Source: a virus. Taken from it: a stretch of 64,000 nt of DNA. Made by a program: the position numbers and the translations under genes. Below the pieces are notes generated by a model, which was not told the origin of the DNA, ran no database searches, and was given only the letters and a program-made list of their open reading frames with translations. Of this stretch, positions 1 through 64,000 are shown piece after piece (the stretch's first letter is position 1; every line of letters starts with the position of its first letter). The stretch spans positions 1 to 64,000 of IMG/VR virus record IMGVR_UViG_3300027976_000006; one strand, given 5' to 3'.

Positions 1-2
1 CA

Positions 3-1937
3 CACGGACCACAAGGAACAAACGGGCCACAGGGTGCACACGGACCACAAGGTTCTCGTGGAGCACAAGGAACAAACGGAACAAACGGAACAAACGGGAC
101 AAACGGAACAAACGGAACAAACGGAACAAACGGAACAGACGGAACAGACGGAACAGACGGAACAGACGGAACAAACGGAGCAGCAGGGCCAGCCGGAACT
201 AACGGAACTAACGGAACTAACGGAGCAGCAGGGCCAGCCGGAACTAACGGAACTAACGGAGCAGCAGGGCCAGCCGGGCCAGCCGGAACTAACGGGACAG
301 ACGGATCGCACGGACCACAAGGACCTCAGGGGCCACAAGGACCTCAGGGGCCACAAAGCCCACAAGGAGCGCACGGACCACAAGGAGCACACGGACCACA
401 AGGATCGCACGGGCCACAGGGTGCGCACGGACCACAAGGAGCACACGGACCACAAGGATCGCACGGACCACAAGGATCGCACGGACCACAAGGATCGCAC
501 GGACCACAAGGATCGCACGGGCCGCAAGGAGCAGTCGGAACATTTGCTAATGGTACTGCTCAGTATCAAGTTCCAGTTACAAGCTCAACTCCTTTTGCAC
601 CTGTGTATACAACAGCTACAGGAACAGGGGCTCCAGTACTAGCTACTTCGCCGACTTTAGTAACTCCAGCTTTAGGTGTAGCTTCAGTAACGACTGTAAA
701 CAAAGTAACTATAACAGCACCAGCAACCGCCTCAACCCTCACCATTGCAAATGGTGCAACATTAACAGCTTCTGCGACTGCTTCCGTATCAGGAACAAAT
801 ACGGGGGATCAGACTACTATTAGCGGAAACGCAGCAACCGCAACCACAGCAACAAATATTGCGGGTGGTTTAGGTGGTTCAATTCCTTATCAGACAGGAG
901 CAAACATAACGGGAATGTTGGCAGCGGGAACAGCGGGTCAGGTGCTACAAACTAATGGATCGGTAGCAGCACCCACATGGGCAAGTCGAGTAAATTATAC
1001 CGCTAGTACTTCTGCACCTTCTAGCCCTGCAATTGGCGATCAATGGTTTGACACAAACAACGGGGCTATGCTTGTTTACATTAACGATGGAAACAGTTCG
1101 CAATGGGTAGAGGCTGGAAGCCCAAGTGTAGGTTCTTCGGCTATTCAGTCTAACGGGCGACTAACTCTTGAATCTGGTGTTCCTGTTTCTACTACGGATC
1201 AAACAGCAAAAACCGTTGTTTACTTTACCCCTTATAACGGTAATTTGATTAGCCTATACAATGGAGCAAGCTGGAATGCGTTAAGCTTTTCGGAAATATC
1301 TATAACAACCTCTGGCTTATCAGCTAATGCTAGTTACGATATATTTGCGTACGCTAATGGCACTACTGTTACTTTGGAATATAGTGCCGCTTGGACTAAC
1401 GACACAACAAGAAACAATGCTTTAGTTCTACTAAATGGTGTTTATGTTAAATCATTAGATAACACCAGAAGGTACTTAGGTTCTATTAGAAGCAACGCAT
1501 CCGCACAGTTTACAGATTCATTAGCGAATAGATTACTTTGGAACTTTAACAATAAAGTTTTGAGATCTCTTTATTTGGTAATATACGCTAGTAGCCACAG
1601 CTACAATGGAGGTGCACGGGAGTGGAACGGCGGAGCAAGTGTAACTCGACTGTATTTCATAAGCGGAATAAATGGTGAAACTTTTTTTGCTAACGGTTAT
1701 TCTGCTATTACTTCTGGTGGTTTTGCCTGTAATGCTCTCTTCGGGGTTGATTCAACTACGGTACAGTTTGGCCCCTCAACGACAGATGCCCGTAGTGCCG
1801 GTTTTACGAGACGATCAATGTCATCAGTGGGGCAAATAAATCTTGGGTTCCACTACTTGACAGGGATACAAAGCACGGAGTCGGCTGGAACAAGTACATT
1901 TTTAGATTTTGTTGCTGGCGGTTCTTTATTTTGTTAA
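3..1937 (+). CDS. Collagen-like phage tail fibre protein (5' end outside window)
   Basis: The reading frame is open from the window edge, so the start is missing. About 180 residues are uninterrupted Gly-X-Y triplets (GTN, GTD, GPA, GPQ, GSH), the collagen-like triple-helical shaft common in phage receptor fibres. A Thr/Ala-rich neck follows, with a motif like those in tail fibre tips (SGTNTGDQ). The C-terminal 250 residues form a globular tip with a stretch ([11 protein letters not shown]...[19 protein letters not shown]) that is repeated in the next gene, which is 10 nt downstream. The likely role is host receptor binding at the virion surface. The Gly-X-Y and fibre calls are seen in the sequence; the receptor role is inferred. 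Confidence 0.85.
66..538 (+). repeat. Tandem 9- and 18-bp repeats coding the collagen-like shaft
   Basis: Positions about 69-180 are direct repeats of GGAACAAAC or GGAACAGAC (Gly-Thr-Asn/Asp). About 180-275 has longer units with GGAGCAGCAGGGCCAGCC. About 300-538 has 18-bp units built on GGACCACAAGGATCGCAC (Gly-Pro-Gln-Gly-Ser-His). The repeats stay in the fibre frame and could expand or shrink by slippage, which would change shaft length. Confidence 0.9.
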
Positions 1938-1946
1938 AGGAAATTT

Positions 1947-2831
1947 ATGCCAATTGATTTTCCGTCATCGCCTTCAACGAATCAAATCTACTCTTACAAC
2001 AGTAAGTCTTGGAAATGGAACGGTGCGTCTTGGCAGAATTATACTTTGCAAGTAAGTAACATTTACGCAGCACAAGGTAGGTTGACTTTAACTTCTGGAA
2101 CGCCAGTATTAACAACAGATGTAAGCAGTTCTACTTTATACTTTACTCCTTATTCTGGGGATTTAATAAGTCTTTACGATGGATCAACTTGGGCGACTTA
2201 TTCTTTTGCAGAAAGATCCTTAGCATTAAGCGGTTTAACTTCAGCAAAAAATTACGATGTGTTTATTTATAACAACTCTGGAACTTTAACTTTAGAACTT
2301 ACTGCGTGGTCTACCGATACTGCAAGAGTTACTGCATTGGTTTTAACCAACGGTGTTTATTTAAAGTCAGGTGCTTTAACTAGAAGATACCTAGGAACAT
2401 TTAGATCGACTTCAACCAATACCACAGCAGACAGGTTAAATAACAGATTAGTCTGGAATTTATATAATCAGGTAGAACGACCAGTTAAAATGGACACTTA
2501 TACTTATTATGGTTACTCTGGTCACACATATACCACAAGTGCTTGGAGAGCGTGGAACAACGATTCAGGTTTAATAATTGGCTATGTAGTTGGGTTAGAC
2601 CGTGGAATTGCTGTTGGGTTTGGTGCCGGGGGCAGTGGTTTTACTAGTACGGCTGCTGCTTGGGATGGGGCTACACCCGCGTATGATACTATTGATCTTA
2701 ACGCAAGAGCCGGACGGACTTATTCAACAAGAGGTTCGGTTTTAGGTTATCATTTCGTAAGGATGATGCAGTATGGGCAGGCTTCGGCTACTTATATTCA
2801 AGGTTTTTTAGAAGGCACTTTTTGGTCTTAA
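1947..2831 (+). CDS. Second tail fibre/tip protein, paralogue of the fibre C-terminus
   Basis: A 294-residue protein starting MPIDFPSSPSTNQIYSYN; the SD is AAAGGA, 9 nt after the fibre stop. Residues 45-175 align by eye with the C-terminal part of the preceding fibre: GRLTLTSGTPV, YFTPYSGDLISLYDGSTW, LTNGVYLKS and RRYLGTFRS match near-identical strings there. It lacks the collagen shaft. It is therefore probably a second tip or receptor-binding protein that arose by domain duplication. The final 110 residues differ from the fibre, as expected for a host-range-determining tip. Confidence 0.75.
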   Translation: MPIDFPSSPSTNQIYSYNSKSWKWNGASWQNYTLQVSNIYAAQGRLTLTSGTPVLTTDVSSSTLYFTPYSGDLISLYDGSTWATYSFAERSLALSGLTSAKNYDVFIYNNSGTLTLELTAWSTDTARVTALVLTNGVYLKSGALTRRYLGTFRSTSTNTTADRLNNRLVWNLYNQVERPVKMDTYTYYGYSGHTYTTSAWRAWNNDSGLIIGYVVGLDRGIAVGFGAGGSGFTSTAAAWDGATPAYDTIDLNARAGRTYSTRGSVLGYHFVRMMQYGQASATYIQGFLEGTFWS

Positions 2832-2852
2832 TACTTTTGTAAAGGAAAATTT

Positions 2853-3350
2853 ATGCTTGTTTTACTGCACGAAAAAATAAACGCTATTACTCCAATTTCA
2901 GGAGTATCCAATAACGGAGACGGTACTTACACGGTTAGTTACATAACCGAGCCGTCTGAACCTCAGCTGCTATTAATAAATAAAGCCATAGAAGGCTTTC
3001 CATTAGAAATAGCTAAAGCTCAAAAGCTAGAACAGATAGGGTCCGAGTGGTCAGCGTTTGAAAAGGCTGGATGGGATTCTGGTCTTGGTTATTCGCTAGG
3101 AATAACCCCAGCGGATGTGGCTTTACTAGTGGGGGTGTTTGCACTTGCTAAAGAGGCCGCAGCCTTAGGACTACCAATCCCTTCTGTTATCAGTACTACC
3201 AATACAGTAATAAGCTTTACATCTATTGCCGAGATGACTATGCTGCTTTTACAATACGGTCAAGCTCGATCCACTATGGCGACGGTATATGCAGCTAGAA
3301 GAAAAGCGGTTGAAGTTGCTTTAACTGTCGAAGAACTAGTAGGAGTTTGA
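2853..3350 (+). CDS. Tail fibre-associated protein, DUF4376-like C-terminus
   Basis: A 165-residue protein directly behind the two fibre genes with SD AAAGGA. Its C-terminal half (ITPADVALLVGVFALAKEAA, then YGQARSTMATVYAARRKAVE) has the look of the DUF4376 family, often encoded next to phage tail fibres. The N-terminal part resembles a short domain that reads out a sequence of Asn/Gly/Thr turns (NNGDGTYTVSY). An assembly or accessory role at the tail is inferred from position. Assignment to the family is by eye. Confidence 0.55.
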   Translation: MLVLLHEKINAITPISGVSNNGDGTYTVSYITEPSEPQLLLINKAIEGFPLEIAKAQKLEQIGSEWSAFEKAGWDSGLGYSLGITPADVALLVGVFALAKEAAALGLPIPSVISTTNTVISFTSIAEMTMLLLQYGQARSTMATVYAARRKAVEVALTVEELVGV

Positions 3351-3351
3351 T

Positions 3352-3999
3352 ATGCCTGTATCTGATTCCACGGAAGATCCTTGTGACTGCGGAGATGAGC
3401 CCCCTTGCGAAGAGTGCGAGCACTATGCAACGTATACGGCATATACAAACAGTGGCGGGACATGCGGGTGCTGCTACGTATCTATTATAGTGAAACAGAG
3501 GAATGATTCTGGAGGGTACACAGGAAATTATTATTCTGCGCTTCATGACATAATAGCAGCTTACAGCTGTCCTAGCGCAAATGACCCATGTCAATCACTT
3601 ACCGCAGAGTGCGAAGGCTCAAAAAGTTATTACTTTTCTTCCGGCCCCACCTGCTCAAGCCCATGCTGCGTATCGCAAATTTGCGTACAGGGGCCAGGAG
3701 GAAACTATTATTACGAAAATTATGAATACCACAGGAGTAGCGAGGAGGACTGCTACTCGCCACGCGATTCTACTATTTGTGATGCCGACCATGTCGGACA
3801 CATTCTTGAGGGAAATGGTATTCAAACCACGATTGCGGAAGGGTGCCCTTCGCAAGCCTGTTCATCTGAGGCATGTAGTTGGGTTGAAGAAACTCCCTGC
3901 CCTTACGGCTGTACATCATCTCCGCCGTACCCAGACCCCACACCCCCATGTGAAGGTACCGTGGAAGTTGTATGCATAGGGACATGCTGTGACGATTAA
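3352..3999 (+). CDS. Cys-rich protein of the tail locus, open frame continues past its stop
   Basis: A 215-residue protein with about 30 cysteines, often paired (CDCGDEPPCEEC, CGCC, PCC, GTCC), rich in Tyr, Ser and Pro, with no signal peptide or recognisable family. It starts 1 nt after the preceding stop, so it is in the fibre operon. The stop is TAA at 3997-3999, but the same frame stays open to TAG at 4174-4176 and the extra 58 codons are again Cys-rich (TPCGGTCTFECYEF, DPGCMCVY). The full product may be 273 residues. It could be a disulfide-rich or metal-binding virion accessory protein; no function is claimed. Confidence 0.6.
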   Translation: MPVSDSTEDPCDCGDEPPCEECEHYATYTAYTNSGGTCGCCYVSIIVKQRNDSGGYTGNYYSALHDIIAAYSCPSANDPCQSLTAECEGSKSYYFSSGPTCSSPCCVSQICVQGPGGNYYYENYEYHRSSEEDCYSPRDSTICDADHVGHILEGNGIQTTIAEGCPSQACSSEACSWVEETPCPYGCTSSPPYPDPTPPCEGTVEVVCIGTCCDD

Positions 4000-4176
4000 A
4001 CACCATGTGGCGGGACTTGTACATTTGAGTGCTACGAGTTTAGTGGGACTTATGGGCTACGCACAACAACTGACTGCACAGACCCAGGATGTATGTGCGT
4101 TTACAGTATTACGGACTACCCTTGCGATTCCAGTAATATAGGACAAAGCCGCACTATTTCTTGTTCGGTTAGGTAG
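4000..4176 (+). other. In-frame Cys-rich extension beyond TAA stop
   Basis: 58 codons in the frame of the upstream gene with the same composition (8 Cys, many Thr/Tyr), ending at TAG 4174-4176. There is no start codon with an SD of its own. It is either a stop-codon readthrough extension or the tail of a gene broken by a point mutation. Confidence 0.6.
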
Positions 4177-4194
4177 TCGGCTTAGATATGTTAT

Positions 4195-4488
4195 TTAGTC
4201 TTTAAACGCTACAAACCTATTGCGTACAAACAATAGGTTTGCAAAGAATCCACAAAAGGCTAAAACCAAGTAATCAGAATACATAGGTTCTTTTAGCTGC
4301 TCTAAAGGATTAATTAAAAAAGAAATTCCCAAAGAGAACCAAAAGCTGCTGCACTCATGGCAGAGCATAGCCGCTCTGATATAAGGAATTCTGGCTACTA
4401 AGTTGCGAGCCGGCGCTGACACATCTGTGTCGGTCCAAGCGTACGTAACACCTAGGCATACAGTTAGATAAATTATAAATAGTGTCAT
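4195..4488 (-). CDS. Small membrane protein, DUF1360-like
   Basis: 97 residues with an N-terminal membrane segment (MTLFIIYLTVCLGVTYAW) and two more hydrophobic stretches after residue 45. The central LCHECSSFWFSLGISFL resembles the Cys-x2-Cys plus aromatic motif of DUF1360 proteins, and a second protein of this type is encoded at 25672-26004 (SCPFCLSVWVSL). The start overlaps the stop of the upstream reverse-strand gene by 4 nt. The function of the family is unknown. Confidence 0.55.
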   Translation of the reverse strand: MTLFIIYLTVCLGVTYAWTDTDVSAPARNLVARIPYIRAAMLCHECSSFWFSLGISFLINPLEQLKEPMYSDYLVLAFCGFFANLLFVRNRFVAFKD

Positions 4489-4895
4489 AAAAAGTATACC
4501 GTCAATTCGTTATTCTCTTTTACGACAGAAAATCCTCTAAACATTTTACCCATCAAACTTTCTTGAAAAGTCTTCCAAGATTCTGCACTGGCCCCCACTT
4601 TAAATGTTTTACCCGAAATATTGTTTTCGGCCCTCTTTAATTTTAGAAGATCCATCTCTGTCGCTATTTCTTTTGTGTGGTACTTAGTCAACAACAAAGG
4701 ATCAACAACGGATTGATCGGCAAAAAACTTGCCTACCCTACCTCGGCAAGAGCAGTTAGGGTTTAACTTAAGGCTGGTCAAGTCCGCCAATAGGCTTGGG
4801 AACTCGTCTTTCATTTTTTTAAACTTGTCTTCGTCTCTTATGATTATGCTTATAAGATCCGGAAGAACCGACTGATCATAAACTATGTCGCTCAT
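4485..4895 (-). CDS. Hypothetical protein, first gene of a two-gene reverse operon
   Basis: 136 residues, soluble, no family recognised. A clear SD (AAAGGGT) lies just upstream on the reverse strand. It holds a CSC pair at about residues 48-50 and several Lys-rich helices. It is read away from 5026 with 130 nt between the starts, so the divergent promoters probably lie at 4896-5025. Confidence 0.6.
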   Translation of the reverse strand: MSDIVYDQSVLPDLISIIIRDEDKFKKMKDEFPSLLADLTSLKLNPNCSCRGRVGKFFADQSVVDPLLLTKYHTKEIATEMDLLKLKRAENNISGKTFKVGASAESWKTFQESLMGKMFRGFSVVKENNELTVYFL

Positions 4896-5025
4896 ATTTT
4901 ACCCTTTCGAATTTTGAATCGTAAACCACCCCACAAATATTAACTATTAATTTGAAAAAATCAAGGTTTATTATTAGGATAAGTAAAGTTATAAACACAA
5001 TAAGTTTAAAGATTGGATACATTCG
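4896..5025. promoter_or_regulatory. Divergent intergenic region
   Basis: A 130-nt AT-rich spacer between two diverging genes, the likely place for back-to-back promoters (for example TATTATTAGGATAA near 4971). No clear -35/-10 pair of sigma70 type can be fixed by eye. Confidence 0.35.
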
Positions 5026-5355
5026 ATGAAACAACGAGTTGCAATTCGACTAAGTATGGAAGACCCGCAAGATCTAGCTCCGCTTGAACAGGCTTATTGC
5101 GTACTTTCAGAAGTACTTATGAATCTTGAGCTGGAAGCTATTATTGTTGTGTTTAAATGTTGGCGTAATGAACAAGCATTTCTTGCCAATCGTAAATCGT
5201 TTAACACGATTCAAATACCTTTTGAGCCAGAAGAAGGTGGAAAAGAGTTTTTTCAAAATTGGAACAAGACTAGCGGCTACCTTCAGCTAAACGATTATTT
5301 AAAACAGCATTGTTTAAAGCACCCACTCTTAGCACAAGCGAAGATATGTGAATAA
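5026..5355 (+). CDS. Hypothetical protein upstream of glycosyltransferase
   Basis: 109 residues, mostly helical (LAPLEQAYCVLSEVLMNLELEAIIVVF), no motif recognised. Its 3' end overlaps the GTG start of the glycosyltransferase gene by 8 nt, which implies translational coupling. Confidence 0.6.
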   Translation: MKQRVAIRLSMEDPQDLAPLEQAYCVLSEVLMNLELEAIIVVFKCWRNEQAFLANRKSFNTIQIPFEPEEGGKEFFQNWNKTSGYLQLNDYLKQHCLKHPLLAQAKICE

Positions 5356-7297
5356 AACGCAACTGGTTATTAAGCATAAATGGGCATTGGGCGACACTGT
5401 GTTACTGACCGCACTCGTCCGAGATATCCATCGAGCATACCCAGAGCGTTATCAAATTCTAGTTGATACCAATTGGACAAATGTTTGGTGGAACAATCCT
5501 TATGTTTTACCTAAAAATACAACTATATCAAGCCGGGCCACGCAAGTAGAAATAGGCTGGGGCGATGCTATCCGCTGGAACTCTTACGCTAAGTACGGAG
5601 ATCGGCGAGAGATGAAACACATCCTAGCTTGGTACCATTACGATTTTGAGCGCAAAACTAATATTCATATCCCAGTCACCGATCCTTGGCCGGACTTGCA
5701 TATGTCCGAACAAGAGCTGATTCCTCGGATTAATGGTAATTACTGGGTCATCCTGTCAGGAGGAAAGCTTGATCTTACTGCCAAACACTGGCATGCACAT
5801 CGAGCACAAGAAGTAGTGGATAAGCTCATAACCAGAGGCATCCGCTGTGTTCAAGCTGGAGCTGCCCATGCCAACCATATCCATCCACCGTTACAAAATA
5901 CTACTGATATGCTAGGTAAAACTGAGAATGTAAGAGACCTGTGGAATATTATTCGTTATTCTGACGGGGTTATTTGTGGTGTAACAGGTGCAATGCACAT
6001 TGCGGCTGCGTTTGAAAAGCCTTGTGTGGTTTACGCAGGCGGTCGAGAAGACCCTTGGTTTGAAGCTTATGTAAATGCGTTTCAAGCTTTTGGCCCTACC
6101 GCGAACCCAGTACGAGTAGAGCATAAGTTTTTACACACTATTGGGCTGCTGGAATGTTGCGAAATACAAGGTTGTTGGAAAAACCGAACTGTAGCTTTAG
6201 ATCCGCAAGACTTGACAAAAAAGGCACATACTCTTTGCAGGCAGCCGGTACGCTCCAGCGATTCGCACCCAGTTCCAAAGTGTCAGGATTTAATTTCTTC
6301 AGACCATGTTGTGGAGGCAGTTATGGACTACTACAGGCAATCAGTATTTCCTCCTATTAAAATTCCAACTGTAAGCATAGTGCAGGTGCAAGACGGTAAT
6401 CCTGTGCCAATAGCCCCGGTACAGGTCAGCAGAGAACCTTCTGTTGACAGTAAAGTACAACAACCCTATCAAAAAGTTCACCCACAAGAGCTTACAAAAT
6501 CGGGAGTTGGGCAGATAAAACGAAGTCTGCCTATTATGGATAACCCGATAATAGGGGGTAAGCTGACTATCTGTGTTCTTTGTTATGGCCCTTATCCGGA
6601 ATTGGCTAAAACTTGTCTATCCAGCATTTTAGCTACCGTACCCGCCGAGCGCTTAGATTTGCGGATCGGGCTTAACGATGTCCACCCAGACACATTTGCT
6701 TATGTTAAAACATTGCCAGCTACAAAGATTTACGCAAACAACCTTAACCGTTACAAGTACCCCGTTATGCGTGATATGTTTTGGGATGCGCAACGGCCTA
6801 TCACCACTAATTATGTGGTGTGGTTTGATGACGACACTTGGGTAGTTACTCCAAACTGGATTACTGATCTATGCCATACCATTGTTGAAAATCATCCTAA
6901 CAATTATCGTATGTTTGGGTCTTTGATGTATCACGATTTAGCTATGTACGCCAAAAACGGCAACGATCCTACTGCCTGGTTTAAAGCTGCTGACTGGTAT
7001 CAAGGGCGTAACTTTAGAATGCGCGGTAGCCAGAAAGAACAGCCTAATGGCAGTGTAATTGACTTTGCGGTAGGGTGGTGCTGGGCTGTGGCAACAGAAG
7101 CCATACGCAAAGCAAACATTCCCGACATACGGCTTATGCACAACGGGGGAGACATAGCTTGCGGAGAAGCCATACATCAAGCTGGCTTTAATGTTAAAAA
7201 GTGGAATTTAGGAAAAGCTCTGGTAGCCTGCCCAAGCCGGGAACAAGGCGGGAGACGAGGATACTCTGAAAAATTCTTATGGGACAATAAAATTTAA
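5348..7297 (+). CDS. Two-domain glycosyltransferase: GT9 heptosyltransferase-like plus GT-A domain
   Basis: 649 residues from GTG 5348. The N-terminal half (about 1-290) looks like an ADP-heptose:LPS heptosyltransferase (GT9): KWALGDTVLLTALVRDI at the start and GVTGAMHIAAAFEKPCVVYAGG near residue 210, the usual sugar-nucleotide loop. A Cys cluster (LECCEIQGC) follows. A linker rich in Pro/Gln (about 350-400) leads to a GT-A-type domain with an FDDDTW metal-binding motif near residue 493 and a conserved HNGGD near residue 616. The second domain is related to the stand-alone enzyme at 58597. It probably transfers two sugars, to host surface glycan, virion protein or modified DNA; the acceptor is unknown. 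Confidence 0.75.
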   Translation: MNKTQLVIKHKWALGDTVLLTALVRDIHRAYPERYQILVDTNWTNVWWNNPYVLPKNTTISSRATQVEIGWGDAIRWNSYAKYGDRREMKHILAWYHYDFERKTNIHIPVTDPWPDLHMSEQELIPRINGNYWVILSGGKLDLTAKHWHAHRAQEVVDKLITRGIRCVQAGAAHANHIHPPLQNTTDMLGKTENVRDLWNIIRYSDGVICGVTGAMHIAAAFEKPCVVYAGGREDPWFEAYVNAFQAFGPTANPVRVEHKFLHTIGLLECCEIQGCWKNRTVALDPQDLTKKAHTLCRQPVRSSDSHPVPKCQDLISSDHVVEAVMDYYRQSVFPPIKIPTVSIVQVQDGNPVPIAPVQVSREPSVDSKVQQPYQKVHPQELTKSGVGQIKRSLPIMDNPIIGGKLTICVLCYGPYPELAKTCLSSILATVPAERLDLRIGLNDVHPDTFAYVKTLPATKIYANNLNRYKYPVMRDMFWDAQRPITTNYVVWFDDDTWVVTPNWITDLCHTIVENHPNNYRMFGSLMYHDLAMYAKNGNDPTAWFKAADWYQGRNFRMRGSQKEQPNGSVIDFAVGWCWAVATEAIRKANIPDIRLMHNGGDIACGEAIHQAGFNVKKWNLGKALVACPSREQGGRRGYSEKFLWDNKI

Positions 7298-7620
7298 TGT
7301 TAATTTTTGATCACAACATAATGTACACATTGTGGCAGGATACGCTATTTTGGGAATGTGTTCCTTGCTTTGAAAACTACCGGGAAGAAGCCGAGGAAGT
7401 GGCGGCACAAGCGAATATTTTACAAAGTAGCCTAAAAGTAAAACATAGTTTACTGTATACTTTATGGTTGCAACTACTACAAGAGTGGGTGACAACGAAG
7501 CCCAATAACATAGAACAGCTAGTTGCCTATATTCAGAAAAAACGAAAACATTGTGTTGAAGCTATCGTACTGCCGCTTGTAGCTGGGCAAAAAGATCAAG
7601 TGTTTCTTTTTAGGAATTAA
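7297..7620 (+). CDS. Hypothetical protein behind glycosyltransferase
   Basis: 107 residues. The ATG shares its A with the preceding TAA, so it is coupled to the glycosyltransferase. It is rich in Trp, Leu and Glu and appears helical, with two Cys (WECVPC). No family is recognised; an accessory role to the transferase is possible from position only. Confidence 0.55.
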   Translation: MLIFDHNIMYTLWQDTLFWECVPCFENYREEAEEVAAQANILQSSLKVKHSLLYTLWLQLLQEWVTTKPNNIEQLVAYIQKKRKHCVEAIVLPLVAGQKDQVFLFRN

Positions 7621-7624
7621 TTAC

Positions 7625-8044
7625 ATGACTCGGCGCATATGCCTTACTAGATCGGCAACCACAACCACTGAGCAGGTTAATTATGGAACCTACAGACTAC
7701 GCGTTGATGCCACGTTAGCGGAAGGAGCAGACCTCGACAACAACATCTTTGTATACAGGCATAATTCCCCAAGTCCGTATACTACACTACCTACGGATAT
7801 ATTTGAGGCGGTGGCAGGGCCACAACAGTTGGCGAATATACCAGCAGGGGCTGCCGATCCTAACCTAAGCTGGCCTTACTATCGCTTAGCCCATATCGAA
7901 CTAGATGTAGCTTCCACGGCCCAGGCAGATTCGATATGGACAGAAATTAAAGCAGAAGTGCAAGCACTTCTAAAAGCCATGGATCGGCTAGAACAGCTAC
8001 AAGTAATTCAAACTGTATGGTTTCCATCACCACCGCCTCCCTAG
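7625..8044 (+). CDS. Hypothetical protein with virion-like beta-rich sequence
   Basis: 139 residues, ending in a Pro run (PSPPPP). The sequence (NIFVYRHNSPSPYTTLPTDIFEAVAGPQQLANIP, then a YRLAHIELD strand) suggests a beta-rich N-terminus and a helical tail. No SD is obvious. No family recognised. Confidence 0.5.
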   Translation: MTRRICLTRSATTTTEQVNYGTYRLRVDATLAEGADLDNNIFVYRHNSPSPYTTLPTDIFEAVAGPQQLANIPAGAADPNLSWPYYRLAHIELDVASTAQADSIWTEIKAEVQALLKAMDRLEQLQVIQTVWFPSPPPP

Positions 8045-8062
8045 AAACAAGGAATACGAACT

Positions 8063-8368
8063 ATGGCCGAATTAAACAAACTATTGATTTTGGAAGAGTC
8101 TGTGCTGCTAGGCATGATTAACAATCCAAACTTCGTAAAAGAATTTCCATTTCTTACTGGAGCTGAAGGCGTCATCAAGGCTAAGGCAACTGGATGCGGT
8201 CGTTGTAACCAGAACGCAGGAAGACGCATTCAAGCACTTAATGGGATTAAACAATCAATCATTTCTATGAGCGTAGAGCAGAAGCAAAAGCTTAAACAAA
8301 TGGTAAATTCTGAAAAAGTCCGTGTTCTTATATCTGCCAATGGTAAGGTTACTGCACATACTTTCTAA
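8063..8368 (+). CDS. Hypothetical protein with Cys-x2-Cys
   Basis: 101 residues; helical N-terminus, then ATGCGRCNQNAGRR with a CGRC pair near residue 46 that could bind zinc, then a helical segment and a short basic strand end. It is the last gene of this run: the first copy of the repeated leader box begins just after its stop. No family recognised. Confidence 0.55.
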   Translation: MAELNKLLILEESVLLGMINNPNFVKEFPFLTGAEGVIKAKATGCGRCNQNAGRRIQALNGIKQSIISMSVEQKQKLKQMVNSEKVRVLISANGKVTAHTF

Positions 8369-8472
8369 ACCTAAATAATAGGCAAATCCGTGTCATTATT
8401 ATATAGAGGGAAACCTTAACTAATGTGTGTTAAGGTTGATCCTTTGTTTCTTTGTTTCTATGGGAGATACAT
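8367..8472 (+). promoter_or_regulatory. Leader box copy 1 with 9-bp hairpin
   Basis: Holds the conserved block CCTAAATAATAGGCAAATCC followed by TGTCATTATTATATAGAGGG, then a hairpin AACCTTAAC (8412-8420) with GTTAAGGTT (8429-8437), then a pyrimidine-rich stretch and GTTTCTATGGGAGATA before the start codon at 8473. The same order recurs before 9657 and 10189. It is probably promoter plus 5' leader. Confidence 0.7.
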
Positions 8473-8784
8473 ATGTTCGATAGAATGATTATGGATTACA
8501 ATACTGGTTTGACCGAGAGCATCTTGGTTAGGATCAACAAGGAATTCTACGTAGGCCTAAACGGCCTACGTCAGCTCATGGGCGGGGGTAGCATGATTAC
8601 CCCAAAACTCTTGGGCCAGGTGCTAGGGTCCACCTACGGCATCTCCAGGGATCCAGCTGCCTTCTGGCACGTGTACTCGCAGTATATCGTCCAGGAAGCG
8701 GGGGATACTCCAATTTCCAAAACACAATTGGAAAGAGACCGGAAAAAGTTTATAGCGGCATTCGTCTCTTACCTACAATACTAA
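8473..8784 (+). CDS. Small protein, cassette 1
   Basis: 103 residues from ATG 8473, chosen because GGGAGA lies 6-10 nt upstream and the repeated leader ends here. Helical, with a Met/Gly turn (LMGGGSMITPKLLGQVLG). A strong intrinsic terminator follows. No family recognised. It forms a single-gene transcription unit with its own leader and terminator. Confidence 0.65.
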   Translation: MFDRMIMDYNTGLTESILVRINKEFYVGLNGLRQLMGGGSMITPKLLGQVLGSTYGISRDPAAFWHVYSQYIVQEAGDTPISKTQLERDRKKFIAAFVSYLQY

Positions 8785-8791
8785 ACATAAT

Positions 8792-8828
8792 CCCACCAAT
8801 ACCCTCGGGTGTTGGTGGGCTTTTTTTT
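8792..8828 (+). terminator. Intrinsic terminator after cassette 1
   Basis: CCCACCAATACCC (8792-8804) pairs with GGGTGTTGGTGGG (8807-8819), followed by eight T. Confidence 0.9.
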
Positions 8829-8900
8829 AGCTATTAGGCGTTGGCTGGGTATTTTGGGCATTTTTGGGCAAAAGCGGAAGAAGGGTCAATCCCCGATAGG

Positions 8901-9242
8901 ATGGCACAGCACATCTCGCCGACTGGTAGTTGGGTAAGCGGCACGGGTCGCTTCTCAGTAACAATAAACCCACAAACTGCAGTGGTGTCGATCGACATAA
9001 ACCGCAAGGGCTACGGCCCAGTGGTTTATGTTGAAGGAAACCTCGGGGCTATGCCCCGAGTTAAGTTAATTGGCAAATGGAAGATTCGACATCTGCAGGC
9101 AGCTAAAGCTTTGTTAGACGAACTTTTCGGGGTCGCAGGTGCTGATATTCTGTACAAGGAAGTAGAAAAATCGGATTATTTCCCGCGGGAAGAGGCTCAC
9201 CCCACCTCCCGCTTTTTAAACCCCCCAATCTACAAGGCGTAA
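8901..9242 (+). CDS. Hypothetical protein between cassettes
   Basis: 113 residues from ATG 8901. The frame is open upstream to a TTG at 8841 (133 residues), but neither start has a well-placed SD. GAAGAAGGG lies about 16 nt before 8901. The protein is beta-rich (FSVTINPQTAVVSIDINRKGYGPVVYVEG) then helical (HLQAAKALLDELF). No family recognised. Confidence 0.5.
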   Translation: MAQHISPTGSWVSGTGRFSVTINPQTAVVSIDINRKGYGPVVYVEGNLGAMPRVKLIGKWKIRHLQAAKALLDELFGVAGADILYKEVEKSDYFPREEAHPTSRFLNPPIYKA

Positions 9243-9259
9243 GTGCGTCATAATAGAAT

Positions 9260-9380
9260 GATAGACATACCTGTTAGGGGTAGTTTGTAAGGCAAACGAA
9301 AGATCTCTGCAGGGGTCTGGATACTTACAAACTACACTAACTCAAATCAATGAGTTAGTTAGCGTCCCTGTATGTCTATC
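9260..9380 (+). ncRNA. Candidate small structured RNA, three-way junction
   Basis: The outer stem GATAGACATAC (9260-9270) pairs perfectly with GTATGTCTATC (9370-9380). Inside are a 12-bp stem (9280-9291 with 9324-9335), carrying a 5-bp inner stem (9301-9305 with 9314-9318), and a 9-bp stem (9336-9344 with 9351-9359) with a 6-nt loop. A CATAAT hexamer at 9249-9254 is placed like a -10 box, and a strong terminator follows 15 nt downstream. Together these suggest an independently transcribed RNA of about 170 nt. No match to a known RNA class was recognised. It could bind the CsrA encoded at 10773, but that is only an idea. Confidence 0.65.
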
Positions 9381-9395
9381 TCTCAGCAGACTTCC

Positions 9396-9436
9396 AAACC
9401 CAGCTGCCCTTCGGGGTAGTTGGGTTTATTTTTTTT
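9396..9436 (+). terminator. Intrinsic terminator with TTCG loop
   Basis: AACCCAGCTGCCC, TTCG loop, GGGTAGTTGGGTT, then TATTTTTTTT. The same sequence occurs at 10028-10068. Confidence 0.92.
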
Positions 9437-9500
9437 AGGTATTGTCATACCTAAATAATGGGCAAATCCGTGTCATTATTATATAGAGGGAAACCTTAAC
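9396..9500 (+). repeat. Direct repeat: terminator plus leader box (copy A)
   Basis: About 105 nt almost identical to 10028-10132 (a few substitutions and one indel), 632 bp apart. It covers the terminator, a small palindrome TAGGTAT-TGTC-ATACCTA and the leader box. Only the box part is shared with 8369-8420. Confidence 0.9.
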
Positions 9501-9656
9501 TATAGCAGAGGACACCCCCTTGGGTGTAATGCACTGTGGCTTCTTAGCCACACCGGTTCCAAGTCCGGGCATTTGATTCAGCTACCTATTTTTAGTTCAT
9601 TGTGAACTTTAGGGTAGCTGTAATTGTTTTATGGTTTCTACGAAGGAGATTGTATT
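9437..9656 (+). promoter_or_regulatory. Leader box copy 2 with inserted stem-loops
   Basis: The conserved box (about 9450-9500) is followed by structure that copies 1 and 3 lack. ACACCC-CCTT-GGGTGT (9512-9527). A three-way fold has an outer AATGC/GCATT stem (9528-9532 with 9569-9573) that encloses TGTGGCT/AGCCACA (9535-9552) and CCGG/CCGG (9553-9568). AGCTACC/GGTAGCT (9580-9619) encloses AGTTCA-TTG-TGAACT. The end (GGTTTCTACGAAGGAG) resembles the other leaders. Confidence 0.6.
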
Positions 9657-10022
9657 ATGTTGAGTAAAATGTTGGCTTCTGTTAAAAACTGCCGCGCCGA
9701 GCAAAAAGAATTTCAACGAGCTAGGTACGCTCGAGTTGCGGAGCGACTGAATGCGCTGGGGGATGGACTTCTCCAGTTTGAGGTAAAGGGGTGCGCTGGG
9801 CTTGACGACCCACGACATTGGGTTGAGGTCGAGTTGCCCCGCGGGGGGACTAACCACGTCCATGCCTTAAAGCTGTCCTTGACAACTGACCCCGGTTTTC
9901 TCAAGGTGACCGACCATGTCGGGACCAAGTGGGAAAAAATCGACGAAGACGAGCTGATGGGGCACATTGCACTGGATTTCACGGCTCACTTCGAGCCGGA
10001 GGAACCAGAAAAATATTGGTAA
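9657..10022 (+). CDS. Small protein, cassette 2
   Basis: 121 residues from ATG 9657, set by the SD AAGGAG at 9643-9648. Helical basic N-terminus (VKNCRAEQKEFQRARYARVAERLNALGDGLLQF), then beta-rich middle (RHWVEVELPRGGTNHVHALKLSLTT) and an acidic end. Follows the most elaborate leader and is closed by a terminator. No family recognised. Confidence 0.65.
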   Translation: MLSKMLASVKNCRAEQKEFQRARYARVAERLNALGDGLLQFEVKGCAGLDDPRHWVEVELPRGGTNHVHALKLSLTTDPGFLKVTDHVGTKWEKIDEDELMGHIALDFTAHFEPEEPEKYW

Positions 10023-10027
10023 CCAGT

Positions 10028-10068
10028 AAACCCAGCTGCCCTTCGGGGTAGTTGGGTTTATTTTTTTT
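10028..10068 (+). terminator. Intrinsic terminator after cassette 2
   Basis: Same TTCG-loop hairpin and T-tract as at 9396-9436. Confidence 0.92.
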
Positions 10069-10132
10069 AGGTATTGTCATACCTAAATAATAGGTAAATC
10101 GGTGTCATTATTATATAGAGGAAACTTTAACT
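10028..10132 (+). repeat. Direct repeat: terminator plus leader box (copy B)
   Basis: Second copy of the repeat at 9396-9500. Confidence 0.9.
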
Positions 10133-10188
10133 ATTATGTTGGTTAAGGTCGTTCCTCTATTCTTGGTTTCTATGATGGAGATATCGCT
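10069..10188 (+). promoter_or_regulatory. Leader box copy 3 with hairpin
   Basis: Box CCTAAATAATAGGTAAATCG and TGTCATTATTATATAGAGG, then an ACTTTAAC/GTTAAGGT hairpin, then GGTTTCTATGATGGAGATAT before the ATG at 10189. Sequence order and spacing match copy 1. Confidence 0.7.
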
Positions 10189-10404
10189 ATGAGTTTTGCA
10201 AAAAATGAGCGGGTAAAAGACCCGTTCTACGGAGAATTGTCTGCCGAAGAGGCGGAACTCCTGCGGGTGCCCCACGGTACCACTGCCACCGCAGTAACAA
10301 AACTTAGAGAGATTCTAAGAATCTCTCGGCTGATCTGCACATCGGTGGCGGTGGTGTCGGCAGTGGTAATCGCAATGACTGTTGCGATTGCAATTATTTT
10401 TTAA
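10189..10404 (+). CDS. Small tail-anchored membrane protein, cassette 3
   Basis: 71 residues with SD GGAGAT. The soluble N-terminus is charged; the last 26 residues (ICTSVAVVSAVVIAMTVAIA) form one membrane helix with almost no tail after it, so it is probably C-terminally anchored with the N-terminus in the cytoplasm. The function is unknown; it could be an inner-membrane host-takeover protein. Confidence 0.65.
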   Translation: MSFAKNERVKDPFYGELSAEEAELLRVPHGTTATAVTKLREILRISRLICTSVAVVSAVVIAMTVAIAIIF

Positions 10405-10411
10405 GCAACAA

Positions 10412-10441
10412 CCCCCTGCGTCTAGGTACAAACACAGGGGG
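10412..10441 (+). terminator. Probable terminator hairpin
   Basis: CCCCCTG (10412-10418) pairs with CAGGGGG (10435-10441). The following T-tract is short (ATAATTTC), so efficiency is uncertain. Confidence 0.5.
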
Positions 10442-10473
10442 ATAATTTCAGTACCAAGGAATCGGAGTTTAAA

Positions 10474-10779
10474 ATGGTGCAGATCGTGATTGAAAAGAGG
10501 GCGGTCGTGACGAAGACAATGTTCAGTTGGGCGGATGAAGATAATCTGCTTCACCTGCAGGACGGCATATTAAAAATCCTTACCCGAAAGGGGAAGGAAC
10601 TGAAAAAGGAAAGTTCGGGGATTCCAGCCGGATTTCAGCTGGATAGTCTCGACCCTGCCGGTGTGGGCGTGATGGAGTGCGCATCAGATGCGTATACACC
10701 TGAGCAATTGGTAAAACTGTGGCCGAGAACAGTTGATCCGGACATCTGCTATTTTTATGAGGGGGACAAATCGTGTTAA
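10474..10779 (+). CDS. Hypothetical protein upstream of csrA
   Basis: 101 residues, start ATG with CGGAG upstream. Mixed alpha/beta, with a C-terminal segment ICYFYEGDKSC. It overlaps the GTG start of the csrA homologue by 7 nt, so the two are coupled. No family recognised. Confidence 0.6.
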   Translation: MVQIVIEKRAVVTKTMFSWADEDNLLHLQDGILKILTRKGKELKKESSGIPAGFQLDSLDPAGVGVMECASDAYTPEQLVKLWPRTVDPDICYFYEGDKSC

Positions 10780-10961
10780 TACTAACCCGAAAAACCGGCG
10801 AAACCTTAGCAATAAGGTTCGATGGCAAAGAAGTGGAGGTGCACATTCTAAGCACCCACACTGGTCGAGTTTCTTTGGGGTTTATCGCCCCAAAGGAAAT
10901 CACAATCGCGAGGGGCAGGATTAAAAATCCTGCCAGTATGGCGGGGGGAGTAATTGGGTAA
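10773..10961 (+). CDS. csrA: CsrA/RsmA-family RNA-binding regulator
   Basis: 62 residues, GTG start with SD GAGGGGG. Reads as a full CsrA: MLILTRKTGETLAIR at the N-terminus (Leu4 and the GETL turn kept), a GRVSLGFIAPKEITIARGRI end with the APKE turn and the Arg equivalent to E. coli Arg44 that contacts the GGA of target RNAs. CsrA dimers bind GGA-containing hairpins and usually block ribosome binding or change RNA stability. A phage copy would reprogramme host or phage mRNAs. Structured RNAs lie on both sides, including a hairpin that hides the ribosome site of the gene at 11371. Confidence 0.9.
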   Translation: MLILTRKTGETLAIRFDGKEVEVHILSTHTGRVSLGFIAPKEITIARGRIKNPASMAGGVIG

Positions 10962-10968
10962 CCAATGG

Positions 10969-11030
10969 TCGCAGTATGCGATTTGTTTTTTGATGCTGTA
11001 AAAGCACCAATAACAAATCACATACTGCGA
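10969..11030 (+). promoter_or_regulatory. Long 19-bp hairpin downstream of csrA
   Basis: TCGCAGTATGCGATTTGTT (10969-10987) pairs with 11012-11030 with one mismatch. The loop holds a small TGCT/AGCA stem. There is no T-tract, so it is not a simple terminator. It may be an RNase processing site, a CsrA-binding structure or an operator palindrome. Confidence 0.6.
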
Positions 11031-11040
11031 TCTTCCTTCT

Positions 11041-11066
11041 TATTACTATATTGTAATAAGGAGGTT
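11041..11066 (+). promoter_or_regulatory. Small hairpin with GGAGG on its 3' side
   Basis: TTATTAC-TATATT-GTAATAA followed at once by GGAGG. The GGAGG is not linked to a plausible start nearby except a short frame, so its role is unclear. Confidence 0.35.
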
Positions 11067-11097
11067 TTTCTTAGCTATTGGACAACGAGGGGTAAAA

Positions 11098-11301
11098 ATG
11101 GACAAGTTAGAAAGAGACAATGTGTCAGATGTCTATCAAAGCTTTATGCTGCAAGTGCAGACTGTGCTAGAAGCTAACCTTGCAGCAAAAGCAAAATTAG
11201 ACATCATTGCAGAAGTGGTGGAAGACTTTCAAAAGTTTCGCAAAGCATGCCGGCATGTCAAACGGGTGCTGCGAAAACAAAAATTAGAAGGTACGCATTA
11301 A
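11098..11301 (+). CDS. Small helical hypothetical protein
   Basis: 67 residues, SD GAGGGG. Almost wholly helical; the C-terminal half is basic (FRKACRHVKRVLRKQK), which could contact nucleic acid. No family recognised. Confidence 0.6.
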   Translation: MDKLERDNVSDVYQSFMLQVQTVLEANLAAKAKLDIIAEVVEDFQKFRKACRHVKRVLRKQKLEGTH

Positions 11302-11371
11302 TTTTTAGTTCCTTTTTATAAAAGGATACAATAGAATGTCAATAATTAGTTTTACAGAAAGGAACTAAAAA
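11302..11371 (+). promoter_or_regulatory. Ribosome-site-sequestering hairpin with a competing stem
   Basis: TTTTTAGTTCCTTT (11302-11315) is fully complementary to AAAGGAACTAAAAA (11358-11371), which contains the SD AAAGGA and the A of the ATG. CCTTTT (11311-11316) can instead pair locally with AAAAGG (11320-11325). The two folds exclude each other, as in RNA thermometers and riboswitches. Two GGA motifs (11324-11326 and 11361-11363) fit a CsrA target. Confidence 0.65.
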
Positions 11372-11700
11372 TGGCTGTGAAAGCATTGCAAGTAGATATT
11401 CTAGGGGACGGCAGTCGGGGAATGGTATTAATCGAAAGCGATTTACCCTCGTTTGTAGACCAGATTGAGGAGCTAGGGTCGGCTAAGGCACGAGAGTTCG
11501 TGCTGCACGCTACCATCAAGGCTGGCATCAAAGGTTTACCCGGCATAAGCCGAACCGTAGATTCAGCCTATCCTGTAAACAAAGACGGGGAAGCACTGGA
11601 AACCTTAAAGGACGAAAAAGGTAATCCAATTCCGCTTACGGATAAGCGGGCAGCCCCTAAACGCTATCGTGCCAAGTATGAAGTTACGGCACGCCAATGA
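11371..11700 (+). CDS. Hypothetical protein under RNA-switch control
   Basis: 109 residues, mixed alpha/beta with a basic C-terminus (KRAAPKRYRAKYEVTARQ). Its ribosome site is inside the hairpin at 11302-11371, so translation is probably conditional. Overlaps the next gene by 4 nt (ATGA). No family recognised. Confidence 0.6.
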   Translation: MAVKALQVDILGDGSRGMVLIESDLPSFVDQIEELGSAKAREFVLHATIKAGIKGLPGISRTVDSAYPVNKDGEALETLKDEKGNPIPLTDKRAAPKRYRAKYEVTARQ

Positions 11701-12188
11701 GTCAAGAACTTATTATGCTCGATGAGTCGGCTAAAAAACGGCTCATTAAAGCTATTAATAGCGATCTCGAACAGCTACTGTGGTTGGCAGACTGGTTGCT
11801 CCACCTGAATATATTTTCAGACGCACAGATATACGATGTGCTAAACTTCGTAAAATCCGGAATTGAAGATTTTGCAGAAGCGCTGAAGGAACATAGGACA
11901 ATAACGACTACCATCTGTGTGTGCGATTCTCGCTGGATTTCTATGTCAAACGGAGTTGGATTTTTAGACACGCAAACGGGAGAAGTGATAGATGCGTTAC
12001 CTCAACCTGTCGTAACGGTTATCTTTTGCGACCTTTGCGCGTTGTTACTGCGGATGGAGCACCGAAAGAGGATGTTCAATGGAAACACAAGTGAACGACC
12101 GCCTGCTGAAAACTCTGCTCAAGCAGGCGAACAGCCAGCTGTCGAAGCCAGTACCGAAACTGCTGCAGCGAACACTACTGCTATCTGA
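11697..12188 (+). CDS. Hypothetical protein with low-complexity tail overlapping the next gene
   Basis: 163 residues. Residues 1-125 look globular and helical (DLEQLLWLADWLLHLNIFSDAQIYDVLNF) with Cys in CVCDSRW and FCDLCALLL. The last 36 residues are Ala/Glu/Thr-rich and are coded by 110 nt that also encode the N-terminus of the next protein in another frame. No family recognised. Confidence 0.55.
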   Translation: MSQELIMLDESAKKRLIKAINSDLEQLLWLADWLLHLNIFSDAQIYDVLNFVKSGIEDFAEALKEHRTITTTICVCDSRWISMSNGVGFLDTQTGEVIDALPQPVVTVIFCDLCALLLRMEHRKRMFNGNTSERPPAENSAQAGEQPAVEASTETAAANTTAI

Positions 12189-12864
12189 AGATGCGTTTGC
12201 TACGCCCTTATTTCTGCTAGTTATGGACCGATACGGAGCAGAAGCCTTACACTGGGCACCAGAAACCATTCGGATGGAACTGGAAGACGATTTTCAATGT
12301 AAGCTTCCTTCCGTGTCCTTAGATAAAATTATGGCTGCGATTACAGTCGTAACCACTAATTTTTTCTACAAAGATGTGAGCAGATTCATTTCTATATGTA
12401 ACATTTTTGCAGGTGACGACTTTAATCCCACGGTCTTTGACCCAGCAGATCCTGATGAGCTGTTACTTGGAATCACAGAAAGTATGCTGTTGTGGCCACC
12501 AGACGAAGATAAACAAGACACAGAATTCTCAGAAGAAATACGAGAATACATTAAGCAAACGTTAAGCGTTGAAGGTATACTTCAGCCATTCGATGTCCTG
12601 CGACTGGCGTTTCCCGCCGACCAGTCGATAAATGTTGACGCAGATTACGCCGATGATCCAGAGATGTATTCTGCCATTTATCAAGTACAGCAGGGGAAGA
12701 CGGACGAAATGCGGGGCATATATCTGGATAATATATCAGCACTGGCTCAACAATTATCTGCGTTATCTTTGAAAAACGGTAGCACAGAACCTGTAGTTAA
12801 ACACTTACAGGATATTGTACAAAAGGCAGGGCTGGGAGATAGACAAGAAGGAGAGTCATTATGA
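12079..12864 (+). CDS. Hypothetical protein, 261 residues
   Basis: ATG 12079 has AAGAGG 7 nt upstream. Helical soluble protein with acidic segments (DPADPDELLLG, PPDEDKQDTEFSEEIREY), about 262 residues; by size and position it could be a structural chaperone or tail-assembly protein, but no family is recognised. The stop overlaps the next ATG (ATGA). Confidence 0.6.
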   Translation: METQVNDRLLKTLLKQANSQLSKPVPKLLQRTLLLSEDAFATPLFLLVMDRYGAEALHWAPETIRMELEDDFQCKLPSVSLDKIMAAITVVTTNFFYKDVSRFISICNIFAGDDFNPTVFDPADPDELLLGITESMLLWPPDEDKQDTEFSEEIREYIKQTLSVEGILQPFDVLRLAFPADQSINVDADYADDPEMYSAIYQVQQGKTDEMRGIYLDNISALAQQLSALSLKNGSTEPVVKHLQDIVQKAGLGDRQEGESL

Positions 12865-13022
12865 TGACTTTGGCATTGGCATTGGCGTTTGTAACTTCTG
12901 AACCTGCAGCAAGATGCGCAGGAACTTGCAGCAATACTGCTACCGTTAAAAAGGTAGTAGTAACTAAAACGAGAACAAGAAATTGTTCAGCAAGAGCACA
13001 CAGAGTAAAACGCTGTCGTTAA
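12861..13022 (+). CDS. Small secreted-like basic Cys peptide
   Basis: 53 residues: a hydrophobic start (MMTLALALAFVTSEPA) like a short signal peptide, then a Cys4 basic tail ending RVKRCR. ATGA-coupled to the upstream gene and closed by a terminator. Exported peptides of this kind can be toxins, lysis aids or envelope proteins; none can be assigned. Confidence 0.55.
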   Translation: MMTLALALAFVTSEPAARCAGTCSNTATVKKVVVTKTRTRNCSARAHRVKRCR

Positions 13023-13043
13023 GTTACTTTTAACCAAACGTAA

Positions 13044-13079
13044 GGGCTAGCATTTTTTACAGATGCTAGCCCTTTTTTT
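13044..13079 (+). terminator. Intrinsic terminator
   Basis: GGGCTAGCAT (13044-13053) pairs with ATGCTAGCCC (13063-13072), followed by seven T. Confidence 0.92.
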
Positions 13080-13099
13080 ATTACACAGAGGAGAAATAA

Positions 13100-13333
13100 A
13101 TGATAGTCAATTTATTCTTTGATGAGCGGGGGCGAGCTTGGTCTAGAGGACCATATAACCCACTCAAAAGGAAACGCTGCCCTTTTAGCCACAACGAGAA
13201 AATCGTCGTAAAGTTGGCAGCGGCTTTAAAGAATCAGACTATGAGAGACTACATAAGGGCGACAGTCGTACCAAAAGCTTTTCAAGACGCAAAAGAAATA
13301 AACGAAATTCTTAACTTGGAGATTGGTATATGA
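13100..13333 (+). CDS. Small hypothetical protein
   Basis: 77 residues, SD GAGGAG. Basic, with FFDERGRAWSRGPYNPLKRKRCPF near the N-terminus. First gene of the operon that carries the AAA ATPase module. No family recognised. Confidence 0.55.
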   Translation: MIVNLFFDERGRAWSRGPYNPLKRKRCPFSHNEKIVVKLAAALKNQTMRDYIRATVVPKAFQDAKEINEILNLEIGI

Positions 13334-13352
13334 ACAAGAAAGGGAAAAAAGA

Positions 13353-14054
13353 ATGAGTCATTTAGCAAGCGGGTTTTGTGTTACAGACATCGAGGCGTTG
13401 GCATTAACCGTGAAAGAGAAATGCCCGCAACTTGAGTTAGTACGCCAAAAAGAATATAGGACATGGGCATCAGACCATGGTGGTAGGCTGGTAGGAGATT
13501 ACCCATTGCCGGGGTTGTATCAGTTGCTAATGGTGGCAGCCTTAAGAAAACAAGGCATTAATGTCCACGCTAAAGCTGCAGCACTTGGAGTTAAGCTGCC
13601 GGCTAATCTAGTAGACTTAGAAACAAAGCCTTGGGATTTAGCTCAACAACGACTATTGCTCCAAGACGAAACGTTTAAAGCTGCGTACGAGAAGATATGT
13701 ACAGAAACAGTGGGCAAGGACGCTGAATTTGTTATTAGATACAAAAAACAAGAAGAAAATAACTATGCGTACGAGATAGGCCTAATACCTCATCCAGTAC
13801 GCAAAGGGGAGTTCGTAATGTTGACGGACTTTTACGCCCAAGGCAACGGATTGCTAAGCGCAAAGGGTGTCGGAGTGCACACAAGCGAAGACAACAGCTG
13901 GGGCGGAGAGCTGAAACAAGCCTACGCAAGTATGGCCGCAGAAAGAGCAATTGTAACTCAGATTAAAGCGGGTAACCCCGAGTACGGTAGGTACGAAAAA
14001 ACGGTACTTTCCGACGGCAAAATTAAGATCGAAGTCTTTCCAAAAGGGAGTTGA
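13353..14054 (+). CDS. DUF1257 (Ycf35-like) protein
   Basis: 233 residues from ATG 13353 (preceded by AAAGGGAAAAAAG). It begins MSHLASGFCVTDIEAL, as DUF1257/Ycf35 proteins begin MSHF, and has the extended C-terminal segment seen in the family's phage and bacterial forms (VIRYKKQEENNYAYEIGLIP, LTDFYAQG). Two genes downstream is a Ycf46-like AAA ATPase, and a DUF2997-like gene lies between. This trio occurs together in cyanobacteria and some other bacteria, so context supports the call. The biochemical role is unknown. Confidence 0.65.
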   Translation: MSHLASGFCVTDIEALALTVKEKCPQLELVRQKEYRTWASDHGGRLVGDYPLPGLYQLLMVAALRKQGINVHAKAAALGVKLPANLVDLETKPWDLAQQRLLLQDETFKAAYEKICTETVGKDAEFVIRYKKQEENNYAYEIGLIPHPVRKGEFVMLTDFYAQGNGLLSAKGVGVHTSEDNSWGGELKQAYASMAAERAIVTQIKAGNPEYGRYEKTVLSDGKIKIEVFPKGS

Positions 14055-14055
14055 G

Positions 14056-14253
14056 ATGAGTGATAAAAGAATTGTCGTCATCATTGACGACAAAGGCGGA
14101 GTTCAAGTAGAAGCACACGGGCATAAAGGAGGAAGTTGCAAAGAAGCAACAAGTCCTCTAGTCAAAACGCTGATTGGTGAAAAAGGAGGAGATCGGGAAA
14201 AACCCGAATTCTACCAAGGCGATTTCAAAATTAGAATTTCAGAATTTGAATAA
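14056..14253 (+). CDS. DUF2997-like small protein
   Basis: 65 residues, MSDKRIVVIIDDKGGVQVEAHGHKGGSCKEAT: the I-D-x-x-G-x-V and HGxKGGSCxEAT pattern is that of DUF2997. ATG follows the preceding TGA by 1 nt. It lies between the Ycf35-like and Ycf46-like genes as in bacterial versions of the module. A substrate or adaptor role for the AAA ATPase is possible but not shown. Confidence 0.65.
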   Translation: MSDKRIVVIIDDKGGVQVEAHGHKGGSCKEATSPLVKTLIGEKGGDREKPEFYQGDFKIRISEFE

Positions 14254-14272
14254 CTACTTAAAGGGAAAAAAA

Positions 14273-16105
14273 ATGAAAATTATAGAAAAGTTGTCGGGGT
14301 ACTTTGCAGCAGGCCAATCGGGATTAGTATTAACTTCGGTCGAGCCGGAAGAATGCCTGCGCGAGCTGGCCGAAATGTCTAGATTCTCGCAAGGGGCCGA
14401 GGACAAGCTAGACCTGCTGTTTTGGGACGCAGCGGATGGCGTCACGGATGCGGCAGGAGAGATGGTAAACCTAGAAGAAGAAGACAGCACAAATCAGGAT
14501 ATTGCAGCATTGGGGATTACCCCAACTTCCAAAAAAATAGGATTACATGATACTTTTGTGCTGGTGCTGCGCATGATCAGAGATCGAAGCTACCGAGAGG
14601 CTGCGGGCGAAAGCAGCAACGGGGATAAAAATATACGCATCTTGCTGGTGCGAAACTTTGACAGACACTTGATGCCGCAAGGGCAACAAGGACCAGTGGA
14701 CGGGCTGTTGTTAGCACAAGCTCAGAAAATCATCAACGAAGGGCAAGCTGTGCAAGTATTTCTGATAATGCAAACAACTCCAGAGTTTGAGTTACCTACA
14801 GAGCTTATGGTGCATTGTGAGTATGTGGCACACGATCTACCTGCCAGCGAGGAGCGTAGTAGCATTATTACAGAGCTTGGAGTAGCCGAAGTTAGCCAAG
14901 CGGTGTTAAACGCTACGGCTGGGCTTTCTAGGGCAAAGACTGCTCAGTATGTGGCAGAAACGATGGCAAACTTTGGGTACTTGAACCCAGCTGCTATCTT
15001 TCAGAAGAAAGCGTCGCATTTGAGTCGTGCCTCAAAGCTAGATGTTTGGAGCCCAGAGTTCGTAACACAGATCAAACTTTGGCCGACGCCAGCATGCATT
15101 GAGTTGCAAGAGGCAAGCGATGTAACAATGGTGCAAGAAGAAAGCCATAGCAATAACAAGCAGCTGAAGGAAGGGGAAGTGCGAGTTCGCATCAAATATG
15201 TGAGCAGTGGAAAGAAAGCCATTGAAAAATGGCTAGACCCTATGCCCTTGTCTGACTTTGAAAATAGGTACCGACCTGAGCGAGATTTCTTTTCACTTAA
15301 ATCAGTCGTGGGTTTAAGCGGTTTAAAAGAATTTCTTCGTAAAGGTTTTAGACCTGGTGTTCCAGATCGTGCCCGTATGAAGCATGTTCTAATGCTCGGT
15401 GTCCCAGGCACTGGCAAGTCGTTTACTATGCAATGCTGCTCGGGAGAGTTCAACACTCCGTTGTCTTCAATGCAGGCATCCAATCTGTATTCAAAGTGGC
15501 TTGGTGACACGGACAAGATCTTAGCTAGAATGCTAGCCACAGTTGAGATGATCGGCGGTATTCTTGCCATAGACGAGTTTCAACGATTTCTACCGACTGG
15601 CGGAAGTGGGGGCGAAAGCGGTGGTGTAGAGAGCCGGATGTTGAGCACGCTGCTTAGCTGGTTTAACAATCAGCAGAGTAATTTAGTCTTGTCCGCTGCG
15701 AATAACATCAGCAACCTACCTGACGAGATCACCAGGTCTGGTCGTGTAGATGCGTTAATGTTTGTAGGCTTCCCAGGCCGAGAGGCTAAGGACGCAGCTT
15801 GGCAGATGTACATGCAAAGACACGAGCTTGCCGAACAAGACAGGCCAGAAGATAACTACTGGACTCCAGCAGATATTATGTCTTGCTGCCGGCTAGCCGA
15901 ATTACAAGGCGTATCAATCAAACACGCAAGTCGGTGGATTACACCCTCGTACGAGAAAAACCAAACGCAAATGGACGGGCTGATGGAATGGGCCGAGTCG
16001 GCGGGTTGCATATGCTCCGAAAGCGGAGAACGATTTAAGCGTATAAAAACAAGCTCAGTAACGGGGCCTAAAAAAGTCATCAGAAAAGTAAAAACAATTT
16101 CTTAA
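14273..16105 (+). CDS. Ycf46-like AAA+ ATPase
   Basis: 610 residues from ATG 14273 (SD AAAGGG). The N-terminal domain has the Ycf46-like GQSGLVLTSVEPEECLREL and LLFWDAADGVTD. The AAA+ core has Walker A GVPGTGKS (376-383), Walker B GGILAIDEFQRF (DE 434-435), a KWLGDTDK pore-loop region and an RSGRVDALMFVGFP arginine-finger/sensor region. AAA+ proteins of this type remodel proteins with ATP. In phage the target may be a host process or virion assembly. Operon partners are DUF1257 and DUF2997-like proteins upstream and a nonapeptide-repeat protein 10 nt downstream. Confidence 0.8.
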   Translation: MKIIEKLSGYFAAGQSGLVLTSVEPEECLRELAEMSRFSQGAEDKLDLLFWDAADGVTDAAGEMVNLEEEDSTNQDIAALGITPTSKKIGLHDTFVLVLRMIRDRSYREAAGESSNGDKNIRILLVRNFDRHLMPQGQQGPVDGLLLAQAQKIINEGQAVQVFLIMQTTPEFELPTELMVHCEYVAHDLPASEERSSIITELGVAEVSQAVLNATAGLSRAKTAQYVAETMANFGYLNPAAIFQKKASHLSRASKLDVWSPEFVTQIKLWPTPACIELQEASDVTMVQEESHSNNKQLKEGEVRVRIKYVSSGKKAIEKWLDPMPLSDFENRYRPERDFFSLKSVVGLSGLKEFLRKGFRPGVPDRARMKHVLMLGVPGTGKSFTMQCCSGEFNTPLSSMQASNLYSKWLGDTDKILARMLATVEMIGGILAIDEFQRFLPTGGSGGESGGVESRMLSTLLSWFNNQQSNLVLSAANNISNLPDEITRSGRVDALMFVGFPGREAKDAAWQMYMQRHELAEQDRPEDNYWTPADIMSCCRLAELQGVSIKHASRWITPSYEKNQTQMDGLMEWAESAGCICSESGERFKRIKTSSVTGPKKVIRKVKTIS

Positions 16106-16115
16106 GGAGGATTCA

Positions 16116-16703
16116 ATGTTTTCAAGTCTAATGGCAACTCTGTTAGGGCAAGAGCAAATTAATAAACTTATCAAAGAGGTGGTAGAAGAAAAGTTTAATT
16201 CAGCTTTGATGAATGAAACCATAAAAGGTTTCATAGAAGCTGAGGCAAAAAAAGTGGTTGAAGATTTAGATCTTCAATCGACTATGGCAAAAAAGTGGAA
16301 GTTGGAAGAAATTGCGGAGGCCGTTGCCGATGTCATTGATTTAGATGACTTGGCAGATAAAGTAGTTGCTAACATTGCAGTAAGCGACATAGCCAACGAA
16401 TTGGATTTAGATGACTTGGCAGATAAAGTGGCTAAAAAGATAGATCTTGAAGTGGTTGCAAACAGCGTAGATACAGACGACATCGCTAAAAACATCAAGC
16501 TGGGAAAGCTTGCTCGTGAGTTTAGCCCCAGTGACATTGCGGCAGAGCTCGATTTAAAGAGCATTGCGGAAGAAATAGATCTAAACGATTTAGCAGAAAA
16601 TTTAGATGTGAATGCAGTCGCCACGCGTTTTACAGCAGATTATGCTGCGTTAGCACAAGCTTTGCTGGCTCGTATTAAAAACATGGAAACAGCAGACAAA
16701 TAG
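16116..16703 (+). CDS. Nonapeptide-repeat protein
   Basis: 195 residues, SD AGGAGG. Residues 51-172 are built of 9-residue units of the form D-L-x-D-L-A-x-x-L/I (DLDDLADKV, DTDDIAKNI, SPSDIAAEL, DLKSIAEEI, DLNDLAENL, DVNAVATRF), with the N-terminal 50 residues a helix and the last 20 a helix. The regular spacing of Leu/Ile and Ala predicts a helical solenoid or amphipathic rod. The terminator follows, so it ends this operon. The function is unknown; it may be an AAA-module scaffold. Confidence 0.7.
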   Translation: MFSSLMATLLGQEQINKLIKEVVEEKFNSALMNETIKGFIEAEAKKVVEDLDLQSTMAKKWKLEEIAEAVADVIDLDDLADKVVANIAVSDIANELDLDDLADKVAKKIDLEVVANSVDTDDIAKNIKLGKLAREFSPSDIAAELDLKSIAEEIDLNDLAENLDVNAVATRFTADYAALAQALLARIKNMETADK

Positions 16704-16712
16704 AACACGCAA

Positions 16713-16738
16713 GGGAGCAATCGTGTTGCTCCCTTTTT
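16713..16738 (+). terminator. Intrinsic terminator
   Basis: GGGAGCAA (16713-16720), TTGCTCCC (16726-16733), then TTTTT. A near-identical terminator lies at 30974-30998. Confidence 0.9.
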
Positions 16739-16769
16739 ATTTAAAACCAATTTTTTAAGGGGAACTAGT

Positions 16770-18068
16770 ATGACAAAAGTGCAAAAAGAAATGTTCAATG
16801 CCTCCGGAGAGGCAATAGTGAATAATAAAGCAGTGACCTATTGCACTGTAAAGTTTACGGTAGGCTGGCTCCCGGGATCGATAGGATTTACAGAGCAGGC
16901 CAAGGCTGTGTTAGCCGCCAACCTCGGCACTGACTCTAAGGTTATTAGAGGAGCGTATGCAATCTTAGGTGCGTCAAGAGATTCGCTTATCCAAGAAGGA
17001 GCAGCTCTTAGAAGATTGCTAGCCCTAATCAGGGATGGCTATACAATTCCGGAGTATACCTTGGTGTCTTCCGCTGCTTCCGATGTCTCCCACCTGAAAC
17101 CAGAAAAAATCAAGGGGAGTTATTTGATCGAGTCTTGCAAAGTAGAAGAGTTTATGGAAAGGTTCAGCGACGTTCGTTTGCAGTACCTCATGTGGGGAAA
17201 ACGGGTAGCTGAAACCTCTAACTACGATCGGATCAAGGACGCTGATAGAGTCAGTCTCGCCAAGGATTGGGATATTATATGCAGTAAGTACCCGACTGCT
17301 GCGCAATTGGCGGACTCGATTACATGTGATATGCCCCGCATCGAACCATTCGATGCTACATTCACATTAGCAGATGTTGCACCAGCAACCGCAAAGTACC
17401 TAAGGGAGCAAGCGGAGGCTAGGCTTAATGCATCAGTGGAAGGGGCTACAGCCGAACTCGTAGCTGAGTTCAAAGACATGGTTGAAGCTGTTTCTAAAAA
17501 TTGCGGCAAGAGAATTAGGCTTCTGCCGTCTCTTACGCACAAAAACCAAGAATTGCGTTATGCGGAGGTGCAGCAGATTGTGCAGCATAGCGATGACGAA
17601 GAAGTGCCAGTAGGCAAGGTGCTAATCACCGTGCAGACGGCCAGCTTAAAAACTGGCTCTGTGGACTCGTTTGTCCAGACTGGTAAACCTATAACGATGC
17701 TTATGACAGCAACCGAATACAAGGATTTGCAACCATATGAAACTGAAGAGCATCGAGCGTTGACCCAGTCAGCATTTGAGAATCTTCAGTGGTTAGCGCA
17801 AAAGATCTCAGCAGTAAAAACAATGCTGGGAACAAGCGATCAAGTCAACGACCTAACCAGTCTGGCAGACGAGATCACCGCAACTCTAGGCCAATTAGGG
17901 GGCTCGGCAGCTGATATAACCAAACAGTTAAAGAATTCCAATTTTGCTAGGGCAACAACCAAGCAGACATTTGGCAATTTTTTCAACCGTCTTGTTACGC
18001 AAGACATTGAAATTAAAGCAAAAAGTAAAGCGGCACGCCGCATGATTAAAGTAGGGGGAATCAAGTGA
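16770..18068 (+). CDS. Hypothetical protein, 432 residues
   Basis: Start with SD AAGGGG. Largely helical, with Ala/Lys/Glu-rich stretches (ATAKYLREQAEARLNASVEGATAELVAEF) and a basic C-terminus (KAKSKAARRMIKVGG). Overall composition and size resemble DUF3150-like phage proteins found near AAA ATPases, but this is a weak impression. Its stop overlaps the next GTG. Confidence 0.5.
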   Translation: MTKVQKEMFNASGEAIVNNKAVTYCTVKFTVGWLPGSIGFTEQAKAVLAANLGTDSKVIRGAYAILGASRDSLIQEGAALRRLLALIRDGYTIPEYTLVSSAASDVSHLKPEKIKGSYLIESCKVEEFMERFSDVRLQYLMWGKRVAETSNYDRIKDADRVSLAKDWDIICSKYPTAAQLADSITCDMPRIEPFDATFTLADVAPATAKYLREQAEARLNASVEGATAELVAEFKDMVEAVSKNCGKRIRLLPSLTHKNQELRYAEVQQIVQHSDDEEVPVGKVLITVQTASLKTGSVDSFVQTGKPITMLMTATEYKDLQPYETEEHRALTQSAFENLQWLAQKISAVKTMLGTSDQVNDLTSLADEITATLGQLGGSAADITKQLKNSNFARATTKQTFGNFFNRLVTQDIEIKAKSKAARRMIKVGGIK

Positions 18069-18379
18069 TCGTCTTCATAGAAAAAGACGGAACAACGAAA
18101 GGGTTAGTCAGCCCAGTTACCCAGCTACTCCGGCTGGGTAACATTAGAAGGGTCAGCCACATTGAACCTACTAACGCGGTATTGCGTTGGTTGTTCCATT
18201 GCGTTCGATATCAGGTGGCTGACACCTCTTACCTCGCAGCGTTCACTCGTTGCTGGCCTTGTCAATGGCGTGCAAACATTGTTAACGGGCCTACTATGGG
18301 CCCGTTCAGAAACCGGCAAGATGCCATCAAAGCGGAAGTTCTTTGGATTGAAACAAAATTAGGAGTTAATTATGAATAA
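18065..18379 (+). CDS. Hypothetical protein with Cys residues
   Basis: 104 residues from GTG 18065, overlapping the previous stop (GTGA). It has a Trp/Cys-rich middle (VLRWLFHCVRYQVADTSYLAAFTRCWPCQW) and ends with a helix. No family recognised. Confidence 0.55.
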   Translation: MIVFIEKDGTTKGLVSPVTQLLRLGNIRRVSHIEPTNAVLRWLFHCVRYQVADTSYLAAFTRCWPCQWRANIVNGPTMGPFRNRQDAIKAEVLWIETKLGVNYE

Positions 18380-18959
18380 GTTTAATGATTTGAGCATTGT
18401 GGAAGTTACTGCGCTACAGAAGCTAGCTGAAAAACAACTAAAACAACTGAAGGATGGCGGTGAAGTGGTTGACCCTGGCAACCATGCCTTTAATTTTAAT
18501 GTACATCTTGATGGCAGCATTTCAAGAGAAGCCGACACAAAAGTTTTCCCGCCCTTCTCTTTAGCACAGTTTCTTAAGCCGATGTTGATTAAGTACGCTG
18601 AGGCGCTAGGGAAGGAAGAAGGTCGGCAATGGCTACAGACTTTAATGAACAGCCAAGGGGCTTTAGGTGCGGTGATTCAGTTAGGGTCTGAAGCTGTATT
18701 AATGTCGGCAGGTCCTGAGCTGACTGGCATATGGGCCATTGCCGAAGCAAAGGCCAAAGAAAAGTTTCAAGAAGTGACCCAGAAGGTTGGCAGAGCTGGA
18801 AACACAGTGGTGGTGGGTGCGCTGGAAACATTTCTAGACGTAAACACAGCTAGAGCCAAATTTACTGAGTCGGACTTTGATCCAGCTTCACTGCGCTTGC
18901 CAGATCCAGAGTATCCCCCAATAAAAGCAAAAGTTAAATCAGCCAAGAAAAAGAACTAG
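18372..18959 (+). CDS. Hypothetical protein, 195 residues
   Basis: SD AGGAG; overlaps the upstream gene by 8 nt. Helical N-terminus, a central helix-rich part (IWAIAEAKAKEKFQEVTQKVGRAGNTVVVGALETFLDV) and a Lys-rich C-terminus. Its stop overlaps, by 4 nt, the 3' end of the convergent reverse gene. No family recognised. Confidence 0.55.
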   Translation: MNKFNDLSIVEVTALQKLAEKQLKQLKDGGEVVDPGNHAFNFNVHLDGSISREADTKVFPPFSLAQFLKPMLIKYAEALGKEEGRQWLQTLMNSQGALGAVIQLGSEAVLMSAGPELTGIWAIAEAKAKEKFQEVTQKVGRAGNTVVVGALETFLDVNTARAKFTESDFDPASLRLPDPEYPPIKAKVKSAKKKN

Positions 18960-20134
18960 CCGTGCCCGTAGGCTTTAGCTAGCTCTTCTAGAGTTTTGTC
19001 GTCAATTTCTCTAAACTCTGCTGACTTGCTCAGTTGTGGATGCTGTCCAGCTTCGCTCATCAAGCGTTCAAGCAGCTCCGCATCTGGGCGAGGCAGAGTA
19101 TGAGCAACTTCTGCAATTTTTTCTGGGTCTATGTCAAACCCGCGACACACTTCAGCAGCAAATTCATTGCCGAATAAACTGATCACATCTTCGCGTGCAA
19201 GCTTAGCAAATTGCGACTTGTCGTAAGCGTTACCTGTTTGTAAAGTGCACAACTTACCAATGTCTGCGGCAGCTTTAGTGTAGCTAACTTTAAAAATCAC
19301 ATCTTCGGCTCTTGGTATCAAATCGGTGTATTTGCCTTTAAGCCCAATATTGTGGTCAATTAGATCGACTATTGCGGCTAGCTTAATTAGCTCTTTGGGT
19401 TGCAAAGCGGTGTTGGGTGTGACACGAACAGCCGCAGCGAGTTTTGTAATTGCATCACGCTGGTCTTGTTTCTTGGCAAGTTTTGCACGATTTTCCAACA
19501 TATAACAAACTTCAGCTGGGTCGGGTATTCCACGCCCTGCCTGCTTCTCAATAAAGTCGGTTATATCTTCGCCCATGTTTGCCCCATACCTAGCCGCTTT
19601 CTCCAGAATTTTATTTGAAATTATGTTGCGGTCAACGAATGGTATTCTGTCGCGATTTGATTGTAACCATTCAGCCGCAGTTTTAACTTGCAATGCATTA
19701 GTCATCGGGTAATATCGTTCTTGGCCGCCGTCCTTGCTTTGCCAAACATAGGCATAGCTGCTGTCTGGAAGTTGATCACTACCCCTCAACTCAGCAGCAC
19801 GCTTGACTATTGCGTCATAGGCTGGTCGAATAGCAAAGTAGTCTGCAAACTTTTGAAACCGTTCACAAATTCGACTTTGTTCGTTAGGATGGTATTCGGC
19901 GGATTTCTCGTGAAAGTACGCGGCAGACAGCCAAGTGGCTGGTGCAGAATGACACGCGTATTTTTTATGCACTGGGTCTGCATAAGCAGTGACGGCGATA
20001 GTTTCTGGAACCATTGTGGCTTCCAGATCGGCATTCCGCACAAATTGCGGAAAATCATAACGTTGAGCAATTTTAACCAGCTCAGCTTTATTTTTGTCAC
20101 TTGCAGGGTCTAAAATCACAGAAGGCGAAGGCAT
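18956..20134 (-). CDS. Hypothetical protein, 392 residues, reverse strand
   Basis: ATG at 20134 with SD GAGGAG. Soluble, helical. The middle has an EKAARYGANMGEDITDFIEKQAGRGIPDPAEV segment followed by a Lys-rich helix. It is one of only five genes read to the left. Its start lies 1 nt from the start of the rightward gene at 20136, so each gene's SD is within the other's coding region. No family recognised. Confidence 0.6.
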   Translation of the reverse strand: MPSPSVILDPASDKNKAELVKIAQRYDFPQFVRNADLEATMVPETIAVTAYADPVHKKYACHSAPATWLSAAYFHEKSAEYHPNEQSRICERFQKFADYFAIRPAYDAIVKRAAELRGSDQLPDSSYAYVWQSKDGGQERYYPMTNALQVKTAAEWLQSNRDRIPFVDRNIISNKILEKAARYGANMGEDITDFIEKQAGRGIPDPAEVCYMLENRAKLAKKQDQRDAITKLAAAVRVTPNTALQPKELIKLAAIVDLIDHNIGLKGKYTDLIPRAEDVIFKVSYTKAAADIGKLCTLQTGNAYDKSQFAKLAREDVISLFGNEFAAEVCRGFDIDPEKIAEVAHTLPRPDAELLERLMSEAGQHPQLSKSAEFREIDDKTLEELAKAYGHG

Positions 20135-20135
20135 T

Positions 20136-22373
20136 GTGTCTCTCCTCGATATTCATGCAGGATTAGCATACACGGCGATTGCCCCCTTGATCGGGATGGA
20201 ACCAGCCGTAGCTTACCCAATTTCAGCTAAGTGCCCGTACTGTGAGGCACAAGCTTGGTCTATTAATCAAGATACCAGAACTTTAGAAGAATGGTATTAC
20301 TGTTCCCAGTGTAAAGCCACAGGAACTATCTTGGCAATGGCAGCTGCGAGATTAAATATGCTCCCAGAAGAAGCTATGCAGTATTTAGCCGAACAATTAA
20401 ACCAAACCGTAAGCCCCAGCGATGTCCGATTATACCGGCGTGCTCAGGGCTTTTGTGCAAAATTACAAGAATTATGGAAACAATCTCAATTCGCTACACA
20501 ACTCAAGAGTAAAGAAAATTATAGAGCGTTGGTTCGGCTGGGTTGGAATACGATTAGTCAGATGAGTCCAGAGCGTTACAAGGCTGGGCCTGGTCAGATA
20601 TTAGGCATTTTATCTCCGGAACAGGTGGCTAAGTACGGGAAAGCCAATAAATTACTTAAAAAGAAAGAACCTACGGTACTAGTGCCATACTACCGGTCAC
20701 CCACGCAAGTAGGAGCATTGGCCTGCTTCAACGAAGGTACTGAAGTATTCCTTAACCCAAGAACAGGGGGTGAAGTGGGCTTTGTCGGCCTGCCTTTCTT
20801 GTGGCAGATGCAGTCAGAAAATCTTGTTCTCACCTCGATGTTAACCAATATGGTGCGGCTGCATCTACGCAACTTTAACAGCTCCGAGCTGCCACTGCCC
20901 GTCCTAGCGTGGCGCCAGTTCTTGATTACGGAGCGAAAGAAGCAATGGCCGATGTTGGGAGGAAGACAACTCATTTTTTGGGAATGTCAGCCAACCGCAG
21001 CGTTACTTCACCAAGCTATGCTGGCCAACGCCTCCATAAGTTTCACTGGCCCCGAGGTTATCCGGCAACAAGCCAAAGAAGTTAATGGCGATAGATGGCA
21101 TCGCTGGATGTCGGATATGCCGGCAACAGAAATCTATCAACAGATAGTTCGCACGGCTAAGCCCTACGAAAGGGCCTTACACAACTGGGCAAAATATGCT
21201 GCTCCTGCTGACAAGATTAAGTTGTTACAAGATGCGGAACAACAGAATTGCGAGCTAGCTAAATTAGTACGCTCTCATATTGCACCAAATTTGTTAACGG
21301 AAGTAGGTAGACGCATTAGAGTTCCAATAATGCAAAGAGTTGCAACCATGGGTGGAACTAATTTTATGGTAATAGTAGAAAAGAATAACAAGTGGCACGA
21401 CGATGCGGGAAATGTAAGATTTCCAGGAATTGTCCGTGTGGACAAACTTGTGGTACGCCCGGACAAATCCAAAGAATACATTGGCTACCTACAGACGAAC
21501 AAAGGTAAATATCCATTTCGTGTACCCGTAGAGAAAGCCAACTTAGCGTGGTTGACTGAATTTGGACTAAGCCACGGAATAATATTACAGTCTGATTCTT
21601 TTTACAACATATGGCGTAACCACTGGTTAGAAAGATTTAATCCTTTTGTGGCAGCTTGCCAGATTGAATTGCCTGAAGTGGTTAATGGGCTAGTGTCTAT
21701 CGGCTGGGATGGAAGCGGGTTTCAATTTCGTAACTCTAGGTTGTGTCGAGGAGAGTTTTCTTCAAATCCGGAATTTACATTTCCGGAGGACGCACCAGGA
21801 CCTAAGCAATTAATTTGTCGGCTGCGAGACGATGTAATCGCCGCAATCAGCGATGAAAGTCTAGAATTAGAAATAATCTGGGCTGTTGCTATGGCTATAT
21901 GTGCACAAGTTACTGCACCTGCTGTAGATCTTCCAGCTTATGGTATATGGATAGACCAGTCTGAAAATAACTTGTTTTTACAAGAAGTATATCACAGGTT
22001 TGAAATAAAGTGCGGGTTGCCTCAAGGCTGGGTACATAAATGGCCACGAAAAATTAAAAGGTTTATTACTGCATTGACACAGGAAGATACTGGATTTTTT
22101 ATTACTAGCTTTACAAAAAGGCAATGCCACAGCAACACGACTAATCTAATAAAAGTTACAAACATTCCAGAGAACCTACAACCTCGAAAGGTAACACACA
22201 GTTGTGACAAAATCGTGTTACAGTACCTAAAACAGTTTAGCAAAACAGATCATCCCCAGCCTGCAAGTTGGGAGGCGTGGAAAGATTACACCGTAACACA
22301 GATGCTGCAATTGTTTAGCTTTATAAAATCTAAAGCGCTAGACAATGCGGCAAGCCATCTGCATATAACATAA
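20136..22373 (+). CDS. Primase-like protein with N-terminal zinc ribbon
   Basis: 745 residues. GTG 20136 is preferred to the upstream TTG 20094, because GAAGGCGAAGG lies just upstream and it avoids overlap with the reverse gene. Cys 33, 36, 56 and 59 (CPYC, YCSQC followed by KATG) form a CHC2-like zinc ribbon as in DnaG-type primases. The following domain (YRSPTQVGALACFNE..., then LIFWECQPTAALLHQAML) may be a Toprim-like or DUF927-like region, which would make this a primase or primase-helicase. A separate DnaG-like primase lies at 48667, so its role may differ. Confidence 0.55.
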   Translation: MSLLDIHAGLAYTAIAPLIGMEPAVAYPISAKCPYCEAQAWSINQDTRTLEEWYYCSQCKATGTILAMAAARLNMLPEEAMQYLAEQLNQTVSPSDVRLYRRAQGFCAKLQELWKQSQFATQLKSKENYRALVRLGWNTISQMSPERYKAGPGQILGILSPEQVAKYGKANKLLKKKEPTVLVPYYRSPTQVGALACFNEGTEVFLNPRTGGEVGFVGLPFLWQMQSENLVLTSMLTNMVRLHLRNFNSSELPLPVLAWRQFLITERKKQWPMLGGRQLIFWECQPTAALLHQAMLANASISFTGPEVIRQQAKEVNGDRWHRWMSDMPATEIYQQIVRTAKPYERALHNWAKYAAPADKIKLLQDAEQQNCELAKLVRSHIAPNLLTEVGRRIRVPIMQRVATMGGTNFMVIVEKNNKWHDDAGNVRFPGIVRVDKLVVRPDKSKEYIGYLQTNKGKYPFRVPVEKANLAWLTEFGLSHGIILQSDSFYNIWRNHWLERFNPFVAACQIELPEVVNGLVSIGWDGSGFQFRNSRLCRGEFSSNPEFTFPEDAPGPKQLICRLRDDVIAAISDESLELEIIWAVAMAICAQVTAPAVDLPAYGIWIDQSENNLFLQEVYHRFEIKCGLPQGWVHKWPRKIKRFITALTQEDTGFFITSFTKRQCHSNTTNLIKVTNIPENLQPRKVTHSCDKIVLQYLKQFSKTDHPQPASWEAWKDYTVTQMLQLFSFIKSKALDNAASHLHIT

Positions 22374-22417
22374 CAAGTAAATATGCTGGTGCAGTACCTC
22401 TTTACAAAAAAGTGAGA

Positions 22418-22624
22418 ATGAAAATGATAATAAAAAATAAAAGAGAATTAAAGGAATGGATAACAGAATGGAGTGATGTAGAGGAAGACGACATAGACAA
22501 AGTAATCGATAGGATTTTAAACGACAAAATGAAACCCCCGTTTGGAACAGATTATACAGCCTATCTTCATAGCCTAGGGGTATCGGCAGTAATTATTGGT
22601 GGAAGTAAAGGGGAAGGAGAATGA
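22418..22624 (+). CDS. Small acidic hypothetical protein
   Basis: 68 residues from ATG 22418 (GTG 22412 and ATG 22424 are alternatives; SD weak). Short, acidic and helical (KELKEWITEWSDVEEDDIDKVIDRIL). Overlaps the next gene by 4 nt (ATGA). No family recognised. Confidence 0.5.
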   Translation: MKMIIKNKRELKEWITEWSDVEEDDIDKVIDRILNDKMKPPFGTDYTAYLHSLGVSAVIIGGSKGEGE

Positions 22625-22800
22625 CTCGAAAATTAATAAACCAAGCCCTAGAGGCGATGCTATCTGTTCGTGTTGTGTGCAATGATTTGAACCACAAAAG
22701 GGGAGATCAGCACCAAGACGATGAAACCTGCAAACCATTAGAGAGATGGAACGCCGCAATCGAAGCTTTGTTAAAACATAGGGAGGATAAAAATGGATGA
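22621..22800 (+). CDS. Small phage protein (QALEAM type)
   Basis: 59 residues (MTRKLINQALEAMLSVRV..., ...ERWNAAIEALLKHRE). This helix-pair pattern, with QALEAL near the start and AIEALR near the end, is common among small phage proteins of unknown function. Overlaps neighbours on both sides (ATGA; 8 nt). Confidence 0.6.
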   Translation: MTRKLINQALEAMLSVRVVCNDLNHKRGDQHQDDETCKPLERWNAAIEALLKHREDKNG

Positions 22801-23140
22801 AGAAAGCAACTATGAAAAATACAGGGGCAAATGTAAGGAGTTTAGCGTAGATGCCTGCGCTGAAGATTCAACCTTAACCTTGGTGCGCGGGCATTTTCGT
22901 TGCCCGATCACAGACAAAAGAGAACCTCACTGGTGGACGACTAGACCAGACGGTTCTATCTATGATCCAACACAAAAACAATTTGTATATTGGACAGACG
23001 ATCCTAAAAATTACGAACCTTACGATGGCACTTGCCGCTGCAAAATATGCGACAAGGTTACACTAGAAGAAGACACTTGTTTCTATGGAAAAAACACTTT
23101 TTGCAGTGGTGAATGCTATGACCAATTCTGTCAATTATAA
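22793..23140 (+). CDS. Cys-rich zinc-binding-like protein
   Basis: 115 residues. The C-terminus CRCKICDKVTLEEDTCFYG, then CSGECYDQFC carries two zinc-ligand sets. The Trp/Asp-rich middle (PHWWTTRPDGSIYDPTQKQF) is distinctive. No family recognised. Ends 17 nt before the convergent terminase stop. Confidence 0.6.
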   Translation: MDEESNYEKYRGKCKEFSVDACAEDSTLTLVRGHFRCPITDKREPHWWTTRPDGSIYDPTQKQFVYWTDDPKNYEPYDGTCRCKICDKVTLEEDTCFYGKNTFCSGECYDQFCQL

Positions 23141-23157
23141 AGAAGGACGGGACAAAA

Positions 23158-25113
23158 TTATTCTGGGTCAACTAACGCACGACCTTGCATAGCAGAGCGA
23201 ACCTCGTCGCTGACGTGCATTTGCTCATAAGCGGACAAATCAGGCCAGCGCCCGTGCATTTGAAAGAGCATCATAGCCCCCATAGTGACCGCCTGCGCAA
23301 AATCGTCTGGACCTGCCGGATCTCGCAATATACGATAGTGATCTCGCCCGCTACCAGACTCGGCCTTATCTTCAATAAGGTTAAGAAAATCGTGGAGTAA
23401 CCCCACATCCTCTGAACCTTTGTGATCGTATTGAAAGAACCTAATGATGTGCGACTTAATAAACTGACAGCAGTAGTTTAAAGCACGATTACGGTCCATC
23501 GTGTAATGATTTCGAGGGTGCAGCTGATTAGCCGGTTTGAAGTTAATTAATCCTCTTTTAGCCGGGCCGATGTAGGCTACTGCCAGTATATTGGCAATGT
23601 CCACACCAGACTGTACTAGTAGGGTTTCTCGGACAGTACCGGCTCCGGTGTAATCGTGTACAACATGGCTGCAATGAAATGTTTGCATAATACCAAGGAT
23701 AAGCCTAGCCTCCCGCACATGATCGTGCGGAGTCAAGCTGCGTAAACCATAAATAACATCCACACGCCCATCCGGAGTTAGTCCGCAAACCGCTACCGTG
23801 GTGTAAGATTGCAAACTCATACTAGATTTGCCACGACTGACACCACCGCCGCCCCAATCGACAGAGACAAAGCGGTAGATATAATGGTCAATATTATTTT
23901 TTGCTTCGTCAACAAGACAAGCCCAAGGAAGACAAGCAGCCTGCTTTAAGTCGGTCACTGTTACTAGCTTGGAACCACTGTCCCAGGACTCCCCGCAAAC
24001 TTCGTTGTAGAACACATTAATCGGAACATTGCCTTTTCCATTCAGTTTGTCTACAAGTTTTTGCCATTTTTCTGGGTCAGCGTAGTGCATAGGCATAATT
24101 AGCTGAGGAACATGATACCCAACAAACGACCACCGCCTATCTGCATGCCGATGCACCCAGCGTCCCGTGCCGCCTTGTGCAGCAGGCCGGGGATTTATAG
24201 GCTTTGCACATTTGGCACAAATTACGCCGGGCACAGTCTCGCTAATGCCGGAATGGGGAGGACCGATCATTTTGATCAGGTCATACTCTAGCGCCGGTAT
24301 ATTCCAGTGCCCGCAACCCGGGTGGGGACAACGGATAATCCATTCAGCCATGGACGAGTCGTTCCAAAGTTTTTCAATGGTATTGTCTAGCGTTTTGGGA
24401 GTACCGGCATATTGAATGATCCCCCAATCCCTGGAAGCCGACAATGTCTCGTGAATGATAGGTAAAAATGAAATGTCCATGTACTGGATTTCATCAATAC
24501 AATTTTTGTCTGCACTTACGCCACGAATTCTTTCAGCGTCGGTGTAAGCAAAAGAAAAAAGCATTTGAGACTTGTTCTTAAACGAACGCTGCAGCACATT
24601 GTTAACCGTAGTCTCCCCGGAGAATAAGCGGCCCACAGGGCTGCTTTCTATAAAAGGAGCTACGTAGTTTTGCGAAAATCTTCGCACCATTTCAAACAAT
24701 GGTGTGATATAAAGCGTTGAAAAATAAGGAATACAGTTGGCAAATAATACTCCTTGCGCTGCAAGTGAAGTGGACTTTGACACCTGTCTTCCTGTTTTTA
24801 ATAAGGTAGTGCGTGGCATCCTTGTTCTAAAGAAAGGAGCGAAAGGAAAATGGTCATGTAAGTGATAAGGTTTACCTCTGATGGATAGCAGCAGGGGTAA
24901 TAAAGGTTTCAAAGTTAAATAACCGGTTTTAGCCATAACATGCTGGACCATGCGTAACTGTTGAATTTGCTGAGTATCTAAAGAATTCTTCATGTAATCA
25001 GACAGCAGCGACGACTCCAGCATCGAACTAAAATCAATTTCAGTCTTTGACTCTCGTTCTTCTGCTAGCATCTGACTAGCAGTCTTTTTTATTGCGTTTA
25101 TTTCATTACTCAT
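23158..25113 (-). CDS. Large terminase subunit (TerL)
   Basis: 651 residues on the reverse strand. ATPase: Walker A-like TGRQVSKS (107-114), Walker B CIDE (DE 207-208), a coupling AGTPKT motif (about 236-241). A zinc site CPHPGC (262, 267) and CAKC (299, 302) sits between ATPase and nuclease, as in the GpA-type lineage. RNase H-like nuclease: FVSVDWGGGG with Asp 419, DYTGAG, and a C-terminal DDFAQA Asp. It packages DNA into proheads with ATP and cuts concatemers. No SD precedes the ATG. No small subunit is recognised nearby. Confidence 0.85.
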   Translation of the reverse strand: MSNEINAIKKTASQMLAEERESKTEIDFSSMLESSLLSDYMKNSLDTQQIQQLRMVQHVMAKTGYLTLKPLLPLLLSIRGKPYHLHDHFPFAPFFRTRMPRTTLLKTGRQVSKSTSLAAQGVLFANCIPYFSTLYITPLFEMVRRFSQNYVAPFIESSPVGRLFSGETTVNNVLQRSFKNKSQMLFSFAYTDAERIRGVSADKNCIDEIQYMDISFLPIIHETLSASRDWGIIQYAGTPKTLDNTIEKLWNDSSMAEWIIRCPHPGCGHWNIPALEYDLIKMIGPPHSGISETVPGVICAKCAKPINPRPAAQGGTGRWVHRHADRRWSFVGYHVPQLIMPMHYADPEKWQKLVDKLNGKGNVPINVFYNEVCGESWDSGSKLVTVTDLKQAACLPWACLVDEAKNNIDHYIYRFVSVDWGGGGVSRGKSSMSLQSYTTVAVCGLTPDGRVDVIYGLRSLTPHDHVREARLILGIMQTFHCSHVVHDYTGAGTVRETLLVQSGVDIANILAVAYIGPAKRGLINFKPANQLHPRNHYTMDRNRALNYCCQFIKSHIIRFFQYDHKGSEDVGLLHDFLNLIEDKAESGSGRDHYRILRDPAGPDDFAQAVTMGAMMLFQMHGRWPDLSAYEQMHVSDEVRSAMQGRALVDPE

Positions 25114-25128
25114 AGTAAGGAGCTTTAT

Positions 25129-25287
25129 ATGTCAAAGCCAGAAATTAGCCAAACAATTGGCTTGTTAGTTGCCTACCCAGCACTTGTTATGGGACTAGTA
25201 TGTTACTATACTGGAGCAGGCCTGACAAGTGCTGGATCTTTTTTGATAAATGCAAGCGGGCTAATACCGACTAAGGTAATAGATTAA
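25129..25287 (+). CDS. Small membrane protein
   Basis: 52 residues, SD AAGGAG. One or two hydrophobic segments (TIGLLVAYPALVMGLVCYY and SAGSFLINASGLI). First of a cluster of four tiny genes before the DUF1360-like one. No family recognised; a holin-like role is only possible from size. Confidence 0.6.
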   Translation: MSKPEISQTIGLLVAYPALVMGLVCYYTGAGLTSAGSFLINASGLIPTKVID

Positions 25288-25309
25288 CTTAACCCAAGGG
25301 GAGGCTACC

Positions 25310-25525
25310 ATGCCATCTCGCAGTGCCTACGCCTACCAAATCAGAAAAAGAATGCGACCGCTCGGAGGGCTGTCGCCATCGTTTTCTACTAAACAACTAT
25401 TAATTCACCAATACCCAGATCCCACTGGAAAACCTTTGAGCGAATTAATAATTGGTGAAGGCACACCTCCCCCGGATCGAGTAGTATTGTCATCGTGGTC
25501 TCCTCCTAACCCGGAAGAGCCATAA
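25310..25525 (+). CDS. Small Pro-rich hypothetical protein
   Basis: 71 residues, SD AAGGGGAGG. Basic N-terminus (RSAYAYQIRKRMRPLGG) and a Pro-rich end (GEGTPPPDRVVLSSWSPPNPEEP). No family recognised. Confidence 0.55.
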   Translation: MPSRSAYAYQIRKRMRPLGGLSPSFSTKQLLIHQYPDPTGKPLSELIIGEGTPPPDRVVLSSWSPPNPEEP

Positions 25526-25527
25526 AA

Positions 25528-25662
25528 ATGGATCCAGATATTGCGCTTTGGGCGCTATGCTACGGCATAGCCGCCGTTGTTATGTTTTCCTTGGGATTAT
25601 ACCTTCCTGCGATACTCGCAGGGGGTATATTATATGTTGGCTTGCGTCTAGCGGGCCATTAA
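25528..25662 (+). CDS. Tiny two-segment membrane protein
   Basis: 44 residues, 2 nt after the upstream stop. Nearly all hydrophobic (ALWALCYGIAAVVMFSLGLY and ILAGGILYVGLRLAG). No family recognised. Confidence 0.55.
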   Translation: MDPDIALWALCYGIAAVVMFSLGLYLPAILAGGILYVGLRLAGH

Positions 25663-25671
25663 GGAATATTT

Positions 25672-26004
25672 ATGCTGATTATCGTTGCGGCGTTAGCCAC
25701 TTGGCAGATCGTGGAGATATGGAGACATTCAAAACTAATGGCATCGATGCGTAGTCGCACCGAAATGTGGGATAACCGGCTAGGTGAATTGCTTAGCTGC
25801 CCTTTTTGTCTATCGGTTTGGGTAAGTCTCTTTTGTCTGCTTGGTCTAGAGTTGACTGACTATGGGTTGGCGGGTTACACATTATCACTGATGATCAATG
25901 CCTTAGCGATATCTAGACTTGCCAACCTGGGCAACGATGTTTTTAAAAAGTTTTGTATGACTCCAAAAATAAATGTAAATTTCGAAGAAAAGGAAAATCA
26001 ATGA
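25672..26004 (+). CDS. DUF1360-like small membrane protein
   Basis: 110 residues with a membrane segment at the N-terminus and two more later. The motif SCPFCLSVWVSLFCLLG is the Cys-x2-Cys plus Val/Trp signature of DUF1360. Its paralogue on the reverse strand is at 4195-4488. ATGA-coupled to the next gene. Function unknown. Confidence 0.6.
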   Translation: MLIIVAALATWQIVEIWRHSKLMASMRSRTEMWDNRLGELLSCPFCLSVWVSLFCLLGLELTDYGLAGYTLSLMINALAISRLANLGNDVFKKFCMTPKINVNFEEKENQ

Positions 26005-26351
26005 GCCAAGAATCCGAAATAGAAACTAAATTTATGTTTGATGAAAAATTAAACAATAAGTTTAGAGAGGCGGCACACGCCGCGTTTTTGGAAGTACCGG
26101 AGTTGCGTAGTGTGATAGTAGTATACGATTACTACCGAAATCTAAACGACATGCCGGACATCAGCAAAGGTTTATGGCTGACTGCCGAGAATAGCGATAA
26201 AAAACCAATAGACTCAGTTGCGGGTTCGTTGGGTGCGTTATTGCAAAGTACTGCACACATCTTGGATGAAATGTTTGCCAGACATCAAGCACTGCAAACG
26301 CAACTAGTGGAACTTTCCAAACAAATCCTAGAAAAGAAAATGGAGATTTAA
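26001..26351 (+). CDS. Hypothetical protein, 116 residues
   Basis: Start ATG 26001 overlaps the previous stop (ATGA). Helical with a central VIVVYDYYRNLNDMPDIS strand and a coiled-coil-like C-terminus (RHQALQTQLVELSKQILEKK). No family recognised. Confidence 0.55.
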   Translation: MSQESEIETKFMFDEKLNNKFREAAHAAFLEVPELRSVIVVYDYYRNLNDMPDISKGLWLTAENSDKKPIDSVAGSLGALLQSTAHILDEMFARHQALQTQLVELSKQILEKKMEI

Positions 26352-26354
26352 AAA

Positions 26355-26780
26355 ATGAATAATACAGTCAAAGAGACTAAAAGTTTAAGACAGCGGGTTA
26401 TTGTCGCTATTCTAGAACGACCGGAGGGGGTAACCGATAAAGAACTAGCTGGGCTAACTGGTGGCCAACAAGTCGCCGTTACGGCGATACGGTACAATGC
26501 AGTCCAGACTGGGCTGGTTAAGTATCACGGAACGCGAATGGGCCGAGCTGGGAGTTCAATCAAAACGTGGGTGGCGGCCAGTACCAAAGAAAAAAAATCG
26601 TTTAAGTATGCGGCAACTACATCTATCGATTCTTTGCTAGACGCAGCAACGCAGAAGCTCGCAGGACTGTTTGAGCAGCATAAAAAAACAAGTATTGATT
26701 TTGAATCTCTAAAAGTAATGCTAGCCGAGCTTAAACAAACTGCGGAAAACAGGGTTAATGAAATTTCCAAGTTACTGTAA
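26355..26780 (+). CDS. Hypothetical protein with N-terminal winged-helix-like domain
   Basis: 141 residues. Residues 10-70 (LRQRVIVAILERPEGVTDKELAGLTGGQQVAVTAIRYNAVQTG) have helix-turn-helix character, with an E-x-x-x-x-L-A-x-x-T recognition-like pattern. A second helical part with heptad-like Leu follows. A DNA-binding regulator is possible; not proven. Confidence 0.5.
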   Translation: MNNTVKETKSLRQRVIVAILERPEGVTDKELAGLTGGQQVAVTAIRYNAVQTGLVKYHGTRMGRAGSSIKTWVAASTKEKKSFKYAATTSIDSLLDAATQKLAGLFEQHKKTSIDFESLKVMLAELKQTAENRVNEISKLL

Positions 26781-26794
26781 AGAAAGGAATTGGG

Positions 26795-27043
26795 ATGAAA
26801 AAGGAAAATTATATGGTGCCTAGCCCCGATATCGCAGCAGCTGAAACGCAAGCTTTGATCGTTCCAGTGCTTGTGGTTAGAAAAGACGGCAATGACACGA
26901 GTACGCAGTTAAGAATCAGTTGCATAGGAAATGGGTATTTAGTAAAGACGGGAAATACTCCAATTTATTACGCAACTAAAGAGGACATGGCGAAAGCTGT
27001 CTATTTGGGATTGTTAAGTCTAACCTGTGGCGTTGAAAAATGA
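26795..27043 (+). CDS. Hypothetical protein upstream of methyltransferase
   Basis: 82 residues, SD AAAGGAA. The stop overlaps the next gene's start by 4 nt. Beta-rich (LIVPVLVVRKDGNDTSTQLRISCIGNGYLV). No family recognised. Confidence 0.55.
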   Translation: MKKENYMVPSPDIAAAETQALIVPVLVVRKDGNDTSTQLRISCIGNGYLVKTGNTPIYYATKEDMAKAVYLGLLSLTCGVEK

Positions 27044-28299
27044 AATACTTATCTGTGTGCTCCGGCATAGAAGCAGCCACTGTCGCATGGCATCCACTTA
27101 AATGGGTGCCAGTGGCTTTTTCTGAAATTGATAAGTTTCCTTCCGCAGTACTCAGGCACCACTACCCAACCGTGCCTAACCTTGGCGACATGACTAAGTA
27201 TAAAGATTGGAAACCACATGCAGAAATCGACCTACTCGTCGGAGGAACTCCTTGCCAAAGTTTTAGCATCGCAGGATTACGCAAAGGTCTTGAAGACCCC
27301 AGAGGTAATCTTATGCTTACCTATCTTGCAATCGCTGAAAGTTACCAACCTCGGTGGCTCGTTTGGGAAAATGTCCCTGGCGTTCTGTCAAGTAACCAAG
27401 GAAGGGATTTTGGAACCTTCCTCGGAGCGCTGGGGAACTTGGGGTATGGGTTCGCCTTTAGGGTGCTGGACGCTCAATGGTTCGGAGTGGCGCAAAGACG
27501 TCGTCGTGTGTTCGTTGTCGGATGTCTTGGAGACGCAGGCCGTGCCGCCCAAGTTTTATTTGAGTCCGAAAGCGTGCGCCGGAATCCTACGCCGAGCCGC
27601 GAAAAGGGGCAAAAAATTGCCGCCACTCTTACAGATGGCTCTGGAGAGCGTGGCGTCGATGCCGATCAAATAGCCAATGGTAACTATGCAATTGGTACGG
27701 ATTGTTACAACGGTTCGATCACTGGTGAGGTAGCGGCAACGCTAGGCACACCGGGTAGTAGTTCTAATGCGTCAGGTCCTACAGTTATGCAAGCCATGTG
27801 CTTTGATCGACAAAGTAGTGGAGAGTATGGGACTGCACCAGTAGCTTCGACCATGGCTGCCCGCGATCACAAAGGTGCAAGCGACATCGTGGTACATCCA
27901 ATTGTTTTAATGGATCAGGGTGGCAGCGTAATGAATGTAATGACAGATGGCACAATTGGAACTTTGCGTAGAGAAACAAAAGGGCATGAACCTTCAATTC
28001 TTTGTTTTTCAACAGCAAAAAAGGCTGGAACATTGCGTGCCAACCCAGACAGTGGTTTTCAGTCAGACGGTTCTCCAGTTGAGGGGGTTGTTATTAACAC
28101 ATTCCCTTTGGCAGTTCGCCGTCTGACCCCTCGTGAATGCGAGCGACTTCAAGGATTTCCAGACGATTACACCGCGATTCCTTGGGGTAAAAAATCAGCA
28201 AGCGAATGTCCTGATGGTCTGCGTTACAAAGCATTAGGCAACTCAATGGCTGTGCCTGTAATGCGGTGGATTGGCGAAAGAATCGACAAGTTGAAGTAA
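27040..28299 (+). CDS. DNA cytosine-5 methyltransferase
   Basis: 419 residues with the C5-MTase motifs in order: SAM-binding LSVCSGIEAATVAW (4-17), catalytic PCQS with Cys 72, ENVPG (110-114), QRRRRVF (152-158), a target-recognition region of about 150 residues, and LTPRECERLQGFPDDY plus ALGNSMAVPV at the C-terminus. It methylates cytosine in DNA, which could protect phage DNA from host restriction. The central part shares its DNA with the overlapping ORF at 27218. ATGA-coupled upstream. Confidence 0.9.
   Translation: MKYLSVCSGIEAATVAWHPLKWVPVAFSEIDKFPSAVLRHHYPTVPNLGDMTKYKDWKPHAEIDLLVGGTPCQSFSIAGLRKGLEDPRGNLMLTYLAIAESYQPRWLVWENVPGVLSSNQGRDFGTFLGALGNLGYGFAFRVLDAQWFGVAQRRRRVFVVGCLGDAGRAAQVLFESESVRRNPTPSREKGQKIAATLTDGSGERGVDADQIANGNYAIGTDCYNGSITGEVAATLGTPGSSSNASGPTVMQAMCFDRQSSGEYGTAPVASTMAARDHKGASDIVVHPIVLMDQGGSVMNVMTDGTIGTLRRETKGHEPSILCFSTAKKAGTLRANPDSGFQSDGSPVEGVVINTFPLAVRRLTPRECERLQGFPDDYTAIPWGKKSASECPDGLRYKALGNSMAVPVMRWIGERIDKLK
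27218..27673 (+). CDS. Overlapping gene inside the methyltransferase, another frame
   Basis: 151 codons in the +1 frame relative to the methyltransferase. The C-terminal 80 residues (WGMGSPLGCWTLNGSEW, VCSLSDVLETQAVPPKFY, LSPKACAGILRRAAKRGKK) match from memory a widespread small phage protein of unknown function that contains S-L-S-x-V-L-E-T and LS-x-KAC-x-GILRRA. If right, both frames are coding here. The N-terminal 70 residues are less convincing, and its start may lie at an internal Met (27446). No SD. Confidence 0.5.
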   Translation: MQKSTYSSEELLAKVLASQDYAKVLKTPEVILCLPILQSLKVTNLGGSFGKMSLAFCQVTKEGILEPSSERWGTWGMGSPLGCWTLNGSEWRKDVVVCSLSDVLETQAVPPKFYLSPKACAGILRRAAKRGKKLPPLLQMALESVASMPIK

Positions 28300-28314
28300 T
28301 TTTATCAATTATAT

Positions 28315-28333
28315 TGTGTGCGTATTTGCACAC
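28315..28333 (+). promoter_or_regulatory. Small hairpin before lipoprotein gene
   Basis: GTGTGC-GTATTT-GCACAC. No T-tract follows. Confidence 0.4.
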
Positions 28334-28349
28334 CCAAAAGGAGGTTTGA

Positions 28350-28511
28350 ATGAGGATAAAGCTAAGTGTTGTGTTGTTAACATTAGTGTTGTTAGGCAAC
28401 ATAGGCTGTACACGCACGCTGGAATACACCACCAGCACCGAAGTGTATCCAACCAATCCCAACGTGATACAAAAAATAAACATAAGCACAACAATTAAAA
28501 CTCAATGGTAA
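28350..28511 (+). CDS. Small lipoprotein
   Basis: 53 residues, SD AGGAGG. A lipoprotein signal (MRIKLSVVLLTLVLLGNIGC) with Cys 20 as the presumed lipid attachment site, then a 33-residue exported tail. Resembles o-spanin-type outer membrane lipoproteins in size, but no partner i-spanin is seen next to it. Spanin assignment is therefore weak. Confidence 0.65.
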   Translation: MRIKLSVVLLTLVLLGNIGCTRTLEYTTSTEVYPTNPNVIQKINISTTIKTQW

Positions 28512-28541
28512 AGAGTTAAATTTATAAAAAGGAGATTAGAA

Positions 28542-28934
28542 ATGACACCGTATCATCATGCGGTATCCTCCGCCAGCAGATTTGGTGGTAATGCCGAGGA
28601 TTATATGGAAATCCACAACTGGTTCGATGAGACCAAAGGCTTCACAGGTAATTGGACTCATCGGGCTATGCGCCACCATTCCGCAGGGGTAGAATGGGCG
28701 ACACACAAATTTGGACACACCATAGTAAACAGTGATAAAATTAAAGTCCCAGTCAAATTCATTGCCGAACAGCACATAGAGGAAGACTGTGGATTTATCC
28801 CAACGATTCAAACTTGGTTAAAACCTCTCACAGAACAGCCAGAATCTTGGATGTTGAGAGTAGCTAAAAAAAGCACTAAAAGCGTTTTAAAAATCGAACA
28901 AACGCCCACAGAGGAGGAAGAAAAACAATGTTAG
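28542..28934 (+). CDS. DUF6915-like protein
   Basis: 130 residues, SD AGGAGA. It begins MTPYHHAVSSASRFGGNAEDYMEIHNWFDETKGF and carries HRAMRHHSAG, EQHIEEDCG and TIQTWLK, which follow the pattern of the DUF6915 family (bacteria and phages). Conserved His/Asp/Glu positions hint at a metal site. Function not known. Confidence 0.6.
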   Translation: MTPYHHAVSSASRFGGNAEDYMEIHNWFDETKGFTGNWTHRAMRHHSAGVEWATHKFGHTIVNSDKIKVPVKFIAEQHIEEDCGFIPTIQTWLKPLTEQPESWMLRVAKKSTKSVLKIEQTPTEEEEKQC

Positions 28935-29266
28935 ACCCAATAGCGTTACCAAGGGAAATTTTTGACCGAGCTCGCAAGTTTGGGATAGAAGCTATTGTAC
29001 TTAATTTCGAAGGAGGAAGTGACGAAGGAAATTTACTGATAAACTTAAAAAGAAAGGGCAACCAGCCTCACAAAAACTTCGATACATTTGAATCCGAGAT
29101 AGAAGACTGGGCATGGTCTGCCTATGTGTACAGCGGAGCCGGCGACGGCTCGGCTTATGGAGACGATATCACTTATGATCTCATGAATATGGAAGTGGAC
29201 ACAGCAGAATGGTATTGCCAAAGAGTCGAGGGCGACGGTGCCTCTGTTGCATTAGAAATAGAATAA
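28928..29266 (+). CDS. DUF6878-like protein
   Basis: 112 residues, overlapping the upstream gene by 7 nt. The pattern FGIEAIVLNFEGGSDEGNL, then IEDWAWSAYVY, SGAGDGSAYGDDITYDL resembles DUF6878. Acidic, no membrane segment. Function not known. Confidence 0.55.
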   Translation: MLDPIALPREIFDRARKFGIEAIVLNFEGGSDEGNLLINLKRKGNQPHKNFDTFESEIEDWAWSAYVYSGAGDGSAYGDDITYDLMNMEVDTAEWYCQRVEGDGASVALEIE

Positions 29267-29293
29267 ATAAAAAAAAACTAAGGAGAAAAATTA

Positions 29294-29995
29294 ATGAATG
29301 CTAATGATTTAGAAATAGAAAATTACGGAGCAACCTGCTTAGATTTGTTAGAAACCAAAATGTACCGACATTTGTTTTCTCTGGCAGAACACTGGAAGAA
29401 CTACGCATATTTCACCCCCCAAGGTGGAGCCCGCCTAGGATCCATTGCGGGGTACATCACCGCATTAAAGCATCTTGGCAAGCAAGAACTTGCGGAACAA
29501 ATGGCAGAAGATTTTATAACTAAAATGGCGTGGTTAACTCGAGTTAACTACAACTCAAACTCTATCGTAATAAATCATCAAGAATCCATGATAGAGACCC
29601 AACTTTTATTTTCAGCCGAAGATACTTCTCCGGTTAACATAAGAGTGCCAAGGCAAAAAGTTATCTTACACGATGATGGTTGCCTCCATAGTTTCAATTT
29701 TGTTGTGTATTTTCCGTTAGACTATAAACTATACTGGGAATGTTTTAAAAAGCACGCAGAGGAAAAGCAAAATCCGCATCAAAGCGTAGTGGAGGAGTTG
29801 AAGATAGAAACAGGGATTCGTAACCACGAAGGATACGAACAATTAATCAATGAACATGCGTACAAAAATGGGTATAAATATACGCAGTATTACACCTACG
29901 GTTACAACGGCGGGCTTATTTATCATGGGCCAGATGCGGGAGAAACATTTTCGGTGTGCGTGCAAAAAAATGTTTTGTGGAGCATTCACACTTAA
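29294..29995 (+). CDS. Hypothetical protein, 233 residues
   Basis: SD AAGGAG. Soluble, rich in Tyr/His at the C-terminus (YKNGYKYTQYYTYGYNGGLIYHG). The middle has alternating strands. No family recognised. Confidence 0.5.
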   Translation: MNANDLEIENYGATCLDLLETKMYRHLFSLAEHWKNYAYFTPQGGARLGSIAGYITALKHLGKQELAEQMAEDFITKMAWLTRVNYNSNSIVINHQESMIETQLLFSAEDTSPVNIRVPRQKVILHDDGCLHSFNFVVYFPLDYKLYWECFKKHAEEKQNPHQSVVEELKIETGIRNHEGYEQLINEHAYKNGYKYTQYYTYGYNGGLIYHGPDAGETFSVCVQKNVLWSIHT

Positions 29996-30010
29996 TTAGG
30001 AAGGGAACTT

Positions 30011-30607
30011 ATGAAAAACAAAGGTTACGAAGCGTGGGCGTCTCGGCTGCAATTCTTTAATGGAGAATTTGGTTTTGGCCCCCTTAAACTAATCAAAAAC
30101 GAAGACGGTAGGCTGCACTGTGACAACGGTCCAGCTTACATTAGTCTTACCAGAGTAATCTGGTACAAAAACGGCCAACTACACGGCATGGATGCGGATA
30201 AATTTGGTAGTATTTTATACTATTACGAAGGAGTGAGGATTCCTCCCCACTTTTTCACAAAGCCTAAATCCGTTACACTAAAGGAGGTATTGCAAAATCC
30301 GAATGCGGAAGTAAGATATGTGGGGATAAAGATCATTGGGCTGGATAATATTATGGCTTTGCCGACCACACTGGTGATCCACAAAGATGTGGATCAGTTT
30401 GGAAGAGAAAGAATTTTATTTGAAATCCCAAAAGTGTTTGACGAACCTACCTTGTATGTAAAGGTAGTTAATTCAACGGCAGAACCCGATGGTACTTATA
30501 AGAATTATTTCTTGTGCGTACCACCAACGATGAAGACCTGTTTAGAGGCGGTGGCGTGGACCAACTACATGAAGGCAGATGAATACTGTCCTTCGCAAGA
30601 ATCTTAG
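30011..30607 (+). CDS. DUF6745-like protein
   Basis: 198 residues. It carries GRLHCDNGPAYISLTRVIWYKNGQLHG, a C-terminal LYVKVVNSTAEPDGTYKNYFLCVPPT and the EAVAWTNYM end, which resemble DUF6745. The next gene encodes the small partner usually found with this family. Function unknown. Confidence 0.6.
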   Translation: MKNKGYEAWASRLQFFNGEFGFGPLKLIKNEDGRLHCDNGPAYISLTRVIWYKNGQLHGMDADKFGSILYYYEGVRIPPHFFTKPKSVTLKEVLQNPNAEVRYVGIKIIGLDNIMALPTTLVIHKDVDQFGRERILFEIPKVFDEPTLYVKVVNSTAEPDGTYKNYFLCVPPTMKTCLEAVAWTNYMKADEYCPSQES

Positions 30608-30617
30608 GAGTTATATC

Positions 30618-30944
30618 ATGAAGAAGTTTCAAGCGCGGCAAGGTGATATCTTTTTTACGGTAGTAGCTAAACCAAAGAATTTACACGGTATGAAAATACA
30701 CGACTCCCGAATTCTAGCGTTCGGTGAGGTGACTGGTCACAGTCACGCCCTCAAAGAAGGGTCAGCAGTGCAGCGTTATGTTAATGCGGGAGGAGATATT
30801 TATTTATTCTCCGAGGAAGAAACCAGCGTTGGGCACGACGAGCATTCCGATATAAAACTTCCAGCCAACAAATGGATCAAGGTTACACGACAACGGGAAT
30901 TTGATCCACTGGCTGCTAACCGACAGCGTACAGTTGCAGATTAA
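30618..30944 (+). CDS. Conserved protein paired with DUF6745
   Basis: 108 residues from ATG 30618 (SD AGGAG). MKKFQARQGDIFFTVV, then FGEVTGHSHALKEG and QREFDP: beta-rich with a conserved GEVTGHxH motif that often neighbours DUF6745-like genes. His residues may bind metal. Function not known. Closed by a terminator. Confidence 0.6.
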   Translation: MKKFQARQGDIFFTVVAKPKNLHGMKIHDSRILAFGEVTGHSHALKEGSAVQRYVNAGGDIYLFSEEETSVGHDEHSDIKLPANKWIKVTRQREFDPLAANRQRTVAD

Positions 30945-30973
30945 GTTTTAGTCTAGTTTACCCGTCGAACCAA

Positions 30974-30998
30974 GGGAGCAAGTGTTTGCTCCCTTTTT
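30974..30998 (+). terminator. Intrinsic terminator
   Basis: GGGAGCAA (30974-30981), TTGCTCCC (30986-30993), then TTTTTT. Same stem as the terminator at 16713. Confidence 0.9.
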
Positions 30999-31037
30999 TA
31001 TTTGAATTGATAGTTTTTATTTTAAGGAATTAATGTT

Positions 31038-31355
31038 ATGGAAAAAGTAAAAAGTCAGTCGTCTTTAGTAAACCCTACTGGCAGCCCCGCTCTAAGCCTG
31101 AGCGAAGTGGCACAACAATACATAGGGCAGCAATGTGCTGTACTCTGTGCACGGTACAACTACCGTGGAATTATGAGCGCCGTAGGTTCAGATTTCATAA
31201 TATTGGCACAAGCTCGTGCCGTGGAAACTTCAGGGGCATCCTCACTGGAAGAACCGCAAACAGAAGATATCATCACTTCGAGCATAGTAATCAGCCTAGG
31301 TGCGATAGAAATCATTTATCAGCCACGCTGGTGCTTTGCACCGTTGGATAAATAA
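31038..31355 (+). CDS. Hypothetical protein (DUF6948-like, uncertain)
   Basis: 105 residues with weak SD. The middle QYIGQQCAVLCARYNYRGIMSAVGSDFIILAQARAVETSGASS and the beta-rich end IEIIYQPRWCF look somewhat like DUF6948 proteins. Low support. Confidence 0.4.
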   Translation: MEKVKSQSSLVNPTGSPALSLSEVAQQYIGQQCAVLCARYNYRGIMSAVGSDFIILAQARAVETSGASSLEEPQTEDIITSSIVISLGAIEIIYQPRWCFAPLDK

Positions 31356-31379
31356 TAATGCGTAAAATCGTAGATATAA

Positions 31380-31402
31380 GGGCTAGAGCATCGCTCTAGC
31401 CC
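31380..31402 (+). terminator. Possible terminator hairpin
   Basis: GGGCTAGAGC-ATC-GCTCTAGCCC, 10 bp, before CGTGGGCGTGTTTTAG. The T-tract is weak, so a processing or attenuator hairpin is equally possible. Confidence 0.4.
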
Positions 31403-31454
31403 CGTGGGCGTGTTTTAGCACAATGAAACCTTCACACATAAAAGGAGTGATGCA

Positions 31455-31604
31455 ATGATAAGAAGGTCTGTTAGCACAACGCATAAATCTGAATCTTGGT
31501 TTAGGTGTGTATCTTGGTCTAAACTTTTACGGCAGACTTGGTCTGCGTCTTGGTCTACTGCCCAACAAGAATCGTACAATGTAACAAGAGTCGCACGGCG
31601 GTAG
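31455..31604 (+). CDS. Degenerate Ser-Trp peptide gene 1
   Basis: 49 residues, SD AAGGAG: MIRRSVSTTHKSESWFRCVSW. Carries SW-type elements (SWF, SWSK, TWSASWST) with little repetition. Probably the most diverged member of the family that follows. Function unknown. Confidence 0.5.
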   Translation: MIRRSVSTTHKSESWFRCVSWSKLLRQTWSASWSTAQQESYNVTRVARR

Positions 31605-31634
31605 ATCAATAATGATAATGAACTTTGGCCTAAC

Positions 31635-31659
31635 CCCAAGACTTGCTATAAGTCTTGGG
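31635..31659 (+). promoter_or_regulatory. Hairpin between Ser-Trp genes 1 and 2
   Basis: CCCAAGACTT (31635-31644), GCTAT, AAGTCTTGGG (31650-31659). No T-tract. Confidence 0.4.
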
Positions 31660-31717
31660 CACTCATCCATAGACTTCATGGTTTTTCTAAAAACGCTAAA
31701 TAATGGAGACATAAAAA

Positions 31718-31903
31718 ATGATAAGACTAGCATTCAGACCACGCCTTGTCGCCAAATCAAGATGTTGGTCTGTGCCTACCCCTTGGTCTAGTAATTGGGC
31801 CAAGTTTAGATCTGTATCTTGGAGTTGGGGTCGTTCTATATCTTTACATTATTGGCGTACTTGTTATCCTTACAGCCAAAGTTGGCACAAACCAATAAGG
31901 TAA
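31718..31903 (+). CDS. Degenerate Ser-Trp peptide gene 2
   Basis: 61 residues: MIRLAFRPRLVAKSRCWSVP. SW elements (CWSVPTPWSSNW, SVSWSWGRS) and a Trp-rich C-terminus. SD is weak (TGGAGAC). Function unknown. Confidence 0.45.
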   Translation: MIRLAFRPRLVAKSRCWSVPTPWSSNWAKFRSVSWSWGRSISLHYWRTCYPYSQSWHKPIR

Positions 31904-31924
31904 AATTCACTTTAGGAGTTATCA

Positions 31925-32089
31925 ATGATAATGAAAACAATTGATTTTAATACAGCCAGATCCCATGGGTGGTCTAGGCGACTTTATAAGTCTCGATCTT
32001 GGACTGCATATTGGGACCGGTCTAGAGGCCCGAGCGCGTCTTTATCTATGCTGTTTTCTACCTCTAAGTTTATAAGCCAACGACAGTAG
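31925..32089 (+). CDS. Degenerate Ser-Trp peptide gene 3
   Basis: 54 residues, SD AGGAG: MIMKTIDFNTARSHGWSRRL, with YKSRSWTAYWDRSRG. Same family look (MI start, basic, Ser/Trp) but no run of repeats. The stop at 32089 is followed by a remnant repeat frame (32090-32156). Confidence 0.45.
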   Translation: MIMKTIDFNTARSHGWSRRLYKSRSWTAYWDRSRGPSASLSMLFSTSKFISQRQ

Positions 32090-32156
32090 TATTGAGTCTT
32101 GGTCTAGGTCTAGGTCTGTGTCTTGGACTAAAAACAAAACTAGGAGTGCTAAATGA
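32090..32156 (+). pseudogene. Remnant of a Ser-Trp repeat gene
   Basis: Frame SIESWSRSRSVSWTKNKTRSAK ends in the same C-terminus as the intact genes and overlaps the next ATG, but has no start codon. Probably a truncated array unit. Confidence 0.6.
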
Positions 32157-32395
32157 TAAGAAAAGTAACCATATGTCACCCAGATACTATGTCTGTGTCT
32201 TGGTCTAAGTCTTGGCCTGGGTCTGGGTCTGCGTCTCGGTTTGGGTCTTGGTCTGGGTCTTGGTCTGGGTCTTGGCCTGGGTCTGGGCCTTGGTCTGGGT
32301 CTTGGTCTGGGTCTTGGTTTTGGTCTTGGTCTTGGTCTCGGTCTCGGTTTGGGCCTGTGTCTTGGTCTAAAAACAAAACTAGGAGTGCTAAATGA
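32153..32395 (+). CDS. Ser-Trp-Gly repeat peptide gene A
   Basis: 80 residues: MIRKVTICHPDTMS start, then runs of SWSGSW, SWPGSG and SWSRS, then KNKTRSAK end. Stop overlaps the next ATG by 4 nt (ATGA), as in the following units. The conserved N- and C-termini favour this frame over the other open ones. An aromatic-Ser low-complexity peptide; function unknown. Confidence 0.55.
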   Translation: MIRKVTICHPDTMSVSWSKSWPGSGSASRFGSWSGSWSGSWPGSGPWSGSWSGSWFWSWSWSRSRFGPVSWSKNKTRSAK

Positions 32396-32565
32396 TAAGA
32401 AAAGTAACCGTATGTCACCCAGCTATGTCTGTGTCTTGGTCTGGGTCTTGGTCTCGGTCTCGGTCTGCGTCTTGGCCTGGGTCTTGGCCTGGGTTTGGGT
32501 CTTGGTCTGAGTCTCGGTTTGGGTCTTGGTCTTGGGCTGAAAACAAAACCAGAAGTGCTAAATGA
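32392..32565 (+). CDS. Ser-Trp-Gly repeat peptide gene B
   Basis: 57 residues, MIRKVTVCHPAMSVS start, short repeat block, ENKTRSAK end. ATGA overlaps both neighbours, so the array is a chain of coupled genes. Shorter repeat number than the neighbours suggests unit loss by slippage. Confidence 0.55.
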   Translation: MIRKVTVCHPAMSVSWSGSWSRSRSASWPGSWPGFGSWSESRFGSWSWAENKTRSAK

Positions 32566-32774
32566 TAAGAAAAGTAACCTTATGTAACCAGGATGCTCTG
32601 TCTTGGTCTGGGTCTCGGTCTAGGTCTGGGTCTGGGTCTTGGTCTGGGTCTTGGCCTGGGTCTGGGCCTGGGTCTGGGTCTTGGTCTGGGTCTTGGTTTT
32701 GGTCTTGGTCTTGGACTAGGTCTCGGTTTGGGTCTATGTCTTGGGCTAAAAGCAAAACCAGGAGTGCTAAATGA
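32562..32774 (+). CDS. Ser-Trp-Gly repeat peptide gene C
   Basis: 70 residues, MIRKVTLCNQDALSWS start, mostly SGSW and SRSR repeats, KSKTRSAK end. Same coupling and flanks as the other units. Function unknown. Confidence 0.55.
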   Translation: MIRKVTLCNQDALSWSGSRSRSGSGSWSGSWPGSGPGSGSWSGSWFWSWSWTRSRFGSMSWAKSKTRSAK

Positions 32775-32989
32775 TAAGAAAAGTAACCATATGCCACCCA
32801 GATACTATGTCTTGGTCTTGGTCTAAGTCTTGGCCTGGGTCTGGGTCTGCGTCTCGGTTTGGGTCTTGGTCTGGGTCTTGGTCTGGGTCTTGGCCTGTGT
32901 CTCGGCCTGGGTCTCGGTCTCGGTTTAGGTCTGGGTCTTGGTCTGAGTCTCGGTTTGGGTCTAAAAACGAAACCAGGAGTGCTAAATGA
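32771..32989 (+). CDS. Ser-Trp-Gly repeat peptide gene D
   Basis: 72 residues, MIRKVTICHPDTMSWSWS start; repeats SGSW, VSRPGSRSR and SESRFGS, then KNETRSAK. Same coupling. The first half of its repeat resembles unit A closely, indicating duplication of whole units. Confidence 0.55.
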   Translation: MIRKVTICHPDTMSWSWSKSWPGSGSASRFGSWSGSWSGSWPVSRPGSRSRFRSGSWSESRFGSKNETRSAK

Positions 32990-33237
32990 TAAGAAAAGTA
33001 ACCTTATGTAACCAAGATACTATGTCTGGGTCTTGGCCTGGGTCTTGGCCTGTGTCTAGGTCTGGGTCTGGGTTTTGGTCTTGGTCTATATCTATGTCTT
33101 GGTCTGGGTCTTGGCCTGTGTCTCGGCCTGGGTCTCGGTCTCGGTTTAGGTCTGGGTCTTGGTCTGGGTCTAGGTTGGGGTCTCAGTCTTGGTCTGACAT
33201 ATATCTACCGACAGGAGTAACTTATGATGAAGATTAA
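32986..33237 (+). CDS. Ser-Trp-Gly repeat peptide gene E
   Basis: 83 residues, MIRKVTLCNQDTMSGSWPGS start; repeats, then a different C-terminus (DIYLPTGVTYDED) that overlaps the next gene by 14 nt. As the last unit it lacks the TRSAK end. Confidence 0.55.
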   Translation: MIRKVTLCNQDTMSGSWPGSWPVSRSGSGFWSWSISMSWSGSWPVSRPGSRSRFRSGSWSGSRLGSQSWSDIYLPTGVTYDED

Positions 33238-33511
33238 GATAAAAAAACACGGGAACCCGGACTACGGGCAAAACCCCAACAAAACAGAAAAGGAAGAGCT
33301 TACTGCAACCACGATTGCAGAACTACGTGCAAAGGTGCGAGAATGGCAATTACAAACTAATTGTGGTGGAGGTAACTGGGGAGTATGCTCTGTGCATATA
33401 AACGACAAAATTGTAGGGTATATGTCCTACAATGGTCGAATTTGGAAAGAAAAGAAGTGGAATCCTAGTTGCATTGAAATAAATGATGATAATCTAATCG
33501 TATGTGAGTAA
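33224..33511 (+). CDS. Hypothetical protein after repeat array
   Basis: 95 residues (AGGAG 9 nt upstream). Basic N-terminus (KIKIKKHGNPDYGQNPNK), then GGGNWGVCSVHINDKIVGYMSYNG, a small beta-rich domain. No family recognised. Confidence 0.55.
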   Translation: MMKIKIKKHGNPDYGQNPNKTEKEELTATTIAELRAKVREWQLQTNCGGGNWGVCSVHINDKIVGYMSYNGRIWKEKKWNPSCIEINDDNLIVCE

Positions 33512-33570
33512 TAACAAAGTCAACTCGTTGTTACACTTATGCTTGAATCTTTTTATTTTAAAGGTGACAA

Positions 33571-33885
33571 ATGGAACTACACGGCGGTCCGTTCAAACGT
33601 AGACGAAGAAAACCTCCAGATCAAATCTGGATGCAATTTATGTCTGACGACGAAAAAGAGAAAATGAAAATAGAACAATGTCAGACCGTATCTTTGTCGG
33701 ATGTCGGACTGCCGGTACGCGTAGCTAACACGTTAGAAAATTATGGTTTATTGACCATAGGGGACTTGGCTAAAATAACGATAGAGGATCTAGAAAGCAT
33801 TCAAAACCTTGGCGAGATAACCATAGCTCGCTGTGTTAGACTGCTGGATGAAATGTGCCTACCCCATAAATTACGCAAAAAATAA
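33571..33885 (+). CDS. RNA polymerase alpha C-terminal-domain-like protein
   Basis: 104 residues. Residues 40-97 (SLSDVGLPVRVANTLENYGL, TIGDLAKITIEDLESIQNLGE) follow the alpha-CTD of bacterial RNA polymerase. Arg 50 and Asn 53 match E. coli Arg265 and Asn268, which contact DNA, and Gly 81 matches Gly296. Positions 83 and 84 are Ile and Thr in place of Lys298 and Ser299. The N-terminus is basic. There is no alpha N-terminal domain. It may bind UP elements or activators and redirect host transcription; a general helix-hairpin-helix DNA-binding role is the alternative. SD AAAGGTG is weak. Confidence 0.75.
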   Translation: MELHGGPFKRRRRKPPDQIWMQFMSDDEKEKMKIEQCQTVSLSDVGLPVRVANTLENYGLLTIGDLAKITIEDLESIQNLGEITIARCVRLLDEMCLPHKLRKK

Positions 33886-33890
33886 GCATA

Positions 33891-33966
33891 TGTTAATATA
33901 GGTAAGAGTTACAAGGTAACTTGCCCCTAGGGGCAAGTTACCATATTCTACTATCTTCGATAGTAT
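33891..33966 (+). repeat. 76-bp inverted repeat, left copy
   Basis: Reverse complement of 35167-35242 with one mismatch. Contains a 28-bp palindrome (33915-33942; GGTAACTTGCCCCT and its complement) and a 7-bp stem (33949-33965; TACTATC-TTC-GATAGTA). Confidence 0.95.
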
Positions 33967-34009
33967 CGAGTCGCGCACACAAACCACACTTTTAAAGGGG
34001 GCAAAAAAA

Positions 34010-34546
34010 ATGGCTGTTAAATTTCTCAAACTAGGGAAACTGGTCGTAGATTGCGGCGATGTCGTTTGTTTCAGCATGGATAGCGTTATCGGATTAGCAG
34101 AAGAATGTGGTTACGACATCACTAAACTGCAAGAATTCATCAAACGATGGAAGGGCGTAGAATGCGATTTACGCAGCGATGGCATCTACACTGTAGATCG
34201 AGTAACGGCGGTAGATCAAGAAGGTTCAACCTATAGTGCCATCATCATTGGTGCCGATGTTCCAGAAATAAAACGGTTTTTACTAACAAACGAAGAAGAG
34301 TTTTCAGATTTTTATAAACGACACCCTAAAGCCGTAGAAGTTAGAAAAGGCAAATCTTTTAATCGTGATTTATTTTCTGAGATTAACGATGAGTACGTAG
34401 GGGCAATAATGAAAAACCCAACCAACCTTCAAGCTGAACCAACTAAACGCAAGGATGGGGCTAATTTCGACGCAGAACACACAGCTACGACTGACAAAAA
34501 GAATCTTCAAGTAGAGCTAGACAAACACATAAAAGGAGGAAGTTAA
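34010..34546 (+). CDS. Hypothetical protein inside the inverted-repeat segment
   Basis: 178 residues, SD AAGGGGG. Beta/alpha-rich N-terminal half (FLKLGKLVVDCGDVVCFSMDSVIGL) and a charged, Lys/Asn-rich C-terminal half that ends with a helix. No family recognised. Confidence 0.55.
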   Translation: MAVKFLKLGKLVVDCGDVVCFSMDSVIGLAEECGYDITKLQEFIKRWKGVECDLRSDGIYTVDRVTAVDQEGSTYSAIIIGADVPEIKRFLLTNEEEFSDFYKRHPKAVEVRKGKSFNRDLFSEINDEYVGAIMKNPTNLQAEPTKRKDGANFDAEHTATTDKKNLQVELDKHIKGGS

Positions 34547-34638
34547 AATAGGTAAGTAGTACTTTGTTTGACTCTTGTCAGCGGCAGCCAACTTTTGTCT
34601 GTCGTGTATTTATAGTTTTTAAACCGGAGGTATAGCAG

Positions 34639-35136
34639 ATGACAAACGAAAATGGACCTTTTATCTCGTTCATAAGTGGCGAACTTGGTGAAGAAACCTA
34701 GACACTGGAAGAGTGGCAGCAACATTACACAAATTATGTTGCTGTGTTAAAAAGCAGATTAACAAAAACTAGTGAAAGTCAAAAAAGTTACAGTAAAATG
34801 CTTAACGCAAAGGGCAGATACTATGCCCAAGACCACAATGCTAGGTTCTATTTAGGCAGGCACGAAAATCAGACTTTAGAACTTGCTAAAGCTGAGGAAG
34901 AACTTGGTTGGATAGTGGCGGAACAAAAGAGAAAACTTTTAAATCCAGAGAATGTATCGCATGAACAGTTAGAGAATTTTCTGATCCACGGTCTTTACGA
35001 ATCAGACTTCCCCTTAACGGGTATGGACGAAATATTGGGTGTAGATGAAGCGGTTGCGATGCTAGTTTCAATAACTAATGACGAATATCATTTAGCAGAG
35101 TTTAGAAAAGATGTTTTAAACCACAAAATTGTTTAA
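34639..35136 (+). pseudogene. Gene with in-frame amber stop
   Basis: ATG 34639 follows GGAGG. After 20 codons TAG (34699-34701) interrupts the frame, which then runs on for 144 codons (TLEEWQQHYTNYVAV..., ...YHLAEFRKDVLN). There is no SD before the first later start (GTG 34744). Either a broken gene or one needing amber readthrough. TAG serves as the normal stop of several other genes here, so the codon is not reassigned. Confidence 0.65.
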
Positions 35137-35166
35137 CACAAAAATGACACATTCTGGTCATTTCGT

Positions 35167-35242
35167 ATACTATCGAAGATAGTAGAATATGGTAACTTGC
35201 CCCTAGGGGCAAGTTACCATGTAACTCTTACCTATATTAACA
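35167..35242 (-). repeat. 76-bp inverted repeat, right copy
   Basis: Inverted partner of 33891-33966. Its palindrome is 32 bp (35189-35220), the single mismatch of the left copy being absent. It lies 13 nt before the methyltransferase start, so it also serves as part of that gene's leader. Confidence 0.95.
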
Positions 35243-35254
35243 AAGGACACAAAA

Positions 35255-35782
35255 ATGTCTCATTTACAGCAGCTAGCCTACGTAGAATCAATTAAAGCTA
35301 TTTACCCGAAATATTTTTTAAGCTCAAAAGTTTTAGAAATTGGCAGCTTAGATGTAAACGGGACAATAAGACAATTTTTTGAAAATTGCGATTATACCGG
35401 AGTTGATCTAGGTGCTGGGGCAATGGTTGATGTTATAGGTGAAGGTCAAAAGTTGAATTATGCTGATAACTCGTTCGACACAACGGCATCTTGCGAATGC
35501 TTTGAGCATAATCCATACTGGAAAGAGACCTTTGAGAATATGTACAGGATGACTAAAAAAGACGGGCTTCTGTTTTTTACTTGTGCAACAACAGGAAGAC
35601 CGGAACACGGAACAAAAAATAACTTTCCGGACGCTGCCCCGTTACTTATCTGGGATTATTACAAAAATTTAACGGAAGAAGACTTTACTGGCGATCTGGA
35701 CATAAAAAAAATGTTTAAGGAATATGAATTTAAACTGGAGATTAGTAGCTGTGATTTGTATTTTTACGGGATCAAAGTGTAA
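35255..35782 (+). CDS. Class I SAM-dependent methyltransferase
   Basis: 175 residues. SAM-binding motif I VLEIGSLDVNG (about 28-38), an acidic YTGVDLGAG (motif II) and YADNSFDTTASCECFEH (post-II region), then a beta-strand/GLLFFTCATTG. It transfers a methyl group to an unknown substrate: small molecule, protein or RNA. Short for the family. SD AAAGGAC. Confidence 0.75.
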   Translation: MSHLQQLAYVESIKAIYPKYFLSSKVLEIGSLDVNGTIRQFFENCDYTGVDLGAGAMVDVIGEGQKLNYADNSFDTTASCECFEHNPYWKETFENMYRMTKKDGLLFFTCATTGRPEHGTKNNFPDAAPLLIWDYYKNLTEEDFTGDLDIKKMFKEYEFKLEISSCDLYFYGIKV

Positions 35783-35806
35783 CTCTTACCCATCTTAGCA
35801 AAGGAA
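35778..35806 (+). promoter_or_regulatory. Third, partial copy of the leader motif
   Basis: TGTAACTCTTACC followed by CATCTTAGCAAAGGAATAAA matches the outer 25 nt of the 35167-35242 repeat (TGTAACTCTTACC then TATATTAACAAAGGA). Lies before the next gene; likely a shared promoter/ribosome-site element. Confidence 0.5.
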
Positions 35807-35811
35807 TAAAA

Positions 35812-36114
35812 ATGGCTAAACTTAAAGAAGAAGAAAAGTTGTTTAATCGCGTTAAACGATTTGCTTCAGCGTACGAAGATACGCATGTGTTCACTGCCGC
35901 TCAGTGGGCTATTAAAGAAGAAGAAAATTTATTTGGCGAGGTGGTGTTAGTCGCTGAAGGAGAGCTGTATCATTTGCTTAATGTAACTAACTCCCGCACG
36001 GCTGTCCGCAATAAAATGCGGAAAAAATTGAATAAGATACTTGAAAAATATGACTATTATGTGGAACAAGGTTTTCACTGGTCTTGGCATTTTTGTAAAA
36101 AGCAAGGAGTTTGA
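35812..36114 (+). CDS. Hypothetical protein, 100 residues
   Basis: Helical, charged (KLKEEEKLFNRVKRFASAYED), ending in a Trp/His-rich segment (GFHWSWHFCKKQGV). SD AAAGGAA. ATG of next gene is 1 nt after its stop. No family recognised. Confidence 0.55.
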   Translation: MAKLKEEEKLFNRVKRFASAYEDTHVFTAAQWAIKEEENLFGEVVLVAEGELYHLLNVTNSRTAVRNKMRKKLNKILEKYDYYVEQGFHWSWHFCKKQGV

Positions 36115-36115
36115 T

Positions 36116-36799
36116 ATGCGTGATTTTAAAAGTCTGAATTATTTGACAATGCCGGTCGATGCGGGTCAGATCGTGGTGGTGGCGTATGCAATCGATGCCA
36201 CATATTTGTATCGTCGATCATGCGATCAGAGCGACAATACCGCTAGCTACAGCCGTGCAACTTTAGATTTGGAGTCTAATGGGAATTTTGAGCCACAGAA
36301 CAATTCGCTACCCATAATTGGAGATTGGGAGGAGTATGTCACCAGATTTCACCTGAGTGACGATGGCAGCTCTGAGGAAATTGAGTCCGACGATATGGAC
36401 TCGGCAAAAGAAGAGGCCGAAGAACTGTGGAAGGGTGGCGATTGGGATGAAAAATGCCGCATATCGGTGCGGATACAGGAGATAGATTGGGACGATAACG
36501 ACGTTGGTGACCCAGAGTGGATTGCGGTCGAGTGCGGAGAGGACCCTGCATCACCAGACTGTGACGAGGACGACCACGAGTGGGAGACACCTCATGCGGT
36601 GGTAGGCGGCCTAGACTCAAATCCTGGATGTTGGTCTACCGGTGGCACTAGCATGAAATTTAAGTCAGTTTGCAAACATTGTGGAATTTACAGAATCGAA
36701 CACCATACCGGCGCACAGTACAATCCAGGTGAAGTGGATACGGTCGAGTATGAGGACGCTGACGAAGATTCGTTGAAATTTGTTGAGGAAAATAAGTAA
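36116..36799 (+). CDS. Acidic hypothetical protein with C-terminal zinc-ribbon-like site
   Basis: 227 residues from ATG 36116 (SD AAGGAG). The middle is very acidic (DDMDSAKEEAEELWK). C-terminal part has VCKHCGIYRIEHHTGAQYNPGE, a CxxC plus His pattern. No family recognised. Confidence 0.55.
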   Translation: MRDFKSLNYLTMPVDAGQIVVVAYAIDATYLYRRSCDQSDNTASYSRATLDLESNGNFEPQNNSLPIIGDWEEYVTRFHLSDDGSSEEIESDDMDSAKEEAEELWKGGDWDEKCRISVRIQEIDWDDNDVGDPEWIAVECGEDPASPDCDEDDHEWETPHAVVGGLDSNPGCWSTGGTSMKFKSVCKHCGIYRIEHHTGAQYNPGEVDTVEYEDADEDSLKFVEENK

Positions 36800-36812
36800 T
36801 GGTTTAGTTTTT

Positions 36813-36833
36813 CCCGCAGGGTGTTCCTGCGGG
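36813..36833 (+). terminator. Hairpin after 36799, weak terminator
   Basis: CCCGCAGG (36813-36820), CCTGCGGG (36826-36833), no T-tract. Confidence 0.45.
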
Positions 36834-36866
36834 CGTTCAGTAGAAATAAGTTAAGGAGATAAGAAA

Positions 36867-37091
36867 ATGGCTATAAATATTCAACTTTTTGAACCACCTC
36901 AACCAACCAACCCAGCGGTTCCAGCAGTGGTGGTTGAGACTAGGGAGGGTCGGTTTTTGGTCTCATCGCCTGGAGGGTGGGAGGCGAAGGTTCCTTACGC
37001 CGGCGCAGTTCGAAGAGATTCTAGTGGATCGTGTTTGCGTGGGCTCGCCTGGGCGTTGTCGGTGCCAGGCAGTAAAGATGCCTACGGATGA
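36867..37091 (+). CDS. Small hypothetical protein
   Basis: 74 residues, SD AGGAGA. Chosen over an overlapping frame (36889-37137) because of its SD and position after the hairpin. No family recognised. Confidence 0.5.
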   Translation: MAINIQLFEPPQPTNPAVPAVVVETREGRFLVSSPGGWEAKVPYAGAVRRDSSGSCLRGLAWALSVPGSKDAYG

Positions 37092-37133
37092 AGAAGTAAC
37101 AAATCTTATTACTAAAATCAAAGGAAGATTAAA

Positions 37134-37388
37134 ATGAAGTATTTTATCGCGGAGATCAAAGAACGAAACGGAGAACTGGAGTATGACACAGATTATTTGT
37201 TTCAAACGGAGGGTGACCCAATTATCTACTCCGACACGGTGGCAAGGGGTTGGAGGGGCGACGATGAAGACAAAGACAAAGCCGCTGGAGGGTATTGGTG
37301 TGATGGAACATTAATCTTTGACAAGGGAAGGCAGGAAATACCAAAAGAAGATTTTGATATCTTAAAAAAGTATCTAGTTGTTTTGTAA
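37134..37388 (+). CDS. Small acidic hypothetical protein
   Basis: 84 residues (MKYFIAEIKERNGELEYDTD), weak SD AGGAAG. Beta-rich, acidic, Trp/Gly in the middle (RGWRGDDEDKDKAAGGYW). No family recognised. Confidence 0.5.
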   Translation: MKYFIAEIKERNGELEYDTDYLFQTEGDPIIYSDTVARGWRGDDEDKDKAAGGYWCDGTLIFDKGRQEIPKEDFDILKKYLVVL

Positions 37389-37407
37389 ATTACAGCAACG
37401 ATAATTT

Positions 37408-37812
37408 ATGTCAAAGATGAAAGTTAAAATGAAAGTTAAAATGAACAAACAATTAGATGAAAATTTTTTTAATCTTAATTACATATCTTTGTTGTACAAC
37501 GATAAATTAATAAACAATCGGCTGGGTTACCACACGGAGCTGGCCGGCCTCTTAAAAATTTGGAATGAAGAATTAAAACAATTCTGCAAACACGTAGCTG
37601 CAAATAAATTTCCAGTTGGTTATGCAATTTTTGTTCCTGATTTTTTCGGCATAAACTTCGGTAAAAATCAAATAAGACAGCAAAAGGAGATAGATTTTCT
37701 TTACCGAAGCGTGCTTGCTGTTCGTAAAGTTTTAGCGTTTCAAGCACAACAAAACCAAGTAAGATCTATTTTAATTTATAAACCTTACCCTGGTACACTG
37801 TTTATCTGGTAA
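37408..37812 (+). CDS. Hypothetical protein, 134 residues
   Basis: Lys-rich N-terminus with a short repeat (KMKVKMKVKMNK), then an alpha/beta body with YAIFVPDFFGINFGKNQ. No family recognised. Start uncertain; there is no good SD. Confidence 0.5.
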   Translation: MSKMKVKMKVKMNKQLDENFFNLNYISLLYNDKLINNRLGYHTELAGLLKIWNEELKQFCKHVAANKFPVGYAIFVPDFFGINFGKNQIRQQKEIDFLYRSVLAVRKVLAFQAQQNQVRSILIYKPYPGTLFIW

Positions 37813-37829
37813 CAAGAGAAAGGCTTATT

Positions 37830-38633
37830 GTGGTCAAGCAAATAAATAAGTTAAAAGGCACGGTGCAGCACAAGCTTCGATTTAAAGACGAAAACACCTC
37901 GTTGTTACTTTTGCGACATTGTGTTTTGCAAGCATTGGGTATGTCGCAAGGTTCTGATGTATTCCGCGTACAGATATTGCAACAAAAGCTTAGATATCAG
38001 TATTATCGTGCAATAAGCAAAGACGAGGCTAAGCGGTATGCCCATACTTACAGCTTAAACTGTTGCCCTGTTGGGTTTTCTGTGAAGCCAAAGACACGAT
38101 TTTGTAACAATCCAAAAGTGTGTCCTTGGTGCTTTGTGCGCTGCTGGCTGTATCCTACCTATTCGGCTTTATCTGTCGTTCCAAAGGCCGTTCGCCAAAC
38201 TTTCAAAGTTATCGTTTGGCAACGAGTAGTAAATTTCAATTTACAAGAATTACCTTTTTTTCGTGCAAATAAAGGTCCGCATCAGTGGTGTTCTGCTTTG
38301 GCTACTGTTCAGCTGTGTGTGCCGTTTGTGTCGGCGGAGAACAATGACTTACAGCTAAAACATATCGGGCTTCAGCTTGTACCTGCCGACTGTGACTTTG
38401 TTAAACAACTTTCGCGCCGTGCTGTTTTTCCTGGCTTAAGTTTTGCAAGCTTTGACCGAGGTACCAACACAAACATTATGCGGGCGATGGCTACGGTTTT
38501 GCGACTTCCGTGGGCAAATTTATTCGCGCTTAACAATTTGCAAAATTTTCAATTGCTGTTAAACGGGGTTCAAAAAACTCGTTTATTGCGGATTACTAAC
38601 TACAAACAACAACAGACAACAAGGAGATATTGA
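37830..38633 (+). CDS. Hypothetical protein with Cys cluster, replication-like
   Basis: 267 residues from GTG 37830 with AAGAGAAAGG upstream. The middle NCCPVGFSVKPKTRFCNNPK continues VCPWCFVRCW, a zinc-ribbon-like cluster of the kind seen in some rolling-circle and phage initiator proteins, though no catalytic His or Tyr motif can be fixed. No family recognised. Confidence 0.5.
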   Translation: MVKQINKLKGTVQHKLRFKDENTSLLLLRHCVLQALGMSQGSDVFRVQILQQKLRYQYYRAISKDEAKRYAHTYSLNCCPVGFSVKPKTRFCNNPKVCPWCFVRCWLYPTYSALSVVPKAVRQTFKVIVWQRVVNFNLQELPFFRANKGPHQWCSALATVQLCVPFVSAENNDLQLKHIGLQLVPADCDFVKQLSRRAVFPGLSFASFDRGTNTNIMRAMATVLRLPWANLFALNNLQNFQLLLNGVQKTRLLRITNYKQQQTTRRY

Positions 38634-39169
38634 TGGAAATCGATTCACCGCCGTACCCGAAAAATAATAGCTCTCCTAGCGACTTGTTTAACAGTCTAGT
38701 AGAGTTATATCAATGGGTAGCAACACAGTTTGAGTGGGTAAACACGGAGGCAGCCCGACTGGGGGCTCCTTCTGCCCCTTTCATTAAAAGCTTGGGGGTT
38801 GAGCCGTTACCTAACAAAAATTCGATTAATCGGTTTACTCGGTTAGCCGTTCCGGATATGTTTATGTCTTGGCAAGCTTTAAGGCGTATCCGTGAAAAGC
38901 ATGATTCGATTATTCGTAACTACGAGAATGCAGAAGATTGGAATTCGGATGGGTGCATTTTTCACCGGATTTCACTTGTTAGATCGGCTATAACGCTACT
39001 CTCGATATCGTTTCTGGACTTCGAAAGGCGAGAAGCAAAGGGGATGGACGCGGCTAGGAAAACGCGTAAAGAATTTTTTAAGTATACTAAAGGAGCATTC
39101 TACGAGTTGAACGGAGGAGAAGAAGATGAAGAAGTTGATTTCGACGCTTTCCCCGCCGAGGAAGCTTAG
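38633..39169 (+). CDS. Hypothetical protein, 178 residues
   Basis: ATG 38633 overlaps the upstream TGA by one base; SD AAGGAG. Helical (SPSDLFNSLVELYQWVATQFEW) with acidic end (NGGEEDEEVDFDAFPAEEA). The end overlaps the next gene by 44 nt. No family recognised. Confidence 0.5.
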   Translation: MEIDSPPYPKNNSSPSDLFNSLVELYQWVATQFEWVNTEAARLGAPSAPFIKSLGVEPLPNKNSINRFTRLAVPDMFMSWQALRRIREKHDSIIRNYENAEDWNSDGCIFHRISLVRSAITLLSISFLDFERREAKGMDAARKTRKEFFKYTKGAFYELNGGEEDEEVDFDAFPAEEA

Positions 39170-39449
39170 GCCAAGCATCTGTAGGATACACGTGGCTAGA
39201 GCAGATTTGCGGGATAACATAAAGAACAATACGGACAATCCTGTAATTGGGGTGCATAGGCGGGGACGCAACTTGCGAGGCAACTCGGTAATTATTTACG
39301 ACAAGCTCGGAAACGAAGTAGCTAGGATTGTGCAAAGCATGCACAAGCCTTTGAAATGCGGAGCTCGTGTGTGGATTGAAACATATGGAACTGTAATGAT
39401 AGCTTATAATGAGGGCGAAACAGTAAGGTCAGAAGTGCTGGAAAGCTGA
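39126..39449 (+). CDS. Basic hypothetical protein
   Basis: 107 residues, SD GGAGGAGAAG. Basic, beta-rich (RGNSVIIYDKLGNEVARIVQ, ARVWIETYGTVMIAYNEGE). Ends within the 3' end of the convergent reverse-strand gene (46-nt overlap). No family recognised. Confidence 0.5.
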   Translation: MKKLISTLSPPRKLRPSICRIHVARADLRDNIKNNTDNPVIGVHRRGRNLRGNSVIIYDKLGNEVARIVQSMHKPLKCGARVWIETYGTVMIAYNEGETVRSEVLES

Positions 39450-39841
39450 CTAATGTGGTTCATCTTGCAATCGCTAAACTCGGGCTGCCCGGCTAGCAAA
39501 GTAATTTCATTTTTAATGGAAACTCTGACGCAGTTTAAATTCCGTATTTGAACAGCTCGTTTTCCAATCTCGGCTAACCCGAGTTCGTTGTCTAGGCCTT
39601 TGCGTATGTCGTGTTCTGCGTCCCATATTTGTCCGTTGATGTCCAGTAAATCCGATACCAATTTGCAAAGATTGGGTAAGGTGTAGTCAACTCCGCTCTC
39701 GTAATGTGTGATTTGTTTTTGCAACAAATCTTTGTTTAATTCGCCAAGGGGCAGTCGTTGCATTTTTAATTTTGCAATGGTAAGTCGATCGCACACTTCG
39801 CAGACTGGCATAGAAACTAGTTGTGTATTATTTTTAAACAT
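39404..39841 (-). CDS. DUF6165-like protein, reverse strand
   Basis: 145 residues from ATG 39841; an upstream TTG at 39874 is less likely as it has no SD and overlaps the SbcD-like start. VCDRLTIAKLKMQRL near the N-terminus and LLDINGQIWDAEHDIRKG plus RAVQIRNLNCVRVSIKNEI follow DUF6165 proteins, which often sit beside glycosyltransferases. Convergent with its neighbour on one side and divergent from the SbcD-like gene on the other. Confidence 0.55.
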   Translation of the reverse strand: MFKNNTQLVSMPVCEVCDRLTIAKLKMQRLPLGELNKDLLQKQITHYESGVDYTLPNLCKLVSDLLDINGQIWDAEHDIRKGLDNELGLAEIGKRAVQIRNLNCVRVSIKNEITLLAGQPEFSDCKMNHISQLSSTSDLTVSPSL

Positions 39842-39855
39842 AAAAGGAGTATCCT

Positions 39856-40968
39856 GTGAAAATATTAGTGTCAAGTGATTTACATCTGAGTAATCGTATT
39901 TGGAATCATCGTACCATCGAAGGTGACAGTTACTGGTCTTGGAAACAGATTGTGTCTCAGGCCATTAAACATAAGGTAGAAGCCGTAATATTGGCTGGAG
40001 ATATACTAGACAAACAAGTAAATTCGTCTGAGCCAATACAGCACCTTTTAGCAGGAGTAAGCGAATTAGCCAAAAACAATATACCTGTGTATTATACGCA
40101 AGGGCAGCACGAGTTTCAAGAAACTCCTTGGTTAAAGGCTGCCGCTGGAGCCGTTTGGTTACACGAGCAAACGGTGCAGTTTCGTAATTGGCAAATTGCG
40201 GGTTGTGACTACCAGAACAACGCAGAAAAATTGTTGCAATTTTTAAAAAGCGAAAAAGCATTTACTTCTCAAATACTCGTGTGTCATCAAGTGTGGGAAG
40301 ACTTCATGGGGGAGCTGGCTAAACCACAAGGGTGTTTTGGGGATATTCCATTTAATGTGAAGTATCTTATCACTGGTGATTACCACAAAAATCTTATACA
40401 CAAGCACGGTAATCTAACCGTATTAAGCCCCGGCAGCACACATATGCGCAACATTACAGAACCGGAGGATAAAGCAATTTTTTTAATTGAAGACGATCCC
40501 CTTGCTTTTGAACACCAATTAACAATAAAAACTTTGCCCTTGTTAACCAGAAGAAAAATAGTTGTATCCACAATTGATTGTTTTCACAAATGGGATGTCG
40601 TAAAAAGTGCAACAGCTGCTTTGATGAGGAAAGCTGCTGAATATGCGACAGCAGCTAACTTACCTGCTGAATTAATTATGCCTTTAATTTATCTAGTATA
40701 CACACCGGCTGACACGGAGCTAGTGGATAGGTTTAAACAAACTTTTGAACAAAAAGGGCATTTGTTTTTTAAGCAAATAGAATCGAAACAAGCAGAAGAT
40801 CAAGCACAAGAACAAATTCTTGCTACGGACCGCATAAGTATGCTGCAGTGCGTAGACAACTATGTAAACAAAGCGGAACAACCGTTAGTTTACGACTTGA
40901 TTGTAACTTTGTTGCAAAGTCCAGATTCTAACCAAGCATTGAAGTTATGGGTTAATTCTAACATTTAA
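39856..40968 (+). CDS. sbcD: Mre11/SbcD-like recombination nuclease subunit
   Basis: 370 residues from GTG 39856 (SD AAAGGAG). Calcineurin-like metallophosphatase: Asp 8 and His 10 (SSDLHLS), GD at 48-49 (LAGDILD), a GQHE at 83-86 where GNH(D/E) is usual, CHQVWE and a C-terminal TGDYHKN. Partner of the SbcC-like ATPase encoded 10 nt downstream. As in T4 gp47 (paired with gp46), the pair would process double-strand ends for recombination-dependent replication. The Asn-to-Gln change in the metal motif may lower activity. Confidence 0.85.
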   Translation: MKILVSSDLHLSNRIWNHRTIEGDSYWSWKQIVSQAIKHKVEAVILAGDILDKQVNSSEPIQHLLAGVSELAKNNIPVYYTQGQHEFQETPWLKAAAGAVWLHEQTVQFRNWQIAGCDYQNNAEKLLQFLKSEKAFTSQILVCHQVWEDFMGELAKPQGCFGDIPFNVKYLITGDYHKNLIHKHGNLTVLSPGSTHMRNITEPEDKAIFLIEDDPLAFEHQLTIKTLPLLTRRKIVVSTIDCFHKWDVVKSATAALMRKAAEYATAANLPAELIMPLIYLVYTPADTELVDRFKQTFEQKGHLFFKQIESKQAEDQAQEQILATDRISMLQCVDNYVNKAEQPLVYDLIVTLLQSPDSNQALKLWVNSNI

Positions 40969-40978
40969 GGAGTTACAC

Positions 40979-43108
40979 GTGTACATAGAACAAGTGGAGT
41001 TAAAAAACATTGGGCCTCACCTCAGTTTAACGGTTAAGTTTGATTGTGGCTTAGTGGGTATCGTTGGAGCCAACGGGGCTGGTAAATCTACATTAGTTAA
41101 TGCAATTTACGCTGCACTAACTAACGACTTTAGCCGGCTTGGAAGTGTTAAGACTGACATTATTACGAACGGGGTTAAAGGAGAAAGCTACATACGCGTA
41201 GAGGGAAAACATCAAAATCAATCTTTTGTTATAACTAGGTGGCTTCATCCCAATAAGAATGAGTTTAAAATCGGGAAAGCCGTATTTGAAAAAACAACAG
41301 ATGTTAATGAAGCGGTAATGACTTACCTGAATATTAGCAAAACTGTAATTGATAAGTATGTATTCGTAGCACAATGGGAAATGTTTAATTTTCTAGACCA
41401 AACGGCGAGCGAGCGGGCAAAGACCTTTCAGTACTTGTGTGGTACGGAGTCAGCTTCTAGCCTGCACAAAACCTGTTTAGACTATGTGACGAAGCAGCAA
41501 GGAATTGAGGTAATAGACAACCGCAACGAACTGGAAGAGTCATTAAACGAAGCCCAAGTGGCCATAGCACGGCATCGCGCAACAGGGCAAGCAGCTAAAG
41601 TGCATATAATGGCAGAAGAAAAGTTAGAAGCGGGAAAAAAGTTGTTAGCGAGTTACGGGTTAGGCAAAGAAGCTCAAACCCAATTGGTTAAGACTATTAT
41701 AAAAATTGAGGCATTGGAAAACTGTTTAGCTCGGTTTCAAAAAAGTCAATCTAAAGTTAAATTTGTCCGGCGCAAAGACTGGCAAGCCAAATTTAAAGGC
41801 AGGGTAATTGCTGCCCAGCAATTGTTAACTAGATTTGAAGATCATAGACTTGCACACATAGAATTTTTAGAAAAAGCTAAAGAGTACAAAGTCTATGCGC
41901 ATGGAGTTGAAATCCTACAAAGGCGTAAACCGTTAGCTCCCCCGCATTATGTTGGTTTAGAAGAACAAAAACTTCTTACTAAACAGCGGCATGGACTTGA
42001 GTTTCAATTAAAACAAATTGTAAGTTTGGATTCGCATGAACGCTATTGCACGCAGTGTCACCAAGCGATACCGGAAGAACACATCGCAAACATTAAAGCT
42101 AGTAATGAAAAAAGAAAAAGCGATCTTGCTCACGTTGTGCACATTTTAGACATTTGTGAATCGCACGATACCCGCATGTCTGAGTATTTAGTCGGGATGA
42201 AAGCATGCGAGAATATTTGTGCTAGGGTGCAAAATGAATTAACTGTTGCAAAAGAAACGATGGATTTGATTGTTGCAGATTTAAAAGGATTTAATGCAGA
42301 ACACAAAGACGAGGCAACAAGATTAAGAGCTAAGAATTCTATTGTAGAACAGCAATTAGTTCATTACGGTGCAGAGGTCAATAAAGAAGAACAACGCATT
42401 CTAGGCCTACAGGGTGAGCTTAAAAGCAACTTAGAGCAGCAAGTTGTGTTACAACAACAAGTAAATAGGATGCCGAGTGTTACGAAAGTAGCAGGTATGA
42501 CTGCAGAATTAGGTAAACACGAAGAATCTTTGCTTGTATGGCAGCAAGCATTAGGTGGTCATCAAGAAGCCAAACGGTCTAAGTTCCGCATTTTAGCGAA
42601 TTTAGAGCAGCTTACAGCTAGGCTAGCAGCGCACGAAAAAACTCGTAAATTGTTAGACATTGTTAGTACAGCCGGTGATGTGTTTCATTGGAACAACTTA
42701 CCTAAAATGGTTTCTCAGGCTAACCTTCAACTTTTAGTTGGAGACATTAATTCTAATCTGCAGTTGTTTAGCAACCCGTTTTTTGTGGAAGCGGATGAAG
42801 ATTTAACCTTTAAAGTTTTCTTCGCAGGGCAAGAAGCAGTTAAAGCGAAGCAGCTTAGTGGCGGGCAAAAAGTTATTCTTTCTATAGCTTTTCGTGCTGC
42901 TTTAGACCGAGTTTTTGGGCATAATATTGGTATGATGTTCTTAGATGAACCGACTTCGGGCCTAGATTCGGACAACGTGAGTTTCTTTAAAGAAGCATTA
43001 CAGCGCTTAACACAGAAAGTCGGAAAAGAACATCAGCTGATTGTAATTACGCACGTTCAAGAACTAGGAAAAGTTTTTGACCAGTTGATCGAGATAAAAA
43101 AAGGATAA
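40979..43108 (+). CDS. sbcC: Rad50/SbcC-like ATPase
   Basis: 709 residues from GTG 40979 (SD AAGGAG). Walker A GANGAGKST (30-38), a coiled-coil region of about 200-600 with a CTQC zinc hook (Cys 357, 360), then the LSGGQKVILSIAF signature and MMFLDEPTSGLDSDN Walker B/D-loop near 620-665. It is a DNA-end tethering and remodelling ATPase with the SbcD-like nuclease. Length is short compared with bacterial SbcC (about 1,000), typical of phage gp46. Confidence 0.88.
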   Translation: MYIEQVELKNIGPHLSLTVKFDCGLVGIVGANGAGKSTLVNAIYAALTNDFSRLGSVKTDIITNGVKGESYIRVEGKHQNQSFVITRWLHPNKNEFKIGKAVFEKTTDVNEAVMTYLNISKTVIDKYVFVAQWEMFNFLDQTASERAKTFQYLCGTESASSLHKTCLDYVTKQQGIEVIDNRNELEESLNEAQVAIARHRATGQAAKVHIMAEEKLEAGKKLLASYGLGKEAQTQLVKTIIKIEALENCLARFQKSQSKVKFVRRKDWQAKFKGRVIAAQQLLTRFEDHRLAHIEFLEKAKEYKVYAHGVEILQRRKPLAPPHYVGLEEQKLLTKQRHGLEFQLKQIVSLDSHERYCTQCHQAIPEEHIANIKASNEKRKSDLAHVVHILDICESHDTRMSEYLVGMKACENICARVQNELTVAKETMDLIVADLKGFNAEHKDEATRLRAKNSIVEQQLVHYGAEVNKEEQRILGLQGELKSNLEQQVVLQQQVNRMPSVTKVAGMTAELGKHEESLLVWQQALGGHQEAKRSKFRILANLEQLTARLAAHEKTRKLLDIVSTAGDVFHWNNLPKMVSQANLQLLVGDINSNLQLFSNPFFVEADEDLTFKVFFAGQEAVKAKQLSGGQKVILSIAFRAALDRVFGHNIGMMFLDEPTSGLDSDNVSFFKEALQRLTQKVGKEHQLIVITHVQELGKVFDQLIEIKKG

Positions 43109-43111
43109 GTT

Positions 43112-43999
43112 TTGTTACAGCAATTTAATACTTGTTTTCATGTGGATTGTGATGGAACTACTTGGGTTACTACTCCAGAAGGTATACCTACGCAAGTGCT
43201 TGATACATATCGGCCTAGTAACTTAGTGGCTACTATTTATCGTGTTGTAGGTATACCTCGTAATTACAAACTTATTATTTCTTTATATTTGTCTTTAGTT
43301 AACAAAGAAATAAAAGGTAGTTTGCTGGTAGGGCATCCTCGAATATGCCATCGGTATCAAGACTCAAGTTTACAATTGTTAAATTGCATTTCTGTAATTA
43401 ATCCGCACGACAATTTACCCCATACTTGGCACAGCGTAGACAGTACAAGTTATCGTAATTTTTTGTTACTGCAGCTTAAGCAAGATCCGCTTTGCGACTC
43501 ATCTGCAAAATTGCGGGATAGGTTACAACACTGTTATTTTCTTCATATTACTTACCCATTTTGGCGGTTTTTAAAAATAGACACTTGTGTTGATTTAGTA
43601 TTAGGAATAATTTCTGCAATAGCTGACCCTCGTTGGTACTTTAATGTAGATCATCCGAACAGATTAACACGGCTAGACGATTATTTCGGTTTATTGGTTT
43701 TTGCAAAGTTTTGGAATTTGTACGAAAGAAAAGAAATAAAAAAATTCAGCAAGGAAGAAAGTCGAACATATTTATTAGCGGAAGCAATAAAAGCACTACC
43801 TTCCGATAGCCCAATTTTGTTGGATTTAACTTGTGATAGAGCCAATATGCAAGACATGCGGCGTGCTTGTCGAATGCTACTACACTTTATTGTTCGCAAC
43901 TGGTTGGCGGGCAGTAGGCAGCACGCTGAGTTTGACCCGCATATGTTTTTTCAAAACAAGGCAGTTAAAGATAGTTTTTTAAAGCAATTTGGAGAATAG
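43112..43999 (+). CDS. Hypothetical protein, 295 residues
   Basis: TTG start at 43112 with AAAAGGA upstream. Hydrophobic and Cys/Tyr-containing, ends with a basic helix. Lies between the SbcC-like gene and the helicase genes, so a role in replication is likely from position alone. No family recognised. Confidence 0.5.
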   Translation: MLQQFNTCFHVDCDGTTWVTTPEGIPTQVLDTYRPSNLVATIYRVVGIPRNYKLIISLYLSLVNKEIKGSLLVGHPRICHRYQDSSLQLLNCISVINPHDNLPHTWHSVDSTSYRNFLLLQLKQDPLCDSSAKLRDRLQHCYFLHITYPFWRFLKIDTCVDLVLGIISAIADPRWYFNVDHPNRLTRLDDYFGLLVFAKFWNLYERKEIKKFSKEESRTYLLAEAIKALPSDSPILLDLTCDRANMQDMRRACRMLLHFIVRNWLAGSRQHAEFDPHMFFQNKAVKDSFLKQFGE

Positions 44000-44001
44000 T
44001 T

Positions 44002-44499
44002 ATGCGCGAATTGTCTGTTCGTATCAGGTTTACAACCCCGAGTTTAGGTAATGAAAAAGAAAAAGAAACAGGTCGTTTTCAGTTTCAAAGAAGCCACGGA
44101 AAAGACGGTAAAATTTTATTTTTAGCTACCTGGCATCATTCTAATATGAAGTTGGCCGCAGAAATGCTAGGGAGGCATCAAGAATTAGTTAAACAGATTT
44201 GTTGGGACATAGGGCTTGATGCTGAGATTCGAGATAAATGTTTAACTCGTTGTTTTTACCAGAAATCTGTAAATGGGCGGGAGCGCTGGTCGTTGCATGA
44301 ATCAATTATGGCCAACCAGACGGTTGTGATTAACTGTGTAGTGCCCTCTGCAATTGACGAACAAGATTTTTGGACGTTGATGCAAATTGCGGGTAAGTAT
44401 AAAGGTTTGTCTCCGTGGCAGCCGGGCAAATACGGGCACTATGAGGTTGTAAGCATACAGCAACGAAGGCATACTCAAACAAACATTTTAGACGATTAA
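44002..44499 (+). CDS. Hypothetical protein, 165 residues
   Basis: ATG 44002, 2 nt after the previous stop. Mixed alpha/beta; no motif recognised. Followed by two hairpins before the helicase gene. Confidence 0.5.
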   Translation: MRELSVRIRFTTPSLGNEKEKETGRFQFQRSHGKDGKILFLATWHHSNMKLAAEMLGRHQELVKQICWDIGLDAEIRDKCLTRCFYQKSVNGRERWSLHESIMANQTVVINCVVPSAIDEQDFWTLMQIAGKYKGLSPWQPGKYGHYEVVSIQQRRHTQTNILDD

Positions 44500-44504
44500 T
44501 AAAA

Positions 44505-44585
44505 CCACCGGCTAGGTGCGGAATTCCAGCCGGTGGCGACGTGTAGCGGGTGCGATTGCTTCGCCAACCCACAGTCGCATTCTAC
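44505..44585 (+). promoter_or_regulatory. Structured leader of the UvsW-like helicase gene
   Basis: CCACCGGCT (44505-44513) pairs with AGCCGGTGG (44528-44536); GTAG (44543-44546) pairs with CTAC (44582-44585) enclosing TGCGA/TCGCA. No T-tract. Perhaps a processing or attenuation structure. Confidence 0.5.
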
Positions 44586-44623
44586 TTAATCAATACATAA
44601 ATGCAACACAATAAGGAGTTAAT

Positions 44624-46132
44624 GTGCAAGAAAAAATTGTTACGTTGTACAAAAATGGGAATACTATTTACATAGACCCAACTAGCGATTACATGTTTGA
44701 ATTGCTTAAACCAGTTTTAAGCTTTACCGAACGCAAATGTTATTTCGGTTACGAGGCAACACAACGCAAGCAGCAAAATTTAGCAGTTTTTGAATTACAG
44801 AATCATTCTCTTTTGGATGTCGATCACAAGCAGCGTATTGTAACTTTTTATGGCTTTTTTGCTTTAATTAGACAGACGCTTACTAAAGCGGGTTACACCG
44901 TGAAGTTTAAAGATCTTTCCCCCATGGCGGCTGAAAAACTAGAACCGCGATGGAAAAACATTAGTTCGTACAAATTACGGGCAAACCAAAATGAATTTTT
45001 GCAAAAGATTTTAGCTAATCGTTGTGGTAGATTTGATTGTCCCCCGGGCTTCGGTAAATCTTTTATGATTGGTTTAATCGCTGCATTGCTGCCCAAGGCA
45101 ACAATTGATGTGGTCACGAGACGAGTATCCGTGCTGCGCGACAGAATTTATCCAGAGCTGTGTCAGATGGTAGGCGATGTAGGAATTGTCGGGGGCAGCA
45201 AAAATGTAAGAAACAAACGGGTGATGTGTTACACTGTCGGTTCCCTTGGGCATAGTCCTGCTACTTCGGACTTTCTGATCGGGGACGAGTGTCACGAACT
45301 CTCTGCGGACAAAGCGGCTGGAGAATTAGTTCGGTGGCAAAACAGTCGAAATTTCGGGTTATCCGCTAGCCATGATCTTCGTTGGGATGGCAAAGATTTT
45401 AGAAATCTCGGTTTGTTCGGTCCCGTCATCTTTAAAGTAAATTACGCGCAAGCACAATCTGCAAATATGGTAGTCCCCATCCATGTGAAATGGACATCTG
45501 TAGTAATGGACCAAGACCCTTGCATGGATGCCGCAGATATACAGAAGAAACGACAAGGTATCTGGTGTAATGATTATCGGAATCGACGAATAGCCGAAGA
45601 TGCCCAGCGTTACGATGATAACACTCAAGTTTTAATTACGGTAGAGACTATAGAGCACGCATTAAACCTAAAAAAACAATTACCTAATTTTACTTTAGTG
45701 TACATGGAAAACGGGTTAAGCAAAAAAGATATAGAATATTACGCCCGCCGTGGGTTTTGCAAAGAAGATGAACCTTTAATGGATTTAGACCGCAGACAAA
45801 AATTAACTCAAGATTTTGAAAAAGGCGTATTAAAAAAAGTAATTTGTACCACAGTATGGAATGTTGGTGTATCGTTTAATAGCTTGGCCGTTTTAATCCG
45901 AGCTGACGGCGGTGGTAGCCCTATTAACGACATTCAAATCCCAGGCCGTGTGTCTAGAATTTCTGCAGACAAGCCTTACGGGCAAATCCACGATTATCTG
46001 GACCAGTTTAACTATACATTTAAAACTCGAGCAAAAAATCGTAGTACTTCGTATGCGCTTAATAACTGGCAACAAGATTTTCCTTCTGCTGGCTTGCAAA
46101 AGGAATACCACAGAATAACTCCAGCATTTTAG
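44624..46132 (+). CDS. uvsW: SF2 helicase, UvsW/T4-like
   Basis: 502 residues from GTG 44624 (SD AAGGAG). Walker A CPPGFGKS (139-146), DECH box (221-224), GLSAS motif III, and a C-terminal Q-x-PGR-x-SR motif VI. The N-terminal 130 residues are the DNA-binding part. T4 UvsW reverses forks and unwinds R-loops and Holliday junctions, and links replication modes. Position next to SbcCD-like and DnaB-like genes agrees. Confidence 0.8.
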   Translation: MQEKIVTLYKNGNTIYIDPTSDYMFELLKPVLSFTERKCYFGYEATQRKQQNLAVFELQNHSLLDVDHKQRIVTFYGFFALIRQTLTKAGYTVKFKDLSPMAAEKLEPRWKNISSYKLRANQNEFLQKILANRCGRFDCPPGFGKSFMIGLIAALLPKATIDVVTRRVSVLRDRIYPELCQMVGDVGIVGGSKNVRNKRVMCYTVGSLGHSPATSDFLIGDECHELSADKAAGELVRWQNSRNFGLSASHDLRWDGKDFRNLGLFGPVIFKVNYAQAQSANMVVPIHVKWTSVVMDQDPCMDAADIQKKRQGIWCNDYRNRRIAEDAQRYDDNTQVLITVETIEHALNLKKQLPNFTLVYMENGLSKKDIEYYARRGFCKEDEPLMDLDRRQKLTQDFEKGVLKKVICTTVWNVGVSFNSLAVLIRADGGGSPINDIQIPGRVSRISADKPYGQIHDYLDQFNYTFKTRAKNRSTSYALNNWQQDFPSAGLQKEYHRITPAF

Positions 46133-46171
46133 AAAATCGGGCAAACGCATTAACAGAAAGAGGGGGAAAAC

Positions 46172-46945
46172 ATGGAAAACAAGAATTTTAAGTTTAGTCG
46201 CCCTCCTATCCCAAATTTAAACTCGCGGCCTTCTGCTGATAGTTTTAACGAGCTTCCGGCAGAGGTACGGCTTTTTAAAGATACCTACATACAGGAAAGA
46301 CGAGTTTTGGAACGTTTTAGACAGGGTAGCAGTGTGAGTGTTTACCAACCTGCTTCAAGTTTAGATGGGAAATCTAAATTTGATTCGTTGGAAGAAAGAA
46401 AAACTACAAATCAATGGCAAGCTGTGCATAAAAAGCTAGGGCTGCTTCAGCATTTAAAGCCAACAAATTATGTACGCATTCTTTTTTATATCTTGAGAGG
46501 CAGCGCACTGACCGTACCTACTTTGAATCAGTTAGCTGCCCCTAAAACAATTGAAATGGTTCTTGATAGTTTTCAAAAAATAGAAGATGATTTACGCTGG
46601 CAGTTCATTGCAGAGAGCCAGCGAATCAAAACGGCTATCGTAATTTACCAAAAAGGCGATGGTTACTCGTTGAGCTTGGCTGTTTACTATGCACTGGCGG
46701 ACAATAGGCTAGAATTGTCTCCGTTATTTAAATATTGTATTGCTACTTCTACCTGCGAGCGTCTTCTGCAAAGCGATAAAAAAGACCCACACATTAAAAA
46801 GTTAAATAAAATAGCGAAACAATTTGAATTTTTGGCGGCGATGGATTACACTCTTTTTCCCCAACTTTATACTGCGGTGCTGGGGAAGATAATTCCAGCG
46901 GATTTTTGTGTAGCGGCGGCTGGTATAGTATCGGCTGCTCGGTGA
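46172..46945 (+). CDS. Hypothetical replication-region protein
   Basis: 257 residues, SD AGAGGGGG. Mainly helical after residue 60. No nucleotide-binding motif. Between two helicases, so a helicase loader or accessory factor is conceivable, but not shown. Confidence 0.5.
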   Translation: MENKNFKFSRPPIPNLNSRPSADSFNELPAEVRLFKDTYIQERRVLERFRQGSSVSVYQPASSLDGKSKFDSLEERKTTNQWQAVHKKLGLLQHLKPTNYVRILFYILRGSALTVPTLNQLAAPKTIEMVLDSFQKIEDDLRWQFIAESQRIKTAIVIYQKGDGYSLSLAVYYALADNRLELSPLFKYCIATSTCERLLQSDKKDPHIKKLNKIAKQFEFLAAMDYTLFPQLYTAVLGKIIPADFCVAAAGIVSAAR

Positions 46946-46978
46946 CGATAAAGTAATTTTGTGCTAGAAAGGATGCAC

Positions 46979-48643
46979 ATGCCAACCAACCGACAAGACA
47001 GTCGGCTGTCAGCTGCTCATCTGCGTTTATTTGTTGCAATTCTAATACAGAATGAAACAATATTTGCGCATTTTAAAAACAAGCTGACTGTCGCTCATTT
47101 TTCCGAAGAAAGCTATCAACTGCTTTATCGGGTGTTATTAAATTTTTATACTGAAAATAATAATTTGCCTAGTTTTGCCGAAATATGGGCAGATCTAGAA
47201 TCAATGTTTGAGCAAGACTCTGAAATTATTTCTGACGAGAATCGTGAAGAACTTGAAGATTTTTTATATTATGCGGCAGACCCAGACGTCTTTAGTGGGG
47301 CGCCTGCTCAAGATAAGAAGTTAGAAAACTTTGCTTTTAAGGCAGGGAAGCGTGTGCTTTTACAGGCACATTCTCGTGATTTACAATTAGCTTTACAACA
47401 AGGCGTAAAGTTGGAAGATTTGCCTTTTGTTTTGCAGCAATCCCAGTTGGAACTGGAGATTCTGAAGACGATGGGTGTTAAGAACAAGAGTGCTTTAACT
47501 TTTGATCATAATTGGGATAAACGCGATCCTAAAATTATTCGTACCACAGGTATCGGTTTTTTAGACAAGTATCTTAATGGCGGTACTTCCGCGGGTGAAG
47601 TGTACGGGCTTATGGCTCCGTACGGTACTTGCAAAACGACTTTGGCTGTTATGTTATGGTGCACGGCGGCACGCCATTGCTACGAAGAAACGCTAAATGG
47701 GGCTACGGGCAAGCATGGTATTTCCGTTTTAGTTACTTACGAAGCACCTAAGTCTCCTGAGCTTTTGCACCGTGCTTTAATGTACGCAGCAAGAGTTAGT
47801 CGTCAAAGTTTAGATAAAATGGGGGCGGATGGGCTGAGTGCACTGCTTAACGATCCGACAGCTCCTTTGGATTACGAACGAAAGCGATTTGCAAAAGAGA
47901 TTGCCGATGGCGTATTTGAGCCGGAACAAGTTAGGGTAGAAAAGTCTATAGCTTGGTTAAACAAGCATACTTTGTGTTTAGATTTTTCTGGCAGCGACGT
48001 CGAATTTCCCACAGCTGGCACAGGCGGCATTGCTGAGATTGTTCATCGCATTAAACTGGAGCTTAGGGCTCGTGATTCTTCTTGTTATTTGCATAGTGTA
48101 ATCGTGGATTATCTTGGGTTGATGGTAGACCGGGATATAACATTAGCAACAAAAGCAGGTTCGAAAGACGAAGATCATAAGACATATTCAACTGCTGTTT
48201 CCAGACTTGGGAATGAACTTTGCAAACCATTTAAATGCCACAGTTGGGTTTTTCACCAGCTTAGCGGTCTGGCTAATTCAATGCTTAGTCCTACGAAAGT
48301 TTTGCACCATACTGATGCACAAGGCAGCAAAAGCTTTGGTGCCAATCTAGATTTTTCTTTTGTAATAGGTAATCTGAACGCAGATTCAATGGGACAGATC
48401 GCCTGCACAAAGCACAGGCGTAACCGTAGAATGATTCCCAGCATTATACGGGTAGACGGTGAATTTAATTTGGTGACGGCACCTGACAATTATCACATAG
48501 ATAGTCGGGGAGAAATCGTAGAAAAATCTACTTTATCAGACGCAGGTGGCGGCGGAAATGTCAGTTCGCATGGTGACATTCCAGCTCAACTGAGTTTGCC
48601 AGTTGCAGCCGGCTCTGAAAACATAGACATGGATGAATACTAA
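46979..48643 (+). CDS. DnaB-like replicative helicase with altered P-loop
   Basis: 554 residues from ATG 46979 (GAAAGGA at -7 to -13; an upstream ATG 46973 is too close to it). N-terminal helical domain like DnaB (HLRLFVAILIQNETIFAHF), then RecA-like core. Walker A is APYGTCKT (213-220) with Cys where Gly is usual before Lys-Thr, and Walker B HSVIVDYLGLM. Followed by SQHL-like FHQLSGLANSM and an acidic C-terminus. It unwinds DNA at the replication fork, loading with the primase gene downstream. Confidence 0.78.
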   Translation: MPTNRQDSRLSAAHLRLFVAILIQNETIFAHFKNKLTVAHFSEESYQLLYRVLLNFYTENNNLPSFAEIWADLESMFEQDSEIISDENREELEDFLYYAADPDVFSGAPAQDKKLENFAFKAGKRVLLQAHSRDLQLALQQGVKLEDLPFVLQQSQLELEILKTMGVKNKSALTFDHNWDKRDPKIIRTTGIGFLDKYLNGGTSAGEVYGLMAPYGTCKTTLAVMLWCTAARHCYEETLNGATGKHGISVLVTYEAPKSPELLHRALMYAARVSRQSLDKMGADGLSALLNDPTAPLDYERKRFAKEIADGVFEPEQVRVEKSIAWLNKHTLCLDFSGSDVEFPTAGTGGIAEIVHRIKLELRARDSSCYLHSVIVDYLGLMVDRDITLATKAGSKDEDHKTYSTAVSRLGNELCKPFKCHSWVFHQLSGLANSMLSPTKVLHHTDAQGSKSFGANLDFSFVIGNLNADSMGQIACTKHRRNRRMIPSIIRVDGEFNLVTAPDNYHIDSRGEIVEKSTLSDAGGGGNVSSHGDIPAQLSLPVAAGSENIDMDEY

Positions 48644-48666
48644 TTTACAACATTAACGAGGAGCCA

Positions 48667-49749
48667 ATGGACAATGCTGAAAAGAACGCATTAAATCGTG
48701 CTTTGTTTCGTAGGTGTAAAGCCGTTTTTGGTAATGTGCGTATTGCACATTCCGGAGAAAAACAATTACGAAAATCAAGTGTTGATTTGATCACGGGAAA
48801 ACCGATAGAAGTGATTACACATTCTGGTGAATACTATGCCGTATGCTGCCCTTTTTGTAACGATACTCGCTTTCGTTGTTACATAAATCACAGATACGGC
48901 ACAGATAATAGTTGGGGTCGCCCTCAATTAAATCTTGCTATCTGTTTTAACGGAGGTTGTCCCCTCTCGCTTAAGGAGGCGGAGACTTATCAAAAGTTAG
49001 AACAAATGCTGGTAGGTCATCACTTACTAGATTTACGCAAGGTTCAAATAAAGGAAGGAAAACCAGTTGATTTAACTAAAATAAGAACAAGTTGGCCGGG
49101 TAAAGTTACTCGAATTGATAAACTGCCTTCCAGTCACGAAGCCAACCTGTATCTAGAAAGTCGAGGTTTTGACCCCGAGAAGATTGGTAGGTTTTACAAT
49201 GTGCATTGGTGTTACGAAAGCGATAAGTACATTTGTAGAAATCGATTAATTATTCCCATTTATCACGACATGCAGATGGTTGGTTGGCAAGCTAGGGCTG
49301 CTTTTGAAACAGATTGGAAAAAATCTAGTTTGCCTAAGTATTACACAGCGCCGGGAACTCCAAAACGAAATATTCTTTACAACTTGGGAAATGCAGAGCA
49401 GTACGAAGTAGGTATTATTGTGGAAGGTGTAACGGATGTTTGGCGTGTAGGGCCGCAAGCTGTATGTACTCTCGGTGCTAGCTTAACGGCAGGGCAACAA
49501 ACTTTGTTTAGGCAACGTTTTAAAGATTATGCGGGAGTATTGGTTTTTGACCCGGATGTTAAAGACAAACTCGCATTAAAAGTAAAAGAGATAGAAACAG
49601 ATTTGAACGAACATTTAAAATCCGGATTTTGCAGCGTGCAACTTCCTACCGGTACTGACCCTGGTTCCTTAGACCGAGCAATGCTTCGTGAGTATATTAC
49701 AAAGCAGGCAAAGGATAAGGGCGTAATTATTTCTTGGAGGAAAAGGTAG
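48667..49749 (+). CDS. DnaG-like DNA primase
   Basis: 360 residues, SD GAGGAG. Zinc-binding N-terminus (CCPFC at 60-64 and CFNGGC at 93-98) and a Toprim domain (IIVEGVTDVW near 248-257 and FDPDV near 293-298). It makes RNA primers. Short for DnaG (about 600), typical of T4/T7-like primases. Close to the helicase gene upstream and the polymerase downstream. Confidence 0.8.
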   Translation: MDNAEKNALNRALFRRCKAVFGNVRIAHSGEKQLRKSSVDLITGKPIEVITHSGEYYAVCCPFCNDTRFRCYINHRYGTDNSWGRPQLNLAICFNGGCPLSLKEAETYQKLEQMLVGHHLLDLRKVQIKEGKPVDLTKIRTSWPGKVTRIDKLPSSHEANLYLESRGFDPEKIGRFYNVHWCYESDKYICRNRLIIPIYHDMQMVGWQARAAFETDWKKSSLPKYYTAPGTPKRNILYNLGNAEQYEVGIIVEGVTDVWRVGPQAVCTLGASLTAGQQTLFRQRFKDYAGVLVFDPDVKDKLALKVKEIETDLNEHLKSGFCSVQLPTGTDPGSLDRAMLREYITKQAKDKGVIISWRKR

Positions 49750-49751
49750 AA

Positions 49752-52700
49752 ATGGTACATCGCAAGATAAAGATAAAAGGAAATACAATTGCTTCCGTTA
49801 CTTCAATTTCCTCCGTGGCTGTCGAGAAAGTACACAAACAGCGGTTATACGCGGTGCAAAAAAATGGAGCAATATACCCTTTAGACGCCCCTGGGTTACC
49901 TGCGTTACCGCCTAATTCTGCATTTCTTCGTCATGCTTTAGCATTAGGCGACATAGAGTCTAAACTGGTAGAAGAAACAAAAGAAAACGCAGAGGGTAAA
50001 AAAATCAAAGAACGCCGGTTAATCTACGGCGATGAGTTAATGCAACTGGTTCAGTCGGCGCTACGAATTACGCCTTTCACTCTAGGTGTCGAGATCGGAC
50101 CTCACTATTACAAAGAAGCAGAGTTTGTCCTTGGTCATTTGCAGGGGGCAGCCACTGCAACTGGACCAGTGCCCGCCGACGTAATGATTATCGGGCGTAA
50201 TCCTTGGGTAGAAGAAGTCAAAGCGGCAAGGTGTATGGAGGGGGCAGACGGCCAACTGCTAATCGAAACATTTCGTAAATTAAAAGCACTCGATTTAGCT
50301 AAATTCTATTTAACAAATTTAGTTAAATTTAGACCTCCAGATTGGAAGGTTAATTTAAAAGCGGTGTGGATAAAAGATTGTATGCATTTGCTGTATCAAG
50401 AAATAAAGATCGTACAGCCTAAATACATTCTTTGTTTAGGGGCAGACGTCAGTAAAGCTTTGCTTGGGGGTAAAGCGGGTGTAACCGAAATGGAAGGTAG
50501 GATAGAAAAGATAAAGTACAATACTGCGTTCATAGGTAGAGACCAAGAACAGTGTTGGAAAGAAGCACAAGTTATGACTGTAGTACATCCACGCCAAGTT
50601 ATTCGAGACCAGTCGGCAGGAAGGCAGCTGGAGAATGGAATAGCCCGATTCGTGGCTTTAACAAAAGGAGTTGTAACCGGTTCTTCTGAAACAATAGATC
50701 ACAGGGTAGTCGATAACCACTGGGATCTGTTGCAGCAGCTTATCAGCGTCGAGTACGACACAGACAAAAGAGATAATGTAATTGCAGTTGATGCAGAATG
50801 GCACGGTAAGCACCCAATTAATAAAAATGCTTATATGCGAACGATGCAGCTATCTTGGTGTGAAAAGAAAGCACTTGGCATTAAGTTTCACGAGGCGGGC
50901 GGGGAAATGGCAGTTGGCTTCGCTTCAGGTATGCCTAGGCAGCTACTCCAAAAAACGCTAAAACTTTTAAATGTTTTCTTTCTTGGTGGTGTCTTTAAAT
51001 ACAAAGATGCAGAAGAAGTTAAAGAAATTAAGTTTAGGCGCAAACGGGTTATTGGTCATTTCTTTAACGCAGATTTGGAGTGGTTGTTAGATTACGGTAT
51101 TAACATCCAAGATTGTTTTTCTTGCCGGTTGTATGACTACGAGATGAAACCAGAAAATGTCGATAAGAAGTTGTTCAAGGCGTACCAAAGCGAAGGGTTT
51201 AAAGCGGAAGAAATTGTGCCGGCGTGGTATCGTACTAAGTTTGAAGGAGGGGCAGACACAGGGTTAATGGCCCACGCTATTGAAGAAACAGCCAGTTATA
51301 AACTGGAAACTTTGGCGATGCGCTACACGGCAGCTCCAAGATACGATCGGGAGCTGCAGCGGTGGAAAGTATCTTACTGTAAGATTCAAGGGATAACGAA
51401 TTCCGATTTAGAGGGGTATGGCGAATGCCCTGACGATATCTTGTTGCCTTATGGTATGTACGATGCCGATGTTACCTTGCGCCTTTTTTACAGATTGTCA
51501 GTATTATTGGACGAGGATTACGAGGGCAATAACTGTCGGGAAGCTTTTTGGGAGTCTCAAATTGCAACTCCTGCTGTGCTGGAAATACATCGTAATGGTA
51601 TTACCGTAGACAAAGAACGAATTGATTTTTTAACTAAAAGTTTTATGCAGGCTAAAGCTGCGCTAGAAATTAACTTGCGTGAAAAAATTCGCTGGCCTAC
51701 CTTCAATCTCAGGTCTACGCAGCATGTTCGAGAATTACTTTACGGGCACGCACTCAATGGGCATAAAGATAAAAAAACCGGAGAAATGCTTAGGCTACGC
51801 CCGCCCGATGCCGTCAGTTTAAATCTTGAACCATTATTTGACACAGGCAAACCACCTAAAGCATGGGGTGAGATTAAAAGGGGAGGAAGAATGAATGAAC
51901 ATTCCCCCTCTACTAACAAATTAATTTTATCTTTGCTGGCCCAGTCGGCGGCTACAGAGACTAAAGCTAAATTAATAAATCAATTAAGAGACTATCGTTT
52001 TTTAGACCAAGTGCTTAAAACGGTACTTCATCCGCCTGACGAGGATGGTCCCACCGGTGAATCAATCTACAACGAGGAGGGTAATTTAGAATATTCTGAC
52101 GGGCTTGCTTCTCTTTGCTGTGACGATGGCAAAGTGCGTACTCATGTTTACCAAACCAAGGAAACCGGAAGGTGGTCCAGTGCTCGCCCCAACTTGCAAA
52201 ATATCAGCAAACAGCGAGACCCGGACTACAAGAGATTGCTTGGGGAGGAAAACTATAAATACAGTTTGCGCAGTATTTTAAAAGCTTCACCTGGTCATGT
52301 GCTTGTGGAAGCGGATTATGTTGGGGCGGAACTATTTGGCATGGCGGTGATGGCTGGTGACGAGAATATGATTAAGCATGCGTTAAGAAACCAGCTACCT
52401 GAGTCCCACCCGGAATACTACGATATACACAGCAATGTGGCATGCTATGCGTTTAAACTAGCTTGTCCTCCAACAAAAAGTGGGTTAGCTGCTATAGGTA
52501 AAAAAAATCTTAGAATGGTGGCCAAATCTGTGATTTTTGGGATCGCGTACGGTAGGGGAGCTAATGCGATTGCGATAGCGGCAAAAGAGCAGGGCATTGA
52601 TATTAGCTTAGAGGAAGCCCGCAAACTTATTGATGCAATTTTTACCATGTATCCAAGGCTTCATCCATTTTTTTATGAATGTGTTGCGCGTGCTACTGGG

Positions 52701-53231
52701 GAATACATTGACCCAGTAACTGGCAGCAAAGTTGCAGCCCGCTATTTGTGTAATTGTTATGGTAGATTTCGGCGCTTCCCGGCTTCAAATAACGATACAG
52801 CATTAGCTGCGGAATTTGGAAGGCAGGCTATGAATTATCCAATTCAATCAATGATTGCCTCTGCAGTTAGCCGTGCGTTGGCCCATATTCACACCTATAA
52901 AGCGAAGCAGCTGTGTGCTGGTGTGGACATGTTTAAAATTCTGCTGCAGATTCACGATGCTGTACTTCTTGAAGTTCCTTACCGGTATGTTAAGCATGTA
53001 TGTGAATGGGTGCTACCGAAGTTTATGCGTGATGCGGTTCCTATCTATCCTTCTAGTTTAGATGGCGTGCCAACTGGTGCTGGTCCGTATTATCTAGGCA
53101 TCGAAGTGGAGGTGATGAAACACTGGGGGGAAGGGCTAAAAGAAAGTGAAGCGCTTGAGTTAGATCTTCCCACCGGGATAGGCGGAGTGGAAAGCTGTGT
53201 TGTAAATTACAGCAAGGCTAATAAAATATAA
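49752..53231 (+). CDS. DNA polymerase A with N-terminal UDG-like domain and 3'-5' exonuclease
   Basis: 1159 residues from ATG 49752 (SD GGAGG). Residues 140-300 resemble a family 4/5 uracil-DNA glycosylase (VMIIGRNPWVEE, TNLVKFRPPDW, VVHPRQ). The exonuclease has DAE (347-349), NADLE (439-443) and YDAD (570-573). The polymerase has motif A LVEADYVGAE (Asp 855), motif B RMVAKSVIFGIAYG (Arg 921, Lys 925, Phe 929) and motif C LLQIHDAVLLEV, with His-Asp-Ala where His-Asp-Glu is usual. It copies the genome. UDG-PolA fusions occur in some phages, as in SPO1. Confidence 0.9.
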   Translation: MVHRKIKIKGNTIASVTSISSVAVEKVHKQRLYAVQKNGAIYPLDAPGLPALPPNSAFLRHALALGDIESKLVEETKENAEGKKIKERRLIYGDELMQLVQSALRITPFTLGVEIGPHYYKEAEFVLGHLQGAATATGPVPADVMIIGRNPWVEEVKAARCMEGADGQLLIETFRKLKALDLAKFYLTNLVKFRPPDWKVNLKAVWIKDCMHLLYQEIKIVQPKYILCLGADVSKALLGGKAGVTEMEGRIEKIKYNTAFIGRDQEQCWKEAQVMTVVHPRQVIRDQSAGRQLENGIARFVALTKGVVTGSSETIDHRVVDNHWDLLQQLISVEYDTDKRDNVIAVDAEWHGKHPINKNAYMRTMQLSWCEKKALGIKFHEAGGEMAVGFASGMPRQLLQKTLKLLNVFFLGGVFKYKDAEEVKEIKFRRKRVIGHFFNADLEWLLDYGINIQDCFSCRLYDYEMKPENVDKKLFKAYQSEGFKAEEIVPAWYRTKFEGGADTGLMAHAIEETASYKLETLAMRYTAAPRYDRELQRWKVSYCKIQGITNSDLEGYGECPDDILLPYGMYDADVTLRLFYRLSVLLDEDYEGNNCREAFWESQIATPAVLEIHRNGITVDKERIDFLTKSFMQAKAALEINLREKIRWPTFNLRSTQHVRELLYGHALNGHKDKKTGEMLRLRPPDAVSLNLEPLFDTGKPPKAWGEIKRGGRMNEHSPSTNKLILSLLAQSAATETKAKLINQLRDYRFLDQVLKTVLHPPDEDGPTGESIYNEEGNLEYSDGLASLCCDDGKVRTHVYQTKETGRWSSARPNLQNISKQRDPDYKRLLGEENYKYSLRSILKASPGHVLVEADYVGAELFGMAVMAGDENMIKHALRNQLPESHPEYYDIHSNVACYAFKLACPPTKSGLAAIGKKNLRMVAKSVIFGIAYGRGANAIAIAAKEQGIDISLEEARKLIDAIFTMYPRLHPFFYECVARATGEYIDPVTGSKVAARYLCNCYGRFRRFPASNNDTALAAEFGRQAMNYPIQSMIASAVSRALAHIHTYKAKQLCAGVDMFKILLQIHDAVLLEVPYRYVKHVCEWVLPKFMRDAVPIYPSSLDGVPTGAGPYYLGIEVEVMKHWGEGLKESEALELDLPTGIGGVESCVVNYSKANKI

Positions 53232-53450
53232 AGAGCAAGGTAATGTTTGTAGGTAGCACCGGGGTGGGTTGCAATTAGGTTTACGCGGCTAACCCAGCTT
53301 AGCCACGGTATTAAAAGCGATGAGGCGGGCATAGCCGCTCGTTATACCCTATCAGTACTGTGCTATTCTGTCGCAAAGGCAGAGAAAGGAGAACGCAGTG
53401 AGACCTCAAAACATTTTGTTAGACTAGGGTATGCCTTATGGAGAATGCCA
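53232..53450 (+). ncRNA. Candidate structured RNA downstream of polymerase
   Basis: A gene-free 219 nt with nested pairing: ACCG...CGGT enclosing GGGTT...AACCC at about 53259-53309, and a long-range ATACCCTA (53344-53351) with TAGGGTAT (53425-53432) enclosing a TCTG...CAGA hairpin and AACA-TTT-TGTT. Alternative pairing of TAGGGTATGCC with the nearby GGGCATA is possible. No known class recognised. It may be a leader or riboregulator for the acidic protein gene. Confidence 0.45.
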
Positions 53451-53754
53451 GTGCCTAACATAATATTTTTTTAACATTCCGATATTTTTTGCAATTAAAA
53501 ATATTGCACAAAAAAATATTCATGGGTACACTACTAAACCTAAAGATCTTCATGAAGAAGATGAAGTTTATCTTGAAAAAGTCAGATCTTTCTACTTAGC
53601 GGATTTAATGGATTATCATCCGATAACTGGTTTTGAGCTGCTTGATTGTGTGGTTTGTTTTCAACTTTTGTCGATTGCGGTAATCGACAATGAAATACAA
53701 ACACATGTTGTTTTTTTGAAAGGTAATTATCAATGCGTAAGCAAAGAAGTTTAG
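53451..53754 (+). pseudogene. About 100-residue gene with a frameshift in a T7 run
   Basis: GTG 53451 has GGAG 7 nt upstream. Reading VPNIIFF then a TTTTTTT run (53466-53472), where the frame must skip one base to continue NIPIFFAIKNIAQKNIHGYT and so on to TAG 53752. The 90-codon downstream part looks coding (YLADLMDYHPITGFELL) but its only ATG is at 53608. Either a one-base insertion, an assembly error, or programmed +1 frameshift/slippage. Overlaps the next start by about 22 nt. Confidence 0.55.
53462..53520 (+). repeat. AT-rich nested inverted repeats
   Basis: AATATTTTTTT (53462-53472) pairs with AAAAAAATATT (53510-53520); inside, ATATTTTT (53482-53489) with AAAAATAT (53497-53504). About 60 bp nearly pure A/T. 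Could be a slippery structure for the frameshift or an origin-like unwinding element. Confidence 0.6.
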
Positions 53755-55538
53755 TTCCTCGGACTATGGCATCGATCACTCGTCAGATGGATCCGACAAA
53801 AGACGACGTCGGTAGGCGGGGTATCCCAGCCGGGAACATCTGTATTAACTCAAATCTAACTAATGTCAGACTTGAAGGTTTACGGTCCTATACTGGGGGC
53901 AGAACAGTGTTGCGGGTATGGCCGATGTTGGATCCTGAAGACCCAAGTAACAAGCTGCTAAACGGGAGAATATCTCCATATGATATGTCGGGTCTTGGCG
54001 GTATGTCAATTTCGGAACCGGCGTATTGTGCGTCATACGCAGGTATAAAGAAGGACACTCTTCACTTTGGAGGTTCTGGGGATTTTGTTCCATGTAGCTA
54101 CATCATAGCTAGAAATAAAAACTCAGTATGTGAGGGTGTTACATTTTGGGATGAGCCGTATGTAAAACTGTACATGACAGTTAAAAAAGCGTTCGAGGGA
54201 AAAGATTTTGGATATGGTGGTATTTATGACCCGCGCTGGAATAGTCTGATGAGCACAAAAATGCCAGCGCTTGGGGCATTTAGACAACAATATTTTGTTG
54301 TTGCTAGTGTTTACGAGAACGGCCAAAACCTTGATCTTGTCCGCGAGCATATTGCGTATAAGCAGCAAGGGAAAGATATCACGAAAGACATACCTAGAAA
54401 CGGTGTGCCGTTGGGGGAGGACGAGAAAGATTCTTTGGTAGTCGTGCCATTGTCCGTGTCCGCCGGTAGGAATATGCTAAAGTTATGCTGCATTGAAAAA
54501 GCGGATTGGACTGGGGATGAAAATGCAAACCCCTCCATTATGTACAAGTATGGTGATCCTACTGGAATCTATGATGCAAAAACTAACACCGTTAAAGGTG
54601 GATTGTTTTTCACTATTTATAACCCAACTAAGGAAACAATAGATAAACACACCTCCTATTCCGGTGGGGGCAGCAAGGCTGCGGTTGAGTACGAAGTAGC
54701 TGTCAGCACTAAATACGTAGGGCCGAATGGAACAATTCTTACTGATCTAAACAGTCAACAAGTTGACAATGTTTTAAGTAAGAATGTGTTCTTGTGGAAA
54801 GAGAACGCAAGTGATCCTTCTGACTCCTATTTGCTGCATGAGCCAACGATGGAGGAAAGGTGCGTGTTGATTGCAAGGGCATTTCGCCAAGTACCAAAAC
54901 TTCTTGAGTTTGGCTGGATGAGCCACCCGGAGTATCTAAATTACGAAGCAGTAGCTACCATACTTAACCGCAAAGTAACCTCGGTGGTTACCCCTGTGGA
55001 AGAGGAAGACAGCGAGGATGAAATGTCGTCAAAACCACAGGCTCCTGTGGCTAAGACAAAAGTGATTGCAGCTAAGGCGGGTGTTTCCAACAGCCCCAAC
55101 CGAAGTAAATCACTTAGTGACAAAAAGACTTCGGCTGAACTCGCAGATGAATTCGACGCTGAATTCGACGAGGAAAAGTTGGAAAACAAGGAGACGGACG
55201 ATGAATTTGATGAAACCCCTGCCGAGAATGTCAAAGTCGGCAAAAGCAAGCTCAAAAGCAAAGACGACTTCGATGACGAAGAAATCGACGAAGACGAGCT
55301 TGAAGACACCAAAGAAGACGAGTCCGAAGAAGACGAGTCCGAAGACGAGTCCGAAGAAGACGAGTCCGAAGAAGACGAGTCCAAAGATTTCAAAGCCGAC
55401 GAAGCGCTAACGAGCCAGCTGAATAACAGTTTGGCACGTGCAAAAGCGGTGGCACGAAGCCGTAAACGAAGTTCGCCTGAAGAAGAAATGAATGAAATTC
55501 ATATCCCTTCGCCGGCTAAGAAAAAGCGTTCTCGTTAA
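53733..55538 (+). CDS. Candidate ssDNA-binding protein with acidic tail
   Basis: 601 residues, SD AAAGGTAA. Soluble, beta-rich body to about 420, then an Asp/Glu/Lys-rich tail (430-560) of repeated EDESEEDESE, then a basic end KKKRSR. Encoded between polymerase and recombinase, where T4-like phages encode the ssDNA-binding protein; acidic tails are typical of such proteins. No OB-fold can be fixed by eye, so this is inference. The long tail and final basic patch are unusual. Confidence 0.45.
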   Translation: MRKQRSLVPRTMASITRQMDPTKDDVGRRGIPAGNICINSNLTNVRLEGLRSYTGGRTVLRVWPMLDPEDPSNKLLNGRISPYDMSGLGGMSISEPAYCASYAGIKKDTLHFGGSGDFVPCSYIIARNKNSVCEGVTFWDEPYVKLYMTVKKAFEGKDFGYGGIYDPRWNSLMSTKMPALGAFRQQYFVVASVYENGQNLDLVREHIAYKQQGKDITKDIPRNGVPLGEDEKDSLVVVPLSVSAGRNMLKLCCIEKADWTGDENANPSIMYKYGDPTGIYDAKTNTVKGGLFFTIYNPTKETIDKHTSYSGGGSKAAVEYEVAVSTKYVGPNGTILTDLNSQQVDNVLSKNVFLWKENASDPSDSYLLHEPTMEERCVLIARAFRQVPKLLEFGWMSHPEYLNYEAVATILNRKVTSVVTPVEEEDSEDEMSSKPQAPVAKTKVIAAKAGVSNSPNRSKSLSDKKTSAELADEFDAEFDEEKLENKETDDEFDETPAENVKVGKSKLKSKDDFDDEEIDEDELEDTKEDESEEDESEDESEEDESEEDESKDFKADEALTSQLNNSLARAKAVARSRKRSSPEEEMNEIHIPSPAKKKRSR

Positions 55539-55560
55539 TTGGCAACAATGTTAATTTAAT

Positions 55561-55588
55561 TAAGAGTGGAGGTAATATTCCACTCTTA
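55561..55588 (+). promoter_or_regulatory. 10-bp hairpin before the recombinase gene
   Basis: TAAGAGTGGA (55561-55570), GGTAATAT, TCCACTCTTA (55579-55588); followed by TGTTTTAAAGG. A weak terminator or an attenuator, 22 nt before the next ATG. Confidence 0.5.
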
Positions 55589-55610
55589 TGTTTTAAAGGA
55601 AGGAATAATT

Positions 55611-57023
55611 ATGCTAGACGATACGGACGACTTGGCTGAATCAATTCTAAATCCACCCGAAAAAGCTAAAAAAAATTTAAAAAACGAGGCAAAAGAAAAA
55701 CCGGTTGAAACTACAGAACCTAAGAAAAAAACCGCAAGCCTATCCGGAGGAGTTAAGCTAACTAACAAGACTAAAAGTAGTGTACGCTCTCGTTGGTCAG
55801 AGGAAAATAGCGGGGAAAGCCGTGACTCTATGATGATCAAGTTACGATCAAATGCCAGAGATAAATTTGGAGCGGATCGAGTGTTCGTCACGCGAGAAGA
55901 CTTGGGTAAGCTTGCAATTGGTATTCCAACTCCTTCATTGGCGTTTGAATATTTAGTCGCAAATGATGTATTTCCTTTAGCTAGCGTCGTAATGCTTGCA
56001 GGCAGCTGGGGCAGCTGTAAGTCGGCGTTGTCCTATGAGTTTTTTCGGTGGTTTTACGAGCAGAAAGGAATGGCAATACACATTGACACAGAAGATAAAT
56101 TCGATGCCGATTTTGCATGCGATATTATGCGGGTAGGCCAGAATGTAGTGCCATTCATATCCAATCGGGCGAATTCCCTAGAAAACATGCAAAAAATTCT
56201 TACATTTCATTTGGGAGAAATGCAGTCGCTGCTCTTGGGTACGGCGGCTGACCCGGGCCCGGGTAAAACTAGACCAGTTTGTTTTTGTATTGACAGCCTT
56301 GCGGGTGCAACCTCGGAGGAAATTCAAGAAAAAATTATTAAAGAAGGTAGTGCGGGCCGAACTCATCCTGTTAATGCTTTAAAAAATACTATTTATTTAT
56401 CCGGCATTAAAAAGGAATTTGAAAATTGGCCCTTTACTTTATTGATCGTAAATCATCTAAAAGAAAAGTTAGACGACAGAGGTAACGCGCATCAGTACAC
56501 ATTAGGGGGTCAAAGTTATAACTTTCACGAAAGTTTAGAGTTGAGAAATTCGATCTGGAGAACAAAGTTTAAAAATCAACAATTTGAAGGATTAGGAGTT
56601 AAAATACAATGTGCTAAAAATTCATTTGGGCCCACGGGGCGTTCGCTTAAGACGAGGTTCCTGTGGTGGATTGAAGATGACCCTATAACAGGAAGTCCTC
56701 GCGATGTGTTTTTGTGGGATTGGAATTGGGCACTCTGCACTTTACTGAATGAAATGGATGGCATGCACAAAAATAGGTTGACCGACCGTGACTTAACCAT
56801 TAAATGCAAATCACCAGCAGCTGATGTCGAATGTCTGGCAAACTTTAGAGCGGTGGGGATGGGTAAAGATGAATATCTGCCTTTTCAGGAAGTCGGACAG
56901 CTTATCCAAGACAATCCTAAAGTGTGCGACAGCATTAGAGATGCCTTAAACATAAAACGGAGATATCGGCTCGATAAGCCATACGATACAATTGTCGAAG
57001 AGCACGTAAAGTCCTTGGAGTAA
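55611..57023 (+). CDS. RecA/UvsX-like recombinase with altered P-loop
   Basis: 470 residues from ATG 55611 (SD AAAGGAAGGA). Basic N-terminus with low complexity (to 65), then a RecA-fold with Walker A GSWGSCKS (131-138), Cys replacing Gly before Lys, catalytic-type IDTEDKFD, Walker B CFCIDSLAG (Asp 228) and a conserved VNHLKEKLD. It would pair homologous DNA in recombination. The same Gly-to-Cys change is present in the DnaB-like helicase at 46979. Confidence 0.75.
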   Translation: MLDDTDDLAESILNPPEKAKKNLKNEAKEKPVETTEPKKKTASLSGGVKLTNKTKSSVRSRWSEENSGESRDSMMIKLRSNARDKFGADRVFVTREDLGKLAIGIPTPSLAFEYLVANDVFPLASVVMLAGSWGSCKSALSYEFFRWFYEQKGMAIHIDTEDKFDADFACDIMRVGQNVVPFISNRANSLENMQKILTFHLGEMQSLLLGTAADPGPGKTRPVCFCIDSLAGATSEEIQEKIIKEGSAGRTHPVNALKNTIYLSGIKKEFENWPFTLLIVNHLKEKLDDRGNAHQYTLGGQSYNFHESLELRNSIWRTKFKNQQFEGLGVKIQCAKNSFGPTGRSLKTRFLWWIEDDPITGSPRDVFLWDWNWALCTLLNEMDGMHKNRLTDRDLTIKCKSPAADVECLANFRAVGMGKDEYLPFQEVGQLIQDNPKVCDSIRDALNIKRRYRLDKPYDTIVEEHVKSLE

Positions 57024-57026
57024 CCT

Positions 57027-57590
57027 ATGGCCAAGAAAGTAAATCCATTGCACCCTTTGTTAAGCAAAATCGCCAAGTTTGAACAAGGCGATGTGCAGGG
57101 TAAACAATGGGAATCAAGTCGAGTCGAGTGGACGCTACGAAGGTTAAAGTTAGAACAAAAAAGAAAGGAAATTTTACAAAATGCGGTAGGTTCAAAATAT
57201 TCTTTTGAAGCCTTTAATCAGATAGCTAATTTTCCGATGTATCTGTTTGCGGAACCTCTAATAGGTGCTCCGCCAATTCATCGTGATCCTAAATCTATTC
57301 ACCCGTTTTGGTTTAAAGCTTTTCGCGGTCTACCCATTGTGGAGCGTTACGAAGAGCAACTCGAGGCTATGCTGGAGAAATATACAGATCGTCCAATCGG
57401 TATGGTTTTTCCTAGGAAAGGTTTTTTAGAGGGACTCTTAATTCACAACGGGAGCTGGGAAATGTTTGCCCCGTTTCAGGCCGGCACTCATGTGTTTAGA
57501 AGTAGCAGGGAAAAAGCGGCGACGCTGACTGTGCAACCGTACAGCGGGTTTGTCGATCACGTGCGAGATGTTCTTGCATGGTACGATTAG
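57027..57590 (+). CDS. Hypothetical protein after recombinase
   Basis: 187 residues, 3 nt after the recombinase stop, so probably cotranslated. Basic N-terminus (VEWTLRRLKLEQKRKEI) and several aromatic/Pro segments (PPIHRDPKSIHPFWFKAFRG). A recombination mediator (UvsY-like) or an accessory protein is possible by position only. Confidence 0.5.
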   Translation: MAKKVNPLHPLLSKIAKFEQGDVQGKQWESSRVEWTLRRLKLEQKRKEILQNAVGSKYSFEAFNQIANFPMYLFAEPLIGAPPIHRDPKSIHPFWFKAFRGLPIVERYEEQLEAMLEKYTDRPIGMVFPRKGFLEGLLIHNGSWEMFAPFQAGTHVFRSSREKAATLTVQPYSGFVDHVRDVLAWYD

Positions 57591-57620
57591 TTTTAAAATC
57601 TAGATTTTAAGGAAAATAAC

Positions 57621-58523
57621 ATGAATGAGCTAATTTCACTGTCAAATCAAAAAGAAAATAAAGAAGGTATTTTTCTTGCTATGGATAAAGTAACGCAAGC
57701 AATTGCGTTAGAGGGAGCAAAGAAAATGCAAACTGGATTTCAAGTTACGCTGTTAGTTCAATACGACCTTGGCACTATTATTAATGAACTGTTTAGCGTG
57801 GAGCATATAAATGAAGTACAAAGGAAGCAGGAAATAAAAAAGTTAGCAACTTATTGGAATTTATCCAATTTAAACATCATTTACGACCTGGTGAATGTGT
57901 CAACTTCTTTCACGCGTGACTTCATAAAGGCGCAGGTTGAGGAGCAGATGACGAATGGTAATTTTCTAAGCTGGAACCATTTTAAAGAATTGCAAAAAAT
58001 TGGCAGCGAGAAGAGACAATTACTTCTGCTCAAGCAGGTACGAAGACATTGCTGGTCGGCTAACGAACTTTCCTTGGAGATGCAAGGCAACAAGGAAGCC
58101 GAAATTAAGCGGGTGGGTGGACGAAAACCAAAATTGCCAAAGACACCAGTGGCGATGTTGCAAAAAATTTACACAACTGTACAGCAAACTGACAATTATC
58201 TAGAGGCGATGGCCGAACCTTTATCGGGCATGTTTTTAGAAATCGCTCCTAGTGATGTGTCAGAACAGTTCGTGTGTAACATTGAAAACACCATGGCTAG
58301 AATTACTAACGCACGAAATCAGCTTTCAAACACATTTGACGCGCTTTCGACTGTTTTAACTCGTTCAAAGGTGGTTTTGTCCCAGCAGGTTAAACCGGTT
58401 GGAACGGCGTCCGCCGCTAAAAAATCAGTTACTTTGCCTGATATGCCACAAGTGGCTGTATCGTCGCCTGCGGTTGTTTTACCTGCGACAAGAAGACAGT
58501 TAAAAAATCGGTCTGGCCTCTAA
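57621..58523 (+). CDS. Hypothetical protein, possible DUF1016-like segment
   Basis: 300 residues, SD AAGGAA. Helical: LVQYDLGTIINELF..., QEIKKLATYWNLSNLNIIYDLVNV and QLLLLKQVRRHCWSANELSLE, recalling plasmid/phage proteins with DUF1016-like N-termini. C-terminus Pro/Val-rich and basic. Closed by a terminator. The family call is weak. Confidence 0.45.
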   Translation: MNELISLSNQKENKEGIFLAMDKVTQAIALEGAKKMQTGFQVTLLVQYDLGTIINELFSVEHINEVQRKQEIKKLATYWNLSNLNIIYDLVNVSTSFTRDFIKAQVEEQMTNGNFLSWNHFKELQKIGSEKRQLLLLKQVRRHCWSANELSLEMQGNKEAEIKRVGGRKPKLPKTPVAMLQKIYTTVQQTDNYLEAMAEPLSGMFLEIAPSDVSEQFVCNIENTMARITNARNQLSNTFDALSTVLTRSKVVLSQQVKPVGTASAAKKSVTLPDMPQVAVSSPAVVLPATRRQLKNRSGL

Positions 58524-58540
58524 CTTGGTTTAACCCAGAA

Positions 58541-58572
58541 GCCCGCAGTTGTATTACTGCGGGCTTTTTTTT
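58541..58572 (+). terminator. Intrinsic terminator
   Basis: GCCCGCAGT (58541-58549), ACTGCGGGC (58556-58564), then eight T. Confidence 0.92.
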
Positions 58573-58596
58573 AACTATTACGCAAAGAGTTCATCT

Positions 58597-59421
58597 ATGT
58601 TTTCAATCTGTGCAATTTTTTATGGCGATTATTTGGCATTAGCCGAGAAGTTGTTAACATCTTTAAAGATTACGGCACATATTCAAGACGTTAGGCTTGG
58701 TTTAAACGCAGTTAGCCCGCAAGTTCGAAATTATGTGAATAGCTGGGCGTTGCAACAAATGTCGGCATACCCCGTGTATATTTACGAAGACGAGTGCAGC
58801 AATAATTTAGGTAAGTACCCGCTAATGCGCCAAATGTTTAAAGATAAAAAATTAGCAGCAAAGATCATGTGGTTTGACGATGACAGTTTTTTAGACGAAG
58901 TTTCTGTCGATTGGTGGGATACGGCTTTGATGCTTGGGCAACAATATACACAGGTTGGGGCATTGCACAGCATCGGACAAAAGCGGAAACAATATGAAGG
59001 CATCGCACAGCAATCTTGGTTTACAGGAAAACCAGTTAATGGGTACCATCGTTATAAGTTCGCCACGGGAGGCTGGTGGATTGCGGATACAGATTTTTTA
59101 ACTAAATGGGATTATCCTTTTGTCGTGCTACACCACAATGGGGGAGATTCTATACTGGGCGAATTGATAAGGCAGCAAGGAGGCAGTTTAGGGGAATTTT
59201 CTGCCGGTGTACAGTGTCATTGCGAAGGTTGTCTTAAAAATAAAATAAAGTTAAATTCAGTAGTTAGAATCAACGTGGGCGGTAGGAAGGGTAGGCGCGG
59301 GCTGGGTACCCTTGTCGAGCACTACCCTTGGGAAGATGGAAATGCAAATTCACCGATTAATTATCAAACATTTGGTCTAAAAATAGCCAGATATGTCAGC
59401 TGTAATAAGGAAAAAATATGA
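58597..59421 (+). CDS. Stand-alone GT-A-type glycosyltransferase
   Basis: 274 residues from ATG 58597; an upstream start is excluded because the terminator ends just before. WFDDDSFLD near 90 supplies the DxD metal-binding motif, and FATGGWWIAD and LHHNGGDS align with the second domain of the 5348 protein (HNGGD, WCWAV). It lacks that protein's GT9 half. It probably adds a sugar to DNA, protein or host glycan; the acceptor is unknown. Confidence 0.65.
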   Translation: MFSICAIFYGDYLALAEKLLTSLKITAHIQDVRLGLNAVSPQVRNYVNSWALQQMSAYPVYIYEDECSNNLGKYPLMRQMFKDKKLAAKIMWFDDDSFLDEVSVDWWDTALMLGQQYTQVGALHSIGQKRKQYEGIAQQSWFTGKPVNGYHRYKFATGGWWIADTDFLTKWDYPFVVLHHNGGDSILGELIRQQGGSLGEFSAGVQCHCEGCLKNKIKLNSVVRINVGGRKGRRGLGTLVEHYPWEDGNANSPINYQTFGLKIARYVSCNKEKI

Positions 59422-60332
59422 GCACGATGGAAAAGCATCCTCCGTTGCCGGGATTGTCAATTAAGCGGATTCTGGCACACAGAGATAAGTTAGTAAGTAA
59501 GTTAGTTTCGTTTGTAGGCGGAAAGCTAGAAGGCGCTCTATTCCATTCTTTTGTGGATAGTCTTCACGAGGCCTTGCCTGACGATATTCTTAAAACTACA
59601 GTACACAATAGCATTAAAAATTTGCTAACTGAAGAATTAACGCAAGCGCTACTGTTGGAAACTTGTTGGCGGATGGCTGGTAATATCCCTACTTTAATGA
59701 GACACCGTCCTGCCACTAGGTGGTTGTTTCAAAGTGATTTTGAATGGATACCTGCTAGCGTATCTGCTGTTTTTACTTTTAAACAGCATAAACAATTAGT
59801 AAATACATTTACTTTTCAAAGTTTAGCTGGAACTTTAGTTCCTAGAAAATTAATGCAAACATGGTCTTTAAAAAAAACACATTATCTGGCAACTTATCGA
59901 AACGAAAAAGGTCTTGGATTTGGGTTTTGTCGTTCACACATAAACTCAAGAGGAGAACAGCGCAATAAAAATTTATTTTCGAATGTGCAGCAGTTTTATG
60001 GGTTGCAATGTTTTTTACTGATTGACCCAGAACGATCGCAGCAGGATCCTTTTATAGTAGAAATTGGGCATAGCTATGCTACAGTGTTACATAATCGGAA
60101 GTTGATCGCATCCAGAGATAGGCAACAGACACCTTGTTTGAAAGGATTTCCTGAAACACATGAATGTTTTTGTTGCCCTTATGGCGTGGATAGGTGTGAG
60201 CTAGCCACGCATAATTTGACTTATATTAAAAGCAAATGTAAATGTTGTGAAAAGTTAAGTTTCTTAAATACAGAAGAAACGGATTATCTTGGATTTTGCA
60301 CGGTGTGTGCTACCACTAAAAGGATGTTATGA
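59418..60332 (+). CDS. Hypothetical Cys-rich protein
   Basis: 304 residues, ATGA-coupled to the glycosyltransferase. C-terminal third has three Cys sets (CFCCPYGVDRC, CKCCEKL, FCTVC) that suggest zinc binding. N-terminal half is helical. No family recognised. Confidence 0.5.
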   Translation: MSTMEKHPPLPGLSIKRILAHRDKLVSKLVSFVGGKLEGALFHSFVDSLHEALPDDILKTTVHNSIKNLLTEELTQALLLETCWRMAGNIPTLMRHRPATRWLFQSDFEWIPASVSAVFTFKQHKQLVNTFTFQSLAGTLVPRKLMQTWSLKKTHYLATYRNEKGLGFGFCRSHINSRGEQRNKNLFSNVQQFYGLQCFLLIDPERSQQDPFIVEIGHSYATVLHNRKLIASRDRQQTPCLKGFPETHECFCCPYGVDRCELATHNLTYIKSKCKCCEKLSFLNTEETDYLGFCTVCATTKRML

Positions 60333-60838
60333 CGCTACAAGCACGGATGAACGCAGACGATCGCAGACTTTATAACCCTAGTCGGGATGTTGCTCATAAC
60401 TTTCAACAAGTTATGGAACTAGTAGCAGCCCGGCTTGAGGATCAGAGTTGGCCGGAGCTAGCTGCAATATTGCAGCATGAGAAAGTAAGCATGGATGATT
60501 TAGGAGAAGCTTGTGCTTGCTACTGCAATTACATAGCTAGTGCCGCAACTTCTCCTACTTTAGTCATGGTTGCTAGTTTAGAGCAAAGCGGATTTTTTAA
60601 TTGCAAACCCGGGGCACAGGTAGCCGTGTTGGCTATGATTGGGACATGTTACGCTGGAATTCAATATGCTGGGGTGAGAGAAGCTACAATTGCGGGCGAA
60701 GGCCCGTTACAAACTGTGGGTGACCTGGTTAGAAGTGCTGAAAAGTTGCGTAGTTACATTGGTGTACCCAAATGGAAACGCTGGTTGCGCAAATGGAAGA
60801 TTCGATTAAAAGATATTTTTGTGGTTTTATCCAAGTAA
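60329..60838 (+). CDS. Hypothetical protein, 169 residues
   Basis: ATGA-coupled upstream. Helical with several Cys/Ala segments and a basic tail (KWKRWLRKWKIRLKDIF). No family recognised. Confidence 0.5.
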   Translation: MTLQARMNADDRRLYNPSRDVAHNFQQVMELVAARLEDQSWPELAAILQHEKVSMDDLGEACACYCNYIASAATSPTLVMVASLEQSGFFNCKPGAQVAVLAMIGTCYAGIQYAGVREATIAGEGPLQTVGDLVRSAEKLRSYIGVPKWKRWLRKWKIRLKDIFVVLSK

Positions 60839-60852
60839 GGAAATGATTATAA

Positions 60853-61701
60853 ATGATTATTAACGCATGGGGATCGGAGTTTACGGCAAAGTACGGGGAC
60901 ACTTTACCTAGAAGTTATTTGTGTTTCGACACGGAGTTTACGGGCAGCAGTGAAGAGACTGATTTGATTGTGGAGATTGGACACACTCTGGTCGAAGATG
61001 GTAAAGTTGTAGACCAACTAAGCCTCATCTTAAATTGGTACGAGCATCCATCTATCTCGAGAAGTTGGTTGGATTACAAGCTAAATATGATGCGATCGGT
61101 CATAGGGGAAGGTTGGCGGTTAATGCCAGACAGGGTGCAGAAAGAAGGTATAGACCCTATGCAAGTGTTGCAATTTTATTACAAGTTGTTTCAAACTTGG
61201 AAAAATAGGAGTTTGCCGTTTGTGGCACAAAACGGGCAAAATGCCGACGAGCGCTTGCTTCGAGGTAACTTTAATCGTTTTTTAAACAAAAACTTTGAAT
61301 TGCCTCCTGACAATTACTTCGATACTGGTGGCATTTATAAAGCCACACAGGTCTGGGAGTCGTCTAATCCAAATTGTACTAATCTGCGTATGGCTATGCT
61401 CCCGCATAGATCAGATAACTTAAAAAGCTATTTTAACCGAGTAATTGGTACAAGAGTAGCGGGGATTAAATGGTCTTTAGCTTTAATTATGGAGCAATAT
61501 GGGTTAATGGCTAAGCACAATGTTTCTTTAGATCAAATGCACAGTGCCGGATTTGATTCGTTATGTCTGCATTGGATTATGGAAGAGTTTAGAGAACAGA
61601 TACAAAACAAGATGGATTTAAAATCTAAATCTGTAATTGCTACAAACACACAACTTGTTCCGGTGTCTGCCGGTGAAAAACGGCGGCAACGCTTACTGTA
61701 G
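60853..61701 (+). CDS. DEDDh 3'-5' exonuclease (DnaQ/oligoribonuclease-like)
   Basis: 282 residues. DTEFTG (about 25-30) supplies the first acidic pair, QNADERLL the second, and HSAGFDSL (about 235) the His-x4-Asp of DEDDh exonucleases. It removes nucleotides from 3' ends of DNA or RNA; in a phage it may edit, recycle or degrade host nucleic acid. Confidence 0.65.
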   Translation: MIINAWGSEFTAKYGDTLPRSYLCFDTEFTGSSEETDLIVEIGHTLVEDGKVVDQLSLILNWYEHPSISRSWLDYKLNMMRSVIGEGWRLMPDRVQKEGIDPMQVLQFYYKLFQTWKNRSLPFVAQNGQNADERLLRGNFNRFLNKNFELPPDNYFDTGGIYKATQVWESSNPNCTNLRMAMLPHRSDNLKSYFNRVIGTRVAGIKWSLALIMEQYGLMAKHNVSLDQMHSAGFDSLCLHWIMEEFREQIQNKMDLKSKSVIATNTQLVPVSAGEKRRQRLL

Positions 61702-61714
61702 AAAGGAAGATAAA

Positions 61715-62083
61715 ATGGCGAAGCGTAAAAACTCACGGCAAAAGGGGGCGGTTGGCGAACGAGAATTGGCAGCAGAGTTAAATCGTTTATTTGGCACAAC
61801 AGCTAGAAGAGGGCAGCAGTATAGCGGGCTAGAGGGTGAAGACGTTGTTGGGCTGGGTAATATACACATAGAAAGCAAACGGGTGGAAAAATTAAATATT
61901 TATGACGCGGTAGAGCAAGCCGTTACGGATGCAAAATCCATCAAGATACCCGCAGTTTTTCACCGAAGAAACCATAAACCTTGGTTAGTTACGGTGCGCT
62001 TGGATGACATAGAAGCTTTTGCTGCCGCACTTCAAGAAGTGTTATCTAGGCGAATTGTGTTGCCACCAGCATCGGTTTCTTAG
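61715..62083 (+). CDS. PD-(D/E)XK nuclease, Holliday-junction-resolvase-like
   Basis: 122 residues from ATG 61715 (SD AAAGGAAG). KNSRQKGAVGERELAAEL with Glu 15, EGEDVVG with Asp near 45, and HIESKR (Glu-x-Lys) form the nuclease core of Hjc/VRR-type enzymes. C-terminus has a helix and strand. It probably resolves branched recombination intermediates. Good fit to the recombination genes around it. Confidence 0.7.
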   Translation: MAKRKNSRQKGAVGERELAAELNRLFGTTARRGQQYSGLEGEDVVGLGNIHIESKRVEKLNIYDAVEQAVTDAKSIKIPAVFHRRNHKPWLVTVRLDDIEAFAAALQEVLSRRIVLPPASVS

Positions 62084-62118
62084 TTTATTTTAAATTCCAG
62101 ATTTTAGAAAGGATTACA

Positions 62119-62562
62119 ATGTCAGAAGAAAATATCGATCAACCAGTTAAAGAAGTTGATCCTGAGTTCGTCAAAGACATAGAACTAGTAGCAGATGTGG
62201 CTAATCACTTAGCCAGAAACAATTCTGATTTTAAGCAGGTGATTGCAAGCATGCTTGCGGCTAGACAGCTGTATGGTATGTGTCTGTTTGAGTTAGAGTG
62301 GCTTTGCCACCATACTGACTTTTCTAAAATTGGTGAGACCATCCCGATTACAACTGAGTCTATGACCGAGCAGCAACAGATTATGTTTAAAGAAGTACTA
62401 ATTAATGCCGCAGCAATGCAGGCACAGCAACCTTTCGACGAAAAGGTATTGTTTGATGGTATGACCAATACTGTTTTCCCTTGGATGCGGGCTGTAGTCA
62501 CCAAGCATAGTGCTTGGCAAAATGCAGAGAAAGAAAAACCGAACGAAAAGGAAAATTTATGA
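62119..62562 (+). CDS. Hypothetical protein, 147 residues
   Basis: SD AAAGGAT. Helical and acidic, with two Cys (YGMCLFELEWLCHHTDFSKIG). C-terminus Lys/Glu-rich. ATGA-coupled to the next gene. No family recognised. Confidence 0.5.
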   Translation: MSEENIDQPVKEVDPEFVKDIELVADVANHLARNNSDFKQVIASMLAARQLYGMCLFELEWLCHHTDFSKIGETIPITTESMTEQQQIMFKEVLINAAAMQAQQPFDEKVLFDGMTNTVFPWMRAVVTKHSAWQNAEKEKPNEKENL

Positions 62563-63257
62563 ACGTATTTGTTAGTTGGGCGACGGTAACACAAGCTGAA
62601 GCTGGCTCTGATAATTTTTTTCAACAAGCATTTCCACCAAGTAAGAAGGGTGCTACTACTGTTGCTGCGGATGCTCCTGTACATATTTTGCATAGATCCA
62701 AGGTAAAATTATATCTTCCTGAATATTCTGAATATTTAGAAATTAAACAAAAGACGCTTGATGAATTAGATTTAATTAATGCGGATATACTTGCAATTCA
62801 ATTTGTTATCCCAGCTTTAGAAAAAGTAGTAACTTACCAGTTGGCTAAGCGAGTACCGGGCGATAATAGATTATCAGTAAGTTTGGCAGCTAGGTCCTTT
62901 TTATTAAACACTTTTTCCGGCGAATGGGATAACGAAAACAATTCCAAACGTGTCGTATTTATAGGTTTAGCCGGTTTAAAGGGTTTTATGCAAAAATTTG
63001 CTTATGCCTGTGCTGTGTTGGGTCAAGCTCTCCCTTTAAGTTTATGGCGCAACAATTCGCAAATAATTGAGCTTATAGACCAATTACCGGCAGCGGGTTT
63101 TATTAACGCTTGTGCTAATAATGCAAAACTGACAGATGCTGGCGTAGAATATTACAAATTAGTCGAAGAGTTTGAAACGGTGGGAATAGGGGCTAGTGCG
63201 GCACGAGACAGCTCAATATTACTGGCTATCGCGTTTAAACTAGGATTTGGCGGTTAA
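62559..63257 (+). CDS. Hypothetical protein, 232 residues
   Basis: ATG 62559 overlaps the previous stop (ATGA) with AAAAGGAAAA upstream. Alpha/beta; Leu-rich middle. No family recognised. Confidence 0.5.
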   Translation: MNVFVSWATVTQAEAGSDNFFQQAFPPSKKGATTVAADAPVHILHRSKVKLYLPEYSEYLEIKQKTLDELDLINADILAIQFVIPALEKVVTYQLAKRVPGDNRLSVSLAARSFLLNTFSGEWDNENNSKRVVFIGLAGLKGFMQKFAYACAVLGQALPLSLWRNNSQIIELIDQLPAAGFINACANNAKLTDAGVEYYKLVEEFETVGIGASAARDSSILLAIAFKLGFGG

Positions 63258-63259
63258 AT

Positions 63260-63961
63260 ATGGATAAGTTTCCCAGGCCAGAAAATGATAAATTTTATGA
63301 ATTTAAGCCATTTCGTGTACCGAAATACCGAGTAGAATTTCAACGAGCAGTCAAGCTCGAAGATGTTCCAGGTTATGTTTGGTACACTCCTGCTGCTTTA
63401 TACCTGTGGGGAAGATACAGTGAAAACAATTTGGCGGATTTAGTACAGCGCCATAGTTTGCAAATATTCTGGTACAAGTTCGATAAACCAATTTTCAATG
63501 GATTTATTGTTAATGCCGACCCCAGCTGGAATCACACACTGTGGGCAGTGCGGGCGGATCAGTGGGATAAGTTCGTAGATGGAATTCTAGAAACGGTTCA
63601 ATTTGATATTCCAAACGCAAAACTTTATCAATATGCTTTGCAGCAATTAACCATATACGATCCTTTGTCCGTAGATGTACAAAGGATCGTATCTAGTGCT
63701 ACAGCTATTGTGAAAATTAATGCTTTTGCCGTGCTAAGTAACGAGCAACAATATGCGTTTGATACTCGTAAAAAAGATGTGCAATTAATCCCCTATATTT
63801 CTAGTTTCAAACCTAACCCTCTACATGTGTCAGCTGCTCGCCAGTTATTTTCTTCTGCCAATATGACGCAAGATAAAGCATTTAGTCGGTATAAAGAAAT
63901 TTTAACAAGTGAGCAGGATTCAGCTTATCAACAAAAAAACTTAAAAGGAAATAAACGATGA
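63260..63961 (+). CDS. Hypothetical protein, 233 residues
   Basis: ATG 63260, 2 nt after the previous stop. Aromatic-rich (RVPKYRVEFQRAVKLEDVPGYVWY). ATGA-coupled to the gene that leaves the window. No family recognised. Confidence 0.5.
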   Translation: MDKFPRPENDKFYEFKPFRVPKYRVEFQRAVKLEDVPGYVWYTPAALYLWGRYSENNLADLVQRHSLQIFWYKFDKPIFNGFIVNADPSWNHTLWAVRADQWDKFVDGILETVQFDIPNAKLYQYALQQLTIYDPLSVDVQRIVSSATAIVKINAFAVLSNEQQYAFDTRKKDVQLIPYISSFKPNPLHVSAARQLFSSANMTQDKAFSRYKEILTSEQDSAYQQKNLKGNKR

Positions 63962-64000
63962 GTAAGGACAAGCCCGCAAATAACGAAAAATGGAAAGCGT
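63958..64000 (+). CDS. Start of a truncated gene at the window edge
   Basis: ATGA overlap with the previous gene; MSKDKPANNEKWKA then cut off by the window end. Confidence 0.5.
   Translation, partial: MSKDKPANNEKWKA

Follow-up and report, generated by a model that had tools for sequence, protein, structure and literature searches.

Phage T4 encodes two small RNAs, RNAC and RNAD, which are classed as late RNAs and whose function is yet unknown (PMC9697503). Noncoding RNAs are also transcribed by phage K (PMC9241854), and two larger RNAs of phages, GOLLD and ROOL, likewise lack a known function (PMC12286853). The candidate RNA described here is like RNAC and RNAD in being small, noncoding and without known function (a functional resemblance only), but unlike these late RNAs it has a locus-specific motif and lies in an accessory gene cluster. 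With the phage K RNAs, GOLLD and ROOL it shares the status of a phage-encoded noncoding RNA without an assigned function, although GOLLD and ROOL are much larger and none of these RNAs shows an Rfam match to it. In packaging RNAs of the phi29 type, the body is branched and is closed by a helix. The candidate RNA is of similar size and has both of these features, but it has no Rfam match and comes from another type of phage.

The window (the 64,000 nt stretch analysed) is part of record IMGVR_UViG_3300027976_000006, which comprises 156,975 bases. The record is that of a virus of bacteria, and probably of a distant member of the T4-type phages, since it encodes a UvsX-like recombinase, helicases, and SbcC/SbcD-like and tail-fibre-like proteins. 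Its UvsX gave no tblastn match among 50,697 GenBank phage records, and relatives of the phage were found in IMG/VR. Elsewhere in the window are two perfect, spacerless palindromes (nt 33915-33942 and 35189-35220; arms of 14 and 16 bp) that share GGTAACTTGCCCCT/AGGGGCAAGTTACC. The predicted elements of the RNA are as follows.

9260-9380, plus strand: structured RNA body, with P1, P1b, P2, P2b and P3 around a three-way junction
9260-9270/9370-9380, plus strand: P1, 11 bp
9276-9279/9366-9369, plus strand: P1b, 4 bp
9280-9291/9324-9335, plus strand: P2, 12 bp
9301-9307/9312-9318, plus strand: P2b, 7 bp, loop UGCA
9336-9344/9351-9359, plus strand: P3, 9 bp
9381-9395, plus strand: single-stranded linker UCUCAGCAGACUUCC, 15 nt, unpaired in the MFE and centroid structures
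9396-9436, plus strand: intrinsic terminator, with a second, identical copy at 10028-10068

The MFE and the centroid gave the same structure for the RNA body, with P1b, P2 and P3 meeting at the three-way junction that a first-pass annotation had proposed for this 121-nt stretch. Its stem lengths of 11, 12 and 9 bp were also recovered, while the fourth, given as 5 bp, proved to be the 7 bp of P2b. The folding energy is -49.6 kcal/mol (z -7.1 against dinucleotide shuffles, n=200), and no shuffle (0/200) was as stable; for the body together with the terminator (nt 9260-9436) z is -8.4, again with 0/200 shuffles equally stable. A composition-corrected scan of the whole 157-kb record in 121-nt windows placed the body fourth of 7,814, ranks 1 to 3 being overlapping windows of a single other element (nt 10921-11080). 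These figures uphold the annotation's view that the pairing exceeds chance, and its description of the stretch as free of ORFs also holds, as no plus-strand ORF of at least 20 aa lies within nt 9260-9380.

The body is mostly helix, with few unpaired bases and a 9+5-nt internal loop. Because P1, P2 and P3 are perfect, all-Watson-Crick helices, the complementary strand folds well too (z -7.15). Perfect stems and a complement that folds nearly as well are also what would be seen if nt 9260-9380 were inverted repeats acting at the level of DNA, for example as a protein-binding or recombination site. We regard this as improbable. A transcription unit is defined here by the motif and terminator together with the lack of an ORF, DNA sites do not usually show a nested three-way layout, and the U-G pairs of P2b, which disappear on the complementary strand, favour an RNA read from the plus strand.

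The statement that no known class fits was confirmed with the covariance models of Rfam 15, which found nothing at the gathering score in nt 9260-9380 and, at E=10, only a chance-level match to rnk_pseudo (14.9 bits vs a gathering score of 55). With no credible match for the body, identity with a known ribozyme or riboswitch was rejected. An undescribed class of self-cleaving ribozyme or riboswitch, for which the internal loop could serve as core and the Twister-P5 ribozyme of the next transcription unit would speak, is highly improbable: the body lacks a credible Rfam match even at E=10, no downstream gene lies within the RNA's unit, and the terminator, being identical to a copy behind another gene, is no part of a switch that involves P1. 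The Twister-P5 self-cleaving ribozyme itself (nt 9504-9568, plus strand; RF02684, 38.1 bits vs gathering 37.6) sits upstream of gene 9657-10022, in the 5' leader that follows the 9470 copy of the motif (see below).

Two further candidates were considered and rejected. Type III antitoxin RNAs (ToxI-like) were defined by tandem pseudoknot repeats of 30-50 nt and a ToxN-type toxin gene behind the terminator; the RNA body is single-copy in the genome and without repeats, and gene 9657-10022, which is preceded by a motif and a leader of its own, gave no significant match in Pfam. Sequestration of CsrA was considered because csrA is nearby, but a sponge of the CsrB/RsmY type was defined by many GGA sites in hairpin loops, and nt 9260-9380 contains a single GGA, located in an internal loop. 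The csrA homologue (nt 10773-10961, plus strand; Pfam PF02599, E 5e-14) is syntenic in relatives. Directly after it is a long hairpin with a terminator (nt 10967-11064, plus strand), the strongest fold of the genome, with homologues in L061 (about 9750-9870) and G008. Its sequence and pairing are kept in relatives despite changes, and it probably represents either a small RNA or a 3' element that has been conserved.

Searches for homologues of the RNA were negative. There was no blastn match among GenBank phages, and the exact loop pattern did not occur in IMG/VR. A looser pattern gave 28 matches, which is near the estimated chance number, and the fold was present in none of them; 2 matches in bacterial genomes were also without the fold, and both are open in one frame and encode similar peptides. 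A single-sequence covariance model detected no homologue among the UvsX relatives and syntenic loci, and neighbouring proteins used as bait recovered no relatives. In all, the searched collections, which may omit records very near the window, contained no homologue. A 10-mer, AAGGCAAACG, common to this RNA and that of L073 was judged to be due to chance.

The strong terminator reported downstream of the RNA was found at nt 9396-9436, where a 14-bp stem with a UUCG loop is followed by a T-run. Its own terminator and the lack of a coding sequence are two features of the unit that are expected of a stand-alone phage small RNA. Many bacterial small RNAs end in an intrinsic terminator with a U-run and have an accessible linker. 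The presence of both here would suit a base-pairing regulator directed at phage or host mRNAs, with its seed in the internal loop, the junction or the 15-nt linker; this mode of action is unlikely, however, as no unpaired segment paired with the translation starts of the phage any better than shuffled segments did.

Upstream, the RNA is bordered by a member of a family of promoter-like motifs, which occurs four times in this part of the window.

8370-8412, plus strand: promoter-like motif upstream of gene 8473-8784
9225-9259, plus strand: promoter-like motif, core GCGTCATAATAGAAT at 9245-9259, recognised by weight matrix and invariant columns
9450-9492, plus strand: promoter-like motif upstream of the Twister-P5 leader and gene 9657-10022
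10082-10124, plus strand: promoter-like motif upstream of gene 10189-10404

Three near-identical copies of GTGTCATTATTATATAGAGGGAA, at 8390, 9470 and 10102, each lie upstream of a short gene. Relatives also carry the motif at their syntenic loci, and in the records searched no exact or one-mismatch match lay elsewhere. A 42-bp weight matrix trained on the relatives' copies only, and applied to both strands of the 157-kb genome, returned as its four best sites 8390, 9470, 10102 and then 9245. The site at 9245 is much weaker than its sister copies (1.9 vs 50.6-51.8; next site -1.4) and retains the columns that are invariant in an alignment of 15 copies. Its last base, T9259, is one base ahead of P1. 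The predicted transcripts of several sister copies likewise open with a stem whose first base directly follows the motif (at 8405 and 10117 within the window, and as GAGAGC..GCUCUU in relatives), while those of others do not, and the spacing of P1 at 9260 follows the same relation. Transcription from 9260 is likely, judging from the sequence, because the motif ends at P1 as it does at the stems of several sister copies. The -10-like CATAAT that had been noted before the RNA is present (nt 9249-9254) and is covered by this phage-specific motif, but a sigma-70 scan called no promoter around it on the plus strand. The RNA would then have a promoter-like, lineage-specific motif confined to the locus, with no recognisable sigma-70 site. 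CTAAATA was also considered as a T4-like late promoter of the phage, and was dropped as strand bias was absent.

The main rival to a stand-alone gene is that the RNA forms part of the mRNA of gene 8841-9242, as a 3'UTR element that protects or regulates it and that may give rise, by processing, to a 3'-derived small RNA. It could belong to this mRNA because P1 begins only 17 nt past the stop codon; moreover, the terminator after the RNA is the sole one between the gene and the next motif, and the small pseudoknots of relatives likewise occur between stop codons and terminators. Set against this is the motif of the locus promoter family, which separates P1 from the stop codon and runs up to P1, and we consider the 3'UTR origin rather unlikely.

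We therefore think it probable that nt 9260 to about 9434 represent a free-standing phage RNA gene of ~175 nt. Counted in its favour were the fold, the absence of an ORF, the terminator, the motif site, the stems at sister copies and the contents of the relatives' slot (see below); counted against it were the single sequence, the weak 9245 site, the folding of the complementary strand and the nearness of gene 8841-9242. The new stand-alone small RNA of the first-pass annotation is thus sustained as to fold, lack of an ORF and of an Rfam match, terminator and motif, while its transcription is something we infer. As a stand-alone gene it would be transcribed from a start at or beside G9260, from a promoter-like motif whose use would be limited to this accessory locus, and the transcript would end at the terminator, nt 9396-9436. 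Closure of the 5' end into P1 should slow 5'-end-dependent decay and so would be expected to stabilise it. The folded RNA may act through its shape, binding a protein of the host or the phage, or serving as its decoy, while the host is being taken over; shape is favoured over a base-pairing seed because the RNA is mostly helix and has no preferred phage mRNA target. Protein binding is a somewhat doubtful proposal, held with low confidence, and the possible functions that we infer include protein decoy, regulator and a part in host takeover.

The order of elements in the window is cassette-like (gene 8473, gene 8841, the RNA, the Twister-P5 leader with gene 9657, gene 10189), and the locus looks like a cassette because a 97-bp block of terminator and motif is duplicated in the window (96%). 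On either side, the flanking genes keep their synteny in G003, G005, G006, G008 and G010. In these relatives nt 8369-10188 is replaced by other sequence, and the window's RNA is absent. The slot of G006/G005, G008 and L066 contains ORF-less stretches of roughly 300 nt, flanked by copies of an H-type pseudoknot motif of ~30 nt, and L073-L075 have a longer folded stretch in this position.

L061 8604-8930; L066 5327-5700; G008 4290-4520 (L062, minus strand): ORF-less stretches of ~300 nt between two pseudoknot motifs
L061 7394, 8625, 8912; L066 4497, 5345: pseudoknot motif near gene ends
L062 8221, 8409, 8708, 9653, minus strand: pseudoknot motif near gene ends
L073 about 168-1010, same place in L074 and L075: folded stretch of ~850 nt

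The pseudoknot motif was seen at this locus only, in 4 of 11 records, with the consensus YGUC CURAGC(AA) GACR UUAAAAGGCUY and second-helix variants AAGC/GCUU, GAGCC/GGCUC and GAC/GUC. The ~300-nt stretches are little alike between relatives, except for a common 3' part in G006 and G008. The stretch of L073-L075 is ORF-poor, strongly folded and located directly past the motif. Between L073 and L074 all of the differing pairs (14/14) still pair, a count that leans towards structure because the structure was derived from those same two sequences. It has no Rfam match and is a candidate large phage RNA. The window's RNA is unrelated to the relatives' slot stretches, both by sequence and by covariance model. 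At L061 8352-8410, and in the same place in L062 and L066, a second copy of the motif is followed by a terminator-like hairpin; pairing is possible between the predicted transcript start, GAGGGC, and the hairpin's 5' arm, CCCUC, an arrangement that looks like an attenuator.

Since relatives hold different ORF-less or folded stretches in it, the slot resembles a cassette locus whose content varies and in which noncoding RNA recurs. Tentatively, the locus between genes 8063-8368 and 10189-10404 may be a site for noncoding-RNA cassettes acting in host takeover or counter-defence, where a locus-only promoter would drive exchangeable structured RNAs of ~175 nt (the RNA described here), ~300 nt (pseudoknot-bracketed, in three relatives) and ~850 nt (in others). 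Small RNAs without a known function occur in large phages, and RNAC and RNAD of T4 are still unexplained. With its recognisable motif and terminator, a compact RNA gene such as this candidate offers a defined place to seek phage RNAs that act on the host. Related phages fill the slot of this RNA with other candidate structured RNAs, and the promoter-like motif provides a means to find further phage RNAs.
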